DNA of 64,000 nt from Rhodospirillaceae bacterium. GTDB taxonomy: Bacteria; Pseudomonadota; Alphaproteobacteria; Reyranellales; Reyranellaceae. A model generated the notes under the pieces. That model made no database searches. It saw only the letters and a program-made list of their open reading frames with translations, and was not told the DNA's origin. Position numbers and translations under genes: made by a program. Shown here piece by piece: positions 1 through 64,000 of the stretch. The stretch lies in contig WOUR01000023.1 of assembly GCA_009772935.1 (NCBI GenBank), positions 1 to 64,000 of the forward strand, written 5' to 3'. The stretch's first letter is position 1; each line of letters opens with the position of its first letter.

Positions 1-281
1 GGGGCGGAGGTCTGCGAAGGAGCCGCCGGGCGCGACGCCAGGGCCGGGTTGCGAGACGCCCAAGGATTGAAAGCCGGACCGGTGTCCGGACCCGGGCCAG
101 CTGGATCAACGGCCGGAGTGGTGGGAGGCGACGCGTATTGCGGGAGCGGTCCGCCCGTCAGGCCGGCGCCCGAATAGGGGTTGAAGGCGGTGACGTTCTG
201 CCCGTGGGCCGCGAACGACGCCACGCCGACGCCGATCACGGCGAGGGCAAGGCTGCGCGCAGCGACCGAACAGGGGGGCAT
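1..281 (-). CDS. Exported Pro/Ala-rich protein, 3' part cut by window edge
   Basis: Function not recognised. A frame opens at 281 and runs without a stop off the left edge, giving at least 93 residues. The N-terminus looks like a Sec signal peptide (hydrophobic SLALAVIGVGVASFAA, then a small-residue AHG-Q cleavage region), so the product is probably periplasmic or secreted. The visible mature part is rich in Pro, Ala, Gly and Ser. I chose 281 because AAAGG lies nine bases upstream; an in-frame ATG 13 codons earlier (320) is the alternative. The frame keeps a signal peptide and Pro-rich composition over its whole visible length, but no domain can be named. Confidence 0.6.
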   Translation of the reverse strand, partial: MPPCSVAARSLALAVIGVGVASFAAHGQNVTAFNPYSGAGLTGGPLPQYASPPTTPAVDPAGPGPDTGPAFNPWASRNPALASRPAAPSQTSA

Positions 282-314
282 AACCGATTGCCTTTCCAAG
301 GGATTTGGCAAATC

Positions 315-331
315 GACCATAACGAATGGTC
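315..331. promoter_or_regulatory. Small perfect inverted repeat upstream of the edge gene
   Basis: GACCAT and ATGGTC flank a 5-base spacer just upstream of the start at 281. It could be a regulator site or the foot of a hairpin. It is short enough to occur by chance, so confidence is low. Confidence 0.2.
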
Positions 332-384
332 GCTCCCCGCTCAACCGCTCGCGGCAATGCAGCGGAGGACGAGCCGGCCCTGGA

Positions 385-1296
385 TCAGGCCTTGGACAGA
401 ATCTCGACCATCGGGTCGCGCAGGCCGAAGTTGCTGGCCAGGAGGGATGGGCCGCCGAGTTCGTAAGGCTGGCCCTCGATGTCGCCGACCAGGCCGCCGG
501 CCTCGCGCACCATCAGGATGCCGGCCGCGACGTCCCACGGCGCCAGGCCGAACTCGAAGAAGGCGTCGTAGCGGCCGGCCGCCACGAAGGCGAGGTCGAG
601 CGCCGCGGCGCCCCAGCGGCGGACGCCGGCCGTGCGCTCGGTGACCGCCGCCAGCTTGGCGTGATAGGAGGCATGGTTGCTCTTGCCGATATGCGGAATG
701 CCGGTGCCGATCAGGCCGCGCGCCGGATCCTTGCGACCCGAGACGCGCAGGCGACGCGACCGGGCGTTCGGCGTGTCGATATAGGCGCCGTTGCCCTTTT
801 CGGCCCAGAACAGCTCGTCGGAGATCGGCTGGTAGATGACGCCAGCGACTATTTCCTTTTCGCGCTCCAGCGCGATGGAGATGGCGAAGTGCGGCACGCC
901 GTGCAGGAAGTTGGTCGTGCCGTCGAGCGGATCGACAATCCAGCGATTGCGCCCATCGCCCTTGGTCTCGCCGCCTTCCTCTCCCAGGAAGCCATAGTCG
1001 GGACGGACACGCGACAGCTCGGCGCGAAGCGTGCGCTCGGCCTTGATGTCGGCGTGACTGACGAAGTCGCCAGGCCCCTTCTCCGAGATCTGCAGATGCT
1101 CGACCTCGCCGAAGTCGCGCTTGAGATTCTTGGCCGCGGCAAAGGCGGCACGGATCATGACGGTGACCGTGGCCGAGCGCTGTGCCAGAGACTTCCGTTC
1201 GGGCGGGCCCGAACGCTCGCGCGCCTCGCCCATCGGCGCACGGCCGACACGGGCGACGGGGGTCTCACGGGGGGGACGATTGGTGGGGAGGGCCAC
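385..1296 (-). CDS. suhB: Inositol monophosphatase family protein (SuhB/IMPase)
   Basis: Mg2+-dependent phosphatase of the IMPase/SuhB family, expected to hydrolyse myo-inositol-1-phosphate or a related sugar phosphate in the cytoplasm. Seen: the metal-site motif DPLDGT (residues 122-127 from this start) preceded by GEEGG, and the C-terminal WDVAAG motif. The conserved fold begins only at about residue 47 (MIRAAF, start at 1158), which would give 258 residues, the family's usual length. The 46-residue basic N-terminal extension is supported by AAGGA 12 bases before the 1296 start, while no ribosome site precedes 1158. It lies nine bases after efp on the same strand, so the two are probably co-transcribed. 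Confidence 0.9.
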   Translation of the reverse strand: MALPTNRPPRETPVARVGRAPMGEARERSGPPERKSLAQRSATVTVMIRAAFAAAKNLKRDFGEVEHLQISEKGPGDFVSHADIKAERTLRAELSRVRPDYGFLGEEGGETKGDGRNRWIVDPLDGTTNFLHGVPHFAISIALEREKEIVAGVIYQPISDELFWAEKGNGAYIDTPNARSRRLRVSGRKDPARGLIGTGIPHIGKSNHASYHAKLAAVTERTAGVRRWGAAALDLAFVAAGRYDAFFEFGLAPWDVAAGILMVREAGGLVGDIEGQPYELGGPSLLASNFGLRDPMVEILSKA

Positions 1297-1305
1297 GGTG
1301 CGCGC

Positions 1306-1875
1306 CTAGTCCTTGGCGCGTTCCATATAGGTGCCCTCTTCGGTGTTGATCACCAGCCGGGTGCCCACGCCGATGTGCGGAGGCACCATCACGCGGATGC
1401 CGCCCTCGACGATCGCGGGCTTGTAGGAAGAGGAGGCGGTCTGGCCTTTCACCACGGCGTCGGCTTCGACGACGGCGAGGATGACGGTCTTCGGCAGCTC
1501 GGCGCCGACCGGAGTGCCCTCGTAGAGCGAGACGGTCACTTCCATGCCGTCCTGCAGCCAGCGCGACTGGTCCTCGTCGAGGACGTCGGCACCGACCACG
1601 AGTTGCTCGAAGGTCTCCTTGTCCATGAACGTGAAGCCGTTCTCGTCCTTGAACAGGTAGGTGCACTCGCGCTCGTCGATATGGACGCGCTCGATGGTCT
1701 CGCCAGAGCGAAAGCGCTCCTGCAGCTTGTTGCCCTCACGCAAGGCCTTGGCCTCGATGGCGACGAAGGCCCCACCCTTGCCGGGGCTGATGTGCTGCAC
1801 CTTGGAGGCGACCCAGAGCTTGCCGTTGTACTCGATGACGTTGCCGGCTCGGATGGAATTGACTTGGACTTTCAT
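1306..1875 (-). CDS. efp: Translation elongation factor P
   Basis: EF-P binds between the P and E sites and relieves ribosome stalling at polyproline stretches. The 189-residue product has the usual length and three beta-barrel domains. The loop SPGKGGAF carries Lys33, equivalent to the lysine that EpmA modifies with beta-lysine. The C-terminus holds the conserved segment with VPPHIGVGTRLVINTEEG. The start at 1875 is fixed by MKVQVNSIRAGNVIEY; longer upstream frames have no similarity. The neighbours fit: epmA, the modifying enzyme, is about 530 bases away, pointing the other way, and suhB follows immediately. Confidence 0.97.
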   Translation of the reverse strand: MKVQVNSIRAGNVIEYNGKLWVASKVQHISPGKGGAFVAIEAKALREGNKLQERFRSGETIERVHIDERECTYLFKDENGFTFMDKETFEQLVVGADVLDEDQSRWLQDGMEVTVSLYEGTPVGAELPKTVILAVVEADAVVKGQTASSSYKPAIVEGGIRVMVPPHIGVGTRLVINTEEGTYMERAKD

Positions 1876-2008
1876 GGGCTTACCCGGCCTTACCGCTGTC
1901 TCGAATGAATGGAATTCGGCCTCGCCCGCAGCAGCGGTTCGAGGCCGGCGCGGCCTTCTATCAAAGGCAGCCCGGGGTCGCAACCGGGCCCGCCGGGACC
2001 TTTCGGGG

Positions 2009-2362
2009 CTATTTCAGGCCCAGTTCGACCTGTTTCTTCTTTGGCAGGGCCGCCGCGATGACGGCATGCGCCTGCTTCAAGTAGGCCCGGGTCTCGGCGG
2101 CGGTCAGCACCGTGGGATCCTCCAGCGCCACCCATTTCGCACGGGCGAGATAGGGCGCGGGCCGGAACCCCTCGGCATGCGAGAGGGCCTCGAAATGCTC
2201 GGGCGGGCACTTGAAGCAGAGGCGCGCGACGGAATGGCCAGGCGGGCCGATCAGGCAGAACATCTTGCCGCCGACCTTGAACACGGTGACGCCCTCCCAC
2301 TGCACGGTCCGCGTCGCGGCCGGCAGCTTGCGGCAGAAGGCGTCGATCTGCTCGGGCGTCAT
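2009..2362 (-). CDS. MmcQ/YjbR family DNA-binding-like protein
   Basis: A 117-residue protein of the MmcQ/YjbR family (CyaY-like fold), whose members are often annotated as DNA-binding although a physiological role is not settled. Seen: the opening MTPEQIDAFCRKLPAATRT, a central KVGGKMF strand and the C-terminal AETRAYLKQAHAVIAAALPKK helix. The start at 2362 is 44 bases from the divergent epmA start, so the two share a promoter region. It lies between efp and epmA, but nothing in the sequence shows that it takes part in EF-P modification. Confidence 0.85.
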   Translation of the reverse strand: MTPEQIDAFCRKLPAATRTVQWEGVTVFKVGGKMFCLIGPPGHSVARLCFKCPPEHFEALSHAEGFRPAPYLARAKWVALEDPTVLTAAETRAYLKQAHAVIAAALPKKKQVELGLK

Positions 2363-2406
2363 GACGACACCCTACACGGCGCGCCGCGCGCGTGCGATGG
2401 TGCGGC

Positions 2407-3402
2407 ATGAACGAGTGGCGTCCCGACAGGCTTGCGCGGCGCCTGCCGCATCTTCAGGCGCGTGGCCGCATCCAGGCCGCAATGCGGCAGTGGTTCGCCT
2501 CCGAAGGCTTCGTCGAGGTCGAGACGCCGATCCTGCAGGCTGCCCCCGGCGCCGAGGTTCACCTCACGGGCTTCGCGACGGAGTGGGAGCTGCCCGACGG
2601 CGAAAGCCAGGAGCGTTGGCTGCACAGCTCGCCAGAGTTCGCGATGAAGAAGCTGCTGGCCGGCGGGATGACGAAGATCTTCCAGTTCGCGCGCGTCTTC
2701 CGCAACGCCGAAGGCTCGGCCCTGCATCATCCAGAGTTCACGATGCTGGAATGGTATCGCGCCGGCACCGGCTACGAGACGATCATGGCCGACTGCAGGG
2801 CGCTGCTTGCCTCGACCGGGGTCGAAGAGCTGCGCTGGGCCGGCCATGCCTGCGATCCCACGGCCGAACCCGAGCGCCTCACCGTGGCGGAGGCCTTCGT
2901 TCGCCATGCCGGCGTCGATCTGTTCGCGACCCTCGGCAATGCCGAGGTGCTGTCTGCCGCCTCGGGCATTGCCATGCATGCCGGAGACAGCTGGGAAGAC
3001 GTTTTCTTCCGCATCATGTTCGAGAAGATCGAGCCGCGGCTCGGCATGGGCCGGCCGACCATCCTCTGCGAATATCCGATCTCGATGGCGGCCCTCGCCC
3101 GCGCCAAGCCCGGCGATCCCAGGGTGGCCGAGCGTTTCGAGCTCTATGTCTGCGGCGTCGAACTCGCCAATGCCTTCGGCGAGCTCACCGATCCGGACAT
3201 CCAGCGTGAACGCCTGGTGGCGGACATGGACCTGAAGGAGGAGCTGTACGGCGTACGCTGGCCGGTCGACGACGATTTCCTGGCGGCTCTCGACCACGGC
3301 CTGCCGGACTGCTCCGGCATTGCGCTGGGATTTGATCGCCTCGTGATGCTGGCGAGCGGCGCCTCGCACATCGAGGAGGTGCTATGGCTCCCCGTTCGCT
3401 GA
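2407..3402 (+). CDS. epmA: EF-P--(R)-beta-lysine ligase EpmA
   Basis: Class II lysyl-tRNA-synthetase paralogue that attaches (R)-beta-lysine (or lysine) to EF-P. The 331 residues contain the catalytic core only, without the N-terminal anticodon-binding OB domain of a true LysRS, as expected for EpmA/GenX. Seen: motif 2 as [21 protein letters not shown] around residues 97-118, and motif 3 as [12 protein letters not shown] near residues 304-315. ATG 2407 is preferred over an in-frame GTG at 2392, which adds five residues. The 3' end overlaps convergent thiE by 21 bases. The target efp lies just upstream on the other strand. No epmB (lysine 2,3-aminomutase) is in the window. Confidence 0.93.
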
Positions 3403-4026
3403 TCCGTGCGCGGCAAAGAGTTCGTTGAACGCGCGCACCGCCGCTTCCGGCCCCTCCCTGTAATCCCATACGCCGCCGCCCACGGCCAGGAAATCGGCGC
3501 CCGCCGCGACCAGGGGCCTGCAATTGTCGACGGTGATGCCGCCGATCGCCACGCAGGGCACTTCCATCAGGCTGCTCCACCATTCGACGATCTCCACGTC
3601 GGAAGGTGTCGTCATCGGCTTGGTGGCAGAGGAGAAGAACGCACCGAAGGCCACGTAGTCTGCGCCGGCCTCGGCCGCTTCCATCGCGAGGTGGCGCGAG
3701 GCCTTGCAGGTGACGCCGATCTGGCGGTCGGGCCCGACGATCCGGCGTGCCTCGGCGCAGGACATGTCCTCCTGGCCGACATGGACGCCGTCGCAGTCGA
3801 GCTTCACGGCGAGGTCGGGCCGATCGTTCAGGATGAAGGCGACGCCGCGCTGCTGGCAGATCGGCCGCAGCGTGTCGGCGGCCTGCGCAATCGCCTCGTC
3901 CGGAACATCCTTCAGCCGCAGCTGGAAGGCTGCGACGTCGCCGCCGTCCAGGGCGGCACGCAGTTCGTCGGCGAAGATCGAGGGATGCTCGATGCGGGGC
4001 GGGGAGATGAGATAGAGACGGGTCAC
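3382..4026 (-). CDS. thiE: Thiamine-phosphate synthase
   Basis: Joins HMP-pyrophosphate and the thiazole phosphate to make thiamine monophosphate. The 214-residue TIM barrel shows QLRLKD (pyrophosphate-binding QxRxK), [21 protein letters not shown], the [11 protein letters not shown] loop and C-terminal AIGGIT / [14 protein letters not shown] phosphate-binding strands. The segment VTCKASRHL replaces the more usual IGxSxH form, but the Ser and His are kept. It is a single gene apart from thiD (37482). I looked for a TPP riboswitch on the leader (4027-4153) and saw no CUGAGA core. Its end overlaps the epmA end. Confidence 0.93.
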
Positions 4027-4126
4027 GGGCTGCCTGATTTTGCCCGTGGTGTAGGCGGAAGCCGGCGCCCCGTCGAGGCCGGTGGCGAAAATGCCGCCAT
4101 TGTCTTCGTACAGCGGCCGGGGCTAA

Positions 4127-4148
4127 CTGGCGAAAGCCTTCTCGCCAG
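4127..4148 (+). promoter_or_regulatory. Hairpin next to the ribosome site of the SGNH gene
   Basis: CTGGCGA (4127-4133) and TCGCCAG (4142-4148) form a perfect 7-bp stem. The 3' arm runs into the AGGA at 4147-4150 that precedes the ATG at 4154, so folding could partly hide the ribosome binding site. No ligand motif is visible. Confidence 0.3.
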
Positions 4149-4153
4149 GACAC

Positions 4154-5206
4154 ATGACCAAAGTCAGGAAAACAGTCGCCCTCGTGCTGGTGTCGACCGC
4201 CGTCGGCCTCCTCGCCGGCATCGCCATCGCCAGCTACCTGACCGTTCCGCGCATTCCGCTGCTGTCGGAAGGCGACCTTCTCCTGGTCTTCGATCCCGAG
4301 ATCGGCGCGCGGGCCAATCCCAGTTCCCATGCAAGGCGCATCTACCCCGCGGTCCGGGATCGGCAGACCTTCGCCTTCGACATCTACACCGACGATCGCG
4401 GCGCACGGGTCGACGGGCCGGGGCAGCGGAGCCCCGAGCAGGTCGACGTCATGGTGGTCGGCGATTCCTTCACCTGGGGCTATGCGCTGGCCAACGAGGA
4501 GACCTGGGCCAGCCACCTTTCGCGCGAACTCGAGGCCAGCGTCTCCAACTTCGCGATGGCGGCCTACGGCACGACCCAGTCGCTGCAGATCCTGCGGCGC
4601 AACGGCGATCTCGCGCCGAAGCTCGTGGTGTACGGGATCATTGCGCATCATTTCGAGCGCAACGTCATGCCGTGCCTGCCGTCCTACTATCCGTTCTGCT
4701 TCAACGCCTCGCATGTCGCCTGGAACGAGGCGGGAGAACCGCGGATCGGACAGCCCGAGAGCAACGGCGTGCGCCGGTTCCAGCGGCACCTGGCCGGAGA
4801 TTTCACCGATCCGCTCAGCTGGCTGGACCATGGCATCGACGTGATTCGTGGACGGATCGAATACGCCCGTGCGACCTACAGCACGCCGAGCGACGAGAAG
4901 AAGGAGGAGGCGCTGGCCTTCCTGCTGCGCGAGATGGAACGGTCGGCATCCGCGATCGGGGCCAAGCTGCTCGTGGTCTATCTGCCGACGAACTACTACT
5001 CGGCGCCCCAGGGCCTTCAGCGCGTCATCGGCGACATCCGGCTGCTCGACCTGACGGAGGCCTTCCAGCGGGAGAGGGACAAGGGCGCGAACCTCTACAT
5101 CGTGGGCGACGGGCATCCAAACCAGGCCGCCCACGCGCTGATATCGCGGGAGATCACGAAGTATGTCCGTGAGAACGGCCTGCTCGAGGTCACGGCCTCG
5201 CGCTGA
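4154..5206 (+). CDS. Membrane-anchored SGNH/GDSL-type hydrolase-like protein
   Basis: 350 residues with one N-terminal membrane segment (about residues 7-30) and an SGNH-hydrolase-like periplasmic domain. Seen: block I GDSFTWG (103-109, nucleophile Ser105) and a C-terminal GDGHPN (His321) resembling block V, whose usual form is DxxHxN. Between them lies FAMAAYGTTQSL, a possible block II glycine. Relatives include acyl-esterases and polysaccharide O-acetyl-handling enzymes (AlgJ/AlgX or DltD-like); the substrate here cannot be told. It stands alone on the plus strand between two minus-strand genes and overlaps the end of the SnoaL-like gene by 17 bases. Confidence 0.75.
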   Translation: MTKVRKTVALVLVSTAVGLLAGIAIASYLTVPRIPLLSEGDLLLVFDPEIGARANPSSHARRIYPAVRDRQTFAFDIYTDDRGARVDGPGQRSPEQVDVMVVGDSFTWGYALANEETWASHLSRELEASVSNFAMAAYGTTQSLQILRRNGDLAPKLVVYGIIAHHFERNVMPCLPSYYPFCFNASHVAWNEAGEPRIGQPESNGVRRFQRHLAGDFTDPLSWLDHGIDVIRGRIEYARATYSTPSDEKKEEALAFLLREMERSASAIGAKLLVVYLPTNYYSAPQGLQRVIGDIRLLDLTEAFQRERDKGANLYIVGDGHPNQAAHALISREITKYVRENGLLEVTASR

Positions 5207-5705
5207 CAGCCCGGTCGAAGCTCAGCCGCTCCGCCGCTGCTGGCGCGAGCCGGGAGCGCAGGCCGTGGATGTCGCCCAGCACCCACAGGTCGCGCACGAG
5301 CGGGCCGTCGAAGGTGAAGATGGGGGCCCCGTACCACCAGACGCGGGCGTTCGTCGGTGGTTCGCCAAAGAGCGTCCGACGGTGGATGCCGTGGAAGCGC
5401 AGCTTGCCCGACACGCGATCGCCTTCTTCGATCAGTTCGAGGATATCGGAGGTGTAGTCCTCGAGCGTATTCGTCAGCCAGCTCACGTAGTCGCTGAATT
5501 GCTGGTGGCCCACCAGCACGGGACCGAGCGAGCCGCGAAAGGTGAAGTCGGGATGGAATATCCGGGGAACGAGCGTCAGATCGGCCTTGTCCCACAGGTC
5601 CTTGTAGAATACCCGCACGAGGTTCTTCTGCGCACTCAGGCGGGAGGGTGTCAGGTCGACTTCCGCCTCATCGGGCAACCCGGGCTGCTTCTGCCGATCT
5701 TTCAT
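5190..5705 (-). CDS. SnoaL-like / ester cyclase family protein (NTF2-like fold)
   Basis: 171 residues with an NTF2-like cone fold of the SnoaL/ester-cyclase type. Seen: NLVRVFYKDLWDKADLTLVPRIFHPDFTFRG near the N-terminus, then FSDYVSWLTNTLEDY, and strands with the W-rich YGAPIFTFDG and DLWVLGDIHGL. Members are usually small hydrolases, isomerases or binding proteins of unknown substrate. The start at 5705 follows a strong GGGAGAGAGG ribosome site; an in-frame ATG at 5762 lies inside the upstream terminator and is rejected. It reads from behind the aldolase terminator, so it should have its own promoter in 5706-5755. Confidence 0.75.
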   Translation of the reverse strand: MKDRQKQPGLPDEAEVDLTPSRLSAQKNLVRVFYKDLWDKADLTLVPRIFHPDFTFRGSLGPVLVGHQQFSDYVSWLTNTLEDYTSDILELIEEGDRVSGKLRFHGIHRRTLFGEPPTNARVWWYGAPIFTFDGPLVRDLWVLGDIHGLRSRLAPAAAERLSFDRAVSARP

Positions 5706-5753
5706 CGAACCTCTCTCCCAGCTACTACCGATAGTGGACGTCCGGCTTAACGC

Positions 5754-5794
5754 CCAAAACAAAAAAAAGGGGCGCTGGTTGCCCAGCGCCCCTT
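5754..5794 (-). terminator. Rho-independent terminator of the aldolase gene
   Basis: On the minus strand a 12-bp stem (AAGGGGCGCTGG pairing with CCAGCGCCCCTT, loop of four bases, 5767-5794) is followed by a run of eight T and then GTTTT. It lies 22 bases after the aldolase stop codon. Confidence 0.9.
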
Positions 5795-5816
5795 ACGATT
5801 CGGCTGACGGCCGTCC

Positions 5817-6737
5817 TTACATCTTGCCCTGGTAGATCGAGATGATCTTGTCGAGCATGTCGATCGCCTCGGCGCGCGGGCGCTGGAAGGTGTTGCGGCC
5901 GATGATCGAGCCATTGGCGCCGCCGTCGCGCAGGCTGCGGATCTCGGTGAACAGGCCCTCGAGGTCCTTCGCCTCGCCGCCCGAGAAGACGACGATGCGG
6001 CGGCCGTTGAAGGTCGCCTGCATCACGTGCTTGATGCGTGCCGCCATCGTCGAGATGTCGACGTTGGCCTTCTCGTAGGCGGCCTTGGCTTCGGGCTGCC
6101 ACAGCACGTTGGTCGGCGGCTTCACCTTGATGATGTGGGCGCCGAGCAGGGCCGCGATGTGGGCGGCGTAGGCGCAGACGTCCAGCGCCGTCTCACCGGC
6201 CTTGTCGAGCTTGCCGCCGCGCGGATAGGACCACATGACGACGGCGAGGCCGACCGACTTGGCCTCCTCCGACATCTCGCGGATCTCTTCCATCATCTCG
6301 TACTGGTCTTCCGAACCCGGATAGATCGTGAAGCCGATCGCCGAGCAGCCGAGCCGCAGCGCGTCGGCCACCGTGGCGGTCACGGCCTGGTCCTTGTTGG
6401 TCGACAGCGAGTTGGCCGAGTTCACCTTGAGGATGGTCGGAATGGCGCCCGCGAACGTGTCGGCGCCGGCTTCGAGCGGGCCGAGCGGGGCGGCATAGGC
6501 GTTCAGGCCGGCGTCGATGGCCAGCTGGTAGTGATAGTGCGGATCGTAGGCGTCCGGGTTCGGCGCGAAGGAGCGGGCCGGACCATGCTCGAAGCCCTGG
6601 TCCACGGGGAGGATCACCATCTTGCCCGTGCCGCCCAGCCGGCCGTGCATCAGGATGCGGGCCAGGTTGGCCTTGGTGCCGGGGCAATCGCTCTCGTAGT
6701 TGTCGAGGATCTTCTTGACGGTGCGGGTGATCTTCAC
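5817..6737 (-). CDS. Class I fructose-bisphosphate aldolase (archaeal/DhnA type)
   Basis: Cleaves or forms fructose-1,6-bisphosphate through a lysine Schiff base, in glycolysis and gluconeogenesis. The 306 residues belong to the DeoC/FbaB (DhnA) type rather than the metal-dependent class II type. Seen: the HIIKVKPP strand with candidate Schiff-base Lys204, PVDQGFEHGP near the N-terminus, FTIYPGSEDQYEMMEEI, and C-terminal VVFSGGEAKD and GGANGSIIGRNTFQRP phosphate loops. It is a single gene with its own terminator, separate from gap and tkt (17.8-20.8 kb). The 184-base gap to the divergent MFS gene must hold its promoter. Confidence 0.93.
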   Translation of the reverse strand: MKITRTVKKILDNYESDCPGTKANLARILMHGRLGGTGKMVILPVDQGFEHGPARSFAPNPDAYDPHYHYQLAIDAGLNAYAAPLGPLEAGADTFAGAIPTILKVNSANSLSTNKDQAVTATVADALRLGCSAIGFTIYPGSEDQYEMMEEIREMSEEAKSVGLAVVMWSYPRGGKLDKAGETALDVCAYAAHIAALLGAHIIKVKPPTNVLWQPEAKAAYEKANVDISTMAARIKHVMQATFNGRRIVVFSGGEAKDLEGLFTEIRSLRDGGANGSIIGRNTFQRPRAEAIDMLDKIISIYQGKM

Positions 6738-6921
6738 GGCCGGTCTCCCAATTTTGCGGTCGCGCGGTGATAGCGGCGCGGGAGGAGCGGTTCAAGCCCC
6801 GGCCGGCTCCCGGGAGGCCCGTTACCTGCGACGTCATTGACCTCGGGCGGGGGGTGGGGACAGGCTGTCACCCCCTCTGGGCCACGATGCGACTGGCGAA
6901 ACGCAGAAAAAGGAAAAATCG

Positions 6922-8241
6922 GTGCCGTCCCCCCAATTGCCCGCTCGACCCGCGTCGTTCGCAGCGCGCCTGCCCTTCTATTTCGGCTGGGTGATCATCG
7001 CGATCGCCTTCCTGACCGTGGCGGTCAGCGTGACCACCCGTACGGCCTTCTCGCTGATGTTCCCGCCGATCGTCGACGAGTTCGGCTGGGATCGCGGCCT
7101 GGCGGCGGGCGCATTCTCCTTCGGCTTCCTGGTATCAGCGGTGATCAGCCCGGTGGTCGGCCGGACCATGGACCGCCGCGGGCCGCGCTTCGTGATCGAG
7201 ATCGGGGTCGTTCTGACGGCGGCGGGCCTGCTGGGCGCCACCATCATCGACTCGCCGTGGCAGCTCTATGCGACGCTCGGTGTCCTGGTCGGAGCGGGGG
7301 CGAACTGCATGAGCTTTTCCGTGCAGTCGCAATACCTCCCCAACTGGTTCGCGCGCCGCCGCGCGCTGGCCACCGGTCTTGCCTTCTCCGGGGTCGGCGT
7401 GGGCGCGATCCTGATCCTGCCCTGGCTGCAGACGATCATCCTGAAGGACGGCTGGCGCAGCGCCTGCTGGGCGCTGGGCCTGATGACCCTGTTCGTGCTG
7501 CTGCCGATTAATCTCCTGGTGACCAAGCGGCCGCAGGATCTCGGCCTGCAGCCCGACGGGGCGAAGGAAGCGGGCACTGCGGCGGCGCGTCGTGCCGCGG
7601 CCATCGTCGACCCGCACTGGACCGCCATCGAATGGACCGTGCCCCGCGCCGTCCGCACCCATCGCTTCTGGTGGCTCTGCGCCGGATTCTTCAGCACCGG
7701 CTATGCCTGGTACGCGGTGCAGGTGCACCAGACCAAGTACCTGGTCGAGATCGGTTTCGGCCCGATGGAGGCGGCCTGGGCATTGGGTCTGGTGGCGATG
7801 GTGGGTATTCCCGGCCAGATCCTGCTGGGCGCGCTGTCGGACCGGATTGGCCGCGAGATCGTCTGGACGATCGCGGGCTCGGGCTTCGTGATCTGCTACG
7901 CGGCGCTGCTGGCGCTCGGGGCCGTCCCGTCGCAGCCGCTGCTCTATCTCATGGTCCTGTCGCAGGGCGCGCTTGGCTATGCCTTCACCAGCCTGATGGG
8001 ATCGGTGGTGGCCGAGATCTTCGAGGGCCCGCACTTCGGCTCGATCTTCAGCATCATCATGGTCTCGCTGCTGGCCGGCGGCGCCGCCGGCCCGTGGATC
8101 ACCGGCGTGCTCTACGACTACGAGGGCGCCTATCGCCTGGCCTTCATCGTGGCGCTGGCGTTCAGCGTCCTGGGCGCCGCTTCGATCTGGTTCGCTTCGC
8201 CCGGCAAGGTCCGCATGGTTGCCGGGCGTGCGAAGGTCTGA
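6922..8241 (+). CDS. MFS transporter (OFA/monocarboxylate-like)
   Basis: 439-residue inner-membrane carrier with 12 predicted helices. Seen: the loop 2-3 signature GRTMDRRGPR, the symmetric LSDRIGREI loop in the second half, and a central hydrophilic loop around residues 205-235. The general look is that of the oxalate/formate or monocarboxylate branch of MFS; the substrate is not known. The GTG start at 6922 is supported by AAGGA eight bases upstream. The gene converges on the deacetylase operon, with only three bases between stop codons. A link to ureide use is possible by position only. Confidence 0.88.
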   Translation: MPSPQLPARPASFAARLPFYFGWVIIAIAFLTVAVSVTTRTAFSLMFPPIVDEFGWDRGLAAGAFSFGFLVSAVISPVVGRTMDRRGPRFVIEIGVVLTAAGLLGATIIDSPWQLYATLGVLVGAGANCMSFSVQSQYLPNWFARRRALATGLAFSGVGVGAILILPWLQTIILKDGWRSACWALGLMTLFVLLPINLLVTKRPQDLGLQPDGAKEAGTAAARRAAAIVDPHWTAIEWTVPRAVRTHRFWWLCAGFFSTGYAWYAVQVHQTKYLVEIGFGPMEAAWALGLVAMVGIPGQILLGALSDRIGREIVWTIAGSGFVICYAALLALGAVPSQPLLYLMVLSQGALGYAFTSLMGSVVAEIFEGPHFGSIFSIIMVSLLAGGAAGPWITGVLYDYEGAYRLAFIVALAFSVLGAASIWFASPGKVRMVAGRAKV

Positions 8242-8244
8242 TGT

Positions 8245-9168
8245 CTATTCATTGAGTCCCTTGCCAGGATACGGATGCGTCGCGATCCAGTGCTTCGCGA
8301 TGTCGACGCGCTTGGTGACCCAGACGCCCTGGTGCTTCTGGACGTAGTCGAGGAAGCGCCAGAGGCCGGCCATGCGCGCAGGGTGGCCGATCAGGCGCTG
8401 GTGCAGGCCGACCGACATCATCTTGGGCTGCGTCGAGCCTTCCTTGTAGAGGACGTCGAAAGCGTCCTTCACCAGGCCGAACCATTGATCCGAATGGACC
8501 ATGCCGGCGGCGTACTTGCCGTCGTTGTTGGTCAGCGAATAGGGGACGATGAGGTGCGGCTTGCCCTCGACGGTCTGCCAGAAGGGCAGCTCCTCGCCGT
8601 AATAGTCGCTGTCGTAGGTGAAGCCGCCTTCCTCGATCAGCAGGCGGCGCGTGTTCACGCTCGGTCCATAGCGGCAGTACCAGCCGGCGGGCCGCTCGCC
8701 GACCGTCTGCTCCAGCGACTTGATGGCCTTCCAGATGTGCTCGCGTTCCTCCTCTTCGGAGAGCTGGAAGTGGCGCACCCAGCGCCAGCCGTGGCAGCAC
8801 ACGTCCCAACCGGCGGCGCGGATCGCCTCGGCGGCGGGCAGGTTTCGCTCCAACGCCAGCGCGCAGCCGAAGACGGTGAGCGGCATGCCGCGCTCCAGAA
8901 AGGCGCGATGGATGCGCCAGAAGCCGACCCGGCTGCCATACTCGAACATGCCTTCGCCGGCGAGGTCTCGGCCCTTGAGGCCGATCGAGGAGGTGCTCGA
9001 TTCGGTTAGGCCGGTCTCGGTGTAGCCCTCACCGTCCTGCACCGAGGGCTCCGAGCCTTCCTCGAAGTTGACGACGAAATTGATCGCGAGGCGCGCGCCG
9101 CCCGGCCATTTCGGATCCGGCGGGTTGGCGCCATAGCCGATCAGGTCGCGTTTCGGTTGCCAGCTCAT
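8245..9168 (-). CDS. Polysaccharide-deacetylase-family hydrolase, PuuE allantoinase-like (copy 1)
   Basis: 307 residues of the carbohydrate esterase 4/NodB fold, closest in appearance to the PuuE branch (cofactor-independent allantoinase, allantoin to allantoate). The canonical deacetylase TFDDG is replaced by NFEEGSE (34-40), and the second motif reads CHGWRW (125-130), both typical of PuuE. Other marks are GWYCRYGPSVNTRR and the terminal HPYPGKGLNE. The start at 9168 has GAGGAGA upstream, and its ATGA overlaps the stop of the 110-residue gene. It is a close paralogue of the gene at 9509 and the last gene of the operon. The substrate (allantoin or another cyclic ureide) is inferred. Confidence 0.85.
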   Translation of the reverse strand: MSWQPKRDLIGYGANPPDPKWPGGARLAINFVVNFEEGSEPSVQDGEGYTETGLTESSTSSIGLKGRDLAGEGMFEYGSRVGFWRIHRAFLERGMPLTVFGCALALERNLPAAEAIRAAGWDVCCHGWRWVRHFQLSEEEEREHIWKAIKSLEQTVGERPAGWYCRYGPSVNTRRLLIEEGGFTYDSDYYGEELPFWQTVEGKPHLIVPYSLTNNDGKYAAGMVHSDQWFGLVKDAFDVLYKEGSTQPKMMSVGLHQRLIGHPARMAGLWRFLDYVQKHQGVWVTKRVDIAKHWIATHPYPGKGLNE

Positions 9169-9497
9169 GCGGGTCTCCTCACCAGTTCGGCGCCCATCTG
9201 GCGGGCGATGTCGGCAATCTTGTCGTTCCAGGTGCGCATCGACAGGGTGCGTACCCCGGCGCGCAGGCAGGCGAGCGCATAACCCGGCGCGTCGCCGCAA
9301 TCGACGATCAGCGTGAAGGCCACGTCCGGAAACTCTTCTCGTGCACGTTCCTGCAGGGCGCCGAGATATCCCGCGCCATAGAACGAGGCGGCATCCTCAG
9401 GCGTCAGCAAGACCGGCGCCGTACCCGAGGCGCGCGCGGCCAGCAGCGCCGCCTCGGTCTGCTTCCAGTCGCGTACCACGATGATCTCGTCCGCCAT
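9165..9497 (-). CDS. Conserved-looking 110-residue protein of unknown function
   Basis: Not recognised. It lies between two duplicated deacetylase genes, 11 bases after one and overlapping the next by four (ATGA), so it is surely translated with them. It has no signal peptide or membrane segment. Alternating strands and helices (IIVVRDWKQTEAALLAAR, APVLLTP, FTLIVDCGDAPGYALACLRAG) suggest an alpha/beta protein. The last stretch recalls a strand-loop of TIM-barrel class II aldolases, but the protein is far too short to be a full barrel. A role in the ureide pathway, perhaps as a subunit or stabiliser of the deacetylases, is inferred from position only. Confidence 0.8.
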   Translation of the reverse strand: MADEIIVVRDWKQTEAALLAARASGTAPVLLTPEDAASFYGAGYLGALQERAREEFPDVAFTLIVDCGDAPGYALACLRAGVRTLSMRTWNDKIADIARQMGAELVRRPA

Positions 9498-9508
9498 GAC
9501 GCACGATA

Positions 9509-10438
9509 CTACTCATTCAGCCCCTTCCCCGGATAGGGATGGGTCTTGATCCAGTGGCGGGCAATGTCGAGGCGACGGGTCACCCAGACGCCTTCGTGCT
9601 TCTGGATGTGATCGAGCAATCGTTGAAGACCCACGGCGCGCGCGGGATGACCGATCAGGCGCATGTGCAGGCCGATCGACATCATCTTGGGCTGCGTCGC
9701 GCCCTCGCGGTAGAGCATGTCGAAGGCGTCGCGCACGAACGAGAACCACTGTTCCGACGTGCCGATCGACGCGCCGAACTGGCCGTCATTGTTAGTGACG
9801 GAATAGGGCACGACGAGCTGCGGCTTGCCGTCCACGGTGACCCAGAAGGGTAGCTCCTCGCCGTAATAGTCGCTGTCGTAGAGGAAGCCACCTTCCTCCA
9901 CCACGAGGCGGCGCGTGTTCACGCCCGGCCCATAGCGGCAGTACCAGCCGAGCGGCCGTTCGCCGGTCATCTTCTGGATGGCGGCGATCGCCTTGCGGAT
10001 GTGCTCGCGCTCGGTCGCCTCGTCGAGCTCGTAGTGCTTGATCCAGCGCCAGCCGTGCGAGCAGACGTCGAACCCAGATTTTGCAATGGCGGCCGAGGCT
10101 GCGGGGTTGCGTTCCATCGCCAGCCCGCAGCCGAAGATCGTCATGGGCAGGCCGCGCTCCTGGAAGAGACGCATCAGCCGCCAGAAGCCGACCCGGCTGC
10201 CATACTCGAACAGACCTTCCGCCGCGAGGTCGCGTCCCTGGATCGACTGACCCATGCGGCTCGCGTCGCTGAGGCCAATCTCGGTATGGCCTTCGCCGTC
10301 CTGGATGGAGGGCTCCGATCCCTCCTCGTAGTTCATGACGAAGTTTACGGCGATGCGCGCCCCGTTGGGCCATTTCGGATCGGGAGGGGTGGCGCCATAG
10401 CCGATGAAATCGCGGCGGACCTCGTAGGGCATCGTCAT
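9509..10438 (-). CDS. Polysaccharide-deacetylase-family hydrolase, PuuE allantoinase-like (copy 2)
   Basis: 309 residues and, by eye, roughly 70% identical to the product of 8245-9168, with the same marks: GYGATPPDPKWP at the N-terminus, NYEEGSE in place of TFDDG, SHGWRW, GWYCRYGPGVNTRR, YDSDYYGEELPFW and an identical C-terminal HPYPGKGLNE. The pair is therefore a tandem duplication that now flanks the 110-residue gene. Expected chemistry is hydrolysis of an amide in a cyclic ureide such as allantoin. It starts 10 bases after the allA stop. Differences between the copies around residues 55-65 and 235-245 may reflect split substrate preference. Confidence 0.85.
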   Translation of the reverse strand: MTMPYEVRRDFIGYGATPPDPKWPNGARIAVNFVMNYEEGSEPSIQDGEGHTEIGLSDASRMGQSIQGRDLAAEGLFEYGSRVGFWRLMRLFQERGLPMTIFGCGLAMERNPAASAAIAKSGFDVCSHGWRWIKHYELDEATEREHIRKAIAAIQKMTGERPLGWYCRYGPGVNTRRLVVEEGGFLYDSDYYGEELPFWVTVDGKPQLVVPYSVTNNDGQFGASIGTSEQWFSFVRDAFDMLYREGATQPKMMSIGLHMRLIGHPARAVGLQRLLDHIQKHEGVWVTRRLDIARHWIKTHPYPGKGLNE

Positions 10439-10448
10439 TGGCTCCGGA

Positions 10449-10922
10449 TCAGGGAATGCGCACGGTGAAGGGCGACACCGGCACGAACTCTTCGTCGCCC
10501 TTGCCGCCGTCGCGCCACATGAAGACGGCGAAGCGGCCGGGCCGGTCGAGCACGGTGAGCCCGTGATGCCAGGTGTCGGGCCGGTAGGTGACGCCCTGCT
10601 TGCCGGTGGCGATGAAGGCCTTCATGCCGCTCGCGTCGGGACCGCCGGCGGTGGCATGCGGCGCCACGACGATCAGCCAGCGCTCGACGTCGAGGGGCAC
10701 GAAGGTCTGGGAGGAAAATTCGTGGCGCTCCAGATAGTCGCTGCGCAGCGGCCGGTCGGCCGTCTCGGCCTTCAGGCTGACCGACAGGCTCGCATGAGCC
10801 GTCGGGCGCAGGTTGCCCAGCGCGTCCTCGTAGTAGGTACGGCCGGGAACGTCCGGCAGGTCGATGACGTCGCCGAACGGGGCGAAGGCTTCTTTCGTAA
10901 GGGGCTGGGGGATCAGTTCCAT
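10449..10922 (-). CDS. allA: Ureidoglycolate lyase
   Basis: AllA splits ureidoglycolate into glyoxylate and urea, the last ureide step of allantoin breakdown. At 157 residues it matches the family length, and the cupin-like fold is seen in FAPFGDVIDLP, ERHEFSSQTFVPL, WLIVVAPHA, TYRPDTWHHGLTVLDRPGRFAVFMWRDG and the end DEEFVPVSPFTVRIP. The start at 10922 (MELIPQPLTKEAF) is 14 bases after the permease stop. Longer in-frame extensions upstream run antiphase through the permease gene and were rejected. Its presence is the best evidence that the surrounding deacetylases and importer handle a ureide. Confidence 0.92.
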   Translation of the reverse strand: MELIPQPLTKEAFAPFGDVIDLPDVPGRTYYEDALGNLRPTAHASLSVSLKAETADRPLRSDYLERHEFSSQTFVPLDVERWLIVVAPHATAGGPDASGMKAFIATGKQGVTYRPDTWHHGLTVLDRPGRFAVFMWRDGGKGDEEFVPVSPFTVRIP

Positions 10923-10936
10923 CGGCCGGGTCCTCG

Positions 10937-11764
10937 TCACTCGCGCATGCGGCGGGTCAGTCCCACCGTCCATTCCATCACCAGCATCAGCAGGAAGGCG
11001 GCCGTAATCAACACGCCCGACACGGCCGCGATGCGCGGGTCGAGCGTCGATTCCATCATGCCCCACATGCGGATGGGCAGCATGTCGGTGCGCGCGGTCG
11101 ACAGGAACAGCGACACCGGCACATTGTCGATCGAGGCCATGAAGGCCAGGAACGCGCCGGCGAAGATGCCGGGCGCGATCAGCGGCAGGGTCACGCGGCG
11201 CATCGTGTAGAGCCAGCTGGCCCCCAGGCTCTGCGAGGAATCGTTCAGCGCCGGGTCGAGCTGGGAGATGCTGGCGGACGTCGTGCGGATGATGAAGGGC
11301 ACGGTCACGATCATGTGGCCGGCGATGATCAGGTTCAGCGACGGCCGGAAGCCGATCAGCGTGAAGTACATCAGCGCCGCCAGGCCGAAGGTGAGGCCGG
11401 GCAGGACCAGCGGCGACATGAAGAGCCCGTCGGCGACGCGCGCGAGCTGGTGGCGGTTGCGCGCCAGGCCGAGCGACGCCATGCTGCCGAACAGGATGCC
11501 GAAACCGGTCGACCAGGCGGCCACCTCGAGCGAGTTGTAGACCGCGCGGTGGATCTGCCGCGATTTCGAGGCGTCGAACAGCGCCTCGTACCATTGCAGC
11601 GAGAAGCCGGTCGGCGGGAACTTGAGCGACCGTCCCTCGGTGAACGACGTCATCAGCACGATCACCACCGGCGCCACGATGATCAGCAGCGCCAGCGCGG
11701 CCAGGCCGCCGATCACGAGCGTGTAGGAGAGGTCGGCCAGACTGCGGCGCCTACCCATGGACAT
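10937..11764 (-). CDS. ABC transporter permease, polyamine/PotC type
   Basis: 275-residue inner-membrane permease with six predicted helices. The cytoplasmic EAA loop that contacts the ATPase is seen as LGASWLYTMRRVTLPLIAPG. It resembles PotC and other spermidine/putrescine/opine-type permeases. It overlaps the other permease by 14 bases and is followed by allA 14 bases later, which ties the importer to ureide catabolism. The substrate is inferred to be allantoin or a related small amide. Confidence 0.92.
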   Translation of the reverse strand: MSMGRRRSLADLSYTLVIGGLAALALLIIVAPVVIVLMTSFTEGRSLKFPPTGFSLQWYEALFDASKSRQIHRAVYNSLEVAAWSTGFGILFGSMASLGLARNRHQLARVADGLFMSPLVLPGLTFGLAALMYFTLIGFRPSLNLIIAGHMIVTVPFIIRTTSASISQLDPALNDSSQSLGASWLYTMRRVTLPLIAPGIFAGAFLAFMASIDNVPVSLFLSTARTDMLPIRMWGMMESTLDPRIAAVSGVLITAAFLLMLVMEWTVGLTRRMRE

Positions 11765-12590
11765 AGCCTCCGGAGCGGCGGCCGAGATAGGACAGCGCGC
11801 TCACGACCGTCAGCACCGAGACCAGCAGCGTGAGGGAGACCACGGCGGCGAAGGGCCAGTTGAACACGACCAGCGACTGTTGCCAGATCAGCAGCGGCAG
11901 ATAGATCAGGCGGACGCCGCCGATCACGGTCTGCGAGATGAAGGCGGTGGTGGAACTGGCGAACACCAGCAGGCAGCCTGCGACGAGGCCCGGCATGCTG
12001 AGCGGCACGATCACCTTGAACAGGGTGCGCCAGCGCGAGGCGCCCAGCGCAGACGAAGCGTCGCGCAGGTTCGGGTCGAGGCGCGACATCACGCTGATCA
12101 GCGGCAGCAGCATCAGCGGCATCTCGATCTGGGTGAGCGAGATCACGAGGCCGAGTTCGGTCTGCAGCAGGCGCAGCGGCTCGGAGATGATGCCCAACTG
12201 CATCAGCAGCGTGTTCACCACGCCCTCGCGGCCCAGCACGACGATCCAGGCGAAGGTGCGGACCACCACGGAGAGCAGCAGCGGCATCACGATGATGAAG
12301 ATCAGCACCTTCTGCAGGCGCGGCGAGGCGTCGAGATAGATCAGGGCCAGCGGATAGCCGATCACGATGGTGGCGCACACCGTCTTGAGGCCGAGCAGCA
12401 TCGTGTCGGCGATCACCTTGTAGCTGAAGGGATCGCCGAGGAACTTGGCCCACTGGCCGAAGCCCGGTTGCGTGATCTTGTCGTCGTTGAAGAAGCTGAC
12501 GCCGACCAGCATGAGGAGCGGCGCCAGGAAGATCGATGCAAAGGCCAGCGCGAGCGGCAGCGCGAGCTGCCACTCCGCCAGCTTCCTCAC
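11751..12590 (-). CDS. ABC transporter permease, polyamine/PotB type
   Basis: 279-residue permease, partner of the 10937-11764 product. Six hydrophobic helices; EAA loop LGASRWRTLFKVIVPLSMPG. The GTG start at 12590 overlaps the stop of the binding-protein gene (GTGA), and AAGGAA lies about nine bases upstream. A much longer open frame continues in the same phase across the binding-protein gene but is only a shadow. The N-terminus is short and hydrophilic (VRKLAEW) before the first helix, as in the PotB family. Confidence 0.9.
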   Translation of the reverse strand: MRKLAEWQLALPLALAFASIFLAPLLMLVGVSFFNDDKITQPGFGQWAKFLGDPFSYKVIADTMLLGLKTVCATIVIGYPLALIYLDASPRLQKVLIFIIVMPLLLSVVVRTFAWIVVLGREGVVNTLLMQLGIISEPLRLLQTELGLVISLTQIEMPLMLLPLISVMSRLDPNLRDASSALGASRWRTLFKVIVPLSMPGLVAGCLLVFASSTTAFISQTVIGGVRLIYLPLLIWQQSLVVFNWPFAAVVSLTLLVSVLTVVSALSYLGRRSGGYVHG

Positions 12591-13606
12591 TTGGCCATTT
12601 CCTTGTTGAACTTCTCGATCCAGCCGGCGCGCAGCGGATTGATCTTCGCCCAGTCGTGCCGGACGTAGCTCGACATCTCGTCGAGGTTCTTCATCGGCAG
12701 GTAGTCGGGCAGCGGCACGTCCTTGTTCACCGGAATGAAGTTGTACGGCGGCTTTGTCAGCGCCTCCTGCACCTCCTTGCCCGCGACGATGTCGAGGTAC
12801 TTGTAGGCGTTCTCGACCTCCGCGGCGCCCTTGGCGATGTGCAGGGTCGTGAGGAACGTGATGGCGCCGGTGTCGGGCTTCACGAACTCGATGTCGACTC
12901 CGCGGCCCTTCAGGGTCGCGACGGTCTGGGTGTTGGTATAGATCACATCGCACTGGCCCTGCTGGAATAGGCCGGGCATGGCGGCCGGCTGGCCGACGGC
13001 GGCGATCTTCGGCAGCACCTTCTTCAGCTCGACGAGCGCCGGCTCGATGTTGGTCTCGGAACCACCGAACACCTTGGCGATCTCGATCAGCGACACCGTG
13101 CCGAACGTGGTCTGGAACCCCGTGATGCCGAGCCGGGACACCCAGGGATCGGTGAACAGGTCCTTCCAGCCCTTCGGCGCGGGGACCTTCTTGGGATTGT
13201 AGGCGATGCCCACGACCTGCGCGTTGACGCCGATGCCCCACTCGTCGACCAGGCCGGCCGGCAGCTTGGAGGCATTGCTGATCTTCTTGATGTCGATCTT
13301 GTCGAACAGCCCATCCTGGATCGCGGTGATGCGCGGGCCGGGATCGAGCACGAAGGCGTCGAACGGCGGCGCGCCGCGCGCGGCCTTGGCCTTGGCGACC
13401 TGGTCGACGGCAAACAGCGGCTGCAGTTCGAGGTCGACGCTGTCCTTCTTCTTCAGGGCCGGCGCCACGATCGCGCGGAACGCCTCCTCCCAGGTGCCGG
13501 GATAGATGGCGGCGGCGACGCTGCCCTTGGCATGCGCGATCGAGGGAAGGAAGGCGGCGCCGCCGAGGGCGGTGGCACCGGCGAGCAGGCGTCTGCGGCT
13601 GAACAT
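12587..13606 (-). CDS. ABC transporter extracellular solute-binding protein, PotD/family 1 type
   Basis: 339-residue periplasmic receptor. The N-terminus MFSRRRLLAGATALGGAAFL with AHA cleavage looks like a Tat (twin-arginine) signal. The mature part has the PotD/spermidine-putrescine-type bilobal pattern: TWEEAFRAIVAP, FDAFVLDPG, WGIGVNAQVVGIAYNPKKV, and WIEKFNKEMAK at the end. The start at 13606 follows GGAGAT. It is gene two of the importer (ATPase, receptor, permease, permease) and should deliver the ureide-like substrate to the two permeases downstream. Confidence 0.92.
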   Translation of the reverse strand: MFSRRRLLAGATALGGAAFLPSIAHAKGSVAAAIYPGTWEEAFRAIVAPALKKKDSVDLELQPLFAVDQVAKAKAARGAPPFDAFVLDPGPRITAIQDGLFDKIDIKKISNASKLPAGLVDEWGIGVNAQVVGIAYNPKKVPAPKGWKDLFTDPWVSRLGITGFQTTFGTVSLIEIAKVFGGSETNIEPALVELKKVLPKIAAVGQPAAMPGLFQQGQCDVIYTNTQTVATLKGRGVDIEFVKPDTGAITFLTTLHIAKGAAEVENAYKYLDIVAGKEVQEALTKPPYNFIPVNKDVPLPDYLPMKNLDEMSSYVRHDWAKINPLRAGWIEKFNKEMAK

Positions 13607-13625
13607 GGAAGGATCTCCGTGGTTG

Positions 13626-14720
13626 TCAGGTGGAACGCGGAAACAGGGTGGGACGCGCATCGTTGGCCAAGGTGCAGTAAGCGCGGGCCGCATCGTTCGA
13701 AACCGCGCGGCGCGGCTCGATGATCTTCAGGAAGGTCCCGTCGGTCGCGCGGGCCTCGTGGACGAGCTGGGCGCCGATGGGCAGCGCCAGCCCCGGCTCG
13801 ACCTTCCAGGCGTTCGGGCCGGGGACCGCCGACAGCGCCAGTTGCTCGGGCCGTACCGACATCAGCACGGGCGCGCCGAGGCCAAGGCCGTTGGGCGCCG
13901 CGAGGGTGACGCTGGCGCCGGCGTCCAGAGTCACGGTGGCCATGCCGTTCTGCAAGGAGGCGATTGTCCCGTTCATCAGGTTGGTGGTGCCGATGAAGCC
14001 GTTCACGAACAGCGTCTGTGGTTCATCGTAGATCGCCACCGGCGTGCCGAACTGCTCGACCCTGCCCTTGTTCATGACGGCGATGCGGTCGGCGACGCTC
14101 ATCGCCTCGTCCTGGTCGTGGGTCACGAGGATGGTCGTGAGGCCGAGCGTCCGCTGCAGGCGCTTGATCTCGATCTGCATGTCGAGACGCAGGTTGCGGT
14201 CGAGCGCGGCGAAGGGTTCGTCGAGCAGCAGGATCGAGGGTTCGATCGCCAGCGCGCGCGCCAGCGCAACCCGCTGCTGCTGGCCGCCGGAGAGCTGGCG
14301 CGGCAGGCGCTCCTTGAAGCCGCCGAGCTGGACGGTCTCGAGGAAGCGCGACACCCGGGCCTGGACGTCCGGCCCCTTGAGGCCGCGGGCGCGCAGGCCG
14401 TAGGCCACGTTCTCCGCCACCGTCATGTGCGGGAAGAGCGCGTAGTTCTGGAAGACGATGCCGATGTTGCGCTGGTTGGGCGGCAGGTGGTCGATGGTGG
14501 CGCCGTCGACGCGCACGCGCCCCGCGGCCTGCCGCACGAAGCCGGCGATGACCCTGAGAAGGGTGGTCTTGCCGCAGCCCGAGGGACCGAGAAGCGCTAC
14601 GACCTCGCCGGGTTCGATGGCGAGCGTCACGCCGTCGACGGCGGTCGACGTTCCATAGCGGACGCTCAGATCCTCGACATCCAGCGCGCGCGCTGCGTTG
14701 GCCTTCACTGCTTGCTGCAA
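13626..14720 (-). CDS. ABC transporter ATP-binding protein, PotA type
   Basis: 364-residue ATPase. Walker A GPSGCGKTT at 45-53, Q-loop in FQNYALFPHM, signature LSGGQQQRVALARAL, Walker B ILLLDEPFAALD and H-loop LVTHDQDEA. The C-terminal 130 residues form a TOBE domain (VLMSVRPEQLAL), as in PotA/FbpC-type ATPases. It is the first gene of the importer block, 61 bases after the third deacetylase on the same strand, so the operon probably starts at 15696. Confidence 0.93.
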   Translation of the reverse strand: MQQAVKANAARALDVEDLSVRYGTSTAVDGVTLAIEPGEVVALLGPSGCGKTTLLRVIAGFVRQAAGRVRVDGATIDHLPPNQRNIGIVFQNYALFPHMTVAENVAYGLRARGLKGPDVQARVSRFLETVQLGGFKERLPRQLSGGQQQRVALARALAIEPSILLLDEPFAALDRNLRLDMQIEIKRLQRTLGLTTILVTHDQDEAMSVADRIAVMNKGRVEQFGTPVAIYDEPQTLFVNGFIGTTNLMNGTIASLQNGMATVTLDAGASVTLAAPNGLGLGAPVLMSVRPEQLALSAVPGPNAWKVEPGLALPIGAQLVHEARATDGTFLKIIEPRRAVSNDAARAYCTLANDARPTLFPRST

Positions 14721-14781
14721 CTGTTCCGCCTCCCTGCCACTGCAAACGCAAGGGGCATGCCAACCACCTCTCGTTGCCGCC

Positions 14782-15696
14782 TCATGCCGGGAACTGCTCG
14801 CGCCACGATTGCGCGACGGCGTCGCGTCGCGCGATCCACACTTTGTCGCCGTAGGATTGGAGGAGCGCGAGCACCCGCTTGAAGGCGGCGAAGCGACCCG
14901 GACGGCCGGCGATGCGCAGGTGCCAGCCGATGTTCAGCAGCTTCGGATGGCCGGCTTCGCCTTCCTCCAGCAGCATGTCGATGGCGTCGCGCACATAGTC
15001 GACCATCTCGCCGGCGCGCACGAAGCCGTTGGGATGGAAGAACTTCATGTCGTTGCTGTCGAGCGCGTAGGGCAGCACCAGGAGCGGGTGCCGTGCGTCC
15101 GTCCGGTCCCAGTAGGGAAGGTCGTCGTCGAAGCCGTTGCTGGCATAGCCGAAGCCCAGCTCCCGCAGGATCGATCGCGTCTCGGGACTTTCGCTGCCGC
15201 GGCAGAAGAATCCTGTAGGCCGCTGGCCTGTCGCGCTTTTCATGACGTCGATGCAGCGCCGCACATCGTCCAGTTCGCTCACCCTGTCGGTGTATTCGGC
15301 ATGCGGACGCCAGAGCCAGCCATGACATGCCGCCTCGTGTCCGGCCTCGACGATCCGGCGGGCGAGTTGGGGCAGGCGCTCGACGGCACGGCCGCACATG
15401 TAGAAGGTCGCCGGCACGCGGTGCTGGTCCAGCGCCGCCAGCATGCGCCAGATGCCTGCGCGCATGCCGTAGGCGAAGATCTGCTCGTTGCCCTGGTCCC
15501 AGCGTCCCGGCGGCACCACGCTCACGACCTCGGAGATCTTCTCGGCCTGGGGATCGCCGTCGCTGACGGCGAACTCCGCGCCCTCCTCGAAATTGACCAC
15601 CATCGAGACCGCCAGGTGGGCACCGCCGGGCAGCTTCCAGGCCGGCGGCCTTCCGCCGTAACCCACCAGGTCGCGTGTCTGGCTCACACCTTGCAT
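14782..15696 (-). CDS. Polysaccharide-deacetylase-family hydrolase, PuuE-like (divergent copy 3)
   Basis: 304 residues with the same PuuE-type replacements as the other two copies (NFEEGAE at 35-41, CHGWLW at 124-129) but clearly more divergent: FFCRGSESPETRS instead of YCRYGPSVNTR, YASNGFDDDLPYW instead of YDSDYYGEELPFW, and no PGKGLNE tail. It may act on a different ureide. The start at 15696 follows GGAGGA six bases upstream; the in-frame ATG at 15741 lies inside the twin palindrome and is rejected. It is the first gene of the leftward operon, facing the M20 gene. Confidence 0.85.
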   Translation of the reverse strand: MQGVSQTRDLVGYGGRPPAWKLPGGAHLAVSMVVNFEEGAEFAVSDGDPQAEKISEVVSVVPPGRWDQGNEQIFAYGMRAGIWRMLAALDQHRVPATFYMCGRAVERLPQLARRIVEAGHEAACHGWLWRPHAEYTDRVSELDDVRRCIDVMKSATGQRPTGFFCRGSESPETRSILRELGFGYASNGFDDDLPYWDRTDARHPLLVLPYALDSNDMKFFHPNGFVRAGEMVDYVRDAIDMLLEEGEAGHPKLLNIGWHLRIAGRPGRFAAFKRVLALLQSYGDKVWIARRDAVAQSWREQFPA

Positions 15697-15712
15697 GTCG
15701 TCCTCCAACAGG

Positions 15713-15743
15713 ATGTGCACATTTCTTGACGTTATGTGCACAT
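15713..15743. promoter_or_regulatory. Twin palindromic operator in the divergent ureide promoter
   Basis: Two identical 10-base palindromes ATGTGCACAT occupy 15713-15722 and 15734-15743, with centres 21 bases apart (two helical turns). They lie in the 72-base gap between the third deacetylase and the M20 gene. TGT-n-ACA palindromes are typical of FCD-type GntR regulators, and such a gene lies 1.3 kb downstream (17039). I infer that this regulator binds here and controls both directions. Confidence 0.7.
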
Positions 15744-15768
15744 AATTTTACCAACCGCCGGCAGGCCC

Positions 15769-17049
15769 ATGACTGAACTCCACCGCGACCTCGATCCCGA
15801 AACCACCCTGGCCGGCCAGTGGTTCGAGCACTTGCGCACGCACTCCAAAGCCCGCCTCGGCGTCACCCGCGCGTCCTACGGCGAGGGCGAGCAGATGGCG
15901 CACGACCTGATGCAAGGCATCGGCCAGTCGATGGGGCTGGAGATGCGCACCGACGCCGCCGGCAACCTCTACCTGACCCTGCCCGGGCAGGATCGCTCGC
16001 TGCCCGTCCTCATGACCGGCTCGCATCTCGATTCGGTGCCGGAGGGCGGCAACTACGACGGCGCTGCAGGTGTGGTCGCCGGCATGGCCATGCTGGCGCG
16101 CTGGCGTCGCGCGGGGCGAACGCCCAAGCGCGACATCACCGTGATGGGCGTGCGGGCGGAGGAACTGTCGTGGTTTCCCGCGCCCTATATCGGCAGTCGC
16201 GCTGCCTTCGGCCTTCTGGAGCCGGAGGCGCTCGACGCCTGCCGGCGTCCCGACACGGGGCGGACGCTGGCCGAGCACATGAGAGAGGCGGGGTTCGCAC
16301 CCGATCGCATTCGCGCGCGCGAACGCCAGCTCGATCCCGCGCGCATCGCCTGCTTCCTCGAACTCCATATCGAGCAGGGACCGGTTCTGGTCCAACGCGC
16401 CTTGCCGGTCGGGATCGTGACCGGTATCCGCGGCAACCTGCGCTATCGCGATCCGCACATCGTCGGCCGCTACGGCCATGCCGGCGCGGAGCCGCGGCTG
16501 TCGCGCAACGACGCCGTGATGGCCGGCGTCGAGTTCGTGTCGCGCCTCGAGGCCTTGTGGCTGGAGCACGAGGCGGCGGGCAAGGACCTGGTCTGCACGG
16601 TCGGCCAGTTCCATACCGATACCGAAGTGCACACGATGACCAAGATCCCGGGCGAACTGTGGTTCTCGATGGACATCCGCAGCGAGGACAACGAGGTGCT
16701 GCTCGCCATTGACCGGCGGCTGCGCGGGATCGCCGAGGAGATCGGCGCGCGTCGCGGAGTCACGATCGATCTCGGAGCCTTCACCAACGCCAAGCCGGGC
16801 CCGATCGACCGCGGGCACCGCGCGCGGCTGGAGCGGCTGGCGAAAGAACTTGGCATCGAGGCGCTGCCGATGGCGAGCGGCGCGGGACACGATGCGGCGG
16901 TGTTCGGCATCATGGGTGTGCCCACGGCGATGATCTTCATCCGCAACGAGCATGGCAGCCACAATCCCGACGAGGCGATGGACCTCGCCGACTTCGCGCA
17001 GGGCCTCAGGCTGCTGGTCGCCGCGGTGGAGGAGATCGATGCCGCGTAA
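15769..17049 (+). CDS. M20-family amidohydrolase (allantoate amidohydrolase / N-carbamoyl-amino-acid hydrolase type)
   Basis: 426 residues of the hydantoinase/carbamoylase branch of M20 metallopeptidases, which hydrolyse allantoate, ureidoglycine or N-carbamoyl amino acids. Dinuclear metal ligands are visible: His86 in GSHLDSVPEGG, Asp97 in YDGAAG, Glu131-Glu132, His200 in LELHIEQGP, and the last His in NEHGSHNPDEAMD. The usual EEGSRF after the glutamates reads EELSWFPAPYIGSR here, an unusual variant. ATG 15769 was chosen over a GTG at 15736 that sits within the operator. In this cluster it most likely converts allantoate on the way to ureidoglycolate, the AllA substrate. Confidence 0.88.
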   Translation: MTELHRDLDPETTLAGQWFEHLRTHSKARLGVTRASYGEGEQMAHDLMQGIGQSMGLEMRTDAAGNLYLTLPGQDRSLPVLMTGSHLDSVPEGGNYDGAAGVVAGMAMLARWRRAGRTPKRDITVMGVRAEELSWFPAPYIGSRAAFGLLEPEALDACRRPDTGRTLAEHMREAGFAPDRIRARERQLDPARIACFLELHIEQGPVLVQRALPVGIVTGIRGNLRYRDPHIVGRYGHAGAEPRLSRNDAVMAGVEFVSRLEALWLEHEAAGKDLVCTVGQFHTDTEVHTMTKIPGELWFSMDIRSEDNEVLLAIDRRLRGIAEEIGARRGVTIDLGAFTNAKPGPIDRGHRARLERLAKELGIEALPMASGAGHDAAVFGIMGVPTAMIFIRNEHGSHNPDEAMDLADFAQGLRLLVAAVEEIDAA

Positions 17050-17755
17050 GCCAAGGAAGGGCGACGTCGCCGCCGACGAGGCGGTCTATGGCGCGATCCG
17101 GCGGGCGATGCACATGGGCCGCCTCGCACCCGGCACCAAGCTGCAGGAGCCGGCGCTGGCGCGCGTGCTGGGCGTCAGCCGCGAGCGCGTGCGCAAGGCA
17201 CTGCATCGTCTGGTCCACGAGGGCTGGCTGACCGCCGTCCCCAACCGCGGCACCTTCGTGCCCACGCTCACGGTCGAGGAGATGCGCCAGATCTACGACG
17301 TGCGCTCGATGCTGGAGGCGGCGATCGTGCGCCGCCTCAGCGAGGGCCATGGCGCGGCGGCGGCTAAGCGTCTCAAGGCGCATGTTGCGGAAGAGAAAGC
17401 CGCGACCCGGCGCGACGATCGCGGGCGTCTTTTCGAGCTTTCGGGCGAGTTCCATGTCCTGCTGGCCGAACTCTGCGGTAACGACGAGCTGACGCGGCTG
17501 CTGCGCGGCCTGCTGACGCGCTCGACCATGCATTTCTCGCTGGCCGCGCCTCGGCAACTCACGAACTGCGCCGGCCCGCACGACCACGGCGACATCGCCG
17601 ACGCCATCTTGGGCGGGAAGCCCGACAAGGCGGCGAAGCTGATGCTCGGCCATCTCGCCGGCCTGGTGACCCTGCAGGCCGCACGCCCGCCGCAGCATGA
17701 GCCCGTGGATCTCCCGGAAGCGTTTCGCGGGATCAAGGCGCGGCGAAACGAATAG
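17039..17755 (+). CDS. GntR-family transcription regulator, FCD subfamily
   Basis: 238 residues: a basic N-terminus, a winged helix-turn-helix at about 10-75 (LQEPALARVLGVSRERVRKAL, then wing LTAVPNRGTFVP) and an all-helical FCD effector domain with the metal or ligand histidines in FELSGEFHVLL and HDHGDIADAI. It overlaps the end of the M20 gene by 11 bases, so the two are co-translated. The likely role is a ureide-responsive repressor acting on the twin palindromes at 15713-15743 and on its own operon; the effector is unknown. Confidence 0.92.
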   Translation: MPRKPRKGDVAADEAVYGAIRRAMHMGRLAPGTKLQEPALARVLGVSRERVRKALHRLVHEGWLTAVPNRGTFVPTLTVEEMRQIYDVRSMLEAAIVRRLSEGHGAAAAKRLKAHVAEEKAATRRDDRGRLFELSGEFHVLLAELCGNDELTRLLRGLLTRSTMHFSLAAPRQLTNCAGPHDHGDIADAILGGKPDKAAKLMLGHLAGLVTLQAARPPQHEPVDLPEAFRGIKARRNE

Positions 17756-17774
17756 CAAACGAAGACGGGGCAAA

Positions 17775-17805
17775 CGAAAACGGGCGCCCCGAGGGGGCGC
17801 CCGTC
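17775..17805 (-). terminator. Rho-independent terminator of the tkt-gap operon
   Basis: On the minus strand a 10-bp GC stem (CGGGCGCCCC pairing with GGGGCGCCCG, 17781-17803, three-base loop) is followed by TTTTCGTTT. It begins about 25 bases after the gap stop. It also lies just downstream of the GntR stop and might slow readthrough from that side, though that strand lacks a clear T run. Confidence 0.85.
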
Positions 17806-17827
17806 ATGTCTTCGCGGAGCGGCTGGA

Positions 17828-18835
<1,008 letters not shown>

Positions 18836-18848
18836 CTTCTTCCCTCCG

Positions 18849-20837
18849 TTATTGCGCCAGCCGGCGCGCCGCTTGTGCGATCGCTTCGGCCGTAATGCCG
18901 AAATGCTTGTAGAGTTCCGGGGCCTTGGCCGATGCGCCGAAGCCCTTCATGCCCACGAACGCGCCCTTCGATCCGAGCCAGCGCTCCCAGCCGAATCCGG
19001 TCGCCGCCTCGCAGGCGACGCGGATCGTGCCGTCGCCGCCCATCACCTTTGCTCGATAGGTGTCGTCCTGCGCCGCGAACAACTCCCATGACGGCATCGA
19101 GACGACCGCGGCCGCGAGCCCGTCCTTGGCGAGCAGGTCGCGCGCGGCGAGGGCGAGCTGCACTTCGGAGCCCGACGCGATCAGACGGATCGGAGCTGCC
19201 TCGTCGCCGGCTAGTATGTAGGCGCCCTTGGCGCACAGGTTCTCGTCACCGGCGCCGCGTACGGTCGGCAGGTTCTGGCGGGTGAGCGCCAGGACGCTCG
19301 GTACGTACTTGGCTTCCAGCGCAATCTGCCAGCATTCGGCCGTCTCGATGGCGTCGGCGGGACGCAGCACCTGCAGATTGGGGATGGCGCGCAGGGCCGG
19401 TAGGTGCTCGACCGGCTGGTGCGTCGGGCCGTCTTCGCCGAGGCCGATCGAATCGTGCGTCATCACATAGATGACCCGCACGCCCATCAGCGCCGAGAGG
19501 CGGATCGACGGCCGGCAATAGTCGGTGAACACCATGAAGGTGCCGCCGTAGGGAATGACGCCGCCGTGCAGTGCCATGCCGTTCATCGCGGCGGCCATGG
19601 CATGCTCGCGGATGCCGTAATAGATGTAACGGCCGGCGGTATCGGCGCGCGAGGCGCCCTTCAGCGTTGCGGTTTTCGTATTGTTCGAACCGGTCAGGTC
19701 GGCCGAGCCGCCGATCGTGTCGGGCAGCACCGGGTTGATGACCTCGAGCGCCTCCTGGCTCGACTTGCGGGTGGCCCAGGACGGCTTCTCGGCCGCGATC
19801 TTCGCCTTGAACGCGGCAATCGCCTCGCCGACAGCGAGCGGAATGTCGCCCTTCTGGCGGCGGTCGAACTCGGCGCGATCCTCGGGCGCCATGGCGGCGA
19901 GGTTCTTGTTCCACTTGCGGCGGGCCGACTTGCCACGGGCGCCGATCTTGCGCCAGGCCGAGAACACCGCCTCGGGAATGTCGAACGGTTCGTGGTTCCA
20001 GCCGAGCTTGGCGCGGGCGCCGGCGATCTCGTCCTTGCCCAGCGGCGAGCCGTGCGTGGCGGCGGTGCCGGCCTTGGTCGGCGCGCCGTAGCCGATCACC
20101 GTCTTGCAGGCGATCAGCGAGGGCTTGTCGGTGACATTGCGGGCCTTGCGGATGGCGCGCGTAACGGCCTCGGCATCATGGCCGTCGACGGCCTGCACGT
20201 GCCAGCCGGCGGCGGCAAAGCGCTTCTTGTGATCCTCCGACGTCGACAGCGAGGTCGGGCCGTCGATCGAGATGCCGTTGTCGTCGAACAGCACGATCAG
20301 GCGGCCGAGGCCGAGATGGCCGGCCAGCGTGATGGCTTCCTGGCCGACGCCTTCCATCAGGCAGCCGTCGCCGGCGATCACATAGGTGTAGTGGTCGACG
20401 ACGTCGCGGCCGAACCGCTCGGCGAGGATGCGCTCGGCGAGGGCGAAACCGACCGAATTGCCGAGGCCCTGCCCCAGCGGACCTGTGGTCGTCTCGATGC
20501 CGCTCGCGTGACCGTATTCGGGATGGCCCGCGGTGCGGGCGCCCAGTTGGCGGAACTTCTTCAGCTCGTCGAGAGTCATGTCGGCATAGCCGGTGAGATG
20601 CAGCAGCGAGTAGAGCAGCATCGAACCGTGACCGGCCGACAGGATGAACCGGTCGCGATCGGGCCAGTTGGGCTCCGAGGCATCGAACTTCAGGAACTTG
20701 GAGAACAGGACCGTGGCCACGTCGGCCATGCCCATCGGCATGCCGGGATGGCCCGAATCCGCCAGCTGCACGGCGTCCATGGCCAAGGCCCTGATGGCGT
20801 TCGCCATGTCGCGCGGGGCAGCGGTTTGATCGGTCAT
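18849..20837 (-). CDS. tkt: Transketolase
   Basis: Thiamine-diphosphate enzyme moving two-carbon units in the pentose phosphate (and Calvin) pathways. 662 residues, the normal size. Seen: N-terminal [16 protein letters not shown], the ThDP motif [13 protein letters not shown] through [18 protein letters not shown], and the pyrimidine-domain [14 protein letters not shown] and [20 protein letters not shown]. The start at 20837 ([16 protein letters not shown]) fits homologues but lacks a ribosome site. An in-frame ATG at 20879, preceded by AAGGGG, would add 14 basic residues and is a real alternative. Confidence 0.96.
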
Positions 20838-20965
20838 TTTATGCTTGTGCCGTATGGGTTTTCGGATGGCGCGCAACATGACGACCACCCCTTGGCCCGT
20901 CAATGCGCAAAAACTCGCGCAAAGCCAACATCTTGCGGGCATTTGCCCTCCACAGGGCCCAGATG

Positions 20966-20994
20966 TTGACCGCTCACAGGCACAACACTTAATC
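20966..20994 (+). promoter_or_regulatory. Sigma-70-type promoter for DUF4164-zapA
   Basis: TTGACC (20966-20971) and TTAATC (20989-20994) are separated by 17 bases. Transcription would begin near 21001, which argues against the ATG at 21002 and in favour of the start at 21050 for the next gene. Confidence 0.55.
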
Positions 20995-21049
20995 TCGTCC
21001 AATGGAGCAGATTCAGCCGGGTGACCAACGGCGATCCGCTGTCGGGGGA

Positions 21050-21286
21050 ATGATGTCCAAGGCAGCCAGCGTAACGGACCGAGTCGACAGCGCGCTAAGC
21101 CGGCTCGAGTCGATGGTCGACGAGCGTCTGCGCGTCGAGCGGGAGCGTTCTGACGCCCTCGCCGCCCGTCTCGCCAAGGTCGAGAGCGAACACGAAGAGC
21201 TGAAGCGGGTCGCGACCGAGGTCGAAGGCCGTCTCGAGCGGGCGATGGAATACATCCGTTCGCTGCTGGCGGCCGATCAGTCCTGA
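21050..21286 (+). CDS. DUF4164-like coiled-coil protein upstream of zapA
   Basis: A small (78-residue) acidic and basic coiled-coil protein: [25 protein letters not shown] followed by heptads in [29 protein letters not shown]. It resembles the DUF4164 proteins found just before zapA in alphaproteobacteria, which suggests a division-related role; nothing in the sequence proves it. The start at 21050 (or 21053) follows GGGGGA; an in-frame ATG at 21002 falls at the predicted transcription start. zapA begins 108 bases later. Confidence 0.75.
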
Positions 21287-21394
21287 AGGATCTTCTTCTT
21301 TCCCCAGCCCCGGCGTGCGTCGCGGGATGTGACGTGGCACACTGCAGGCCCCCTCAGACGCCAAACAAGGCGCAATAAACAGGAGAAGCGGAAA

Positions 21395-21727
21395 ATGCCG
21401 CAGGTTTCGGTTCAGATCGCCGGTCGTACCTACGAGCTTGCATGCGGCGAAGGCGAGGAAGCGCGCGTCCAGGAACTGGCCGCCTATGTCGACGGCAAGG
21501 TGAGCGATCTCCGCCGCCAGCTCCCCGGCACGCCGGAATTCAAGCTCCTGGTGTTCGCTTCGCTGCTGCTGGCCGAGGAAAGCCGCGAGGCGCGCGGTGT
21601 CGCCAAAGCCGCGGAGAATGCGCGCGTCACGGCAACGGACAGCGCGGATACCCTGGCCACCGCGCTCGAGGAGCTGATCACCGCCCGCGTCGACAAGATG
21701 TCGAAGAAGGTGTCGGGAGCCGCCTAG
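21395..21727 (+). CDS. zapA: Cell division protein ZapA
   Basis: 110-residue FtsZ-bundling protein that stabilises the Z ring. Seen: the N-terminal beta-hairpin VSVQIAGRTYELACGEGEEARV, the linker ELAAYVDGKVSDLRRQLPG, and a C-terminal helix (EFKLLVFASLLLAEESREA) that forms the tetramer coiled coil. The start at 21395 follows GGAGAAG. Gene order DUF4164-zapA-6S RNA-cyclo-ligase is the conserved proteobacterial arrangement and supports the call. Confidence 0.93.
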   Translation: MPQVSVQIAGRTYELACGEGEEARVQELAAYVDGKVSDLRRQLPGTPEFKLLVFASLLLAEESREARGVAKAAENARVTATDSADTLATALEELITARVDKMSKKVSGAA

Positions 21728-21758
21728 CGGGCCGTCGAAGAAGTCGGAGTCATGGCGA

Positions 21759-21794
21759 ATAAACGAAACAAGCGAAATAAACGAAACAAATGAA
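21759..21794 (+). repeat. Tandem 18-bp AT-rich repeat downstream of zapA
   Basis: Two head-to-tail copies of ATAAACGAAACAAGCGAA, the second differing at two positions, lie about 30 bases after the zapA stop in otherwise GC-rich DNA. The purine-rich, A-rich strand has no coding sense. It could be an upstream element or a regulator site for the RNA gene that follows, or simple slippage. Confidence 0.6.
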
Positions 21795-21947
21795 ACGGAT
21801 GTCGCACCCCTGAATTCTGTGCAGTGATGGCCGTTGGCGCAACAATGTTGCGCGCGGGGGGGGCTGAAAGGCCTGTTGGGCAGCCTACCAGGCGGATCCC
21901 GGCATCCCGAGCTAGCCAGGGATCTGCATCAGTATGGTGGCCTCTCA

Positions 21948-21976
21948 TTGCGACGGGTGCCCCAAGTCCCTACATT
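21948..21976 (+). promoter_or_regulatory. Promoter of the 6S RNA gene
   Basis: TTGCGA (21948-21953) and TACATT (21971-21976) are 17 bases apart. The seventh base after the -10 box is about 21983, exactly where the closing stem of the predicted RNA begins. Confidence 0.55.
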
Positions 21977-21982
21977 GGACTC

Positions 21983-22146
21983 GGGGCGGAATTCTGCGCG
22001 GTGCGTGGCCCGCTTAAAACCCCGGGGCCAATAAGAACTCCTGGGAGTTGTTCCTGGCTCTGACCTTGGTCTAGGCTACACGACGCCCACCTGCTTACGC
22101 AGGCCTTGGAGGTTCTACGAGCCACGGCCCATCGTGGAGCCGCCCC
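21983..22146 (+). ncRNA. ssrS: 6S RNA
   Basis: 6S RNA mimics an open promoter and sequesters the sigma-70 holoenzyme in stationary phase. Context is diagnostic: the 439-base gap between zapA and the 5-formyl-THF cyclo-ligase gene is where ssrS lies in proteobacteria. The ends pair (GGGGCGG at 21983-21989 with CCGCCCC at 22140-22146). An inner stem forms from CGTGGCCCG and CGAGCCACG with one mismatch, the middle is an irregular bulged rod with the apical hairpin AACTCCTGGGAGTT (22036-22049), and the 3' half holds GACCTTGG, then ACACGACGCCCACCTGC, in alphaproteobacterial 6S style. Length is about 164 nucleotides. The 3' end may extend a few bases towards the ATG at 22167. Confidence 0.7.
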
Positions 22147-22166
22147 ACTTTGCTTCTCTTGCCGGC

Positions 22167-22742
22167 ATGACCCTGACCGAACGCAAACGGGCGCTTCGCG
22201 CCGCCATGCAGATCCGACGGCAAGGCCTTGGCGAGGACGAGCGCCGCACCGCGGCCGCCGGGCTCCTCGAGATCTACCAGCTCGAACGCCCTGCCGGGTC
22301 ACCCGCCGTGGTCTCGGGCTTCTGGCCGATCCAGGACGAGATCGATATCCGGCCCCTGATGGCCCATCTGCACGGGGAGGGATGCCGGTTGGCCCTGCCG
22401 GTCGTGAAGGGCCGAGGCCAGCGGCTGTTGTTTCGCGCCTGGCAACCCGGCGATCCTCTGGAAGCCGGCGTTTTTGGCACGCTGCAGCCCTCGGACCGTT
22501 GCGAGACGCTCGAGCCCGACGCTCTGCTGGTGCCATTGCTGGCCTGCGATGAAGAGGGCTGGCGGCTCGGCTACGGTGGCGGCTTCTACGATCGCACGCT
22601 CGAAGACCTGCGCCGGCGGCGCAAGGTGACGGCGATCGGCGTCGGCTTCGATCGTCAGCTCGTTCCGGACGTTCCCCATGGCGCCGAAGACCAGCGACTC
22701 GATTGGCTGTTGACCGACCGTCGCGCTTGCGCCTTTGTCTGA
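22167..22742 (+). CDS. fau: 5-formyltetrahydrofolate cyclo-ligase
   Basis: ATP-dependent conversion of 5-formyl-THF to 5,10-methenyl-THF. 191 residues. Seen: basic N-terminal helix LTERKRALRAAMQIRR, the FWPIQDEIDIRPL segment, and the family signature LACDEEGWRLGYGGGFYDRTL with the ATP-binding glycines. The start at 22167 (MTLTERKRALR) is 21 bases after the end of 6S RNA; an in-frame ATG at 22134 lies within the RNA and is rejected. In E. coli the gene is also co-transcribed behind 6S RNA. Confidence 0.92.
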   Translation: MTLTERKRALRAAMQIRRQGLGEDERRTAAAGLLEIYQLERPAGSPAVVSGFWPIQDEIDIRPLMAHLHGEGCRLALPVVKGRGQRLLFRAWQPGDPLEAGVFGTLQPSDRCETLEPDALLVPLLACDEEGWRLGYGGGFYDRTLEDLRRRRKVTAIGVGFDRQLVPDVPHGAEDQRLDWLLTDRRACAFV

Positions 22743-22745
22743 CGC

Positions 22746-23552
22746 ATGAAAATCATGTTCTGCGGCGACATCGTCGGCCGCGCAGGCCGCGACGCGGTCG
22801 TCAGGGAAGTGCCGCGGCTGCGTCGCGAACTCGGGCTCGATTTCGTCGTGGTGAACGGCGAGAACGCAGCGGCCGGTTTCGGCATCACCGCCAAGATCTG
22901 CGCCGAGTTGCACGAGGCGGGCGTCGACTGCATCACCACCGGCAACCATGCCTGGGACCAGCGCGAGATCATCCCCTACATCGCGCAGGATAAACGCCTG
23001 CTGCGGCCGATCAATTTTCCGCCCGGTACGCCTGGATGGGGCGCCAACCTGTTCCAGACGCCACGCGGCCAGAAGATCGTGGTGATCAACGTCATGTGCC
23101 GCCTGTTCATGGACGCGCTCGACGATCCGTTTCGCGCGCTCGACGCCGAACTGTCGAAGTTTGGACTGGGGGGCTCTGCCAACCTGATCCTGGTCGACGT
23201 CCACGGCGAGGCCACCAGCGAGAAGCAGTCGATCGGTCACTATTGCGACGGCCGAGTGTCGGCCGTGCTGGGTACCCACAGCCATGTTCCCACGGCCGAT
23301 GGCTGGGTCCTGCCGGGCGGTACCGCCTACCAGACCGATGTTGGCATGTGCGGCGACTATGACAGCGTGATCGGCATGAAGAAGGAGGTCGCGATGCAGC
23401 GGTTCATCCGGAAAATGCCGGGCGAGCGCCTGTCGCCGGCCGAGGGCGAGGGGACTTTGTGCGCGGCGGTTGTCGAAACAGACGACCGGACCGGTCTCGC
23501 CAGGTCGATCCGGCCGGTCAGGGTCGGGGGGCGGCTCGCCCCCACTGCATGA
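22746..23552 (+). CDS. YmdB-family metallophosphoesterase
   Basis: 268-residue calcineurin-like phosphoesterase of the YmdB (TIGR00282) family; Bacillus YmdB hydrolyses 2',3'-cyclic nucleotides. Metal ligands visible: Asp8 in FCGDIVGRAG, NGENAAAGFG, TTGNHAWDQ, DVHGEATSEK and the GTHSHVPTAD histidines. It begins three bases after the cyclo-ligase stop, so the two form one unit with the RNA upstream. The substrate in proteobacteria is not established. Confidence 0.92.
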   Translation: MKIMFCGDIVGRAGRDAVVREVPRLRRELGLDFVVVNGENAAAGFGITAKICAELHEAGVDCITTGNHAWDQREIIPYIAQDKRLLRPINFPPGTPGWGANLFQTPRGQKIVVINVMCRLFMDALDDPFRALDAELSKFGLGGSANLILVDVHGEATSEKQSIGHYCDGRVSAVLGTHSHVPTADGWVLPGGTAYQTDVGMCGDYDSVIGMKKEVAMQRFIRKMPGERLSPAEGEGTLCAAVVETDDRTGLARSIRPVRVGGRLAPTA

Positions 23553-23652
23553 ACTTCCAGCATCTAGTAGCCTAGTGCCGACCTGCACCCCTATTAGCGG
23601 TGCCCGGAAGAGGGTCGTTGACGGCCTGGGGAAAAACCGGCATCCTTTTGAT

Positions 23653-23760
23653 GTTAAACGGTTTTTCGCCGGATTGGCGTACTGTCTTCAAGGTTAGAGG
23701 GGGCGTCGGAATCAAGGTTCCGACGTTATTTAGCGGGGGCTTCGGCCCCCGCCTTTTTTT
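23653..23760 (+). ncRNA. Candidate small RNA between ymdB and yebC
   Basis: The 301-base gap between ymdB and yebC contains a possible promoter (TTGACG 23618-23623, 17 bases, CATCCT 23641-23646), an 8-bp hairpin CGTCGGAA...TTCCGACG (23704-23725) and a strong terminator. The arrangement would give an RNA of about 108 nucleotides. The -10 box is weak, and the transcript could instead be the 3' end of the ymdB message. A separate 9-bp inverted repeat GAAAAACCG/CGGTTTTTC (23631-23667) overlaps the promoter and start. Confidence 0.35.
23733..23760 (+). terminator. Strong Rho-independent terminator before yebC
   Basis: GCGGGGGC, a TTCG tetraloop and GCCCCCGC, followed by seven T. It ends transcription from ymdB or from a small RNA in the gap. 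It lies about 94 bases before the yebC start, so yebC-ruvCAB should have a promoter after it. Confidence 0.92.
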
Positions 23761-23853
23761 GCCCCAGCGGCCGGTTCGGGCGTCTCCAGCCTGCCAAAGC
23801 CCACGAGAAGTGGTATAGCCGCCTCTTCCGGTTACCTAATCTGGTTGTTGGCG

Positions 23854-24612
23854 ATGGCGGGGCATTCCCAGTTCAAGAACATCATGCACCGCAAAGGGCG
23901 TCAGGACGCCGTGCGGGCCAAGATCTTCACCAAGTTGATCCGCGAGATCACGACGGCGGCTCGGTTGGGTGCGGCCGATCCGGCGTCCAATCCGCGTCTG
24001 CGGGCGGCGGTGATCGCCGCGCGCGACGCCAACATGACCCGCGACACGATCGATCGCGCGATCAAGCGCGGCTCGGGGCCGGATGCGGACGCGAACTACG
24101 ACGAGGTTCGCTACGAAGGCTACGGTCCGGCCGGCGTCGCCGTGATTGTCGAGGCGCTGACCAACAACCGCAACCGCACGGCGGGCGAGGTCAGGTCGAT
24201 CTTCTCGAAGCACGGCGGAAATCTGGGTGAATCCAACAGCGTGTCGTTCATGTTCGACCGGCTGGGCGAGTTCCGCTTCCCCTTGTCCGTCGGCAGCGCC
24301 GACGAGGTGCTCGAGAAGGCGATCGAGGCCGGCGCCGACGACGTGGTGAGCGGCGAGGGCGAGGGGGCGGTCCACGAGATCTATTGCGCGCAGGACAGTT
24401 TCAACGTCGTGCGCGAGGCGCTCGAGAAGTCGCTGGGGCAACCGAGCGTCGCCAAGCTCACCTGGCGTCCCAAGACCGGAGCACCGATCGAAGGCGAGAC
24501 GGTGCAGACACTGCTCGACCTCATCTCGGCACTCGAAGACAACGACGACGTCCAGAACGTCTACGCCAACTTCGAGGTGTCTGACGACGCCCTGGCGAAG
24601 TTCGCGGCCTGA
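23854..24612 (+). CDS. yebC: YebC/PmpR-family protein
   Basis: 252 residues of the conserved YebC family, known as DNA-binding regulators in some bacteria and, in more recent work, as factors that relieve ribosome stalling. Seen: N-terminal [67 protein letters not shown] and C-terminal [15 protein letters not shown]. The start at 23854 matches the invariant MAGHS; an ATG three codons earlier exists. It leads the ruvCAB block, the common arrangement. Confidence 0.95.
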
Positions 24613-24622
24613 GCCGGGCAGG

Positions 24623-25114
24623 ATGAGACTGATCGGCCTCGATCCCGGCCTGCGGTTGACTGGCTGGGGCGTGATCGAGGTCGAGGGCAACCGGCTGCGC
24701 CATGTGGCGCACGGTGTCGTCAAGGTCGCGACGGCGGGCACGCTGGCCGAGCGGCTGAAGGAACTGTTCGAGGGCGTCGCAGGCGTCGTCGAAGCGCAGC
24801 GGCCGGTCGAGGCCGCGGTCGAGGAGACCTTCGTGAACGTCAACCCGGGTTCCACTTTGAAGCTCGGTCAGGCGCGCGGCGTCGTCATGCTGGCGCCGGC
24901 CCGCGCCGGCCTGCCCGTGTTCGAATACTCGACGAACCTCGTGAAGAAGTCGGTCGTCGGAACCGGTCACGCCGACAAGAACCAGATCGCCATGATGGTC
25001 GGACGGCTGCTGCCGGGCGTCGAGGCCAAACAGGACGCCGCCGATGCGCTGGCGGTCGCGATCTGCCACGCCCATCACCGCGCCACGGCGCGACGCATCG
25101 AGGCCGCGCTGTGA
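24623..25114 (+). CDS. ruvC: Holliday junction endonuclease RuvC
   Basis: Resolves Holliday junctions by symmetric nicking. 163 residues with an RNase-H-like fold. The catalytic acids are visible: Asp7 in [13 protein letters not shown], Glu in AVEETFVN, and the C-terminal [14 protein letters not shown] aspartates. It lies 10 bases after yebC and overlaps ruvA by four bases (GTGA), giving translational coupling. Confidence 0.97.
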
Positions 25115-25725
25115 TCGCCAAGCTGAAGGGCCTCGTCGACTCGGTCGACACCGACAGCGCCGTCATCGACGTGGGCGGTGTCGGCTATCTCGTCTCGGCC
25201 TCCACTCGCACGTTGCGCGATCTCTCCGTGGGCGGAGCGGCGACCATGCTGGTCGAGACCATCGTGCGCGAGGACGCGATTGCGCTCTACGGCTTCCTGG
25301 AGACGGGGGAGCGCGACTGGTTCCGCATCCTGACGACCGTGCAGGGAGTCGGTGCCCGCGTGGCGCTGTCGATCCTGTCGACCCTGTCGCCCGACGAGAT
25401 CGCCCGCGCGATCGCGGCGCAGGATCGCGCGACCCTGAGCCGTCCGCCCGGTGTCGGGCCGAAGCTTGCCGCGCGCCTCGCCACCGAACTGAAGGACAAG
25501 GCGGCCGCGTTCGGCATAGCCCCCGCGCCTGCGGCGGCAAGCCGACCTGGCGCGCCGTCGAGCACGCCCGGTTCGATCAACGAGGACGCGGTCTCAGCCC
25601 TGGTCAATCTCGGCTACAAGCGCGTCGAGGCCTTCGGCGCCGTCGCCCGCGTCACGCAGCGACTCGGCGCCGAAGCCCCGCTTGATGCCGTGATCCGCGC
25701 CGGCCTGCAGGAGCTTGCGCGATGA
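25111..25725 (+). CDS. ruvA: Holliday junction branch migration protein RuvA
   Basis: 204 residues. An OB-fold N-terminal domain ([28 protein letters not shown]), two helix-hairpin-helix motifs ([16 protein letters not shown] and [16 protein letters not shown]), a Pro/Ala linker at about 140-155 and a C-terminal domain III ([13 protein letters not shown]) that binds RuvB. GTG start overlapping ruvC; its own stop overlaps the ruvB ATG (ATGA). Confidence 0.97.
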
Positions 25726-26780
25726 ATGCTGCGCCCGATCGGCTGGTGACGGCCAAGCGCTCCGAGGAAGATGCCGCCGAGCTGGCGCTGCGCCCGCAGA
25801 CGCTCGACGACTTCATCGGCCAGAAGCAGGTCCGCGAGAATCTCAAGATCTTCATCGCCGCCGCCAAGGGGCGCGGCGAGGCGCTCGATCACGTCCTGCT
25901 GCATGGGCCCCCGGGCCTCGGCAAGACGACGATGGCGCAGATCGTGGCGCGCGAGATGGGTGTGGGTTTCCGCGCAACCTCCGGCCCGGTCATCCAGAAG
26001 GCGGGCGACCTGGCCGCGCAGCTCACGAATTTACAGGCGCACGATGTGCTGTTCATCGACGAGATCCACCGTCTCAATCCTGCAATCGAGGAGGTTCTCT
26101 ATCCCGCGATGGAGGATTTCCAGCTCGACCTGATGATCGGCGAGGGGCCAGCCGCGCGCTCGGTCCGTATCGAGCTGCCGCCTTTCACCCTGGTCGGCGC
26201 CACGACGCGATCCGGCCTCATGACCCGGCCATTGCGCGAGCGTTTCGGCATCCCGCTGCGCATGGTGTTCTACACACCTGCGGAGCTCGAGACGATCGTG
26301 CAGCGCGCCGCCCGCGTCCTCAAGATGTCGCTTGCGCCCGATGGCAGCGCCGAAATCGCAAAAAGGTCACGCGGCACACCGCGCGTCGCCAATCGGCTGC
26401 TGCGCAGGGTCCGCGACTTCGCGGCTGTCGCCGGAGATGCCGCCGTGGATGCCCGGGTCGCCGACGCGGCACTGACGCGGCTGGAAGTCGACGGGCGGGG
26501 GCTCGACGCCATGGACCGCCGCTACCTCGCCTGCATCGCCGAGAACTACGGCGGCGGACCGGTGGGTGCCGAGACGCTCGCGGCGGCCCTGGCGGAACAG
26601 CGCGACGTCATCGAGGACGTGATCGAGCCCTATCTGATGCAGCTCGGCCTGCTGATGCGCACACCGCGCGGCCGCCTGCTGTCGGAGGGGGGCTATCGCC
26701 ATCTCGGCCTGGCGATGCCCAAGGGGCAGAAGCAGCAGCTGGACCTTCTGGCCGCGGGTGACCCGCCGGAGGACGCGTGA
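25722..26780 (+). CDS. ruvB: Holliday junction helicase motor RuvB
   Basis: AAA+ ATPase ring that drives branch migration with RuvA. 352 residues. [19 protein letters not shown] near the start, Walker A GPPGLGKT (62-69), Walker [13 protein letters not shown], sensor 1 GATTRSG, arginine finger region RPLRERFG, and the C-terminal winged helix with [16 protein letters not shown]. It overlaps both neighbours by four bases. Confidence 0.98.
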
Positions 26781-27256
26781 ACCCGGCGCCGACCTCGGGC
26801 CGTCTCGACGACGGCAGCCACGTGTTGCCGCTGCGCGTCTACTACGAGGACACCGATGCGGCGGGCATTGTCTACTACGCAAACTGGTTGCGTTTCCTCG
26901 AACGCGGCCGGACGGAACTGCTGCGGCTGCTGGGACAGCAGCACACGGCGCTGCGCGAGGAGCGCGGCGTCAACTGGGTCGTGCGCCGCTGCGCCATCGA
27001 CTACCTCAAGCCTGCGCGGCTCGACGATACGATCGAGATCGTCACCAGTTGCGGTGAGTTGCGCGGCGCCTCGCTCGACATGCTTCAGCATGCGCGCCGC
27101 AATGAAGAGATCCTGGTTCGAGCCGAACTCGTCGTCGCCTGCATGGGCGAAGGCGGTCGGCCTGTCCGATTGCCGCCGCTCGTGCGGACTGCCCTGGCCC
27201 AGGTAGGCGTGAGCGGATCGCCCCGCTCACGCCATATTCGGATACAACCCTCTTGA
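26777..27256 (+). CDS. ybgC: Tol-Pal-associated acyl-CoA thioesterase YbgC
   Basis: 159-residue hot-dog thioesterase encoded at the head of tol-pal operons. Seen: [28 protein letters not shown], which carries the catalytic Asp, and the [15 protein letters not shown] strand. The GTG start at 26777 overlaps the ruvB stop. In enterobacteria YbgC hydrolyses short acyl-CoAs and interacts with lipid synthesis enzymes; that role here is by family. tolQ follows 17 bases later, so ruvCAB, ybgC and tol may be one transcript. Confidence 0.93.
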
Positions 27257-27273
27257 ACCAACGGAGAACATAA

Positions 27274-28008
27274 ATGGACGCGCTAGCGCAGGTCGCCGGA
27301 GCCCCCCTCGGCGGCGGCACGGGGACAATTGACATGTCCGTATACGGCCTGTTCATGCAGGCCGACTGGGTCGTGAAGGCCATCATGATCCTGCTCATGC
27401 TGGCCTCGTTCTGGTCGTGGGCGATCATTTTCGAGAAGGTTCTCCGACTTCGCTCCCTGAAGCGCAGCGCTCAGGCCTTCGAGGACACGTTCTGGTCCGG
27501 CGTGTCTCTGGAAGACCTCTACGACCGCGTCGGCGCCAAGCCCGACGATCCGATGTCGAGCATTTTCTCGGCCGCGATGCGCGAATGGCGCCGGTCCGTC
27601 TCCAAGGGCCTCGCCTCCAGCGCCACGGCGCGCGCAGCCCTGCGCCAGCGCATCGAGCAGGTGATGGGTGTCACCATCCAGCGCGAGATGGAGGCGATCG
27701 AGAAGCGGCTCGGCTTCCTGGCCACGGTTGGCGCCAACGCCACATTCGTCGGCCTGTTCGGCACCGTCTGGGGCATCATGAACAGCTTCAGCCACATCGC
27801 GCAGTCGAAGAACACTTCGCTGGCGGTGGTGGCGCCCGGCATCTCCGAGGCTCTGTTCGCCACCGCGATCGGTCTGGTCGCGGCCATTCCTGCGGCGGCC
27901 GCCTACAACATCCTGTCGGGTCAGGTCTCGCGCTACGCCCAGCAGCTCGAGGCGTTTGCCGGTGAGTTCATCACCATCCTGTCGCGTCAGCTCGAGGAAC
28001 AGGTCTGA
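27274..28008 (+). CDS. tolQ: Tol-Pal system protein TolQ
   Basis: Inner-membrane proton-channel subunit of the TolQRA motor that constricts the outer membrane at division. 244 residues with three membrane helices (about 35-55, 145-170 and 185-210). Conserved FLATVGANATFVGLFGTVWGIMNSF and SEALFATAIGLVAAIPAAAAYN segments carry the channel-lining Thr residues. GGAG precedes the ATG at 27274. Its stop overlaps the tolR start by one base. Confidence 0.96.
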   Translation: MDALAQVAGAPLGGGTGTIDMSVYGLFMQADWVVKAIMILLMLASFWSWAIIFEKVLRLRSLKRSAQAFEDTFWSGVSLEDLYDRVGAKPDDPMSSIFSAAMREWRRSVSKGLASSATARAALRQRIEQVMGVTIQREMEAIEKRLGFLATVGANATFVGLFGTVWGIMNSFSHIAQSKNTSLAVVAPGISEALFATAIGLVAAIPAAAAYNILSGQVSRYAQQLEAFAGEFITILSRQLEEQV

Positions 28009-28559
28009 TGTCGGGCGTCATTCCGGCACCCGGCGCCAATTCGTCGGGCAGCAAGTTCAAGCGGCGGAGCTACACGCCGATTGCCGACATCAACGTGACG
28101 CCGCTGGTCGACGTCATGCTGGTGTTGCTGATCATCTTCATGGTGACGGCGCCGCTGCTTCAGGTCGGCGTGCCGGTCGACCTGCCGAAGACCAGCGCCC
28201 AGCAGGTCGGTGGCAAGGACGAACCGATGGTGGTGTCGGTGAACTCGCAGGGCGAGGTGTTCCTCGGCGAAACCAAGTACGACATCGCCGAACTCGGCGC
28301 CAAGCTGAAGGCGGTGCACGAGGAGAAACCCGACCAGCGCGTCTTCATGCGGGGCGACAAGAGCGTCGACTACGGAAAGATGATGGAGGTCATGGGCGTC
28401 GTGATCGACAGCGGCTTCCGCCAACTCGGCCTGCTCGGCGAACAGGCGCAGGCCCTCGGACGAGGCGGCGGCACCGTCACGCCCGCCACACCGGGGCAGA
28501 CCGCCCCCCGCGCTCCGCAACCACAGCAGCCGCCCGCGGCGCCAACGCCCCGGCGCTGA
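28008..28559 (+). CDS. tolR: Tol-Pal system protein TolR
   Basis: 183 residues: short cytoplasmic N-terminus, a single membrane helix (DVMLVLLIIFMVTAPLL) whose first Asp in NVTPLVDVMLV is the proton-binding residue, and a periplasmic ExbD-like domain (MVVSVNSQGEVFLGE to KMMEVMGVVIDSGF). The last 30 residues form a Gly/Thr/Pro/Ala-rich tail, longer than in enterobacterial TolR. Coupled to tolQ; tolA starts 22 bases later. Confidence 0.95.
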   Translation: MSGVIPAPGANSSGSKFKRRSYTPIADINVTPLVDVMLVLLIIFMVTAPLLQVGVPVDLPKTSAQQVGGKDEPMVVSVNSQGEVFLGETKYDIAELGAKLKAVHEEKPDQRVFMRGDKSVDYGKMMEVMGVVIDSGFRQLGLLGEQAQALGRGGGTVTPATPGQTAPRAPQPQQPPAAPTPRR

Positions 28560-28581
28560 GACAACGGACACGAAGAGGACG

Positions 28582-29538
28582 ATGGCTCGCCGTCACCCCG
28601 CCAGCATCGAGATGCGCACACCGGCTATCGCGTCGGCGATGGTGCACGTCTTCGTGCTCGGGGCGGCGGTGCTCAACCTCGACTTCTTCGGCCGCACGCC
28701 GCCGATGGAACCCGAGCCAGTGATGGTCGAGTTCGAGGCGATCGACAAGAAGGCAGGTGCCCCCACCGTGGCCAATCTGCCGCCGCAGCCCAAGGACGCG
28801 CCGATCGCCCAGGAGACGACCAAGGCGCCCCCGGTGCAGTCGGCCGAGCCGCCGCCGTCGCCGCCCACGCCGAAGCCGCCGGAGGTTGCCGAGCCGCCCA
28901 AGCCGCCACCGCCGCCCAAGCCGGAGGAGAAGCCCAAGACCGAGGCTGCCAAGCCGGTCGAGGATCTCGTGGCGCTGAAGCCCAAGGAGCCGGAGAAGCC
29001 GAAGGTCGAGAAACCGCCGGAGCCGCCCAAGCCCACGCCCGAGGCGAAGAAGCCCGAGCCGCCCAAGCTTCCACCGCCGAAGCCTGCCCCGCCCAAGCAG
29101 AGCGTCGATTCGATGATCGACGACATCCTGAAGAACAAGCAGTCGACGCAGAAGATCCAGACGCCCGAGCAGTCTCCCAAGCCCGTGCAGCAGGTCACGC
29201 GCCAGGCGCCGGCCGCGCCGAACCTGGCCGCCGTCGTCACGGCGAGCGAGATCGAGGGCGTGCGTCAGAAGATCCGGCCGTGCTGGAACACGCAGGGCGG
29301 ATCCCGTGACCAAGCCATGATCATTACGCTGACCGTCGAGATGAACCAGAACGGCACCCCGGTGAAGGCGGCTTTGCGCGATACGGGGCGCTATAATAGC
29401 GACCCGGTGTTCCGTGCCGCGGCCGACGCCGCGCATCGCGCCATCATGAATCCGCGTTGCCAGCCTTGGCCGCTTTCTCCAGAGAAGTTCGCGAGCTGGC
29501 GAACCATCACCTTCAATTTCGATCCACGTGACTACTGA
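28582..29538 (+). CDS. tolA: Tol-Pal system protein TolA
   Basis: 318 residues: an N-terminal membrane anchor ([19 protein letters not shown]), a long Pro/Lys/Glu-rich spacer at about 55-215 (repeats such as [13 protein letters not shown]) that spans the periplasm, and a C-terminal globular domain ([14 protein letters not shown], then [25 protein letters not shown]) that contacts Pal and TolB. GAAGAGGA precedes the start. The spacer is proline-rich rather than the Ala-rich helix of E. coli TolA. Confidence 0.94.
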
Positions 29539-29582
29539 GACCCCTCCACCCTAATAGAAACCTTGAGATGAAGAGGTCCGAC

Positions 29583-30905
29583 ATGATGCTTCCCCGACGG
29601 ACGACCCTGCTGGGCGGTGCAGCCCTCGCCACCCTTGGTGTTGCAGGCACGGCACGCGCCCAGCTCACCATCGATATGACGCGGCCGAGCTTCGAGCCCG
29701 TGCCGATCGCCATCGTCGACTTCAAGGGTGATGCGGTGGGCGCCCAGATGGCGGGCGTAATCCGCAATAACCTGCAGAATTGCGGCCTGTTCCGGGTCAT
29801 TCCTTCCAGCGCCTATATCCAGAAGGACGTCGACGCGACTTCGCCGCCGCGTTTCCAGGACTGGCGCAGCGTCGGCGCGGCCGGCCTCGTCGTCGGCCAG
29901 GTTACGTCGGTCGGTGGCAGCATCAAGGTCGACTTCCGGCTGTGGGACGTCGTCACGAGCCAGCAGGCAACCGGCCTGTCCTTCACCAGCCAGCCGAGCA
30001 ACTGGCGGCGTCTCGCGCACATCATCTCCGACGCGATCTACAAGCGCGTGACCGGCGAGGAAGGCTATTTCGATACCCGCGTCGCCTACGTTTCCGAGAC
30101 CGGCCCGGGCAACAACCGGACCAAGCGCATCGCCATCATGGACCAGGACGGCGCCAACAACCGCTACCTGACCGACGGCAAGACGATCGCTCTGACACCG
30201 CGCTTCTCGCCGACGCTGCAGGAGATCGTCTACATGGCCTATGGCGAGAACAACGGGCCGCCGCGGGTGTATCTGCAGAACGTAGACAGCGGCCGCCGGG
30301 AGCTGCTCGGCAACTTCCCGGGCATGAGCTTCGCGCCGCGCTTCTCGCCCGACGGCACCAAGGTGGTCATGAGCATCGCGGAGAACGGCCGCACCAACAT
30401 CTACGAGATGGACGTGCGCGGCCGGCAGCTCCGCCGCCTGACCAACTCGCCGGCCATCGACACCTCGCCGTGCTTCTCGGCCGACGGTTCGCAGATCGTG
30501 TTCAACTCCGACCGCGGTGGCGCCCAGCAGCTCTACGTGATGAGTGCCGGCGGGGGCGGCGAGCGGCGCATCAGCTTCGGTGACGGACGCTACGCGACGC
30601 CGGTCTGGTCGCCGCGCGGCGACTTCATCGCTTTCACCAAGATCGGATCGGGCGGCTTCGGCATCGGCGTGATGCGGTCGGACGGCAGTGGCGAACGCAT
30701 GCTGGCGAGCGGCTTCCTCGTCGAAGGTCCGACCTGGGCACCCAACGGACGCGTACTGATGTTCTTCCGCCAGCAACCCAGCTCGGGCGGACGCGCCGGT
30801 TCAGCGTCACTGCATCAGATCGACATCACCGGTCGCTTCGAGCGGCAGGTCCCGACGCCGACCGATGCGTCGGATCCGGCGTGGTCGCCCTTGATTCCGC
30901 AGTAG
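29583..30905 (+). CDS. tolB: Tol-Pal system beta-propeller protein TolB
   Basis: Periplasmic protein that shuttles Pal during outer-membrane constriction. About 440 residues: signal peptide [19 protein letters not shown] with ARA-Q cleavage, an N-terminal alpha/beta domain ([14 protein letters not shown]) and a six-bladed propeller with repeated FSPDG/WSPRG motifs ([51 protein letters not shown]). ATG 29583 follows AAGAGG at good spacing; ATG 29568, five codons upstream in frame, is the alternative. Confidence 0.95.
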
Positions 30906-30926
30906 CGAAATATATGATCTTTTTTG

Positions 30927-30957
30927 TCGACCCGTGCGTACCCCTCGCCCGGGTCGA
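30927..30957 (+). other. Hairpin between tolB and pal
   Basis: TCGACCCG (30927-30934) and CGGGTCGA (30950-30957) form a perfect 8-bp stem. A run of six T precedes rather than follows it, so it is not a terminator in the operon direction. It may stabilise the separate pal message or act as a processing site. Confidence 0.35.
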
Positions 30958-30981
30958 TTCCGTCAGGGAGTGGATCGAAAG

Positions 30982-31443
30982 ATGAGCATGATTAAGGCTT
31001 TGTCGGCCCTTGCGGCGATGTTCCTCATCGCAGCCTGCAGCAACAACGACACGCAGACGGCGTCGGCGGCCACCACAACCGTGACGCCTGGATCGGTCGG
31101 CGACTTCCGGCAGAACGTCGGCGACCGCGTCTTTTTCGACACCGATTCTTCTACCGTGCGCGAGGATGGCCGCCAGACCCTGAATCGTCAGGCCGAGTGG
31201 CTGAAGAAGTACGGCAATTATCAGATCACCATCGAAGGCCACTGCGACGAGCGCGGCACGCGCGAGTACAACCTGGCACTGGGCGAGCGCCGCGCCAATG
31301 CCGCACGCCAGTACCTGATCGCCCAGGGCATCCCTGCGGCACGCCTCAAGACGGTCAGCTATGGCAAGGAGCGTCCCGATCCGGTCGGCTCCGACGAAGC
31401 GGCCTGGGCGCGCAACCGCCGTGCTGTGACGGCCCTGGAGTAG
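30982..31443 (+). CDS. pal: Peptidoglycan-associated lipoprotein Pal
   Basis: Outer-membrane lipoprotein that binds peptidoglycan and TolB. 153 residues: a lipoprotein signal with lipobox LIAAC (Cys19), a short Ser/Thr linker and an OmpA-like domain (VFFDTDSSTVREDGRQTL, IEGHCDERGTREYNLALGERRANA, RPDPVGSDEAAWARNRR). The residue after Cys is Ser, consistent with sorting to the outer membrane. The start at 30982 gives the correct signal length. Confidence 0.96.
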   Translation: MSMIKALSALAAMFLIAACSNNDTQTASAATTTVTPGSVGDFRQNVGDRVFFDTDSSTVREDGRQTLNRQAEWLKKYGNYQITIEGHCDERGTREYNLALGERRANAARQYLIAQGIPAARLKTVSYGKERPDPVGSDEAAWARNRRAVTALE

Positions 31444-31470
31444 ACCTCCTCGAAACGAGGCGAGTAGAGG

Positions 31471-31501
31471 AAACGCCGGTCGCCATGCGACCGGCGTTTT
31501 C
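31471..31501 (+). terminator. Terminator-like hairpin after pal
   Basis: AACGCCGGTCG (31472-31482) pairs with CGACCGGCGTT (31488-31498), followed by TTTTC. The 11-bp stem with a short T tract probably ends most tol-pal transcripts, with some readthrough into cpoB. Confidence 0.75.
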
Positions 31502-31563
31502 ATTTGGAGGCAGGACGGTCATGCCTGAAAATGGCCGCGTTTGATGTGAACAAAGCGTTGGCC

Positions 31564-32274
31564 ATGAAGATCCTTCCCTCCCGGCTCATCCTCCTCATTG
31601 CCCTTGCCTTGCCCACGGCGGCCGCGGCGCAGCGTGGGGGAGACGCTGTCTACATCGAAGACAGGTTCAATCAGCTCCAGCAGTCGCTCACGATGATGAC
31701 TGGCCAGATCGAGCAGCTGCAGAATCGCAACGCGAGGCTGCAGCAGCAAATGGAGAAGATGCAGGCTGACTACGAGTACCGCATCGAGCAGCTCGAGAAG
31801 GGCGGGGCCGGCCGCCCCGGAGGCGCCGCGCCGCGGCCCGGAGCGCAGGCTGCGACGCCTTCGCCGACGCCTCCCGCAGGCAGCGCCGCCAGTGCGGATC
31901 AACTCTACGACGAGGCCATCAAGAAGCTGCAGGAAGGTGACTACGTCGCCGCCGAACGGGGCTTCAAGACCTTCATTCAGCGCAACCCGCAGAACAAGCT
32001 GGCCGGCAATGCGCAATACTGGCTGGGCGAAACCTACTACGCTCGTCGTGACTACAACAGCGCCCTCACGGCTTTTGCCGAGGGTTACAAGGTCTACAAG
32101 ACGAGCCCGAAGGGGCCCGACAACCTCCTGAAGCTCGGCATCACGATGGCCGTGCTGGGCCGCAAGCCCGATGCCTGCGCCGTGTTCGCCCGCTTCAGCC
32201 AGGACTATCCGCGGGCGACCGACCTGCAGAAGCGCCGGATCGAGCAGGAGCGGCACAAGAACGGCTGCGCGTGA
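31564..32274 (+). CDS. cpoB: Cell division coordinator CpoB (YbgF)
   Basis: Periplasmic protein that links peptidoglycan synthesis with Tol-driven outer-membrane constriction. 236 residues: signal peptide (LILLIALALPTAAAA-Q), an N-terminal trimerising coiled coil at about 25-80 (FNQLQQSLTMMTGQIEQLQ, rich in Gln and Leu), a Pro/Ala linker, and three TPR repeats (DQLYDEAIKKLQEGDYVAAERGF, NAQYWLGETYYARRDYNSAL, LLKLGITMAVLG). An in-frame ATG at 31504 lies at the foot of the terminator and is rejected. Its stop overlaps the tilS GTG. Confidence 0.93.
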   Translation: MKILPSRLILLIALALPTAAAAQRGGDAVYIEDRFNQLQQSLTMMTGQIEQLQNRNARLQQQMEKMQADYEYRIEQLEKGGAGRPGGAAPRPGAQAATPSPTPPAGSAASADQLYDEAIKKLQEGDYVAAERGFKTFIQRNPQNKLAGNAQYWLGETYYARRDYNSALTAFAEGYKVYKTSPKGPDNLLKLGITMAVLGRKPDACAVFARFSQDYPRATDLQKRRIEQERHKNGCA

Positions 32275-33350
32275 CTGATCCCGCCGAGCCGCATCCCGTC
32301 GATGGAGCGTCTTTCGCGCGCCTGATGGCGCCGTTCGGACCTTTTGAGGCACGTCCGGAGTTGGCTGTGGCCGTTTCCGGCGGCCGCGATTCGCTCAGCC
32401 TCACCCTGCTGGCGCAAGAATGGTCGACCGGGCAGGGCGGCCGGATCCTGGCGCTGATCGTCGATCACGGCCTGCGACCTGAGGCGGCGCGGGAAGCCTT
32501 GATTACGGCGAACCTGCTGCAAGGCCGCGGTATCGAGAGCTTCGTCCTGCGCTGGGCGGGCGCCAAACCGCAGGCCGGCCTCCAGGAAGCGGCGCGCGCC
32601 GCCCGTTACCAGCTGCTGCGCGACGCTTGCCGCGAACGCGGCATCCTCCACCTTCTTGTGGCTCACCATGCCGACGACCAGGCCGAGACGGTCGCGATGC
32701 GTGCGGCGCGCGCCAGCGGTCCGGACGGGTTGGCCGGCATGGCGGCCCTCGTCGAGTGGCCCGAGGTTCGTCTCCTGCGCCCGCTGCTCTCCGTGCCGCG
32801 GGCACGCCTGTCGGCTACGCTCGTGTCGCGCGGCATCGCTTGGATCGACGATCCGTCCAATGTCGACCCACGCTTCGAGCGGGCTCGGCTGCGCCTCGCG
32901 GGGCCGATCGAGGCAGGACCTCCGGATGCAGACCGTTTGCGCGCCGACCAGGAGGTCAAGGCCGCCCGGGCGGGGGCCGCGCTTCTCGAGTCGCGGGAGG
33001 ACGAGAGCGTCGCGATCGACCGTACCGCCCTCGAGCGGCTGCCGTTCGACATACGTGTCCGTCTGGTGAGTCGTGTCGTGCAGGCTCTGGGAGGCGGCCA
33101 TCATCCGCCGCGGCGGGACCAGCTCGACCGGGCCCTCGCCCGGATGTCCGGAGCGCCGGACCGTGGCAAATCGGGCCGGGGAGCGGATTTCACCCTGTCA
33201 GGGTGCCAATTCGCCCTGCGTCAGGCTGTCGGCTCGCGCCAGCTTGAGTGGATTGTCCGGCCTGAAAATGGCAGGAAAGGAAGGCAGCCCTTGATTCCCG
33301 CTGTATTTTTCGCTTGCGACCCGGCGGCCGCAACCCATGTTTGGTCGTAG
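32271..33350 (+). CDS. tilS: tRNA(Ile)-lysidine synthase
   Basis: Converts the wobble C34 of tRNA-Ile(CAU) to lysidine so it reads AUA. 359 residues with the PP-loop ATPase motif SGGRDS (36-41), LIVDHGLRPEA, and AHHADDQAETVAMR. A Trp-containing IDDPSNVDPRFERARLR segment is typical. The C-terminal substrate domain is shorter than in E. coli, as in other alphaproteobacteria. The GTG start (32271) overlaps the cpoB stop; ftsH follows after 22 bases. Confidence 0.93.
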   Translation: MTDPAEPHPVDGASFARLMAPFGPFEARPELAVAVSGGRDSLSLTLLAQEWSTGQGGRILALIVDHGLRPEAAREALITANLLQGRGIESFVLRWAGAKPQAGLQEAARAARYQLLRDACRERGILHLLVAHHADDQAETVAMRAARASGPDGLAGMAALVEWPEVRLLRPLLSVPRARLSATLVSRGIAWIDDPSNVDPRFERARLRLAGPIEAGPPDADRLRADQEVKAARAGAALLESREDESVAIDRTALERLPFDIRVRLVSRVVQALGGGHHPPRRDQLDRALARMSGAPDRGKSGRGADFTLSGCQFALRQAVGSRQLEWIVRPENGRKGRQPLIPAVFFACDPAAATHVWS

Positions 33351-33372
33351 CCCTCTTTAACGGAAGCCATCA

Positions 33373-35306
<1,934 letters not shown>

Positions 35307-35310
<4 letters not shown>

Positions 35311-36125
35311 CCGCGAGCTTCGCGGGCCTCGCGCTCGATCGCCCTCTCGTGATGGCGATCGTGAACGTGACGCCTGACTCCTTTTCCGACGGCGGTGAAC
35401 GCCTCGACCCGGCGCGGGCCATCGACGATGGCCTGCGCTTCGTAGCGGAAGGGGCCGACATCCTGGATGTCGGCGGTGAGTCCACACGCCCTGGTTCGAC
35501 GTCCGTATCTCCCGAGGAGGAACGCCAGCGGATTCTTCCCGTGGTGGAGGGCCTCGTCCGACAGGGGGCCGTCGTCTCGCTCGACACCCGTCGCGCCCTC
35601 GTCGCCGAAGCGGGCCTGGCGGCCGGCGCCCGGATCGTGAACGACGTGTCGGCGCTGGGTGACGACCCGGCCTTGCTACCCCTGGTGGTGCGGCGCAAAG
35701 CGGCGGTTGTCCTGATGCACCGGCGGGGCGGGCCGGAGGAGCGCTATGCCGGTCCGGCCTATGACGACGTCGTCGAGGATGTCCGACGGTTCCTGCTTGA
35801 TCGCGCCGCGGCCTGCCAGGCGGCCGGCGTCGAACGACAGAGTATCGCCCTCGATCCCGGTCTCGGCTTCGGCAAGAAGGTCGAGGAGGAACTGGCCCTG
35901 ATCGCGGGGACGACGCGCCTGGCGGAGGCGGGTTACCCGGTGTTGATCGGTTGCTCGCGCAAGAGCTTCATCGGCCGGCTAACGGGCGTCGAAAGGCCCG
36001 CGGATCGCGATCCGGCATCCGCCTGGTTGGCGGTGGAGGCCCTGCGCCGTGGCGCATCGATCGTCCGCGTCCACAACGTCGTCGCAACGCGGCAGGCTCT
36101 CGCGGTCTTCGAGGCGATGCGGTAA
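35307..36125 (+). CDS. folP: Dihydropteroate synthase
   Basis: Joins p-aminobenzoate with hydroxymethyl-dihydropterin pyrophosphate; the sulfonamide target. 272-residue TIM barrel with [73 protein letters not shown] and [10 protein letters not shown]. The start is TTG at 35307, embedded in the ftsH stop, so translation is coupled; the next ATG (35352) would cut into the first strand. It lies between ftsH and glmM, as in E. coli. Confidence 0.95.
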
Positions 36126-36135
36126 AACGCCTGTC

Positions 36136-37485
36136 ATGGCTCGTTCACTTTTCGGCACAGATGGCGTTCGCGGGCGTGCGAACACCGCCCCCATGACCGC
36201 CGAAATCGCGATGCGTATCGGCATGGCGGCGGGACAGGTGTTTCACCGGGGGGCCCATCGCAACCGCGCCGTCATCGGCAAGGATACGCGCCTGTCGGGC
36301 TACATGCTGGAGCAGGCGCTGACGGCCGGCTTTCTCTCGGTGGGTGTCGATGTGTTCCTGCTGGGGCCGATTCCGACTCCCGCGGTCGGCTTCCTCACGC
36401 GGTCGATGCGCGCCGACGTCGGCGTGATGATCTCCGCCTCGCACAATCCCTACGAGGACAACGGGATCAAGCTGTTCGGTCCGGACGGCTTCAAGCTGTC
36501 CGATTCGGTCGAGATCGAAATACAGGCGCTGGTGATGTCACCTTCGGACCTGGTTCTCGCCGATTCAGCCGCAATCGGCCGCGCGCAGCGGCTGGACGAC
36601 GTGCAGGGCCGCTATATCGAGGCGGTCAAGGCGTCGGCACCGCGCGGCCTCGATCTCAGCGATCTCAAGGTCGTCATCGATTGCGCCAACGGGGCTGCCT
36701 ACAAGGTGGCACCGACAGTGCTCAGCGAGCTTGGCGCCGAGGTCATTCGCGTCGGCGTCTCTCCGGACGGCTTCAACATCAACGGCAATTGCGGCTCGAC
36801 GCATCCCGGCGTGCTGCAGGAGCAGGTCGTCGCGCATCACGCCCATATCGGGATCGGACTGGATGGCGACGCCGACCGCGTCATCATCGTCGATGAGACG
36901 GGCGCGGTTATCGACGGCGACCAGCTCATGGCGACCATTGCCGACCAGTGGACGCAGAACGGCCTGTTGTCGGGCGGCGGCGTCGTTGCAACGGTCATGT
37001 CCAATCTCGGCCTGGAGCGCTATCTCGACGCGCGGCGGCTGAAGCTGGTGCGTACGCAGGTCGGCGACCGTTACGTTCTCGAGCGCATGCGTGCCGACGG
37101 CTACAATCTGGGCGGCGAGCAGTCCGGCCACATCATCATGACCGACCACGCCACCACCGGCGACGGGCTGATGGCGGCGCTGCAGGCGCTGTCCGTCCTG
37201 ATCCGTACCGGCCGGCCGGCGAGCGAGCTCTTCCGGGCTTTCGAGCCCGTGCCACAGCTGCTGAAGAACGTGCGCGTCGCCGACGCCACTCAGGCCCTGC
37301 ACGCCGCATCCGTGGTCAAGGCGATCGCCTCGGCCGAGGCGAGGCTCGGCAAGAGCGGGCGGATCCTCGTGCGAAAGTCTGGCACCGAACCGTTGATCCG
37401 CGTGATGGCCGAAGGGGACGATAGCGACCTCGTGCACAGCGTCGTCGACCAGATCATCGAGGCGATTCCCCGGCAGGCGGCATGA
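36136..37485 (+). CDS. glmM: Phosphoglucosamine mutase
   Basis: Interconverts glucosamine-6-P and glucosamine-1-P for peptidoglycan and LPS. 449 residues. Active Ser102 in [17 protein letters not shown], metal-binding GLDGDADR with Asp243/245/247, and the C-terminal phosphate loop [28 protein letters not shown] at 36136 fixes the start. It is 10 bases after folP and overlaps thiD by four (ATGA). Confidence 0.98.
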
Positions 37486-38273
37486 AGGGCCGGGTGCTGA
37501 TCGTCGCCGGCTCGGACTCGGGGGGTGGCGCGGGTATACAGGCCGACATCAAGGCGGTCACGGCAATGAACGGCTTTGCCGCCACCGCCATCACTGCGCT
37601 GACTGCCCAGAACACCGAGGGCGTGCATGGGGTGGTCGGCGTCGAACCGGCCTTCATCGCCCAGCAGATCGAAATCGTCCTGAGCGACATCGGTGCCGAC
37701 GCCGTGAAGACCGGCATGCTGCACAGTGCCGACGTGATCGAGGTGGTGGCTGCTGGCATCGAGAGGCATGCGGCGGGCGTGCCGCTGGTCGTCGACCCCG
37801 TGATGGTCGCCAAAGGCGGACACCGGCTCTTGCTGACGGAGGCTGAGGCCGCGCTGCGCGATCGGCTGTTGCCGATGGCGGCGCTCATCACGCCCAATCT
37901 GCCGGAGGCGGAGGTGCTGGTGGGATTTCCGGTGAGAATCGAAGCCGACATGAAGCGCGCCGCGGAGCGGCTGGCCGCGCTGGGCGCCGGCGCGGTGCTG
38001 ATGAAGGGCGGCCATCTCGAGGGCGACCGCGTGGTCGACCTGCTGTTCCACGACGGAAAGTTCGACCGTTTCGAGGATGCCCGGATCGTGAGCCGCAGTA
38101 CCCACGGCACCGGCTGCACGCTCGCGTCTGCCATTGCGGCAGGGCTCGCCCAGAAGATGACCTTGCGCGACTCCGTTGAGCGGGCGCGCGACTACGTCCG
38201 CAAGGCCATCGAGACCGCGCCCGGTTTCGGGCGCGGCCATGGCCCACTCAATCACGCCGTGACCGTCAGATGA
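37482..38273 (+). CDS. thiD: Hydroxymethylpyrimidine/phosphomethylpyrimidine kinase
   Basis: Two-step kinase making HMP-pyrophosphate, the co-substrate of ThiE. 263-residue ribokinase fold: [51 protein letters not shown], and anion-hole motif [16 protein letters not shown]. Its start overlaps glmM. The last eight bases overlap the convergent hydrolase gene, ending the conserved core block. Confidence 0.96.
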
Positions 38274-39138
38274 GGCCGGCGCCCTCGGCGACCGGCGGTC
38301 GGCTGGTCCACTTGCCGGCTTCCGACATGACGATGAAGTTCAGAAGCTCGCGATTGAAGGCGTCGGGCTCCTCGAGGTTCACCGTGTGGCCTGTCTTGGC
38401 GAACATCGCCAGGCCGGCATTGGGCAGCACGCGCTTCAGGTAGAGGCTGGGCTGAAGGCACGGATCGTCCTCGTCGCCGCAGATGATCAGCGTCGGCAGG
38501 CTGAGAATCTTCCACTCCTCCTCGAAGTCGTAGAGCGACGGACGCTTGCCTTGGTAGTTCTCCATGGTGTTGGCGGCGCCGACATCGGGATGCTCGGAAA
38601 GGTGCGTCGTGAATTCGGCGAAGCCGCGCGGATCCTTCGTCTTGAAGCGCGAGCGGGTGGGGTTGGTCGACAGGCTCTCTGCATACTTCGCCATCCCGTC
38701 CTTGCGGATCAATCCGGCCGTGGTCACGGCATCCTTCTTGAATTGCTCGTGCCCCTCCCGGCCGGCGCCGGAGCCCACGCCCGCGAGCGTCAGCGACAGC
38801 GCACGGTCGGCATGGCATCTGCCGAAATGCGCCGTCGCGAACGCACCCTGCGAGAGCCCGACGATGTGCGCCTTCGTAATCCCGAGATGGTCGAGTATGC
38901 GCCTGGCGTCGTCGACGGCGAATTGCTGGCCATACATGTCGCCGGACGCAGGTACGTCGGAACCCGGGTAGCCGCGGAAGGAGTAGGTGATGCAGCGATG
39001 GCGCCGGGCGAAGAAGTGCATCTGTGGCTCCCAGGCGCGCCAGTCGCCGCAATATTCATGCACGAACAGGATCGGCGTGCCGCTGCCGGCCTCCTCGTAG
39101 TAGAGATTCACCCCGTCGGGCGTGGTGGCGTGCGGCAT
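38266..39138 (-). CDS. Alpha/beta hydrolase
   Basis: 290 residues with the alpha/beta-hydrolase fold. Nucleophile Ser96 in the elbow VGLSQG, oxyanion HEYCGDW after the first core strand, Asp in ICGDEDDPC and catalytic His in KTGHTVNLEEP. Looks like the 3-oxoadipate enol-lactonase/haloperoxidase-like group; the substrate is unknown. Start 39138 follows GAGGAG at seven bases; an ATG five codons upstream (39153) is possible. A much longer open frame extends in phase past the start but is not coding. Confidence 0.87.
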   Translation of the reverse strand: MPHATTPDGVNLYYEEAGSGTPILFVHEYCGDWRAWEPQMHFFARRHRCITYSFRGYPGSDVPASGDMYGQQFAVDDARRILDHLGITKAHIVGLSQGAFATAHFGRCHADRALSLTLAGVGSGAGREGHEQFKKDAVTTAGLIRKDGMAKYAESLSTNPTRSRFKTKDPRGFAEFTTHLSEHPDVGAANTMENYQGKRPSLYDFEEEWKILSLPTLIICGDEDDPCLQPSLYLKRVLPNAGLAMFAKTGHTVNLEEPDAFNRELLNFIVMSEAGKWTSRPPVAEGAGLI

Positions 39139-39192
39139 GGCGCTGCTCCTCATCAGCTTGAAAGTAGTGGCCGATAGGCTAGCATCGCCCTC

Positions 39193-39546
39193 ATGGCAAA
39201 GCATCGCGTCTACACGACGAGCTTCGCGAGCGTTTACCCGCTCTACGTCACTAAGGCGGAGAAGAAGGGGCGAACCAAGGCAGAGGTCGACCAGATCATC
39301 GGCTGGCTGACGGGCTACAGCGCCAAGGCGCTGGAGACGCAGATAAGAAAGAAGACCGACTTCGAGACCTTTTTCGCCAAGGCCCCGAAGCCCAATCCGT
39401 CCCGCGACCTCATCAAGGGCGTGGTCTGCGGTGTGCGTGTCGAAGAGGTCGAGGAGCCGATCATGCGCGAGATCCGCTACCTCGACAAACTCATCGATGA
39501 ACTCGCTAAGGGCAAGGCGATGGAGAAGATTCTGCGGAAGGAATGA
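39193..39546 (+). CDS. DUF2200 family protein
   Basis: 117 residues of the DUF2200 family: [52 protein letters not shown] and [21 protein letters not shown]. Small, basic, no membrane segment. The family's function is unknown. It is a single gene between a divergent hydrolase and the cruciform repeat, so probably monocistronic. Confidence 0.9.
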
Positions 39547-39576
39547 CGCACTCGTGTGTCGGCCTTCCCTAAAGCC

Positions 39577-39688
39577 ACCTCGCCCTGAGGAGCGGTCCGC
39601 AGGACCGCGTCTCGAAGGGTGGGCACACGCACCACATCCGTTGCCCATCCTTCGAGACGGCCGCTGCGCGGCCTCCTCAGGATGAGGT
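39577..39688. repeat. Cruciform-type intergenic inverted repeat
   Basis: A 112-base near-palindrome. The outer arms ACCTCGCCCTGAGGAG and CTCCTCAGGATGAGGT pair, then each arm carries its own small hairpin (CGGTCC-GCA-GGACCG and GGCCGC-TG-CGCGGCC), then CGTCTCGAAGGGTGGG pairs with CCCATCCTTCGAGACG near the centre. The design, with words such as TTCGAGACG and CTCAGGATGAGG, matches mobile intergenic repeats that are frequent in Bradyrhizobium-like and related genomes. It lies between convergent genes, where it may act as a bidirectional terminator. Confidence 0.75.
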
Positions 39689-39710
39689 AATCTCCGGAGG
39701 TGGAAAATCC

Positions 39711-40889
39711 CTACACGCCGAACCGCTCCAGCCGTTCCAGCACCGTCGGAATCCTGTCGTCGGTGACATTGGCGAAGGCCAGGCGGATGAACCGCTCCTG
39801 GCCGGCGCCGAACATGTCGCCGGGGATGGTGAGCAGGTTTTCTTCGTCGGCCATGCGCTTTGAGACCTCGGTGGAAGTGGTGCCGGGGAAGGGATGCTCC
39901 ACATAGGCGAAGTAGGCGCCGATGCTGACGAGGCGCCAGCGGTTGGAGCGTTCGAGGCCTCGTCCCAGCAGGTCGGCGCGCACCTTGAGGTCCGCGGTGT
40001 TGTTCCGGGCCCACGGCAGCAGCTTGCGTAGGCCGTAGAGCGCGGCCTCCTGGCCGAGCCGCGGCGGGCAGATGGAGACGCAGTCCATCGCCTTCTCGAT
40101 CTCGGCCATCAGTTCGCTGCCGGCAGTGACGGCGCCGACCCGGTAGCCGGTCAGCGCGAAGACCTTGGAGAAGCTGTAAAGGTGCACAAGCGTGCCACGC
40201 CAGTCCGGCCGGCTGAAGAGATCGTGCGGACGCTCCCCTTCGGGGAGGAAATCCTTGTAGGTCTCGTCGAGCAGCAAGGCGATCCCGTGCTTCTTCGCGA
40301 GTTCGTAGAAGGCGTGGATCGTCGCGGGCGGATAGACCGCGCCCGTCGGATTATTCGGCGAGATCAGGATGATCGCGCGCGTGCGCGGTCCGATCAGCTT
40401 CTCGGCATCCTCCGCGCTGGGCACCGCGCCGGAACCCGGTCGGAAGTCGAGCGGCACCGGCTCGACCCCCTGCATGCGCATCCACATGTCGTGATTGAAG
40501 TAGTGCGGCCGGGGCACGATCACCTGGTCACCCGCCTTGGCGAGGCTCATCAGGGCGAGACAGAAGGCCTGGTTGCATCCCGACGTGATGCCGACCTCGC
40601 CCGGCGTGATCGGCGCGCCATAGAATTCGGAGAGATGGCCCGCATAGGCCTCGCGCAGAACCGGCAGGCCGAGGATCGGCGTGTAGCCGTGTATCGTGGG
40701 ATCGAGCAGGCGCTCGCCCAGATGCTTTCGCAACTCGAGCGCCGGCGGGTAGCCCGGCACCGCCTGGCTGAGATCGATCAGCGGCCGGTCTGCCGGAAAA
40801 GTGCGTCCCAGCACCCAGCGCTTGGTCTCGCCGATGGGCGAGGGGGCGACGGCGGCGAGCCAGGGATTTGTCATCGGAACGGTATTCAT
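39711..40889 (-). CDS. PLP-dependent aminotransferase, class I/II
   Basis: 392-residue fold-type I aminotransferase. Seen: the NPTG loop (N180), LLLDETYKDFLP with Asp209 that contacts the pyridine nitrogen, Schiff-base Lys242 in YSFSKVFALTGYRVG, and a C-terminal arginine strand FIRLAFANV. Members of this group act on aspartate, aromatic or other amino acids; the substrate cannot be assigned. The start may also be the ATG five codons later (40874). It diverges from the carbohydrate ABC operon. Confidence 0.9.
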   Translation of the reverse strand: MNTVPMTNPWLAAVAPSPIGETKRWVLGRTFPADRPLIDLSQAVPGYPPALELRKHLGERLLDPTIHGYTPILGLPVLREAYAGHLSEFYGAPITPGEVGITSGCNQAFCLALMSLAKAGDQVIVPRPHYFNHDMWMRMQGVEPVPLDFRPGSGAVPSAEDAEKLIGPRTRAIILISPNNPTGAVYPPATIHAFYELAKKHGIALLLDETYKDFLPEGERPHDLFSRPDWRGTLVHLYSFSKVFALTGYRVGAVTAGSELMAEIEKAMDCVSICPPRLGQEAALYGLRKLLPWARNNTADLKVRADLLGRGLERSNRWRLVSIGAYFAYVEHPFPGTTSTEVSKRMADEENLLTIPGDMFGAGQERFIRLAFANVTDDRIPTVLERLERFGV

Positions 40890-41195
40890 GAGGAGGCGGA
40901 CGCTTCTTTCAAATCTGCTGCCGGGAGAACCGGCGGTGGAACTCGATCAGGACGCAATTCACAGAAAATTCCCGCAGGAATTGCAGATCCCTTTCCGGCT
41001 CTGGGCGGCGGAGCATCCAAGTCTCGCTGCGGTCTGTCAAATTCCGCTCGAATCCGAATCCCATGTCAAAATGCATTGCTTGCCCGGTGTCTTGTGCATA
41101 GCATCGCCTCAAGGCTCCGTTTGAGAGCCAGTGCCCCAAGCGTCAGCGCGGGCTGGGATAAATCTGCCGGTCGAAATCGGCTCTGAGGAGGAAAC
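40890..41195. other. Divergent intergenic region, no gene seen
   Basis: 306 bases between the aminotransferase and the binding-protein gene. It should hold both promoters. Apart from a plausible rightward promoter and a 5-bp hairpin (GGCTC...GAGCC at 41114-41130) I see no conserved feature. A 76-codon open frame on the minus strand has no ribosome site or recognisable content. Confidence 0.6.
41076..41104 (+). promoter_or_regulatory. Possible promoter of the carbohydrate ABC operon
   Basis: TTGCTT (41076-41081) and TAGCAT (41099-41104) at 17-base spacing, 92 bases before the start codon at 41196. Confidence 0.35.
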
Positions 41196-42536
41196 ATGGT
41201 CTCGATGAAGGTTAATCGTCGTCGATTCGTCGCCGGCACCGCTGCGGCTTCCGCGGCATTCGTGGCGGCGCCGTTCGTTCGCAGCGCGAATGCCGCGGGC
41301 AAGCTTTCGGTCGGTTTCTGGGATCACTGGGTACCGGGCGCCAACAAGGCGACTGAGGCTCTCGTGAAGGAGTGGGCCGAGAAGAACAAGGTCGAAGTCT
41401 CGATGGACTTCATCACCTCGCAGGGCAACAAGCTGCTACTGACTACCGCTGCGGAATCACAAGCGAAGTCCGGTCACGACGTGCTTGCCTTCTCGACCTG
41501 GCTCCCCGCGCGCTACTCCGAGCAGCTCGTGGCGATGAACGACGTCATGGAGCCGCTCATCAAGGAGAACGGCAAGGTCAACGATACCGTCGAATACCTC
41601 GGCAAGCTGAACGGCAAATGGCTCGCCGTGCCGGCCACGGTGGGCAGTCAGATCAAGGGCCCGTGCTCGCGTATCGATCTCCTGAAGAAGCATGCAGGCA
41701 TCGACATCCAGGCGATGTACCCGGTAGGCCAGGCGCCCAAGGCGGACGCCTGGAACCTCGACAACTTCGTCAAGGCGGCGGAGGCCTGCCAGAAGGGCGG
41801 TAACCCGTTCGGCATCGGGCTCGGCACGACGTCGGACAGTGTCGACAGCGCCGGCGCGCTGTTCCATGCCTTCGGTGCTCAGCTCGTCAACGCCAAGGGC
41901 GACATCGTCGTGAAGAACGACCAGGTCCGCCAGGTGCTCGATTACTACAAGAAGCTGATGCAGTTCCTGCCGGCGGACGTGCCCTCCTGGGACGATGCAT
42001 CGAACAACAAGTTCCTGGTGTCTGGCCAGGGCTCGCTGATCATGAATCCGCCCAGCGCCTGGGCTGTCGCCAAGCGTGATGCGCCGCAGGTCGCCGAGCA
42101 GCTCTGGACGCACGGCTTCCCGATGGGGCCCAAGGGCCGCTACGCGCCGTTCCTGCCATTCTTCTGGGGCATTTGGAACTTCAGCAAGAACCAGTCGGCG
42201 GCCAAGAGTCTGATCACGTATCTGTCGCAGGCCAGTTCCGCCGAGAAGATGACCAACGCGTCGCAGGGCTACGACCTGCCGGCGTTCGAGAAGCTCACCA
42301 CCTTCAAGGTGTGGGCGGAAGAGTCGCCGCCCAAGGGCACGCTCTACCACTACCCGAACCCACACAACCACCAGACCCTCTCGATCGCCGCGGCACCCGC
42401 GCCGCACAAGATCGCCGAGCAGATCTACACCCAGGCCATCATGACCCAGATGGTCGTGCGCTATGCCAAAGGCGAGGCCATGGACAAGACACTGGACTGG
42501 GCGGCCAAGGAGCTTGAGGGCTTCACCCGCAACTGA
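41196..42536 (+). CDS. Carbohydrate-type ABC transporter solute-binding protein
   Basis: 446-residue periplasmic receptor, family 1. A twin-arginine signal (NRRRFVAGTAAASAAFVAAP, ANA cleavage) is clear. The mature part has the maltose/glycerol-phosphate receptor pattern: SVGFWDHWVPGANKATEAL, HDVLAFSTWLPARY, QGSLIMNPPSAWAVAK, FPMGPKGRYAPFLPFFWGIW. The substrate is unknown; sugars, polyols or a sulfonated or aromatic glycoside are possible. GAGGAGGAAAC precedes the ATG. First gene of a four-gene importer operon. Confidence 0.93.
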   Translation: MVSMKVNRRRFVAGTAAASAAFVAAPFVRSANAAGKLSVGFWDHWVPGANKATEALVKEWAEKNKVEVSMDFITSQGNKLLLTTAAESQAKSGHDVLAFSTWLPARYSEQLVAMNDVMEPLIKENGKVNDTVEYLGKLNGKWLAVPATVGSQIKGPCSRIDLLKKHAGIDIQAMYPVGQAPKADAWNLDNFVKAAEACQKGGNPFGIGLGTTSDSVDSAGALFHAFGAQLVNAKGDIVVKNDQVRQVLDYYKKLMQFLPADVPSWDDASNNKFLVSGQGSLIMNPPSAWAVAKRDAPQVAEQLWTHGFPMGPKGRYAPFLPFFWGIWNFSKNQSAAKSLITYLSQASSAEKMTNASQGYDLPAFEKLTTFKVWAEESPPKGTLYHYPNPHNHQTLSIAAAPAPHKIAEQIYTQAIMTQMVVRYAKGEAMDKTLDWAAKELEGFTRN

Positions 42537-42548
42537 CGCGAAGACCTG

Positions 42549-42571
42549 CCGATCCTCGAGAGGGGATCGGC
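42549..42571 (+). other. Intra-operon hairpin after the binding-protein gene
   Basis: CCGATCC and GGATCGG form a 7-bp stem with a loop rich in purines, 13 bases after the receptor stop and without a T run. Such stems commonly protect the receptor part of an ABC operon message so that more receptor than permease is made. Confidence 0.4.
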
Positions 42572-42751
42572 GGGCGGTTCCGCTATCGACCCCAAACCGG
42601 TCAGCTGGACCGGCTCGGGAAGCGCGCGGGGGCGGTCCTGCCATGGGCGGGACGGTCCGCCGCTCGCGCTTCGCCGGTACTGTTCCAGATGTTCTCGTAG
42701 CCTGTTTCACTTGGCGTTTCCCGCATGGCCCGACAGGGCCTGGAGTACCCG

Positions 42752-43681
42752 ATGGCAGACATTGCAGCCCGCAATCCGGCCGGGCATCCGACACAGCAGC
42801 GCAGCAGCCTGCACAAGCTCATGCAGCGCAAGTCGACCATCGCCTTCCTGATGGCGCTGCCGCTGATCCTCCTGATCACGATCCTAGTCGCCTATCCGGC
42901 GGGCTACGCGGTCTACCTCGCGACGCTCAACAAAGGCATGACCCGCTTTGTGGGTTTCGGAAACTTCGAGTTCCTGTTCGGACGCGACACGTTCTGGCTG
43001 GTCGTCTACCAATCCTGCCTGTTCGCCATCACGGCGGTGATCTTCAAGGCGATCATTGGCTTCGTGGTCGCTCACTTCGTCCACAACATTCCCGCGAAGG
43101 GCCAGCGCAAGTGGCGCGGCATGCTGCTGGTACCGTGGGTCATTCCGCCGGCGATGAGCACGCTCGCGTGGCTGTGGCTGTTCGATCCATCCTACAGCGC
43201 CCTCAACTGGGTCCTGGAGGGTGTCGGGCTGTCGGGAATTCCCTGGACCGGCGAGGCCGGCTGGGCGCGCTTCTCGGTCATTCTGGTCAACGTCTGGATC
43301 GGGTCGCCGTTCTTCATGATCATGTACCTGGCGGCGCTGAAGTCGGTGCCGGAACAACTCTACGAGGCGGCCTCGATCGATGGCGCCACCTGGTGGCAGC
43401 GCATCTGGTACGTGACCCTTCCGATGATGCGCAACATCATCGCGATCACCGCCTTGTTCTCGCTGATCGTCACCTTCGCGAACTTCGACATCGTGCGCGT
43501 GCTGACGGCGGGCGGACCGCTGAACAGCACGCACATCTTCGGCACCTGGGCCTTCCGCGTCGGCATCGAGGGCGGCGACATCCCGCTCGGCGCCGCCGTC
43601 TCGCTCTTCATGGTGCCGATCCTGGCCGTCGCCGCGACCTTCATCCTGCGCGACATCACCAAGCGGGGGAGTGAAGTCTGA
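42752..43681 (+). CDS. Carbohydrate-type ABC transporter permease (MalF/UgpA type)
   Basis: 309-residue inner-membrane permease with six helices. EAA loop EAASIDGATWWQRIWYVTLP. ATG 42752 follows GGAG at six bases; an in-frame ATG at 42725 adds nine residues. It overlaps the next permease by one base (TGATG). Partner of the 43681-44589 product. Confidence 0.93.
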   Translation: MADIAARNPAGHPTQQRSSLHKLMQRKSTIAFLMALPLILLITILVAYPAGYAVYLATLNKGMTRFVGFGNFEFLFGRDTFWLVVYQSCLFAITAVIFKAIIGFVVAHFVHNIPAKGQRKWRGMLLVPWVIPPAMSTLAWLWLFDPSYSALNWVLEGVGLSGIPWTGEAGWARFSVILVNVWIGSPFFMIMYLAALKSVPEQLYEAASIDGATWWQRIWYVTLPMMRNIIAITALFSLIVTFANFDIVRVLTAGGPLNSTHIFGTWAFRVGIEGGDIPLGAAVSLFMVPILAVAATFILRDITKRGSEV

Positions 43682-44589
43682 TGGCAAACGCATCGATCGC
43701 CGGCGAGGCGCCGGGCCGCCCCAAGTACGGCAGCATGAGCCGCGACCGCACCTGGGCGCTGCGCTGGTCGTATTTCTTCCTCGTGCTGTTTGCCATCTTC
43801 TTCCTGATGCCGCCCATCTACATGCTGATCACCTCGCTGAAGACCAGCGCGGAGATCTCGGCCGCGACAAACCCGTGGTGGATCAGCAATCCGACGCTGC
43901 AGAACTACATCGACTTGCTGTCGCAGAATCACTTCCTGGTGTTCTTCCGGAACTCGGCGATCGTGTCGATCTGCGTCGTCATCCTGACCATGATGATCAG
44001 CGTGATCGCCGCCTTCGCGCTCGCTCGCATGAAGTTCTGGGGATCGGCCACGTTGGCGACCGGCGTGTTCCTCACCTACCTGATCCCGGAAACGCTGCTG
44101 TTCATCCCGCTGTTCAAGATGTTCTCCTGGGTGAACGAGGTGTTCGGCATCCAGCTGATGAATCACTGGTGGACGATGATCATCCTCTACCCGACGCTGA
44201 CGGTGCCGTTCGCCACCTGGATCATGATCGGCTATTTCGCGTCGATCCCGAAGGAACTGGATGAGGCGGCGCTGATCGACGGCGCCACCTGGATGCAGAC
44301 ACTCACCAAGATCTTCATTCCGGTGGCCCTGCCCGGGATCATCGCGGCGACGATCTTCACCTTCACCGTGGCCTGGGCTCAGTTCCTCTATCCGCTGGCC
44401 TTCACCACCTCGACCAGCGAGCTGGTGCTGCCGGTGGGCATCATCACGACGCTGATCAAGGGCGACGTCTTCAACTGGGGGCAGATCATGACCGGCGCGC
44501 TGCTCGGCGCGGCGCCTCCGCTCATCATCTATGCCTTCCTCATGGACTACTACATTGCGGGTCTGACCGCGGGCGCGACAAAGGGATAG
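43681..44589 (+). CDS. Carbohydrate-type ABC transporter permease (MalG/UgpE type)
   Basis: 302 residues, six helices, EAA loop EAALIDGATWMQTLTKIFIP. The ending GLTAGATKG is the typical C-terminus of MalG-type permeases, which reaches into the ATPase. Coupled to the first permease; the ATPase gene follows seven bases later. Confidence 0.94.
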   Translation: MANASIAGEAPGRPKYGSMSRDRTWALRWSYFFLVLFAIFFLMPPIYMLITSLKTSAEISAATNPWWISNPTLQNYIDLLSQNHFLVFFRNSAIVSICVVILTMMISVIAAFALARMKFWGSATLATGVFLTYLIPETLLFIPLFKMFSWVNEVFGIQLMNHWWTMIILYPTLTVPFATWIMIGYFASIPKELDEAALIDGATWMQTLTKIFIPVALPGIIAATIFTFTVAWAQFLYPLAFTTSTSELVLPVGIITTLIKGDVFNWGQIMTGALLGAAPPLIIYAFLMDYYIAGLTAGATKG

Positions 44590-44596
44590 TCGACAC

Positions 44597-45697
<1,101 letters not shown>

Positions 45698-45700
45698 GCG

Positions 45701-46579
45701 TCAGCGCCGTTCCTCCGCCGCTTCTGCGAGGAGGAAGCCGGAGACGAGCGACTTCACGACCTCGGGCTGGTCGTCGTGGATGTAGTGGCCGGCGTCGGCC
45801 ACTTCCTTCCATCGCACCAGCGGATTGCGTGCCGCCATCGCCTCGGCGGTCTCGCGCCGGAAATAGTCCGAGCGGCCTCCGCGCAGCACCATCGTGGGTG
45901 CACTCAGCGCCTCGACGTGCGGCCACAGGTCGACCCGGCGTGACGGGTCGGGGTCGAGCCGGGCGCGGGCGATGCCGTCATGGTCGTACTGCCAGCCCCA
46001 GCTCCCGTCGGGATGCTGCTTCAGCATGTTGCGCAGCCTGTCTAGGCGCGCTTCCTCGGTGACGCTCGGGCGCAGGTTGCGCATGAACGTGACGGCGGCG
46101 TCCCAGCTTTCGAAGGAGCGGGGGGCCGAGAGCAGTTCCTGTCGGATGCGGGTGGAGCCCGCGCTGTCCTCGGAGGCGCCGGGGCCGGCATCCTCGACGA
46201 TGAGTCGGCGGATCTTGTCGGGGTGTGTGGCGGCATACACGTAAGCTGCGATGCCACCCATCGAATGGCCGAGCAGGTCGAAGCGGCCGAGGCCGAGATG
46301 CTCGACCACGTCCTCGATGTCGCGGACATAACTGTCGTTGTAGTAGTTGCCCGCCGGATCCCAGTCGCTGGCGCCGCGGCCGCGCTGATCCCAGGCGATG
46401 GTGCGGAAGCCGGGCTGCAGCGCCTGCGCCAGCGGGCCGAACGTGCGCGCGTAGCCCCGGATGCCGTGCAGCATGATGATCGGCGCAGCCGACGGGGGCC
46501 CCCATTCCAGCACCCGCAGCGAAAGGCCGTCGCGGGTGCGGACCCTGTAATCCCGCGGTCCGTCCTCGATGGTCGTCAT
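45701..46579 (-). CDS. Alpha/beta hydrolase
   Basis: 292 residues. Oxyanion HGIRGYARTF after the first strand, nucleophile Ser106 in LGHSMGG, WDQRGRGASD, and catalytic His in DAGHYIHDDQP. Resembles the epoxide-hydrolase/lactonase-like group. It is 12 bases downstream of the AA_synth gene on the same strand, so it belongs to the three-gene leftward operon 48261-45701. Substrate unknown. Confidence 0.88.
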   Translation of the reverse strand: MTTIEDGPRDYRVRTRDGLSLRVLEWGPPSAAPIIMLHGIRGYARTFGPLAQALQPGFRTIAWDQRGRGASDWDPAGNYYNDSYVRDIEDVVEHLGLGRFDLLGHSMGGIAAYVYAATHPDKIRRLIVEDAGPGASEDSAGSTRIRQELLSAPRSFESWDAAVTFMRNLRPSVTEEARLDRLRNMLKQHPDGSWGWQYDHDGIARARLDPDPSRRVDLWPHVEALSAPTMVLRGGRSDYFRRETAEAMAARNPLVRWKEVADAGHYIHDDQPEVVKSLVSGFLLAEAAEERR

Positions 46580-46591
46580 GCAATCCTCCTT

Positions 46592-47182
46592 TCAGGCGGC
46601 ATGGGATGCGTCGGCGGCGGGGCCGCCGAGACGCGCATGCAGACGCCCGCGGGTGGCGAAAGCAAAGGCGATGACGATCTCGTCTGCATTGGGGGCATCG
46701 GGAAACATCGCGCTGATCGTGTCGTAGTGCGAGCGTACATAGAGCTCGTCCTTGTGGGCGAGCGGAATGTCGATCGACGCGCCCGGGGCGCCACGCTTGC
46801 CGGTGGACGGGATCCAGGACTTCGCCCCGCCGATCGCCTCGCGAACGGGATCTGCGAAGACGGTCGTCAGCAGGGCGTTGCCGTGCTCGTATTCGCCGGC
46901 TGCGCCCACCAGGCAGGCCTTGCCGTAGCTGGCGACCCGGGCATTGCCGATCGAGTCAGAAATGCGTCGTCCGAATTCCCGGCCCAGAGCCTCCGACGCC
47001 CGCACCGAGCCGCCGAGGTCTTCGACGAACCGGCCGGAGTAGGGATTGTGGAGGGCGGCGCCGATGACGATCTTTCGGACGGGATCGCCGTCGGCCAGCT
47101 CCCCGGTCTCGTTGGCCAAGGTGTCCTCGATTTGCAGGTACCATTTGCGGATGTGGAATTCGCCGAGATTGTTGGTGCGCAT
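46592..47182 (-). CDS. AA_synth (DUF1185) family protein
   Basis: 196 residues of the 'amino acid synthesis' (PF06684/DUF1185) family, whose true function is not established. Seen: FHIRKWYLQIEDTLANETGE, KIVIGAALHNPYSGRFVEDL, ARVASYGKACLVGAAGEYEHGNA, WIPSTGKRGAPGASIDIPLAHKD and YVRSHYDTISAMFPDAP. Homologues usually occur near ABC or TTT uptake systems and amidases. The start at 47182 gives the family N-terminus. Confidence 0.85.
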   Translation of the reverse strand: MRTNNLGEFHIRKWYLQIEDTLANETGELADGDPVRKIVIGAALHNPYSGRFVEDLGGSVRASEALGREFGRRISDSIGNARVASYGKACLVGAAGEYEHGNALLTTVFADPVREAIGGAKSWIPSTGKRGAPGASIDIPLAHKDELYVRSHYDTISAMFPDAPNADEIVIAFAFATRGRLHARLGGPAADASHAA

Positions 47183-47229
47183 TTTCCGTTGGTCTTCAAG
47201 AGAGGAGAGGCGGCGCGGTCGGGCGCCGT

Positions 47230-48261
47230 TCAGATGATCGAGCGGGGATGCGCGCGGACCGGCGCCTCGAAGGGGGTCCAGGCGACTGCGGTGATCTCGG
47301 GGAAAGCGCGCCATTCCTTGAACCAGCTCCGGCCGCCGTCGAGCGAGCGGAAGAGGTCGCCGTATTTCGTGCCGGCGAACACCAGGTCCGGGTCCGCTGG
47401 GTGCAGGCCGAAGGCCCAAAAGGTGGAGTTCGGCTCGGCATGGAGCAGCGCCGGCACCCAGCTGTCGCCGCGGTCGGTGGAGCGGTAGAGGCGACTCTTC
47501 GTGCCAGGCGTGCCGTCGCCGACCGCCAGCATCAGCACGGCGTCTCCGGCCAGCGGCTGGACGGTGCGGGTGTAGTACAGCCCCTCGAAACGGTCCTTGG
47601 AGGCGGCCCCGATCCAAGCCTTGCCGCCGTCCGTGCTGGTGAAGACCGAGTTGACGGTCGCCACGAAGATCCGGTGCGGCTGGTGGCCGCTCGCCGGCAG
47701 CATCGAGATGCTGTGGATGTCCGAATTGGTGATGCCGCAGTCGGGATCGATACGGTACCAGGTGGCGCCGTGGTCGCCGCTGCGCCACAGCCCGCCTTCC
47801 TCGACGCCGAACCAGATCTGCGCGGTATCGGAGGGGTTGATGTAGATCGTGAGGATTCGCGGGCGGTTCACGCCCTGGCAGAATTCCGGGATCTCGGGCG
47901 AGAGGCGCTGCCAGCTCTTGCCGGCATCGGTCGAGCGGAACATCGCTGCGCGCGAGGGTGCGCCCGTGCCGGCGTAAATGTAGGACGGGTTGGCCGGATC
48001 GATCGCGATCGACCATACCGCCTGGCCGTTCATCGGCGAGTCGACGAGCGAGAAGTGTGCGCCGCCGTCGGTGCTGATGCAGAGGCCTGAGTCCGCACCG
48101 GCCAGGACCACCTTCGGATCGTGCGGATGCACGACGACGCTGCGGACGACGCCGTCGAATTCGATGGCTTCCTTGAGGCCGAGGCGGTGCCAGCTCGCGC
48201 CATCATCGACGCTGCGCAGGAAGCCCTGGCTCGCAGTTCCAACCAGAATCGTACCCTTCAT
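47230..48261 (-). CDS. BNR/Asp-box repeat beta-propeller protein
   Basis: 343 residues with at least five Asp-box repeats of the S-x-D-x-G-x-x-W type (RSVDDGASWHRL, STDAGKSWQRL, RSGDHGATWYRI, STDGGKAWIGA, RSTDRGDSWVPA, RSLDGGRSWFKE), forming a six- or seven-bladed propeller as in sialidases and YCF48-like proteins. There is no signal peptide, so it is probably cytoplasmic, and no sialidase arginine triad is evident. First gene of the leftward operon with the AA_synth protein and a hydrolase. Function unknown. Confidence 0.85.
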   Translation of the reverse strand: MKGTILVGTASQGFLRSVDDGASWHRLGLKEAIEFDGVVRSVVVHPHDPKVVLAGADSGLCISTDGGAHFSLVDSPMNGQAVWSIAIDPANPSYIYAGTGAPSRAAMFRSTDAGKSWQRLSPEIPEFCQGVNRPRILTIYINPSDTAQIWFGVEEGGLWRSGDHGATWYRIDPDCGITNSDIHSISMLPASGHQPHRIFVATVNSVFTSTDGGKAWIGAASKDRFEGLYYTRTVQPLAGDAVLMLAVGDGTPGTKSRLYRSTDRGDSWVPALLHAEPNSTFWAFGLHPADPDLVFAGTKYGDLFRSLDGGRSWFKEWRAFPEITAVAWTPFEAPVRAHPRSII

Positions 48262-48372
48262 GTCTGCTCCTCCATCATCGTCCGGTCCCCGGTAGGCCGG
48301 GAATTTGCCCCCATGGTTAGCGGCGGCGATGCATCTTTGCCTGCCATAACGGGCTCATTCAAGAAAATTGTA

Positions 48373-48408
48373 GTACGAGACTTGCGTATTAAAACATAAT
48401 CGTCGTAC
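48373..48408. promoter_or_regulatory. Inverted repeat in AT-rich divergent promoter
   Basis: GTACGA (48373-48378) and TCGTAC (48403-48408) flank 24 AT-rich bases that include CATAAT (48395-48400), a possible -10 box. The site is between the BNR operon and the first Bug receptor and could be an operator for either. Short arms, so uncertain. Confidence 0.35.
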
Positions 48409-48437
48409 CTTTGCTTCCAGATAGCACGGGGGTGGCG

Positions 48438-49409
48438 ATGAGAAGGTTGCTTCGGAGGGCCGTACTTACTTGCGCCGCGATGGCGCTTCTCCCCTCGGCG
48501 CCAGCCATGGCCGGCACCTATCCGGAACGCCCCGTGACCATCGTCGTGCCGTTCGAAGCGGGCGGATCGACCGACGTTTCGGCGCGCATCGTCGCCAAGG
48601 CCCTGTCGGACATACTTCGCCAGCCGGTGGTCGTTTTGAACCAGCCGGGGGCGGGCGGGCGCATCGGTACGCGCCGCGTGGCGACAGCCGAGCCGGATGG
48701 CTACACGCTGCTGTGGGGCAGCGGCAGTACGCTGACCGTCGCGCCGGTGCTGTATCCCGACCAGACCTACCTGACGACACTGGTGCCGGTGAGCCTCGGC
48801 GCGTTGCAGCCCTTCGTTTTCGTGACGTCTCGGGCAACCGGCGGGCGGACCCTGGCCGAATTGCTCGACCAGGCCCGCGCCAGGCCCGACGTGCTGAATT
48901 TCGCCTCGGCCGGCATCGGCTCCAGTAACCACCTGCTGGGCGAGATCCTGATGGCGACGACGAACACGAAGTTCGTCCACGTTCCCTACAAGGGTTCGAT
49001 CTCGGCGCGCGACGCGGTGCTCAACGGCGATGCCCAGCTGATGGACGAGGTGCTGGCGCCTCTGCTGGCACAGATCAAGTCGGGACAGCTCGTTCCGCTG
49101 ATGGTGACCAGCGAAGCGCGTGATCCAGCGCTGCCGGGCGTGCCCACCGCGAAGGAGGTGGGCCTCCCCGACCTGTCGATCACCGGCTTCTTCGGCCTGA
49201 TGGCGCCGCCGAAGACGCCGCCGGAGATCGTGGCCACGCTCAACGCGGCCATGAAGAAGGCTCTGGCCTCGCCCGATCTGCGCAAGTCCTTCGAGGCCAT
49301 GAGCTTCGATGTCGGCAGCGGTTCGACCGAGGAGCTGGCGGCGCTGATCGCGCGCGGCCGCGAACGCTACGGGCGGATCGTGTCCGAACGCAAGATCACC
49401 GTGAACTGA
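48438..49409 (+). CDS. Bug-type tripartite tricarboxylate transporter receptor
   Basis: 323-residue periplasmic receptor of the Bug/TctC family, which hands organic acids to TctAB carriers. Signal peptide RRAVLTCAAMALLPSAPAMA; mature part starts TYPERPVTIVVPFEAGGSTDVSARI, with the ligand loop PDGYTLLWGSGST, FASAGIGSSNHLLGE and VHVPYKGS. ATG 48438 gives the best signal length. No tctA or tctB is nearby, as is common for expanded Bug sets. Heads the GST cluster. Confidence 0.93.
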   Translation: MRRLLRRAVLTCAAMALLPSAPAMAGTYPERPVTIVVPFEAGGSTDVSARIVAKALSDILRQPVVVLNQPGAGGRIGTRRVATAEPDGYTLLWGSGSTLTVAPVLYPDQTYLTTLVPVSLGALQPFVFVTSRATGGRTLAELLDQARARPDVLNFASAGIGSSNHLLGEILMATTNTKFVHVPYKGSISARDAVLNGDAQLMDEVLAPLLAQIKSGQLVPLMVTSEARDPALPGVPTAKEVGLPDLSITGFFGLMAPPKTPPEIVATLNAAMKKALASPDLRKSFEAMSFDVGSGSTEELAALIARGRERYGRIVSERKITVN

Positions 49410-49446
49410 ACCGCATTCCGAACCGGCCCTTCACAGCGAGACCGAG

Positions 49447-50061
49447 ATGAAACTGTACCTGACGCCCCACGCCTGCTCCCTCGCCGTCGACATCGTTGCG
49501 CGTGAACTGGCCGTTGCGCTTGCCCTCGAATGGGTCGATGTCCGCGCCAAGAAGCTGCGCGACGGCTCCGACTACTACGGGGTCAACCCGAAGGGGCAGG
49601 TGCCGACGCTGCAGCTCGATGATGGCGAGTTCCTGACCGAGGGTCCTGTGATCGTGCAGTATCTCGCCGACGGCCAGCCGGGCAACGCGCTGCTGCCGCC
49701 GGCGGGCACGATGGCGCGCTACCGCGTCCTCGAATGGCTCAACTTCGTGGGCACTGAGCTGCACAAGGGCTTCACGCCGTTGTTCCGCCCGACCACGCCG
49801 CAGGAATATCGCGAGATCGCGCGGCAGAACCTCGCCACCCGCTTCAAGTGGCTCGATGGCGAGCTGGCCGCACAGCCGTACCTGACCGGTGCCGCTTTCA
49901 CCGTCGCGGATGCCTACTGCTACACGATCCTGATGTGGTCGAAGCTGCACGACATCGACCTCGCGCCGTGGCCGAACCTTGCCGCCTACGTCGCCCGTGT
50001 CGCTGCGCGCCCGTCGGTGCAGGCCGCCGAGGAAGCGGAACGCCAGGCCAAGGCGGCCTGA
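49447..50061 (+). CDS. Glutathione S-transferase, beta-like (tandem copy 1)
   Basis: 204 residues. N-terminal thioredoxin-like domain with Cys10 in PHACSLA, cis-Pro in NPKGQVP and the TEGPVI glutathione contact, then an all-helical C-terminal domain with FTVADAYCYTILMWS. These marks fit beta-class bacterial GSTs, which detoxify or act in aromatic and lactate-ether breakdown. First of three tandem paralogues. Substrate unknown. Confidence 0.92.
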   Translation: MKLYLTPHACSLAVDIVARELAVALALEWVDVRAKKLRDGSDYYGVNPKGQVPTLQLDDGEFLTEGPVIVQYLADGQPGNALLPPAGTMARYRVLEWLNFVGTELHKGFTPLFRPTTPQEYREIARQNLATRFKWLDGELAAQPYLTGAAFTVADAYCYTILMWSKLHDIDLAPWPNLAAYVARVAARPSVQAAEEAERQAKAA

Positions 50062-50070
50062 GGCGGAACC

Positions 50071-50709
50071 ATGAAATTCTTCCATGAATCCCACGGATGC
50101 TCGCTCGCCGTCGACATCGTCGCGCGCGAGCTCGGCATCCCACTGGAGATCGTCTGGGTCGACATGCAGCGCAAGCTGCTGCCCGACGGCACCGACCTGT
50201 ACGCCATCAATCCGAAAGGGCAGGTACCGTCGCTGCAGTTGCCGGACGGCCAGTTCCTCAGCGAGGGCCTCGCGATCATGCAGTACCTGGTCGACCAGTG
50301 CCCGGACAGCGACCTCGCCTCGACCGCGCGCGGTGCGGACAAGTACCGCGTGCTGGAGTGGATGAGCTTCATCGGATCGGACCTGCACAAGGGCGGCTTC
50401 ATGCCGCTCTTCAAGAAGGCGACGCCGCCCGACTACCGGCCGATCGCGCTGCAGCACATCGCCGGTCGCCTCGAATGGCTCGACCGTCATCTGGCCGATC
50501 GCGACTATCTCATGGGCGACCGGTTCACCATCGCCGACGCCCATTGCTACGCGATCGTCATCTGGACGAAGCGCCATGCGATCGACGTCACGCCCTGGCC
50601 CCGGCTCGAAGCCTACATGGCGCGCGTCGCCGCCCGCCCGTCGGTGCGCGCCGCCGTCGAGGCCCAGCTCATCCAGGAGGCGCTGGAAGCCAAGGCCCGT
50701 GCAGCCTGA
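50071..50709 (+). CDS. Glutathione S-transferase, beta-like (tandem copy 2)
   Basis: 212 residues, paralogous to its neighbours. Cys10 in SHGCSLA, NPKGQVP, SEGLAI in place of TEGPVI, and MSFIGSDLHKGGFMPLFKKA, which it shares with copy 3 but not copy 1. C-terminal FTIADAHCYAIVIWTKRHAID. It starts nine bases after copy 1. Copies 2 and 3 are clearly the younger duplicates. Confidence 0.92.
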   Translation: MKFFHESHGCSLAVDIVARELGIPLEIVWVDMQRKLLPDGTDLYAINPKGQVPSLQLPDGQFLSEGLAIMQYLVDQCPDSDLASTARGADKYRVLEWMSFIGSDLHKGGFMPLFKKATPPDYRPIALQHIAGRLEWLDRHLADRDYLMGDRFTIADAHCYAIVIWTKRHAIDVTPWPRLEAYMARVAARPSVRAAVEAQLIQEALEAKARAA

Positions 50710-50749
50710 TCCGGCGACATCCCTTCCACCTTCGCGACAGAGAGATCCC

Positions 50750-51388
50750 ATGAAGTTCTTCCATGAAGTCCGCGGCTGTTCCCTTGCGGTCGACATCGTC
50801 GCCCGTGAACTGGGCGTGCTGCTCGAGCTGATCTGGGTGGACGTGCCGCGCAAGCTGCTGCCCGACGGGTCCGACTACTACAAGGTCAATCCCAAGGGTC
50901 AGGTGCCGGCGCTCGAACTGCCTAACGGCGAGTACCTTACCGAGGGTGCCATCATCATGCAGTACCTCGCGGACATGCGTCCGGACAGCGACCTTTGCGC
51001 CGCCCCGGGCAGCCTGCAGCGCTACCGCATCATGGAGTGGATGAGCTTCATCGCCTCCGACCTGCACAAGGGCGGGTTCATGCCGCTCTTCAAGAAGACG
51101 ACACCGGACGACTACCGGCCGCTGGCGCGCCAGCTCGTGGTGTCGCGCATGAAGCTGCTCGACGAGCATCTGGCGGGTCGCGACTACCTGACCGGCCCCG
51201 TCTTCACCATCGCCGATGCCCATTGCTACGCGATCGCGATGTGGACGCACTATCACGACATCGACCTCGCGCCGTGGCCCAACCTGTCGGCCTATCTGGA
51301 GCGCATCAGCCAGCGCCCTAGCGTGCAGGCGGCCAAGGCGGCGGAACGCGCGGAAGCGCAACGCCAGGGATATGAGGGCAAGGTATGA
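50750..51388 (+). CDS. Glutathione S-transferase, beta-like (tandem copy 3)
   Basis: 212 residues. MKFFHEVRGCSLAVDIVAREL with Cys10, NPKGQVP, TEGAII, SFIASDLHKGGFMPLFKK, and FTIADAHCYAIAMWTHYHDI. Highly similar to copy 2, with a Lys/Ala-rich tail. The start at 50750 matches the start of copy 2; longer in-frame extension runs into copy 2's end. Its stop overlaps the cyclase start by four bases (ATGA), coupling the two. Confidence 0.92.
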   Translation: MKFFHEVRGCSLAVDIVARELGVLLELIWVDVPRKLLPDGSDYYKVNPKGQVPALELPNGEYLTEGAIIMQYLADMRPDSDLCAAPGSLQRYRIMEWMSFIASDLHKGGFMPLFKKTTPDDYRPLARQLVVSRMKLLDEHLAGRDYLTGPVFTIADAHCYAIAMWTHYHDIDLAPWPNLSAYLERISQRPSVQAAKAAERAEAQRQGYEGKV

Positions 51389-52437
51389 CCGCGCGCTGGA
51401 GCCGCCGGCCGGACGGGTCGAACTGGGGCGAGTTCGGTGCCGACGACCAGCTCGGCGCGATGAACCTGGTCGGCCCCGAGCAGGTGCTGAAGGGCCTCGC
51501 CGAAGCGCGGACGGGCAAGACGTTCAGCCTGTCGCTGCCGCTCGACCTGCCGGGCGGCAATGCGCTGCATCCGAGCCGCCATCCGCCGCGCCGCTTCGCG
51601 ACCCTGCGCGCCGGCAACAGCGCGGGCGAGCAGTGCTTCTGCTTCGCCTTGCAGCGCGACAATCCGCTGCTCACCGACGTCGTGTCCGACGACGTCGTGC
51701 TGCTGCACACGCAGTATTCGACGCAGTGGGACGGGCTCGCGCACATGGGCAGCCTGTTCGACTCCGACGGCACCGGACAGCCCGAGATCACCTTCTATAA
51801 CGGCTACCGCCCGCGGCATGGCCTGTCGGTGGCAGAGCGCTGCGAGCGCAGCGAGGCCTGGGCGGCCTACGAGAATCCGCGCGCCGACGTGCTGGGCATC
51901 GAGAACATGGCGCGGCACGGCGTGCAGGGGCGGGCGGTGCTGGTCGACCTCGCGCATCACTACGGCCGTGAAAACCATGCGGTCGGCTACGACGATCTCC
52001 AGCGCATCCTCGAGAAGGACGGCGTCGAGATCGAGAAGGGCGACATGGTGTGCTTCTACGCCGGTCTCGACGAGCTGATCCTCGGCATGGCCGGCAAGCC
52101 CGACGCGACGGTGCTGCAACGTTCCTGCGCCGGTCTCGACGGCCGCGACCGGCGGCTCCTGTCGTGGATCACCGATACCGGCATTGCGGCGCTGATCTCC
52201 GACAATTTCGCCGTCGAGTTGATGGCGAAATACGCGCCGCAGACCTCCCACGCCCTGCTGCCACTGCATGAGCACTGCCTGTTCAAGAACGGCATCCACC
52301 TCGGCGAACTGTGGTTCCTGCGCGATCTGGCGGTATGGCTGCGGAAGAACGGAAGGAATCGCTTCCTGCTGACGGCCCCGCCCCTCAATCTGCCCGGCGC
52401 GGTGGGGTCTCCCGTGACGCCCGTCGCGACGGTCTGA
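51385..52437 (+). CDS. Cyclase-family (kynurenine formamidase-like) metal hydrolase
   Basis: 350 residues of the putative cyclase family (PF04199), metal-dependent amide/lactone hydrolases such as bacterial kynurenine formamidase and isatin hydrolase. Seen: WGEFGADDQLGAMNLVGPEQV at the start, STQWDGLAHMGSLFDSDG (metal-binding His region, here with AHMG instead of the formamidase HxGTH), ARHGVQGRAVLVDLAHHYG and ALLPLHEHCLFKNG. The long-form branch is typical of Bug/TTT-linked catabolic loci. Coupled to GST copy 3. Confidence 0.85.
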   Translation: MTARWSRRPDGSNWGEFGADDQLGAMNLVGPEQVLKGLAEARTGKTFSLSLPLDLPGGNALHPSRHPPRRFATLRAGNSAGEQCFCFALQRDNPLLTDVVSDDVVLLHTQYSTQWDGLAHMGSLFDSDGTGQPEITFYNGYRPRHGLSVAERCERSEAWAAYENPRADVLGIENMARHGVQGRAVLVDLAHHYGRENHAVGYDDLQRILEKDGVEIEKGDMVCFYAGLDELILGMAGKPDATVLQRSCAGLDGRDRRLLSWITDTGIAALISDNFAVELMAKYAPQTSHALLPLHEHCLFKNGIHLGELWFLRDLAVWLRKNGRNRFLLTAPPLNLPGAVGSPVTPVATV

Positions 52438-52458
52438 GGCGAACTCCGGAGGTTCACG

Positions 52459-53451
52459 ATGAAGCGCAGGTTGTTCAACATGTCGGTGCTGGCGGCCGCA
52501 ACGGCGGCGGCGGCCGGTCTCGCCCGCCCTGCAGCGCTAAGGGCGCAGGGTGCGTTGTTCCCGCCGCTCGTGTCGCTGGTCGTGCCCTTCGCACCGGGCG
52601 GCGGGGCCGACCAGCTCGCGCGCGAGTTCGCCAATGCGGCGGCAACGCTCCTGCCGGGCACGACTTTCGTGATCGACAACAAGCCCGGCGCCAACGGCGT
52701 CATCGCCAATCGCCAAGTCGCGCGGCAGAAGCCGGACGGCGCCACCTTCCTGCTCGGCACGTCGAGCACTCATGCGCTCGGCCCACTGATCCATCGCGGC
52801 GACGTCGACCCCGTGGCCGACTTCGCGCCGGCCACGCTGCTGGCAGAGACGGCGACGGCCTGGGCGGTGCTGGCGACCTCGCCCTGGAAGACGCTGCGTG
52901 AGGCGATCGCGGCGGCGCGGCAGAAGCCGGTCACCTACGGCACGTTCGGCGCCGGCTCCTCCGCCCATCTCTACGGGCTGGTACTGGCCGGCGCGACCGG
53001 CGCGAAGCTCGAGCACGTTCCCTACAAGGGGTCGGCCCAGGCGATCACCGACCTTCTGGCCGGACACGTCGACTCGGTTTTCCTCACGACCAGTGCGCTC
53101 GATGCGATGACGAAGCAGGGCCGGATCCGACTGCTCGCCGTGAGCGGCGACAAGCGCACGCAGCTGCTGCCCGACGTTCCGACCTTCAAGGAACAGGGTG
53201 TGCCGCAGCTCGAATTCAATGGCTGGTTCGGTCTCTTCGGCCCCAAGGGCACGCCGACCCCGCTGCTCGACCGGCTGGCGACCGTGGCCAAGGCGCTGGG
53301 CGAGGATCAGACATTCCGCAGCCGCCTCGTTGCCCAGGGATATGACTGGGTCGGCTCAACCCCGGACGCGCTGGCGCACGAACTGGCGCGGACGACGGAA
53401 ATCTACACCCGCATCATCGCCACCACGCCGGCCGGGGAGCTCTCGCGATGA
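52459..53451 (+). CDS. Bug-type tripartite tricarboxylate transporter receptor
   Basis: 330 residues. N-terminus MKRRLFNMSVLAAATAAAAG with a twin-arginine-like start and RAQG cleavage; SLVVPFAPGGGADQLAREFA, KPGANGVIANRQVAR, FGAGSSAHLYGLVLA, LEHVPYKGSAQAITDLLAGHVD. Shorter ligand loop (PDGATFLLGTSSTH). It follows the cyclase by 21 bases and overlaps the GntR gene by four (ATGA), so receptor, cyclase, GSTs and regulator share a transcript. Confidence 0.92.
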   Translation: MKRRLFNMSVLAAATAAAAGLARPAALRAQGALFPPLVSLVVPFAPGGGADQLAREFANAAATLLPGTTFVIDNKPGANGVIANRQVARQKPDGATFLLGTSSTHALGPLIHRGDVDPVADFAPATLLAETATAWAVLATSPWKTLREAIAAARQKPVTYGTFGAGSSAHLYGLVLAGATGAKLEHVPYKGSAQAITDLLAGHVDSVFLTTSALDAMTKQGRIRLLAVSGDKRTQLLPDVPTFKEQGVPQLEFNGWFGLFGPKGTPTPLLDRLATVAKALGEDQTFRSRLVAQGYDWVGSTPDALAHELARTTEIYTRIIATTPAGELSR

Positions 53452-54122
53452 GCGACAACGGCATGAACGGCGCCGAGAGTGCGACCCCGCTGCGCAAGCA
53501 GGCGGAGGAGGATCTGCGCAAGGCGATCCTGTCGGGCAAGTACGACGCGGGCGAGCGCCTGAAGGAGCGCCAACTCATGGAGACGCTGGGTGTCAGCCGC
53601 ACGCTGCTGCGCGAGGCGCTACGCCAGATCGAGGCCGAGGGGCTGGTCACGCTGGTGCCCAATCGTGGGCCGGTGGTCACGGTGCTTTCCTACGAGGACG
53701 CCGAGGAGATCTACGAGGTTCGCGGCACCCTGGAGGCGCAGGCCTGCGTGGGCTTCGTGCTGCGCGCGTCCAGCGCCCACGTTCGCAAGCTGCAGGATGT
53801 GTTCGCCAGTTTGAAGCGGGCCGCCGAGGCGGGCGACGTGTTGCGCACGCTGGAACTGAGCAGCGACTTCTACGACGTCATCCTCGAAGGCAGTGGCAAC
53901 AAGGTGCTGAGCTCCATGCTCAAGCTCCTGCACAACCGCATCGTGCTGCTGCGCCGGACCTCGATGTCCGAGCCCGGCCGCCTTCCCGAGACTCTCGACG
54001 AACTGACCCGGATGTACGAGGCCCTTTGTGCGCGCGACGAGTCCGCCGCCAGCAAGGCCTCGCAGCACCATGTCCGCCAGGCCTCCCGGGCCGCCCTGCG
54101 CATCATGCGCCAGCGCCAATAG
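53448..54122 (+). CDS. GntR-family transcription regulator, FCD subfamily
   Basis: 224 residues. Winged helix at about 15-80 (KERQLMETLGVSRTLLREALRQIEAEGLVTL, wing VPNRGPVV) and an FCD domain (YEVRGTLEAQACVGFVLRASS, LSSDFYDVILEGSGN, DELTRMYEALCARDESAA, HHVRQAS). It sits inside the GST/Bug cluster and probably represses it in the absence of the pathway substrate. Confidence 0.93.
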   Translation: MSDNGMNGAESATPLRKQAEEDLRKAILSGKYDAGERLKERQLMETLGVSRTLLREALRQIEAEGLVTLVPNRGPVVTVLSYEDAEEIYEVRGTLEAQACVGFVLRASSAHVRKLQDVFASLKRAAEAGDVLRTLELSSDFYDVILEGSGNKVLSSMLKLLHNRIVLLRRTSMSEPGRLPETLDELTRMYEALCARDESAASKASQHHVRQASRAALRIMRQRQ

Positions 54123-54188
54123 GGAAGGCATGCCCGGCAGGGTTCCAGTTCGCCGGCAATTGAGCCGGTTCTCACGGGGGAGGGCTCC

Positions 54189-55160
54189 ATGCCGTCGATC
54201 AGAATCCTGTCTGCCACACTGCTGCTGGCTCTGAGTTTATCCGGGCCGGCAAACGCGCAAGCCAGCTATCCGGCGAAGCCGATCACGCTCGTGGCGGCCT
54301 TCGCCCCGGGCGGCGCCACCGATACGGCGGCCCGCATCATCGCCAAGGAACTCTCGATCGAGCTGGGACAGCCGGTCGTCGTCGACAACCGTGTCGGCGC
54401 CGGCGGCGCCATTGGGGCGGCCTCGGTCGCGCGGGCGGCGCCCGACGGCTACACGCTGCTGCTGGGGACGGGGTCCGAGATGGTCGTATTGCCGGCCGTG
54501 AAGATCGCGCCGCCCTACGATACGCTGAAGGACTTCACACCCATCGCCGAGATCGGCACCGTTACCTTCGTACTCGTGGCGCATCCGTCGGTCGCCGCCA
54601 ACAGTGTTCAGGAGCTGATCGCGCTGGCGCGTGCCAATCCCGGAAAGCTGTCCTTCGCCTCGTTCGGCATGGGCTCGACCAACCATCTGCTCGGCGAGTT
54701 CTTCATGAAGAAGTCGGGCACCGATCTGCTGCACGTGCCCTACAAGGGCAGCGCCGCCGCGGCGACCGATCTCGTTGCTGGCGAAGTGAAGCTTTCCTTC
54801 GATACCACGACCGTCGCGATGCCGCTGATCCAGGGCGGAAAGCTGAAGGCGCTCGGCCTCCTGTCGCCGCAGCGTTCGGACGCTGCGCCCGGCGTTCCGA
54901 CCCTCGCCGAGAGCGGCGTCGCCCTCTCGGTCGTCGGCTGGGTCGGCGTGGTGGGGCCGCGCGGTATGCCAACCCCGATCGTCGAGCGTCTCAACAAGGC
55001 GATCAACAAGGTGCTGGCGATGCCCGCCATCGTGCAGTCCTTCAAGGACCGCGGCGTGAGCGTCGTGACCGCCACGCCCGAAGGCTTCGGCCGCTTTATC
55101 CAGTCCGAGGTCGTCGAGTGGACGCAGGTCGTGAAGGATGCCGGGGTGAAGATCGAATAG
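54189..55160 (+). CDS. Bug-type tripartite tricarboxylate transporter receptor
   Basis: 323 residues. Signal peptide ILSATLLLALSLSGPANA-Q; SYPAKPITLVAAFAPGGATDTAARI, VGAGGAIGAASVAR, PDGYTLLLGTGSEM, FASFGMGSTNHLLGEF and LHVPYKGSAAAATDL. Follows the GntR gene by 66 bases. Third receptor of the cluster; no membrane partner genes in the window. Confidence 0.93.
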   Translation: MPSIRILSATLLLALSLSGPANAQASYPAKPITLVAAFAPGGATDTAARIIAKELSIELGQPVVVDNRVGAGGAIGAASVARAAPDGYTLLLGTGSEMVVLPAVKIAPPYDTLKDFTPIAEIGTVTFVLVAHPSVAANSVQELIALARANPGKLSFASFGMGSTNHLLGEFFMKKSGTDLLHVPYKGSAAAATDLVAGEVKLSFDTTTVAMPLIQGGKLKALGLLSPQRSDAAPGVPTLAESGVALSVVGWVGVVGPRGMPTPIVERLNKAINKVLAMPAIVQSFKDRGVSVVTATPEGFGRFIQSEVVEWTQVVKDAGVKIE

Positions 55161-55367
55161 CCCCGCTCGGCGGGAAGGGCAAAGAGGGGCTTGCCGCAGG
55201 GCAGGCCCCTTCTTCGTTGCGCTCCATCGTCGGCTTCCGCCGCTCGGCTCGTCGGCTGCATCTTCCCGCGACGGCAGCGTCTTGAAGGCGTAGGCTCGGA
55301 ACTGCGCGGCTGGGGCCGCACGACAGTGGGAACAATGAACCTGAGAGAGAAGCGAGGAGATGGCGTG

Positions 55368-56132
55368 ATGGGTATTCTGACGGGCAAGGTCGCGTGGGTC
55401 ACGGGCGCGGGGTCGGGCATCGGGCAGGCGGCGGCGGTGGCCCTGGCCAGGGACGGTGCGACCGTGGTGCTGACCGGTCGGCGCCGGGCGCCGCTCGAGG
55501 AGACCGCGGCGATGATCGCCGAGGCGGGCGGTTCGGCCGAGGTGAAGCCGGCGGACCTGATGAAATCCTCCGCGGTCGAGAAGACCGTCGCGGCGATCGC
55601 CAAGAAGCACCGTCGCATCGACATCCTGGTCAACAATGCCGGCCTCAACATCCAGAAGCGGAGCTGGAAGCAGCTGACGCCCAAGGGTGTCGACGAGGTC
55701 GTGCACGGCAACCTGTCGAGCGCCTTCTACTGCACCTCGGCGGTGCTGCCGCTGATGCGCAAGAACAAGGGCGGCGTGCTGATCCATACGTCGTCGGTCG
55801 CCGGCAAGGTGCCGAGCCTGCTGTCGGGCCCGGCCTATTCCGCGGCCAAGCACGGCGTCGTGGCGATGAGCCACACGATCAACATGGAAGAGTGCGTCAA
55901 CGGCATCCGCTCCTGCGTGGTCTGCCCGGGCGAGGTGGCGACGCCGATCCTCGACAAGCGGCCGATCCCCATCACGCCGGCCGAGCGCAAGCGCATGGCG
56001 CAGTCGGAGGATGTCGGCGACCTGATCCGCTACATCGCCTGCCTGCCGCCGCACATCGTCATCAACGAGGTGATGATCAACCCGACCTGGAACCGCGGTT
56101 ACGTCGCGAGCCTGCAGCGCGGCAAGTCCTGA
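55368..56132 (+). CDS. Short-chain dehydrogenase/reductase (SDR)
   Basis: 254 residues. Rossmann TGAGSGIG near the N-terminus, NNAG, catalytic Ser in HTSSVAG and YSAAK (Tyr-x-x-x-Lys). The C-terminus lacks the usual DGG and instead reads VINEVMINPTWNRGYVAS. ATG 55368 follows GAGGAG; an ATG at 55335 is longer but without a site. An NAD(P)-dependent alcohol oxidation in the pathway is likely. The Ldh-family gene starts one base after its stop. Confidence 0.92.
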   Translation: MGILTGKVAWVTGAGSGIGQAAAVALARDGATVVLTGRRRAPLEETAAMIAEAGGSAEVKPADLMKSSAVEKTVAAIAKKHRRIDILVNNAGLNIQKRSWKQLTPKGVDEVVHGNLSSAFYCTSAVLPLMRKNKGGVLIHTSSVAGKVPSLLSGPAYSAAKHGVVAMSHTINMEECVNGIRSCVVCPGEVATPILDKRPIPITPAERKRMAQSEDVGDLIRYIACLPPHIVINEVMINPTWNRGYVASLQRGKS

Positions 56133-56133
56133 C

Positions 56134-57228
56134 ATGGGAAGCGTGACGATCAAGGCGAAGGAGCTGGAAGCCTTCGTCGCGGACATCTTTGCCGCTGCGG
56201 GATGCTCGAAGGAAGAGGGCGGCCGCATCGGCCGCTATCTCGTGAGCGCGAACCTGTCGGGCCACGACAGCCATGGCGTGGTGCGCGTCCCGCGCTACGC
56301 CTCGCAGAAGAAGAGCGGCACGGTCATTGCCGACGTGACGGTCGACGTGCTGGTCGACACGCCGGTGATCGCCGTGGTCGACGGCAAGTACGGCTTCGGC
56401 CAGACGGTAACGCCGCAGGCCGTGCAGATCGGCATCGACAAGTGCCTGAAGAACGGCCTCTCGGCCGTGACGCTGCGCAATGCTGGCCATGTCGGCCGGG
56501 TGGGCGACTGGGCCGAGATGGCGGCGGAGGCCGGTCTCGTCTCGGTGCATTTCGTGAATGCGTCGGGCAGCGTCCTGGTGGCACCCTATGGCGGCGTCGA
56601 GCGCCGCTTTTCGACGGCGCCCTACTGCGTCGGCGTCCCGCGCGCCGGCGCGGATCCGCTGGTCCTCGACTTCGCCACCTCGATCGTGGCCGAGGGCAAG
56701 GTGCTGGTGACGAGCCAGGGCGGCAAGAAACTGCCGGAAGGTGCGCTGATCGGCCCGGACGGAAAGCCAAGCGCCGATCCGCATCTGCTGTACGGCGACT
56801 ACACGCCGACCGGCCCGCGTGACCATAGCAAGGGTACCGGCGCCATCCGTGCCTTTGGCGACCACAAAGGCTCCGGCCTCGCCTTCATGTGCGAGATCCT
56901 GGGCGGGTCGCTCTCCGGCACCGGTGCGACCGATCCCAAGCGCGGCCGCTTCGCCAATGGGATGCTGTCCTTCTACGTCGATCCCAAGGTGTTCGACGCC
57001 GAGGGCTTCTTCCCGACCGACATCGCCAAATACGTCTCGTTCGTCAAGGGCTCGAAGCCGGCCACGCCCGGTGTCGAGATCCTGGTGCCCGGCGAGCAGG
57101 AATCGCGCACCCGGGCTCAGCGCCTCGCCGAGGGCGTGCCGCTGCCGGACGATACCTGGGCCGCCATCGTGGAGACCGCGCGTTCGGTCGGTCTCGACGA
57201 GCGGCGTATCCAGCAGGCGACGATATAG
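56134..57228 (+). CDS. Ldh-family (malate/L-lactate/ureidoglycolate-type) dehydrogenase
   Basis: 364 residues of the Ldh_2 family (NAD(P)-dependent 2-hydroxyacid dehydrogenases with a non-Rossmann fold, including malate, L-sulfolactate and ureidoglycolate dehydrogenases). Seen: SGHDSHGVVRVPRYA, LRNAGHVGRVGDWAEMAAEAG with the catalytic His, APYGGVERRFSTAPYCVGVPR, LDFATSIVAEGK, DHKGSGLAFMCEILGG. Coupled to the SDR. Ureidoglycolate as a substrate would link it to the 8-17 kb island, but distance and neighbours argue for another 2-hydroxyacid. Confidence 0.92.
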   Translation: MGSVTIKAKELEAFVADIFAAAGCSKEEGGRIGRYLVSANLSGHDSHGVVRVPRYASQKKSGTVIADVTVDVLVDTPVIAVVDGKYGFGQTVTPQAVQIGIDKCLKNGLSAVTLRNAGHVGRVGDWAEMAAEAGLVSVHFVNASGSVLVAPYGGVERRFSTAPYCVGVPRAGADPLVLDFATSIVAEGKVLVTSQGGKKLPEGALIGPDGKPSADPHLLYGDYTPTGPRDHSKGTGAIRAFGDHKGSGLAFMCEILGGSLSGTGATDPKRGRFANGMLSFYVDPKVFDAEGFFPTDIAKYVSFVKGSKPATPGVEILVPGEQESRTRAQRLAEGVPLPDDTWAAIVETARSVGLDERRIQQATI

Positions 57229-57232
57229 GGCG

Positions 57233-58927
57233 TCAGCGACCGGCGGCGCGCTGCAGCCGGTACAGGGAACCCGCGACCGGATCGATCGACACCGGTGTCG
57301 CGGTGAAGTCGGTGCGCAGCATACGTTGCAGCGCACCGAGACGGGCGGCGTCGGCGACCATGCCGGTCTCGGTCAGCAGCTGTGCCTCGGGAATGTTCCA
57401 CAGGCGCACGACGATCACCTCGTAGCCGAGTTCCAGGGCGCGGTCGATCTGCCGGCGCAGCGACTCGACGTGCCGGTCGGTGCTCCAGTCGGGGTGCCGC
57501 AGCACGTCGCCGGTAAAGCCGATCCATTTGAATTTTGGCAGCGCCTGCGGCGCCGGCCCCAGCCCGGTGAGGCCGGGCTCCGCCGTGCCCCAGTGCAGCG
57601 AGGCATAGACCATCGTCCAGTCGAAATCGTGCAGCAGGAAGACGGTGCGCGCCGGATCGCCCTGGCGTTCCAGGCGCTCGATGGCGCCGCGCCATTTGCT
57701 GTCGAGCCCGCGCAGTGGGGCGATGCTCCAGACATTGTAGGCAAATAGCGCCACGGTAACGGCGGCCATGGCGGCGAGGCCGCGCGCGGGCCAGCGCCGG
57801 CGCGCGGCCAGCAGCACCAGCGCCCAAGCCGGGGTCACCCAGGCCATGACGTTGATCTGCATCTGCGGGTCCTGCGGCTGCGAATAGAGGTTGAAGACCT
57901 CGCCGGCGAGGAAGGTGACGCCGAACACCGCCAGCAGGGCGCGTGCCGGGCCAACGTCGGCGCGCCGCAGGATCGAAGCCGCGACGGCAGCGATTCCCAG
58001 CAGCCAGAAAGTCGTGGCGAAACGCCAGATGTCCCAACCGGGAAGCCCGTCGAAGGTCGTGACACCGGTCCCCAGCAGGTAGGCCACGATGCCATCCCAC
58101 AGGTAGCCGACCTTGGCCCAGGTGAAGCCCGCCCACACCGAACGAACCGCCTTGCCCGTCCACACGAGATCGAAGGGTCCGACGGCGCCGGCATGGCCCT
58201 GCCAGGCCAGCGCCACGACGTTTGCCGTGGCGAGCATGCAGGCGAGGAACAGCGCGATCCAGGCGATGCGCCGGCCTGGTCGCGGCTCGCCGAACCAGAG
58301 CGCGGCCACCATCGCCGGCAGGGTCGGGAACATCAGCCGCCACTCGAACAGCCAGCCGATCGAGAACAGCACCGCGACGGTGGCGACCCGCACCAGCGAC
58401 GGCCGGGCGAACCAGACCGCGCCCAGCGCCATCGCCGCGAACATCACGGTATAGCTCGGCATTATGTCCTCGTTGACGATGGCGAGGAACATCACGTGAC
58501 TGGTCGCGAGGTGGAATGCGCCCGTCAGCCAGGCGATGACCCTGTCGCCGGTCATTGCCCGGGCGAGCAGATAGGCCACGCCGCTGCAGAGGCTCGCGCT
58601 CAGGGCATTGAGGATGGTGAGCTGACGCCGCGGATCGCCGGCAAAGACACCCAGGAGGTCGAGCAGGCGGCAGAGGGCCCCGTAGACGGGGTAGAAGAGG
58701 TAGTTGGAGGGGTAGAGCGGCGCGTTCGCCGGATCGACCACCCAGGGCTTCAGCTCGAGACTCTTGAAGACGCCATTGCCGGTCAACCCGCCCTGCGCGT
58801 TGTCGAACCACAGGATGAGGGCGATCAGCACGGCGCTGCTGCCGGCGACGAGCAACACAACATCGAAGAGGGTCTTGCCCGGCGTGCGGTCGTGCCCCAT
58901 GGGATCGGAGAGAGCCAGAAGGGTCAT
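57233..58927 (-). CDS. Large polytopic membrane protein, glycosyltransferase-like
   Basis: 564 residues with about ten predicted membrane helices over residues 20-400 and a soluble C-terminal third (KWRGAIERLERQGDPARTVFLL to the end). The layout resembles GT-C/PMT-type membrane glycosyltransferases (no firm signature found); DxD-like acids occur in an early loop (VVDPANAPLYPSNY) and IVNEDIMPSY. No neighbours of a glycan pathway are present. Start could also be the ATG nine codons downstream. Function unknown. Confidence 0.8.
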   Translation of the reverse strand: MTLLALSDPMGHDRTPGKTLFDVVLLVAGSSAVLIALILWFDNAQGGLTGNGVFKSLELKPWVVDPANAPLYPSNYLFYPVYGALCRLLDLLGVFAGDPRRQLTILNALSASLCSGVAYLLARAMTGDRVIAWLTGAFHLATSHVMFLAIVNEDIMPSYTVMFAAMALGAVWFARPSLVRVATVAVLFSIGWLFEWRLMFPTLPAMVAALWFGEPRPGRRIAWIALFLACMLATANVVALAWQGHAGAVGPFDLVWTGKAVRSVWAGFTWAKVGYLWDGIVAYLLGTGVTTFDGLPGWDIWRFATTFWLLGIAAVAASILRRADVGPARALLAVFGVTFLAGEVFNLYSQPQDPQMQINVMAWVTPAWALVLLAARRRWPARGLAAMAAVTVALFAYNVWSIAPLRGLDSKWRGAIERLERQGDPARTVFLLHDFDWTMVYASLHWGTAEPGLTGLGPAPQALPKFKWIGFTGDVLRHPDWSTDRHVESLRRQIDRALELGYEVIVVRLWNIPEAQLLTETGMVADAARLGALQRMLRTDFTATPVSIDPVAGSLYRLQRAAGR

Positions 58928-59016
58928 CGCGCCGACCGGCGGCTGAGGCCACGGCGCTTGCGGCAGGAGCGCCGCGCGCGCACCATCCCGCCAGGCAACA
59001 GGAACGGGCGGATGGC

Positions 59017-59316
59017 ATGTATCGGGTAACTTCCCAATTCAAGGCGACGATACTGGCGCGCTTCGCGGCGGCGCTGCATCAGCTCGACGACTGGAACCGC
59101 GAGCCCAACTGGAAGGAGGAGGAATGCCTTTTCCGCGCCTTGGGCTACATGAAGCGCGGCAACTTCAAGCTCGCCGAGGCGGAGCTCAAGGAACTGACCG
59201 CCATATTCGCGTCGCCGCCGGACAAGAAGGCCGTTCCACCCGAAATCGGCCGGGAACGCTACACCAAGGCCCTGATGAAGCGGGGACTGGCCCAGTTGAG
59301 AGGCGAGGCGGCCTGA
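59017..59316 (+). CDS. Small protein of unknown function
   Basis: 99 residues, charged, no signal peptide or membrane segment. Predicted mostly helical, with a Trp/Glu-rich centre (LDDWNREPNWKEEECLFRAL) and a repeat-like helix pair GYMKRGNFKLAEAELKEL that recalls a single TPR unit. A possible protein-binding helper; no family recognised. Single gene before the fourth Bug receptor, 99 bases later. Confidence 0.7.
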   Translation: MYRVTSQFKATILARFAAALHQLDDWNREPNWKEEECLFRALGYMKRGNFKLAEAELKELTAIFASPPDKKAVPPEIGRERYTKALMKRGLAQLRGEAA

Positions 59317-59415
59317 CGCCGTGCCAGAATCTCGAGATTGCCCCATGCCGGTGTTTCACTAGCCGTTGTCAGCGGTTTTCTCAACGATGCCGCCAATGAA
59401 GTCCCAGGAGGAAAG

Positions 59416-60393
59416 ATGAAGAAGATGACGAGGCGCGCCGCCGGCGCGCTGGCGCTGGCGCTGGCCTTGGCCGCGAGCCCGGCGTGGGCACAGGACTTTC
59501 CGTCCAGGTCTCTCAAGCTGGTGGTGCCCTATGCACCGGGCGGCGGTGCTGATTCGGTGGCGCGGATCGTCGCGAAGAAAGTCAGCGAGAATATCGGCCA
59601 GCCGATTGTGATCGAGAACAAGGGCGGGGCCGGTTCGATCGTCGGCACCGATCTCGTAGCCAAGGCCGAGCCCGACGGATACACGCTGCTGCTCGGCCAG
59701 TCCGGCCCGATCTCGATCAATCCCGCCGTCTACAAGACGCTGCCCTACGACCCGGTGAAGGACTTCGCGCCCATCACCATGACGACCGCCTATCCTTATA
59801 TCCTTGTCGTCAATTCCGACTCGCCCGCGAAGACCGTGCGGGAATTCGTGGCGCTGGCCAAGAGCAAGCCCGGCGCCCTGAACTACGGGTCGACCGGCGT
59901 CGGCGCGGCCAACCATCTAGTGGCCGAACTGTTCGCCAGCAAGGCGGGCCTCAAGATGACCCATGTGCCCTATCGCGGCACGGCACTGGCAGTCGGCGAT
60001 CTCGTCAGCGGGCAACTCAACGTCGTGTTCGGCGATCCGATCAGCGTGCTGCCACACATCAGGTCCGGCAAGCTGCGGGCGCTCGCGGTCACCAGCCTGG
60101 AGCGGTCGCCGGTCGCGCCGGAAGTGCCCACGGTCGCCGAGAGCGGATATCCCGGCTTCGAGGCGCTGGCCTGGCACGGCATCCTGGCGCCGGCCAGGAC
60201 GTCGCCCGCCGTGGTGAAGAAGCTGAACGCCGAGATCGTGAAGGCCTTGGCCGATCCCGCCACCAAGGAGCTGCTGGAGAAGCAGGCCATGCAGACGGTC
60301 GGGAATTCGCCGGAAGCGTTCGCTGCCTTCATCCAGAGGGACATCGCGACCTGGAAGGCCGTCGCGGCGGCCGCCAACGTCACCGTCGAGTAG
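59416..60393 (+). CDS. Bug-type tripartite tricarboxylate transporter receptor
   Basis: 325 residues. Signal peptide MKKMTRRAAGALALALALAA with AWA-Q; DFPSRSLKLVVPYAPGGGADSVARI, IENKGGAGSIVGTD, PDGYTLLLGQSGPI, YGSTGVGAANHLVAEL, THVPYRGTALAVGDLV. AGGAGGAAAG precedes the ATG. Its last 14 bases overlap the convergent MmgE/PrpD gene. Confidence 0.93.
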   Translation: MKKMTRRAAGALALALALAASPAWAQDFPSRSLKLVVPYAPGGGADSVARIVAKKVSENIGQPIVIENKGGAGSIVGTDLVAKAEPDGYTLLLGQSGPISINPAVYKTLPYDPVKDFAPITMTTAYPYILVVNSDSPAKTVREFVALAKSKPGALNYGSTGVGAANHLVAELFASKAGLKMTHVPYRGTALAVGDLVSGQLNVVFGDPISVLPHIRSGKLRALAVTSLERSPVAPEVPTVAESGYPGFEALAWHGILAPARTSPAVVKKLNAEIVKALADPATKELLEKQAMQTVGNSPEAFAAFIQRDIATWKAVAAAANVTVE

Positions 60394-61729
60394 GCACCGC
60401 CAGCGCAAGCAGCGAGGAGACATCGTCGCTGCGGTCGAGCGCCCACACGGCATCGATCAGCGGCTGGATATCGTGCTCCGGCTCCCAGCGCCTCGCCTCG
60501 TCGCGCAGCTTGGCCTCGACCTCGGCATCCTTCAGTGGGTTCGACGAACTGCCGCGCGCCGCCTGGGTTGAAAGCGCGTGCTTCTTCCCATCGGCGGTCC
60601 AGATGTCCATCTCGGCGGCGATGGTCGAGAGCCGGTCGTCGCTCGTGCACTCGAACCGGGTCCGCAGCGCCTTGATGGCGGGATCGGCGACGCAGGCATC
60701 GGTCAACTGATCGAGACCGGCCTTGCCGATCACGAGAGCCGCCGCCACGCAGTGCTGCAGGCTGACCTGGGCCTCCCGGCCCGTGGCGATGTCGGCCCGG
60801 TCGGTTCGCTGCAGCAGCAGCGGATTGCCCCGTACCGCGATCCGCTCGATCGCCATGTCCGGATGGGCGCGGCGCCAGTCGAGGGCCAGGTCGAGCAGGG
60901 GATGGATCACGAAGCCCGCGGCGTAGGGCTTGATCGAGTTGTGATTGACCTGCCAGTCCTCGCCCAGACCGTCGAGCAGCGCTGCCCAGTTGGGTGGCTC
61001 ACCCATGGCGGCGAGGAAGCCCTGCCTGCCTGCGATCGGCTCGGGTGGACCGGCAAAGCCCTTTTCCGCCAGCAGGGCCGAAAGCAGGCCGTTGCGCGCG
61101 GCGTTGCCGACGCTGACGCTCTTGGCGGGCCAGCCCAGGCATTCGCAGAGGCCCGCGGACTGGGTCGAGGCACTGCCCAGCGCCCAGACGGTGCGCTCGA
61201 CGTCGAGGCCCAGCAGTTTTGCCGCGCCCGCCGCCGAGCCGAACACGCCGCAGGTCGAGGTGATGTGCCAGCCCTTGGGGTAATGGCCGGGCGAGACCGT
61301 ACCGCCGACCCGGCACTCGATCTCGAAACCCAGCGCGAAGGCGAGGAGCAGGTCCGACCCGCTGACGCGGCGAATCTCGGACAGGGCCAGCAGCGCTGGT
61401 GCCAGCGGCGAGGTCGGGTGAACGACGGTCGGAAGATGCGTGTCGCAATAGTCGAATACGTTGGCGCCTGCCGCGTTCAGGAAGGCGGCGGTCAGCGGGT
61501 CGATGCGCTCGGGTCGACCGACGATAGTGGCCTGCCGGCCGCCCGAGAATTCGCCCAGGGTTCGCAGTGCCAACTCGACCGGCTCGGTGCGGCACCCCGC
61601 GATCGCCACCGCGAAGAAGTTCAGCAGGGCGCGCTTGGCCTCGTGGCGCGCCTTCTCGGGAAGGTCGTCCCACTTCGTGTCGACGATGAAGCGGGCCAGC
61701 TCCGGGGTGACGCCTTTTCTGGGCAGCAT
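60380..61729 (-). CDS. MmgE/PrpD family protein
   Basis: 449 residues of the MmgE/PrpD family (2-methylcitrate dehydratase, cis-aconitate decarboxylase and related enzymes). Seen: RFIVDTKWDDLPEKARHEAKRALLNFFAVAIAG, GANVFDYCDTHLPTVVHPTSPLAPALLAL, GLDVERTVWALGSASTQSAGL, WQVNHNSIKPYAAGFVIHPLLDLAL. The catalytic-type Asp/His pairs (DYCDTH, HPTSP) are kept. Adjacent Bug receptor suggests a di- or tricarboxylate substrate. The start at 61729 matches the family N-terminus. Confidence 0.9.
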   Translation of the reverse strand: MLPRKGVTPELARFIVDTKWDDLPEKARHEAKRALLNFFAVAIAGCRTEPVELALRTLGEFSGGRQATIVGRPERIDPLTAAFLNAAGANVFDYCDTHLPTVVHPTSPLAPALLALSEIRRVSGSDLLLAFALGFEIECRVGGTVSPGHYPKGWHITSTCGVFGSAAGAAKLLGLDVERTVWALGSASTQSAGLCECLGWPAKSVSVGNAARNGLLSALLAEKGFAGPPEPIAGRQGFLAAMGEPPNWAALLDGLGEDWQVNHNSIKPYAAGFVIHPLLDLALDWRRAHPDMAIERIAVRGNPLLLQRTDRADIATGREAQVSLQHCVAAALVIGKAGLDQLTDACVADPAIKALRTRFECTSDDRLSTIAAEMDIWTADGKKHALSTQAARGSSSNPLKDAEVEAKLRDEARRWEPEHDIQPLIDAVWALDRSDDVSSLLALAVPTRR

Positions 61730-61757
61730 GGTATTTCTTTCAATGAGGGAACCGTGA

Positions 61758-62246
61758 CTATTCGCGGACAGGCGGGCCTTCAAGTCGGAGCGGCGCGTCG
61801 GCGGCGGGCTTGATGCCTTCGTCGAGCCGCAGGCAGCCGGCGTTGAGTCCGTTTCCGGGCTTTTTGTCGACTGGCGCGATGAACAGCGCGGTGACCTTGA
61901 TGTCGCCTACGGCGAGGCGCGCCTCGCTCAGCCAGCGCGTGGCGCGGATCGAGGCGCCGCCCTTGTCGAGCGACACCCAGCCACACAGCACGGTGCGCTC
62001 GCCCGACGGGTCGATGCGGACGTGCGCCGTATCGCTGCCCTTGAAGCTGCCGGCAGCGCTGGTCACCTGCCACTCGAAGGCTACGGCGCGGTAGAGTTTG
62101 GCGTCATCGGCTGAGACGTCGATGGTGCCGACATAGTCGGCCTTCGCCAGAGACGGGTCGCGCAGCCAGCCTTGCGAGAGCGCGACCGCGTAGATGGCGA
62201 AGGCTGCGGCCAGCAGGAGCATCGCCCAGCGCGGAACACCGGTCAT
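61758..62246 (-). CDS. Membrane-anchored or exported protein of unknown function
   Basis: 162 residues. One N-terminal hydrophobic helix (AMLLLAAAFAIYAVALSQG) acting as anchor or signal, then a beta-rich domain (ADYVGTIDVSADDAKLYRAVAFEWQVTS, GERTVLCGWVSLDKGGASIRATRWL). Two cysteines in LCGW and NAGCL may form a disulfide, pointing to the periplasm. Family not recognised. It lies between an SDR and the MmgE/PrpD gene on the same strand. Confidence 0.7.
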   Translation of the reverse strand: MTGVPRWAMLLLAAAFAIYAVALSQGWLRDPSLAKADYVGTIDVSADDAKLYRAVAFEWQVTSAAGSFKGSDTAHVRIDPSGERTVLCGWVSLDKGGASIRATRWLSEARLAVGDIKVTALFIAPVDKKPGNGLNAGCLRLDEGIKPAADAPLRLEGPPVRE

Positions 62247-62261
62247 GATGAGTGTGTCCGA

Positions 62262-63026
62262 TCAGGCGAGGATCGTGGTCAAGCCGCCATCGACCACCAG
62301 CGTATGACCGGTGATGTAGCTGCCGGCATCGGACGCCAGCAGCAGCAGCGCTCCGCGCAAATCTTCGGGCTTGCCCCAGCGCCCGGCCGCGGTGCGCCGC
62401 TCGAGCATGCCGCTGAAGTCCTTGTTCTGCTGCAGGGGCACGTTGAGCTCGGTCCGGATGTAGCCGGGGGCGATCGCGTTGGCGGTGACGTGCGGTCCGA
62501 ACTCGGCCGCCAGGTTCTTGGTGAGGCCGACGAGCCCGTGCTTGGCCGAGACATAGCCCGCGACCGACGCTCGACCGAGGACCGCCATCACCGACGAGAT
62601 GTTGACGATGCGGCCATACTTGCGCGCCAGCATGTGACGGCCGACCTCGCGGGCGACGATGAACTGCGAGACGAGGTCGGTTTCGATCACCTTGCGGAAA
62701 TCAGCCGTTTCCGTGTGGACGATATCCTGGCGGTGCACGATCCCGGCATTGTTCACCAGCACGTCGATGCGGCGGTGCTTGGCCACGATAGCCGCGACCT
62801 TGGCGACGACATCGGCCTCGTCTGTCACATCCATCGCGACCACATGCGCCCGGCCGCCCTTGCGGTCGATGGCGCGGGCGGTCGCGTCGAGTTCCTTCAC
62901 CGTGCGGCCGGCGCAGAGCACCGTAGCGCCAGCCTCTGCCAGGGCCAGCGCCATGTCGCGGCCGAGGCCGCGCGAGGCGCCGGTCACGAGCGCCACGCGA
63001 TTTTTCATCGAAAACAGTTCCGCCAT
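62262..63026 (-). CDS. Short-chain dehydrogenase/reductase (SDR)
   Basis: 254 residues of the gluconate 5-dehydrogenase/3-oxoacyl-reductase-like SDR group. Rossmann TGASRGLGRDMA, NNAGIVH, catalytic Ser in NISSVMA, YVSAK, and the C-terminal TGHTLVVDGG. Probably acts on a sugar acid or hydroxy-acid. Divergent from the next SDR (81-base gap holds both promoters). Confidence 0.92.
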   Translation of the reverse strand: MAELFSMKNRVALVTGASRGLGRDMALALAEAGATVLCAGRTVKELDATARAIDRKGGRAHVVAMDVTDEADVVAKVAAIVAKHRRIDVLVNNAGIVHRQDIVHTETADFRKVIETDLVSQFIVAREVGRHMLARKYGRIVNISSVMAVLGRASVAGYVSAKHGLVGLTKNLAAEFGPHVTANAIAPGYIRTELNVPLQQNKDFSGMLERRTAAGRWGKPEDLRGALLLLASDAGSYITGHTLVVDGGLTTILA

Positions 63027-63107
63027 GATCCCGCCTAGGTGGGTTTCTTTGCCTTGGGCCCCGATCCTAGCCTATGAAAGCTGTCGCGAGATATCGGGAG
63101 AAACGAC

Positions 63108-63908
63108 ATGGCGAAATCGAACAAAGTGGCGATCGTTACGGGCTCGGCGACCGGACTGGGCGCCTCCTGCGCGCTCGACCTGGCGGAGCGCGGCTGGAAC
63201 GTCGCGATCAACTACACCAAGAGCAAGAAAGAGGCGGACGAGACCTACGAGGTGGTGAAGGCCAAGGGCGTCGAGGCGATCCTCGTCCAGGCCGACATGG
63301 GCCAGGATGCCGACTGCCGGAGGCTCGCCGACGAGACCATGAAGCAGTGGGGCCGCATCGACGGGCTGGTCAACAATGCCGGCACCACCAAGTTCCAGAA
63401 CCAGGGCGACCTCGACGGAGTCACGCCGGAGGATTTCGACCGCATCCTGCGGGTGAACGTGACCGGCCCCTACATGATGAGCCGCGCCGTCTATCCGATG
63501 ATGAAGAAGCAGTGGGAAACCCAGCAGGATCGAGGCTCGATCGTCAACATCTCCTCGATCGCGGGCGTCATGGGGGTCGGCAGCTCGATCCCCTATGCCT
63601 GTTCCAAGGGGGCGCTCAACACCCTGACCCTCACGCTCGCGCGCTGGCTGTCGCCGGCGGTCCGGGTCAACACGGTCTGTCCGGGCTTCATCCAGACGCG
63701 CTGGCTGCTGGGCGGCATGGGCGAGGAGAACTACAACAAGATGAAAATGGGGCAGGAGCAGAACACGCCGCTGCGCCAGGCCGGCACGCCCGAGCAGATG
63801 GCCGAGGCCGTGATGTTCTTCCTGACCAGCGCCAGCAACATCACCGGCGAGTTCCTGATCGTCGACGCTGGCACCCATCTCGCCAGCCTGCCGATGAAGG
63901 CGCGGTAG
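63108..63908 (+). CDS. Short-chain dehydrogenase/reductase (SDR)
   Basis: 266 residues. Rossmann TGSATGLGASCALDLAERG, NNAGTTKF, Ser in NISSIAG, YACSK, and TGEFLIVDAGTHL at the end (DAG instead of DGG). GGGAGAAACGAC precedes the ATG. Substrate unknown. Confidence 0.92.
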   Translation: MAKSNKVAIVTGSATGLGASCALDLAERGWNVAINYTKSKKEADETYEVVKAKGVEAILVQADMGQDADCRRLADETMKQWGRIDGLVNNAGTTKFQNQGDLDGVTPEDFDRILRVNVTGPYMMSRAVYPMMKKQWETQQDRGSIVNISSIAGVMGVGSSIPYACSKGALNTLTLTLARWLSPAVRVNTVCPGFIQTRWLLGGMGEENYNKMKMGQEQNTPLRQAGTPEQMAEAVMFFLTSASNITGEFLIVDAGTHLASLPMKAR

Positions 63909-63928
63909 GACTCTTCAAGACATGATCC

Positions 63929-63950
63929 GGGCGTGGCGGAAGCCACGCCC
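63929..63950. terminator. Hairpin between convergent genes at the right edge
   Basis: GGGCGTGGC and GCCACGCCC form a perfect 9-bp stem with a GGAA loop, between the SDR stop and the stop of a partial minus-strand gene. There is no T run on either strand, so it is at best a weak or Rho-assisted bidirectional terminator. Confidence 0.45.
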
Positions 63951-63955
63951 CACGG

Positions 63956-64000
63956 TCAGACCGGAATTTCGTGGCCGCGGCCGATGTTGCGGACTACTTC
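63956..64000 (-). CDS. C-terminal fragment of a gene running off the right edge
   Basis: A minus-strand frame enters from the right edge and ends at a TGA (63956-63958), giving the last 14 residues EVVRNIGRGHEIPV. The position, just behind a convergent hairpin, fits a real gene end, but the fragment is too short to identify. Confidence 0.45.
   Translation of the reverse strand, partial: EVVRNIGRGHEIPV

Follow-up and report, generated by a model that had tools for sequence, protein, structure and literature searches.

The window, the whole 64,000-nucleotide stretch of DNA analysed here, carries two divergent gene units that start on either side of a 72-bp gap. The leftward unit opens with a PuuE-like gene (PuuE3) and runs through an ABC importer (ATPase, solute-binding protein and two permeases) and a ureidoglycolate lyase family gene to two further PuuE-like genes, and the rightward unit consists of an M20 amidohydrolase gene followed by a GntR/FCD regulator gene. 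The genes and the promoter features between them are:

8245–9168, minus strand: PuuE-like gene (PuuE1); PF01522
9509–10438, minus strand: PuuE-like gene (PuuE2); TIGR03212 398.1 bits, below the cut-off of 424.6
10449–10970, minus strand, start approximate: ureidoglycolate lyase family gene; PF04115 118.3 bits, cut-off 23; NCBIfam equivalogs below cut-off
10937–11764, minus strand: ABC permease 2; PF00528
11751–12560, minus strand, start approximate: ABC permease 1; PF00528
12587–13612, minus strand, start approximate: ABC solute-binding protein; PF13416, PF13343
13626–14720, minus strand, start approximate: ABC importer ATPase; PF00005
14782–15696, minus strand: PuuE-like gene with polysaccharide-deacetylase fold (PuuE3); PF01522; TIGR03212 282.6 bits, below the cut-off of 424.6
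15713–15722, no strand: distal palindrome ATGTGCACAT, on the far side from the regulator gene; window sequence
15723–15733, no strand: 11-bp spacer, constant in length and variable in sequence; alignment of 38 promoters
15734–15743, no strand: proximal palindrome ATGTGCACAT; window sequence
15744–15754, no strand: conserved block AATTTTACCAA past the proximal palindrome, TATTnTnCCAA in most relatives; pairwise identity
15769–17049, plus strand: M20 amidohydrolase (Zn-dependent hydrolase PRK12891; hydantoinase/carbamoylase family); NCBIfam NF009527 469.3 bits, cut-off 461; TIGR01879 272.4, cut-off 204
17039–17755, plus strand: GntR/FCD regulator, proposed binder of the palindromes; Pfam GntR 61.1 bits, FCD 75.5 bits

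Allantoinase, allantoate amidohydrolase and ureidoglycolate lyase classes are all present, with PuuE, allantoate and ureidoglycolate equivalog scores below cut-off. Three PuuE-like genes fall within the one leftward unit (8245–15696). PuuE2 and PuuE3 score below the allantoinase cut-off, so the PuuE-like genes may act on related substrates.

A preliminary description of this DNA had claimed two identical palindromes, centred 21 bp apart, between divergent start codons, and the window sequence bears out each element: ATGTGCACAT occurs at 15713–15722 and again at 15734–15743, the centre distance is 21 bp, and both copies lie in the 72-bp gap between ATG 15696 (minus) and ATG 15769 (plus), the likely starts of the PuuE-like and M20 hydrolase genes. 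Each copy reads GT-GC-AC with 2 nt between the boxes, and excerpts of Suvorova et al. (PMC4494728) give the GntR operator signature as a palindrome with GT and AC boxes 2–3 nt apart. An ORF finder also offered GTG starts inside the proximal palindrome (15741 minus, 15736 plus), which we rejected on the ground that 18 genomes in which neither gene was found still carry the pair. An open frame crosses the pair as well, and a coding origin was rejected since the pair is kept in these 18 genomes, whose stretches hold neither PuuE3 nor M20. A promoter consensus scan found none, and the promoters could not be placed. Within the spacer, TTGACG at 15726–15731 may be the −35 element of the rightward promoter in one of the gene layouts described below (layout A only); because it is missing from most layout-B spacers, we do not rely on it. 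The block TATTnTnCCAA at 15744–15754 is conserved in layouts A and B, and could be assigned neither as a promoter element nor as an accessory half-site.

The pair had also been called unlikely by chance, a claim that the window alone upholds only in part. The exact word ATGTGCACAT averaged 0.035 copies per shuffled window in 200 dinucleotide shuffles, and an identical 10-bp palindrome repeated within 60 bp occurs once in the real window against a shuffle mean of 0.1. Such a pair was nevertheless present in 18 of the 200 shuffles, and with one mismatch allowed the window holds 2 matches against 1.04 expected, so that taken by itself the window is only moderately surprising. Conservation across species, described below, removes the doubt, and on that ground we rejected a chance origin. 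The 6.01-Mb genome holds three exact copies of ATGTGCACAT; the third (contig C34) is coding, within a long open frame reading CGTDVHIL (locus L003), so the pair is the sole exact non-coding occurrence that we found. The degenerate word WTGTGCACAW matched four places genome-wide, against two for the reversed control, comprising the pair, the coding copy in C34 and one TTGTGCACAA in contig C80. A genome scan had been expected to turn up more paired sites; at exact match there were none, so the regulon looks local.

We searched 76 genomes of the order for TGTGCACA-N(11–15)-TGTGCACA, which allows centre spacings of 19–23 bp. The pair was found in 38 of the 76, at one place per genome and always with N13, that is, with a centre spacing of 21 bp in 38 of 38, and the reversed-control search of the same 76 genomes returned 0 matches. 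Among 146 relatives searched, GntR matches reached E 1e-20 or better in 46 genomes, of which 38, all within the genus, scored 4.6e-86 or better and the remainder 1.4e-38 or weaker. The genomes with the pair and those with a close GntR/FCD ortholog form identical sets of 38, and two family members outside the sets (G005 and G075) have distant GntR relatives only and no pair. These genomes are related, so the 38 are not 38 independent events.

Alignment of the 38 promoters shows a proximal palindrome identical in all and a distal palindrome that reads ATGTGCACAT in 24, TTGTGCACAT in 11 and TTGTGCACAA in 3; its degeneracy in 14 of 38 counts against reading the pair as a double operator. The spacer never changes in length across 26 distinct sequences, and its mean pairwise identity is 0.468, against 0.369 for the 31 bp upstream, 0.496 for the 31 bp downstream and 0.667 for the 11-bp block at 15744–15754. 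A distance between sites that stays constant while the intergenic regions vary marks a cooperative GntR divergon, and here that distance was 21 bp in 38 of 38 promoters across one genus and three layouts, and 21–22 bp in three further genera. The earlier proposal that the phasing reflects two dimers on one DNA face is probably right, given the 21-bp spacing throughout the 38.

The site follows the operon of the regulator rather than the enzyme genes. A total of 19 genomes, among them that of the window, have the pair flanked by PuuE3 and M20 (layout A). Another 18 have neither gene in the stretch, and there the pair is flanked by the ABC ATPase and regulator genes (layout B), with the regulator alignment starting 42–105 bp from the pair and the spacing still 21 bp. 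A single genome with M20 only (L099) has the pair between the ATPase gene and M20, and in all three layouts the pair precedes the operon that holds the regulator. The solute-binding protein is present in 46 of 65 genus members, 8 of which lack the regulator, and TGTGCACA was not found in the fetched stretch of any of these 8 regulator-less Reyranella genomes that keep the transporter. In 5 of the 8 (L225, L227, L228, L229 and L231), GAPDH is the first of the window's genes to follow the ATPase gene, at a distance of 141–384 bp, which outlines an insertion or deletion; in the other 3 the contig stops before the position of GAPDH could be seen. The presence and absence of regulator and sites coincide, a pattern that one deletion of linked DNA could also produce. 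GAPDH and transketolase genes (window 17828–20900) lie beyond the regulator in most stretches.

Beyond the genus, we scanned 84,980 species genomes, possibly without the records of the window's own genome, for ATGTGCACAT-N(1–31)-ATGTGCACAT and found 96 pairs in 95 stretches. The commonest spacings were 21 bp (29 pairs) and 39 bp (24 pairs, 23 of them titled Streptomyces). The 29 pairs at 21 bp comprise 21 of Reyranella type, one from Rhodoplanes, one from Ferrovibrio and six unrelated (three Macrococcus/Macrococcoides, two Prevotella-group and one Propionibacteriaceae), and Azorhizobium contributes two pairs at 22 bp. A GntR relative shares the stretch in 17 of 29 cases at 21 bp, 1 of 4 at 22 bp, 1 of 2 at 30 bp (at 6.5 kb) and at no other spacing; six of the Reyranella-type stretches end before or inside the regulator gene. 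Outside the genus, pair and relative occur together in Rhodoplanes (21 bp), Ferrovibrio (21 bp) and Azorhizobium (22 bp). Among the matches listed, seven distinct promoters (L110, L122, L198, L199, L236, L237 and L239; five of the Ferrovibrio group, Rhodoplanes and one Azorhizobium) have a third TGTGCACA, with a pair spacing of 21 bp in five and 22 bp in two. This third site lies 81–83 bp past the pair, away from the regulator gene and near the divergent importer operon, and stands 102–104 bp, near ten turns, from the proximal site. The 21-bp ATGTGCACAT pairs in L132, L182 and L193 (Macrococcus/Macrococcoides) and in L146 and L183 (Prevotella group) have no GntR relative in the stretch and are possibly sites of another regulator. 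Four of the Streptomyces 39-bp pairs (L104, L106, L130 and L165) lie in a coding frame reading DVHI...DVHI, presumably that of an SsgB-like sporulation protein.

The regulator belongs to the FCD subfamily of the GntR superfamily (PF00392 61.1 bits, cut-off 27; PF07729 75.5 bits, cut-off 24.3). An AlphaFold2 monomer model built from 19 sequences (mean pLDDT 85.6) predicts a winged helix-turn-helix and six main FCD helices (79–102, 106–124, 128–146, 149–169, 183–191 and 195–215) with a 4-residue helix turn at 225–228. Six rather than seven C-terminal-domain helices define the VanR group in excerpts of PMC7797058, and the predicted fold places the protein in the FCD subfamily with the VanR-group helix count. 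At the metal-site positions H139, H183 and H205 are invariant in the 19 sequences, and an invariant Ser135 takes the place of the Asn/Asp. Foldseek returned GntR/FCD regulators as the best PDB matches, namely a Brucella melitensis structure, PmiR, and Atu1419 with palindromic DNA (6za3), with the AlkR structure 9isw lower among the matches.

Atu1419 of Agrobacterium fabrum (VanR group, FCD) offers the closest comparison, which we draw from excerpts of its description (PMC7797058). The two central bases are all that separates its 10-bp palindrome ATGTATACAT from the one here, two palindromes again occupy a divergent promoter that serves the regulator gene itself, the recognition-helix arginines align (R48 here, R45 there) and both proteins have six FCD helices. 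The Atu1419 palindromes, unlike those here, stand 190 bp apart and are looped by a tetramer; the core is TA with helix SRTPVRE there and GC with helix SRERVRK here; and Atu1419 serves another pathway, its metal-site Asn being Ser here. In our profile alignment R48, E49 and R50 correspond to R45, T46 and P47 of Atu1419, of which R45 makes contact with the guanine of GT and T46 with core base A5 (excerpts of PMC7797058).

This alignment bears on a correlation between the recognition helix and the operator centre. We sorted 68 rows of relatives, listed from class, Ferrovibrio-order and phylum searches plus two named loci, by the residue after the conserved recognition-helix Arg, leaving out the window's own gene (L259), and looked upstream of the alignment start, which is not the annotated start. 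Glu was found in 13 rows (two repeats, hence 11 distinct genes), Thr in 41 and A, G, M, P or S in 14; the last group was excluded from the Fisher test, and TGTGCACA occurred in 0 of the 14 among the matches listed. Among the same matches, TGTGCACA lies within 450 bp upstream in 9 of 11 distinct genes with the Glu helix (SRER[VI]RK) and in 2 of 41 with the Thr helix (SRT), whereas TGTATACA or TGTGTACA occurs in 0 of 11 and 25 of 41, respectively (Fisher p = 7.5e-7, Glu versus Thr for TGTGCACA among the matches listed and uncorrected for kinship). The two Glu-type misses are G464, with a 21-bp pair ahead of its M20-regulator operon, and G115, with one TGTGCACA 3.9 kb upstream. G613, also Glu-type, has a single site and G126 has three, 38 and 172 bp apart, so a pair at 21–22 bp is not general among Glu-type regulators. 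In excerpts of Suvorova et al. (PMC4494728), recognition-helix position 39 correlates with the central bases and acidic residues prefer C; we take position 39 to be E49 here, and judged from sequence the combination of Glu with a GC core fits that rule. We tentatively propose that in alphaproteobacterial ureide-linked FCD regulators the choice of Glu (SRER[VI]RK) or Thr (SRT) sets a GC or a TA/GT core, that one branch holds a rigid two-turn pair, and that the Ferrovibrio group, Rhodoplanes and Azorhizobium add a third site that could let a tetramer form a small loop for repression.

The suggestion that the GntR/FCD product binds the pair gains support from the identical sets of 38 genomes, the three layouts, the eight losses and the helix–core correlation. 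Taking the co-inheritance, rarity, fixed spacing and helix–core correlation read from these genomes, we infer that the pair is probably a cooperative double operator through which the protein encoded at 17039–17755, one dimer per palindrome and 21 bp apart on one DNA face, would repress the divergent operons until a ureide-type ligand releases it. The best reading of the protein would be an autoregulating FCD repressor, VanR-like, with a double operator. The two dimers would sit side by side and aid each other's binding, and the bound protein would cover the start region of both operons and block RNA polymerase; because it would cover both, it would repress its own operon (M20 hydrolase and regulator, hence autoregulation) together with the divergent importer and ureide catabolism operon. 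A compound of the ureide-type pathway would be expected to release it. Dimers lying next to each other would fit a step of 21 bp (about 7 nm). The two DNA sites of the Atu1419 tetramer are about 10 nm apart (excerpts of PMC7797058), so that the DNA here would have to bend to accommodate a tetramer shaped in this way.

The same regulator might instead occupy the two sites independently, each dimer blocking its own promoter and the 21 bp reflecting two overlapping back-to-back promoters. The gap is short, the Azorhizobium pairs at 22 bp indicate that the spacing is not absolutely fixed, the SRE-type relative G613 has a single-site promoter, and excerpts of Suvorova et al. (PMC4494728) describe operon-specific double sites besides cooperative ones. 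Yet in layout B the surroundings and the distance to the regulator vary by tens of bases while the spacing stays at 21 bp, and a whole-turn spacing is what same-face contact predicts; we regard independent occupancy as unlikely. We give little credence to a regulator that binds the pair and activates one operon, or acts as a dual regulator: protein bound at the proximal palindrome, near the start codons, would be expected to block, and Atu1419, the nearest DNA-bound relative by structure, acts as a repressor (excerpts of PMC7797058), although the distal palindrome does lie just upstream of TTGACG, the possible layout-A −35. That the palindromes serve another factor, or arose from coding sequence or by chance, is very improbable given that pair and regulator share one set of 38 genomes and that the pair is kept where neighbouring genes differ; on the other side stand the 6 of the 29 pairs spaced 21 bp whose stretch shows no relative of this GntR, the four coding Streptomyces pairs, the open frame across the window pair and the 18 shuffles with some pair.

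A cooperative double operator of this kind has precedents. Excerpts of Suvorova et al. 2015 (PMC4494728) report 29 FadR-subfamily divergons with common double sites and read such sites as cooperative control of both operons; as there, two palindromes lie at a near-constant distance in a divergent promoter with the regulator gene in one of the operons, and the excerpted main text contains neither the word TGTGCACA nor an allantoin-related regulator. AlkR of Pseudomonas aeruginosa (VanR group; excerpts of PMC12042122) is likewise an FCD regulator with a palindromic operator, a dimeric repressor whose operator lies over the promoter; unlike the system here, it has one main site, ATTGTCAGACAAT, with an odd centre, and is released by acyl-CoA. 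In open-licence PMC text we found no paper on TGTGCACA with GntR and none on ATTGTGCACAAT, among the titles listed for TGTGCACA and transcriptional regulators none names GntR, and the texts on allantoin or allantoinase with GntR, on Reyranella with allantoin and on cooperative operators do not describe this operator, nor do excerpts of PMC5343134 show it. The promoter fits the double-site divergons of PMC4494728, and our searches of open-licence PMC text brought up no earlier description of the operator itself.

For specialists, the helix–core correlation, the most useful addition, and the third site in sister lineages are the points to take away. An uncharacterised group of FCD regulators is given orthologs and target operons along with a predicted operator, and one helix position is linked to the operator centre in a way that a small residue swap could test. 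The fixed 21-bp spacing, its natural 22-bp variants and the natural losses offer a clean system for the question of cooperation between FCD dimers, and an importer is tied to ureide-breakdown genes. Elsewhere in the window's own genome, the single TTGTGCACAA lies at C80:3372–3381, near position 1501 of locus L197.
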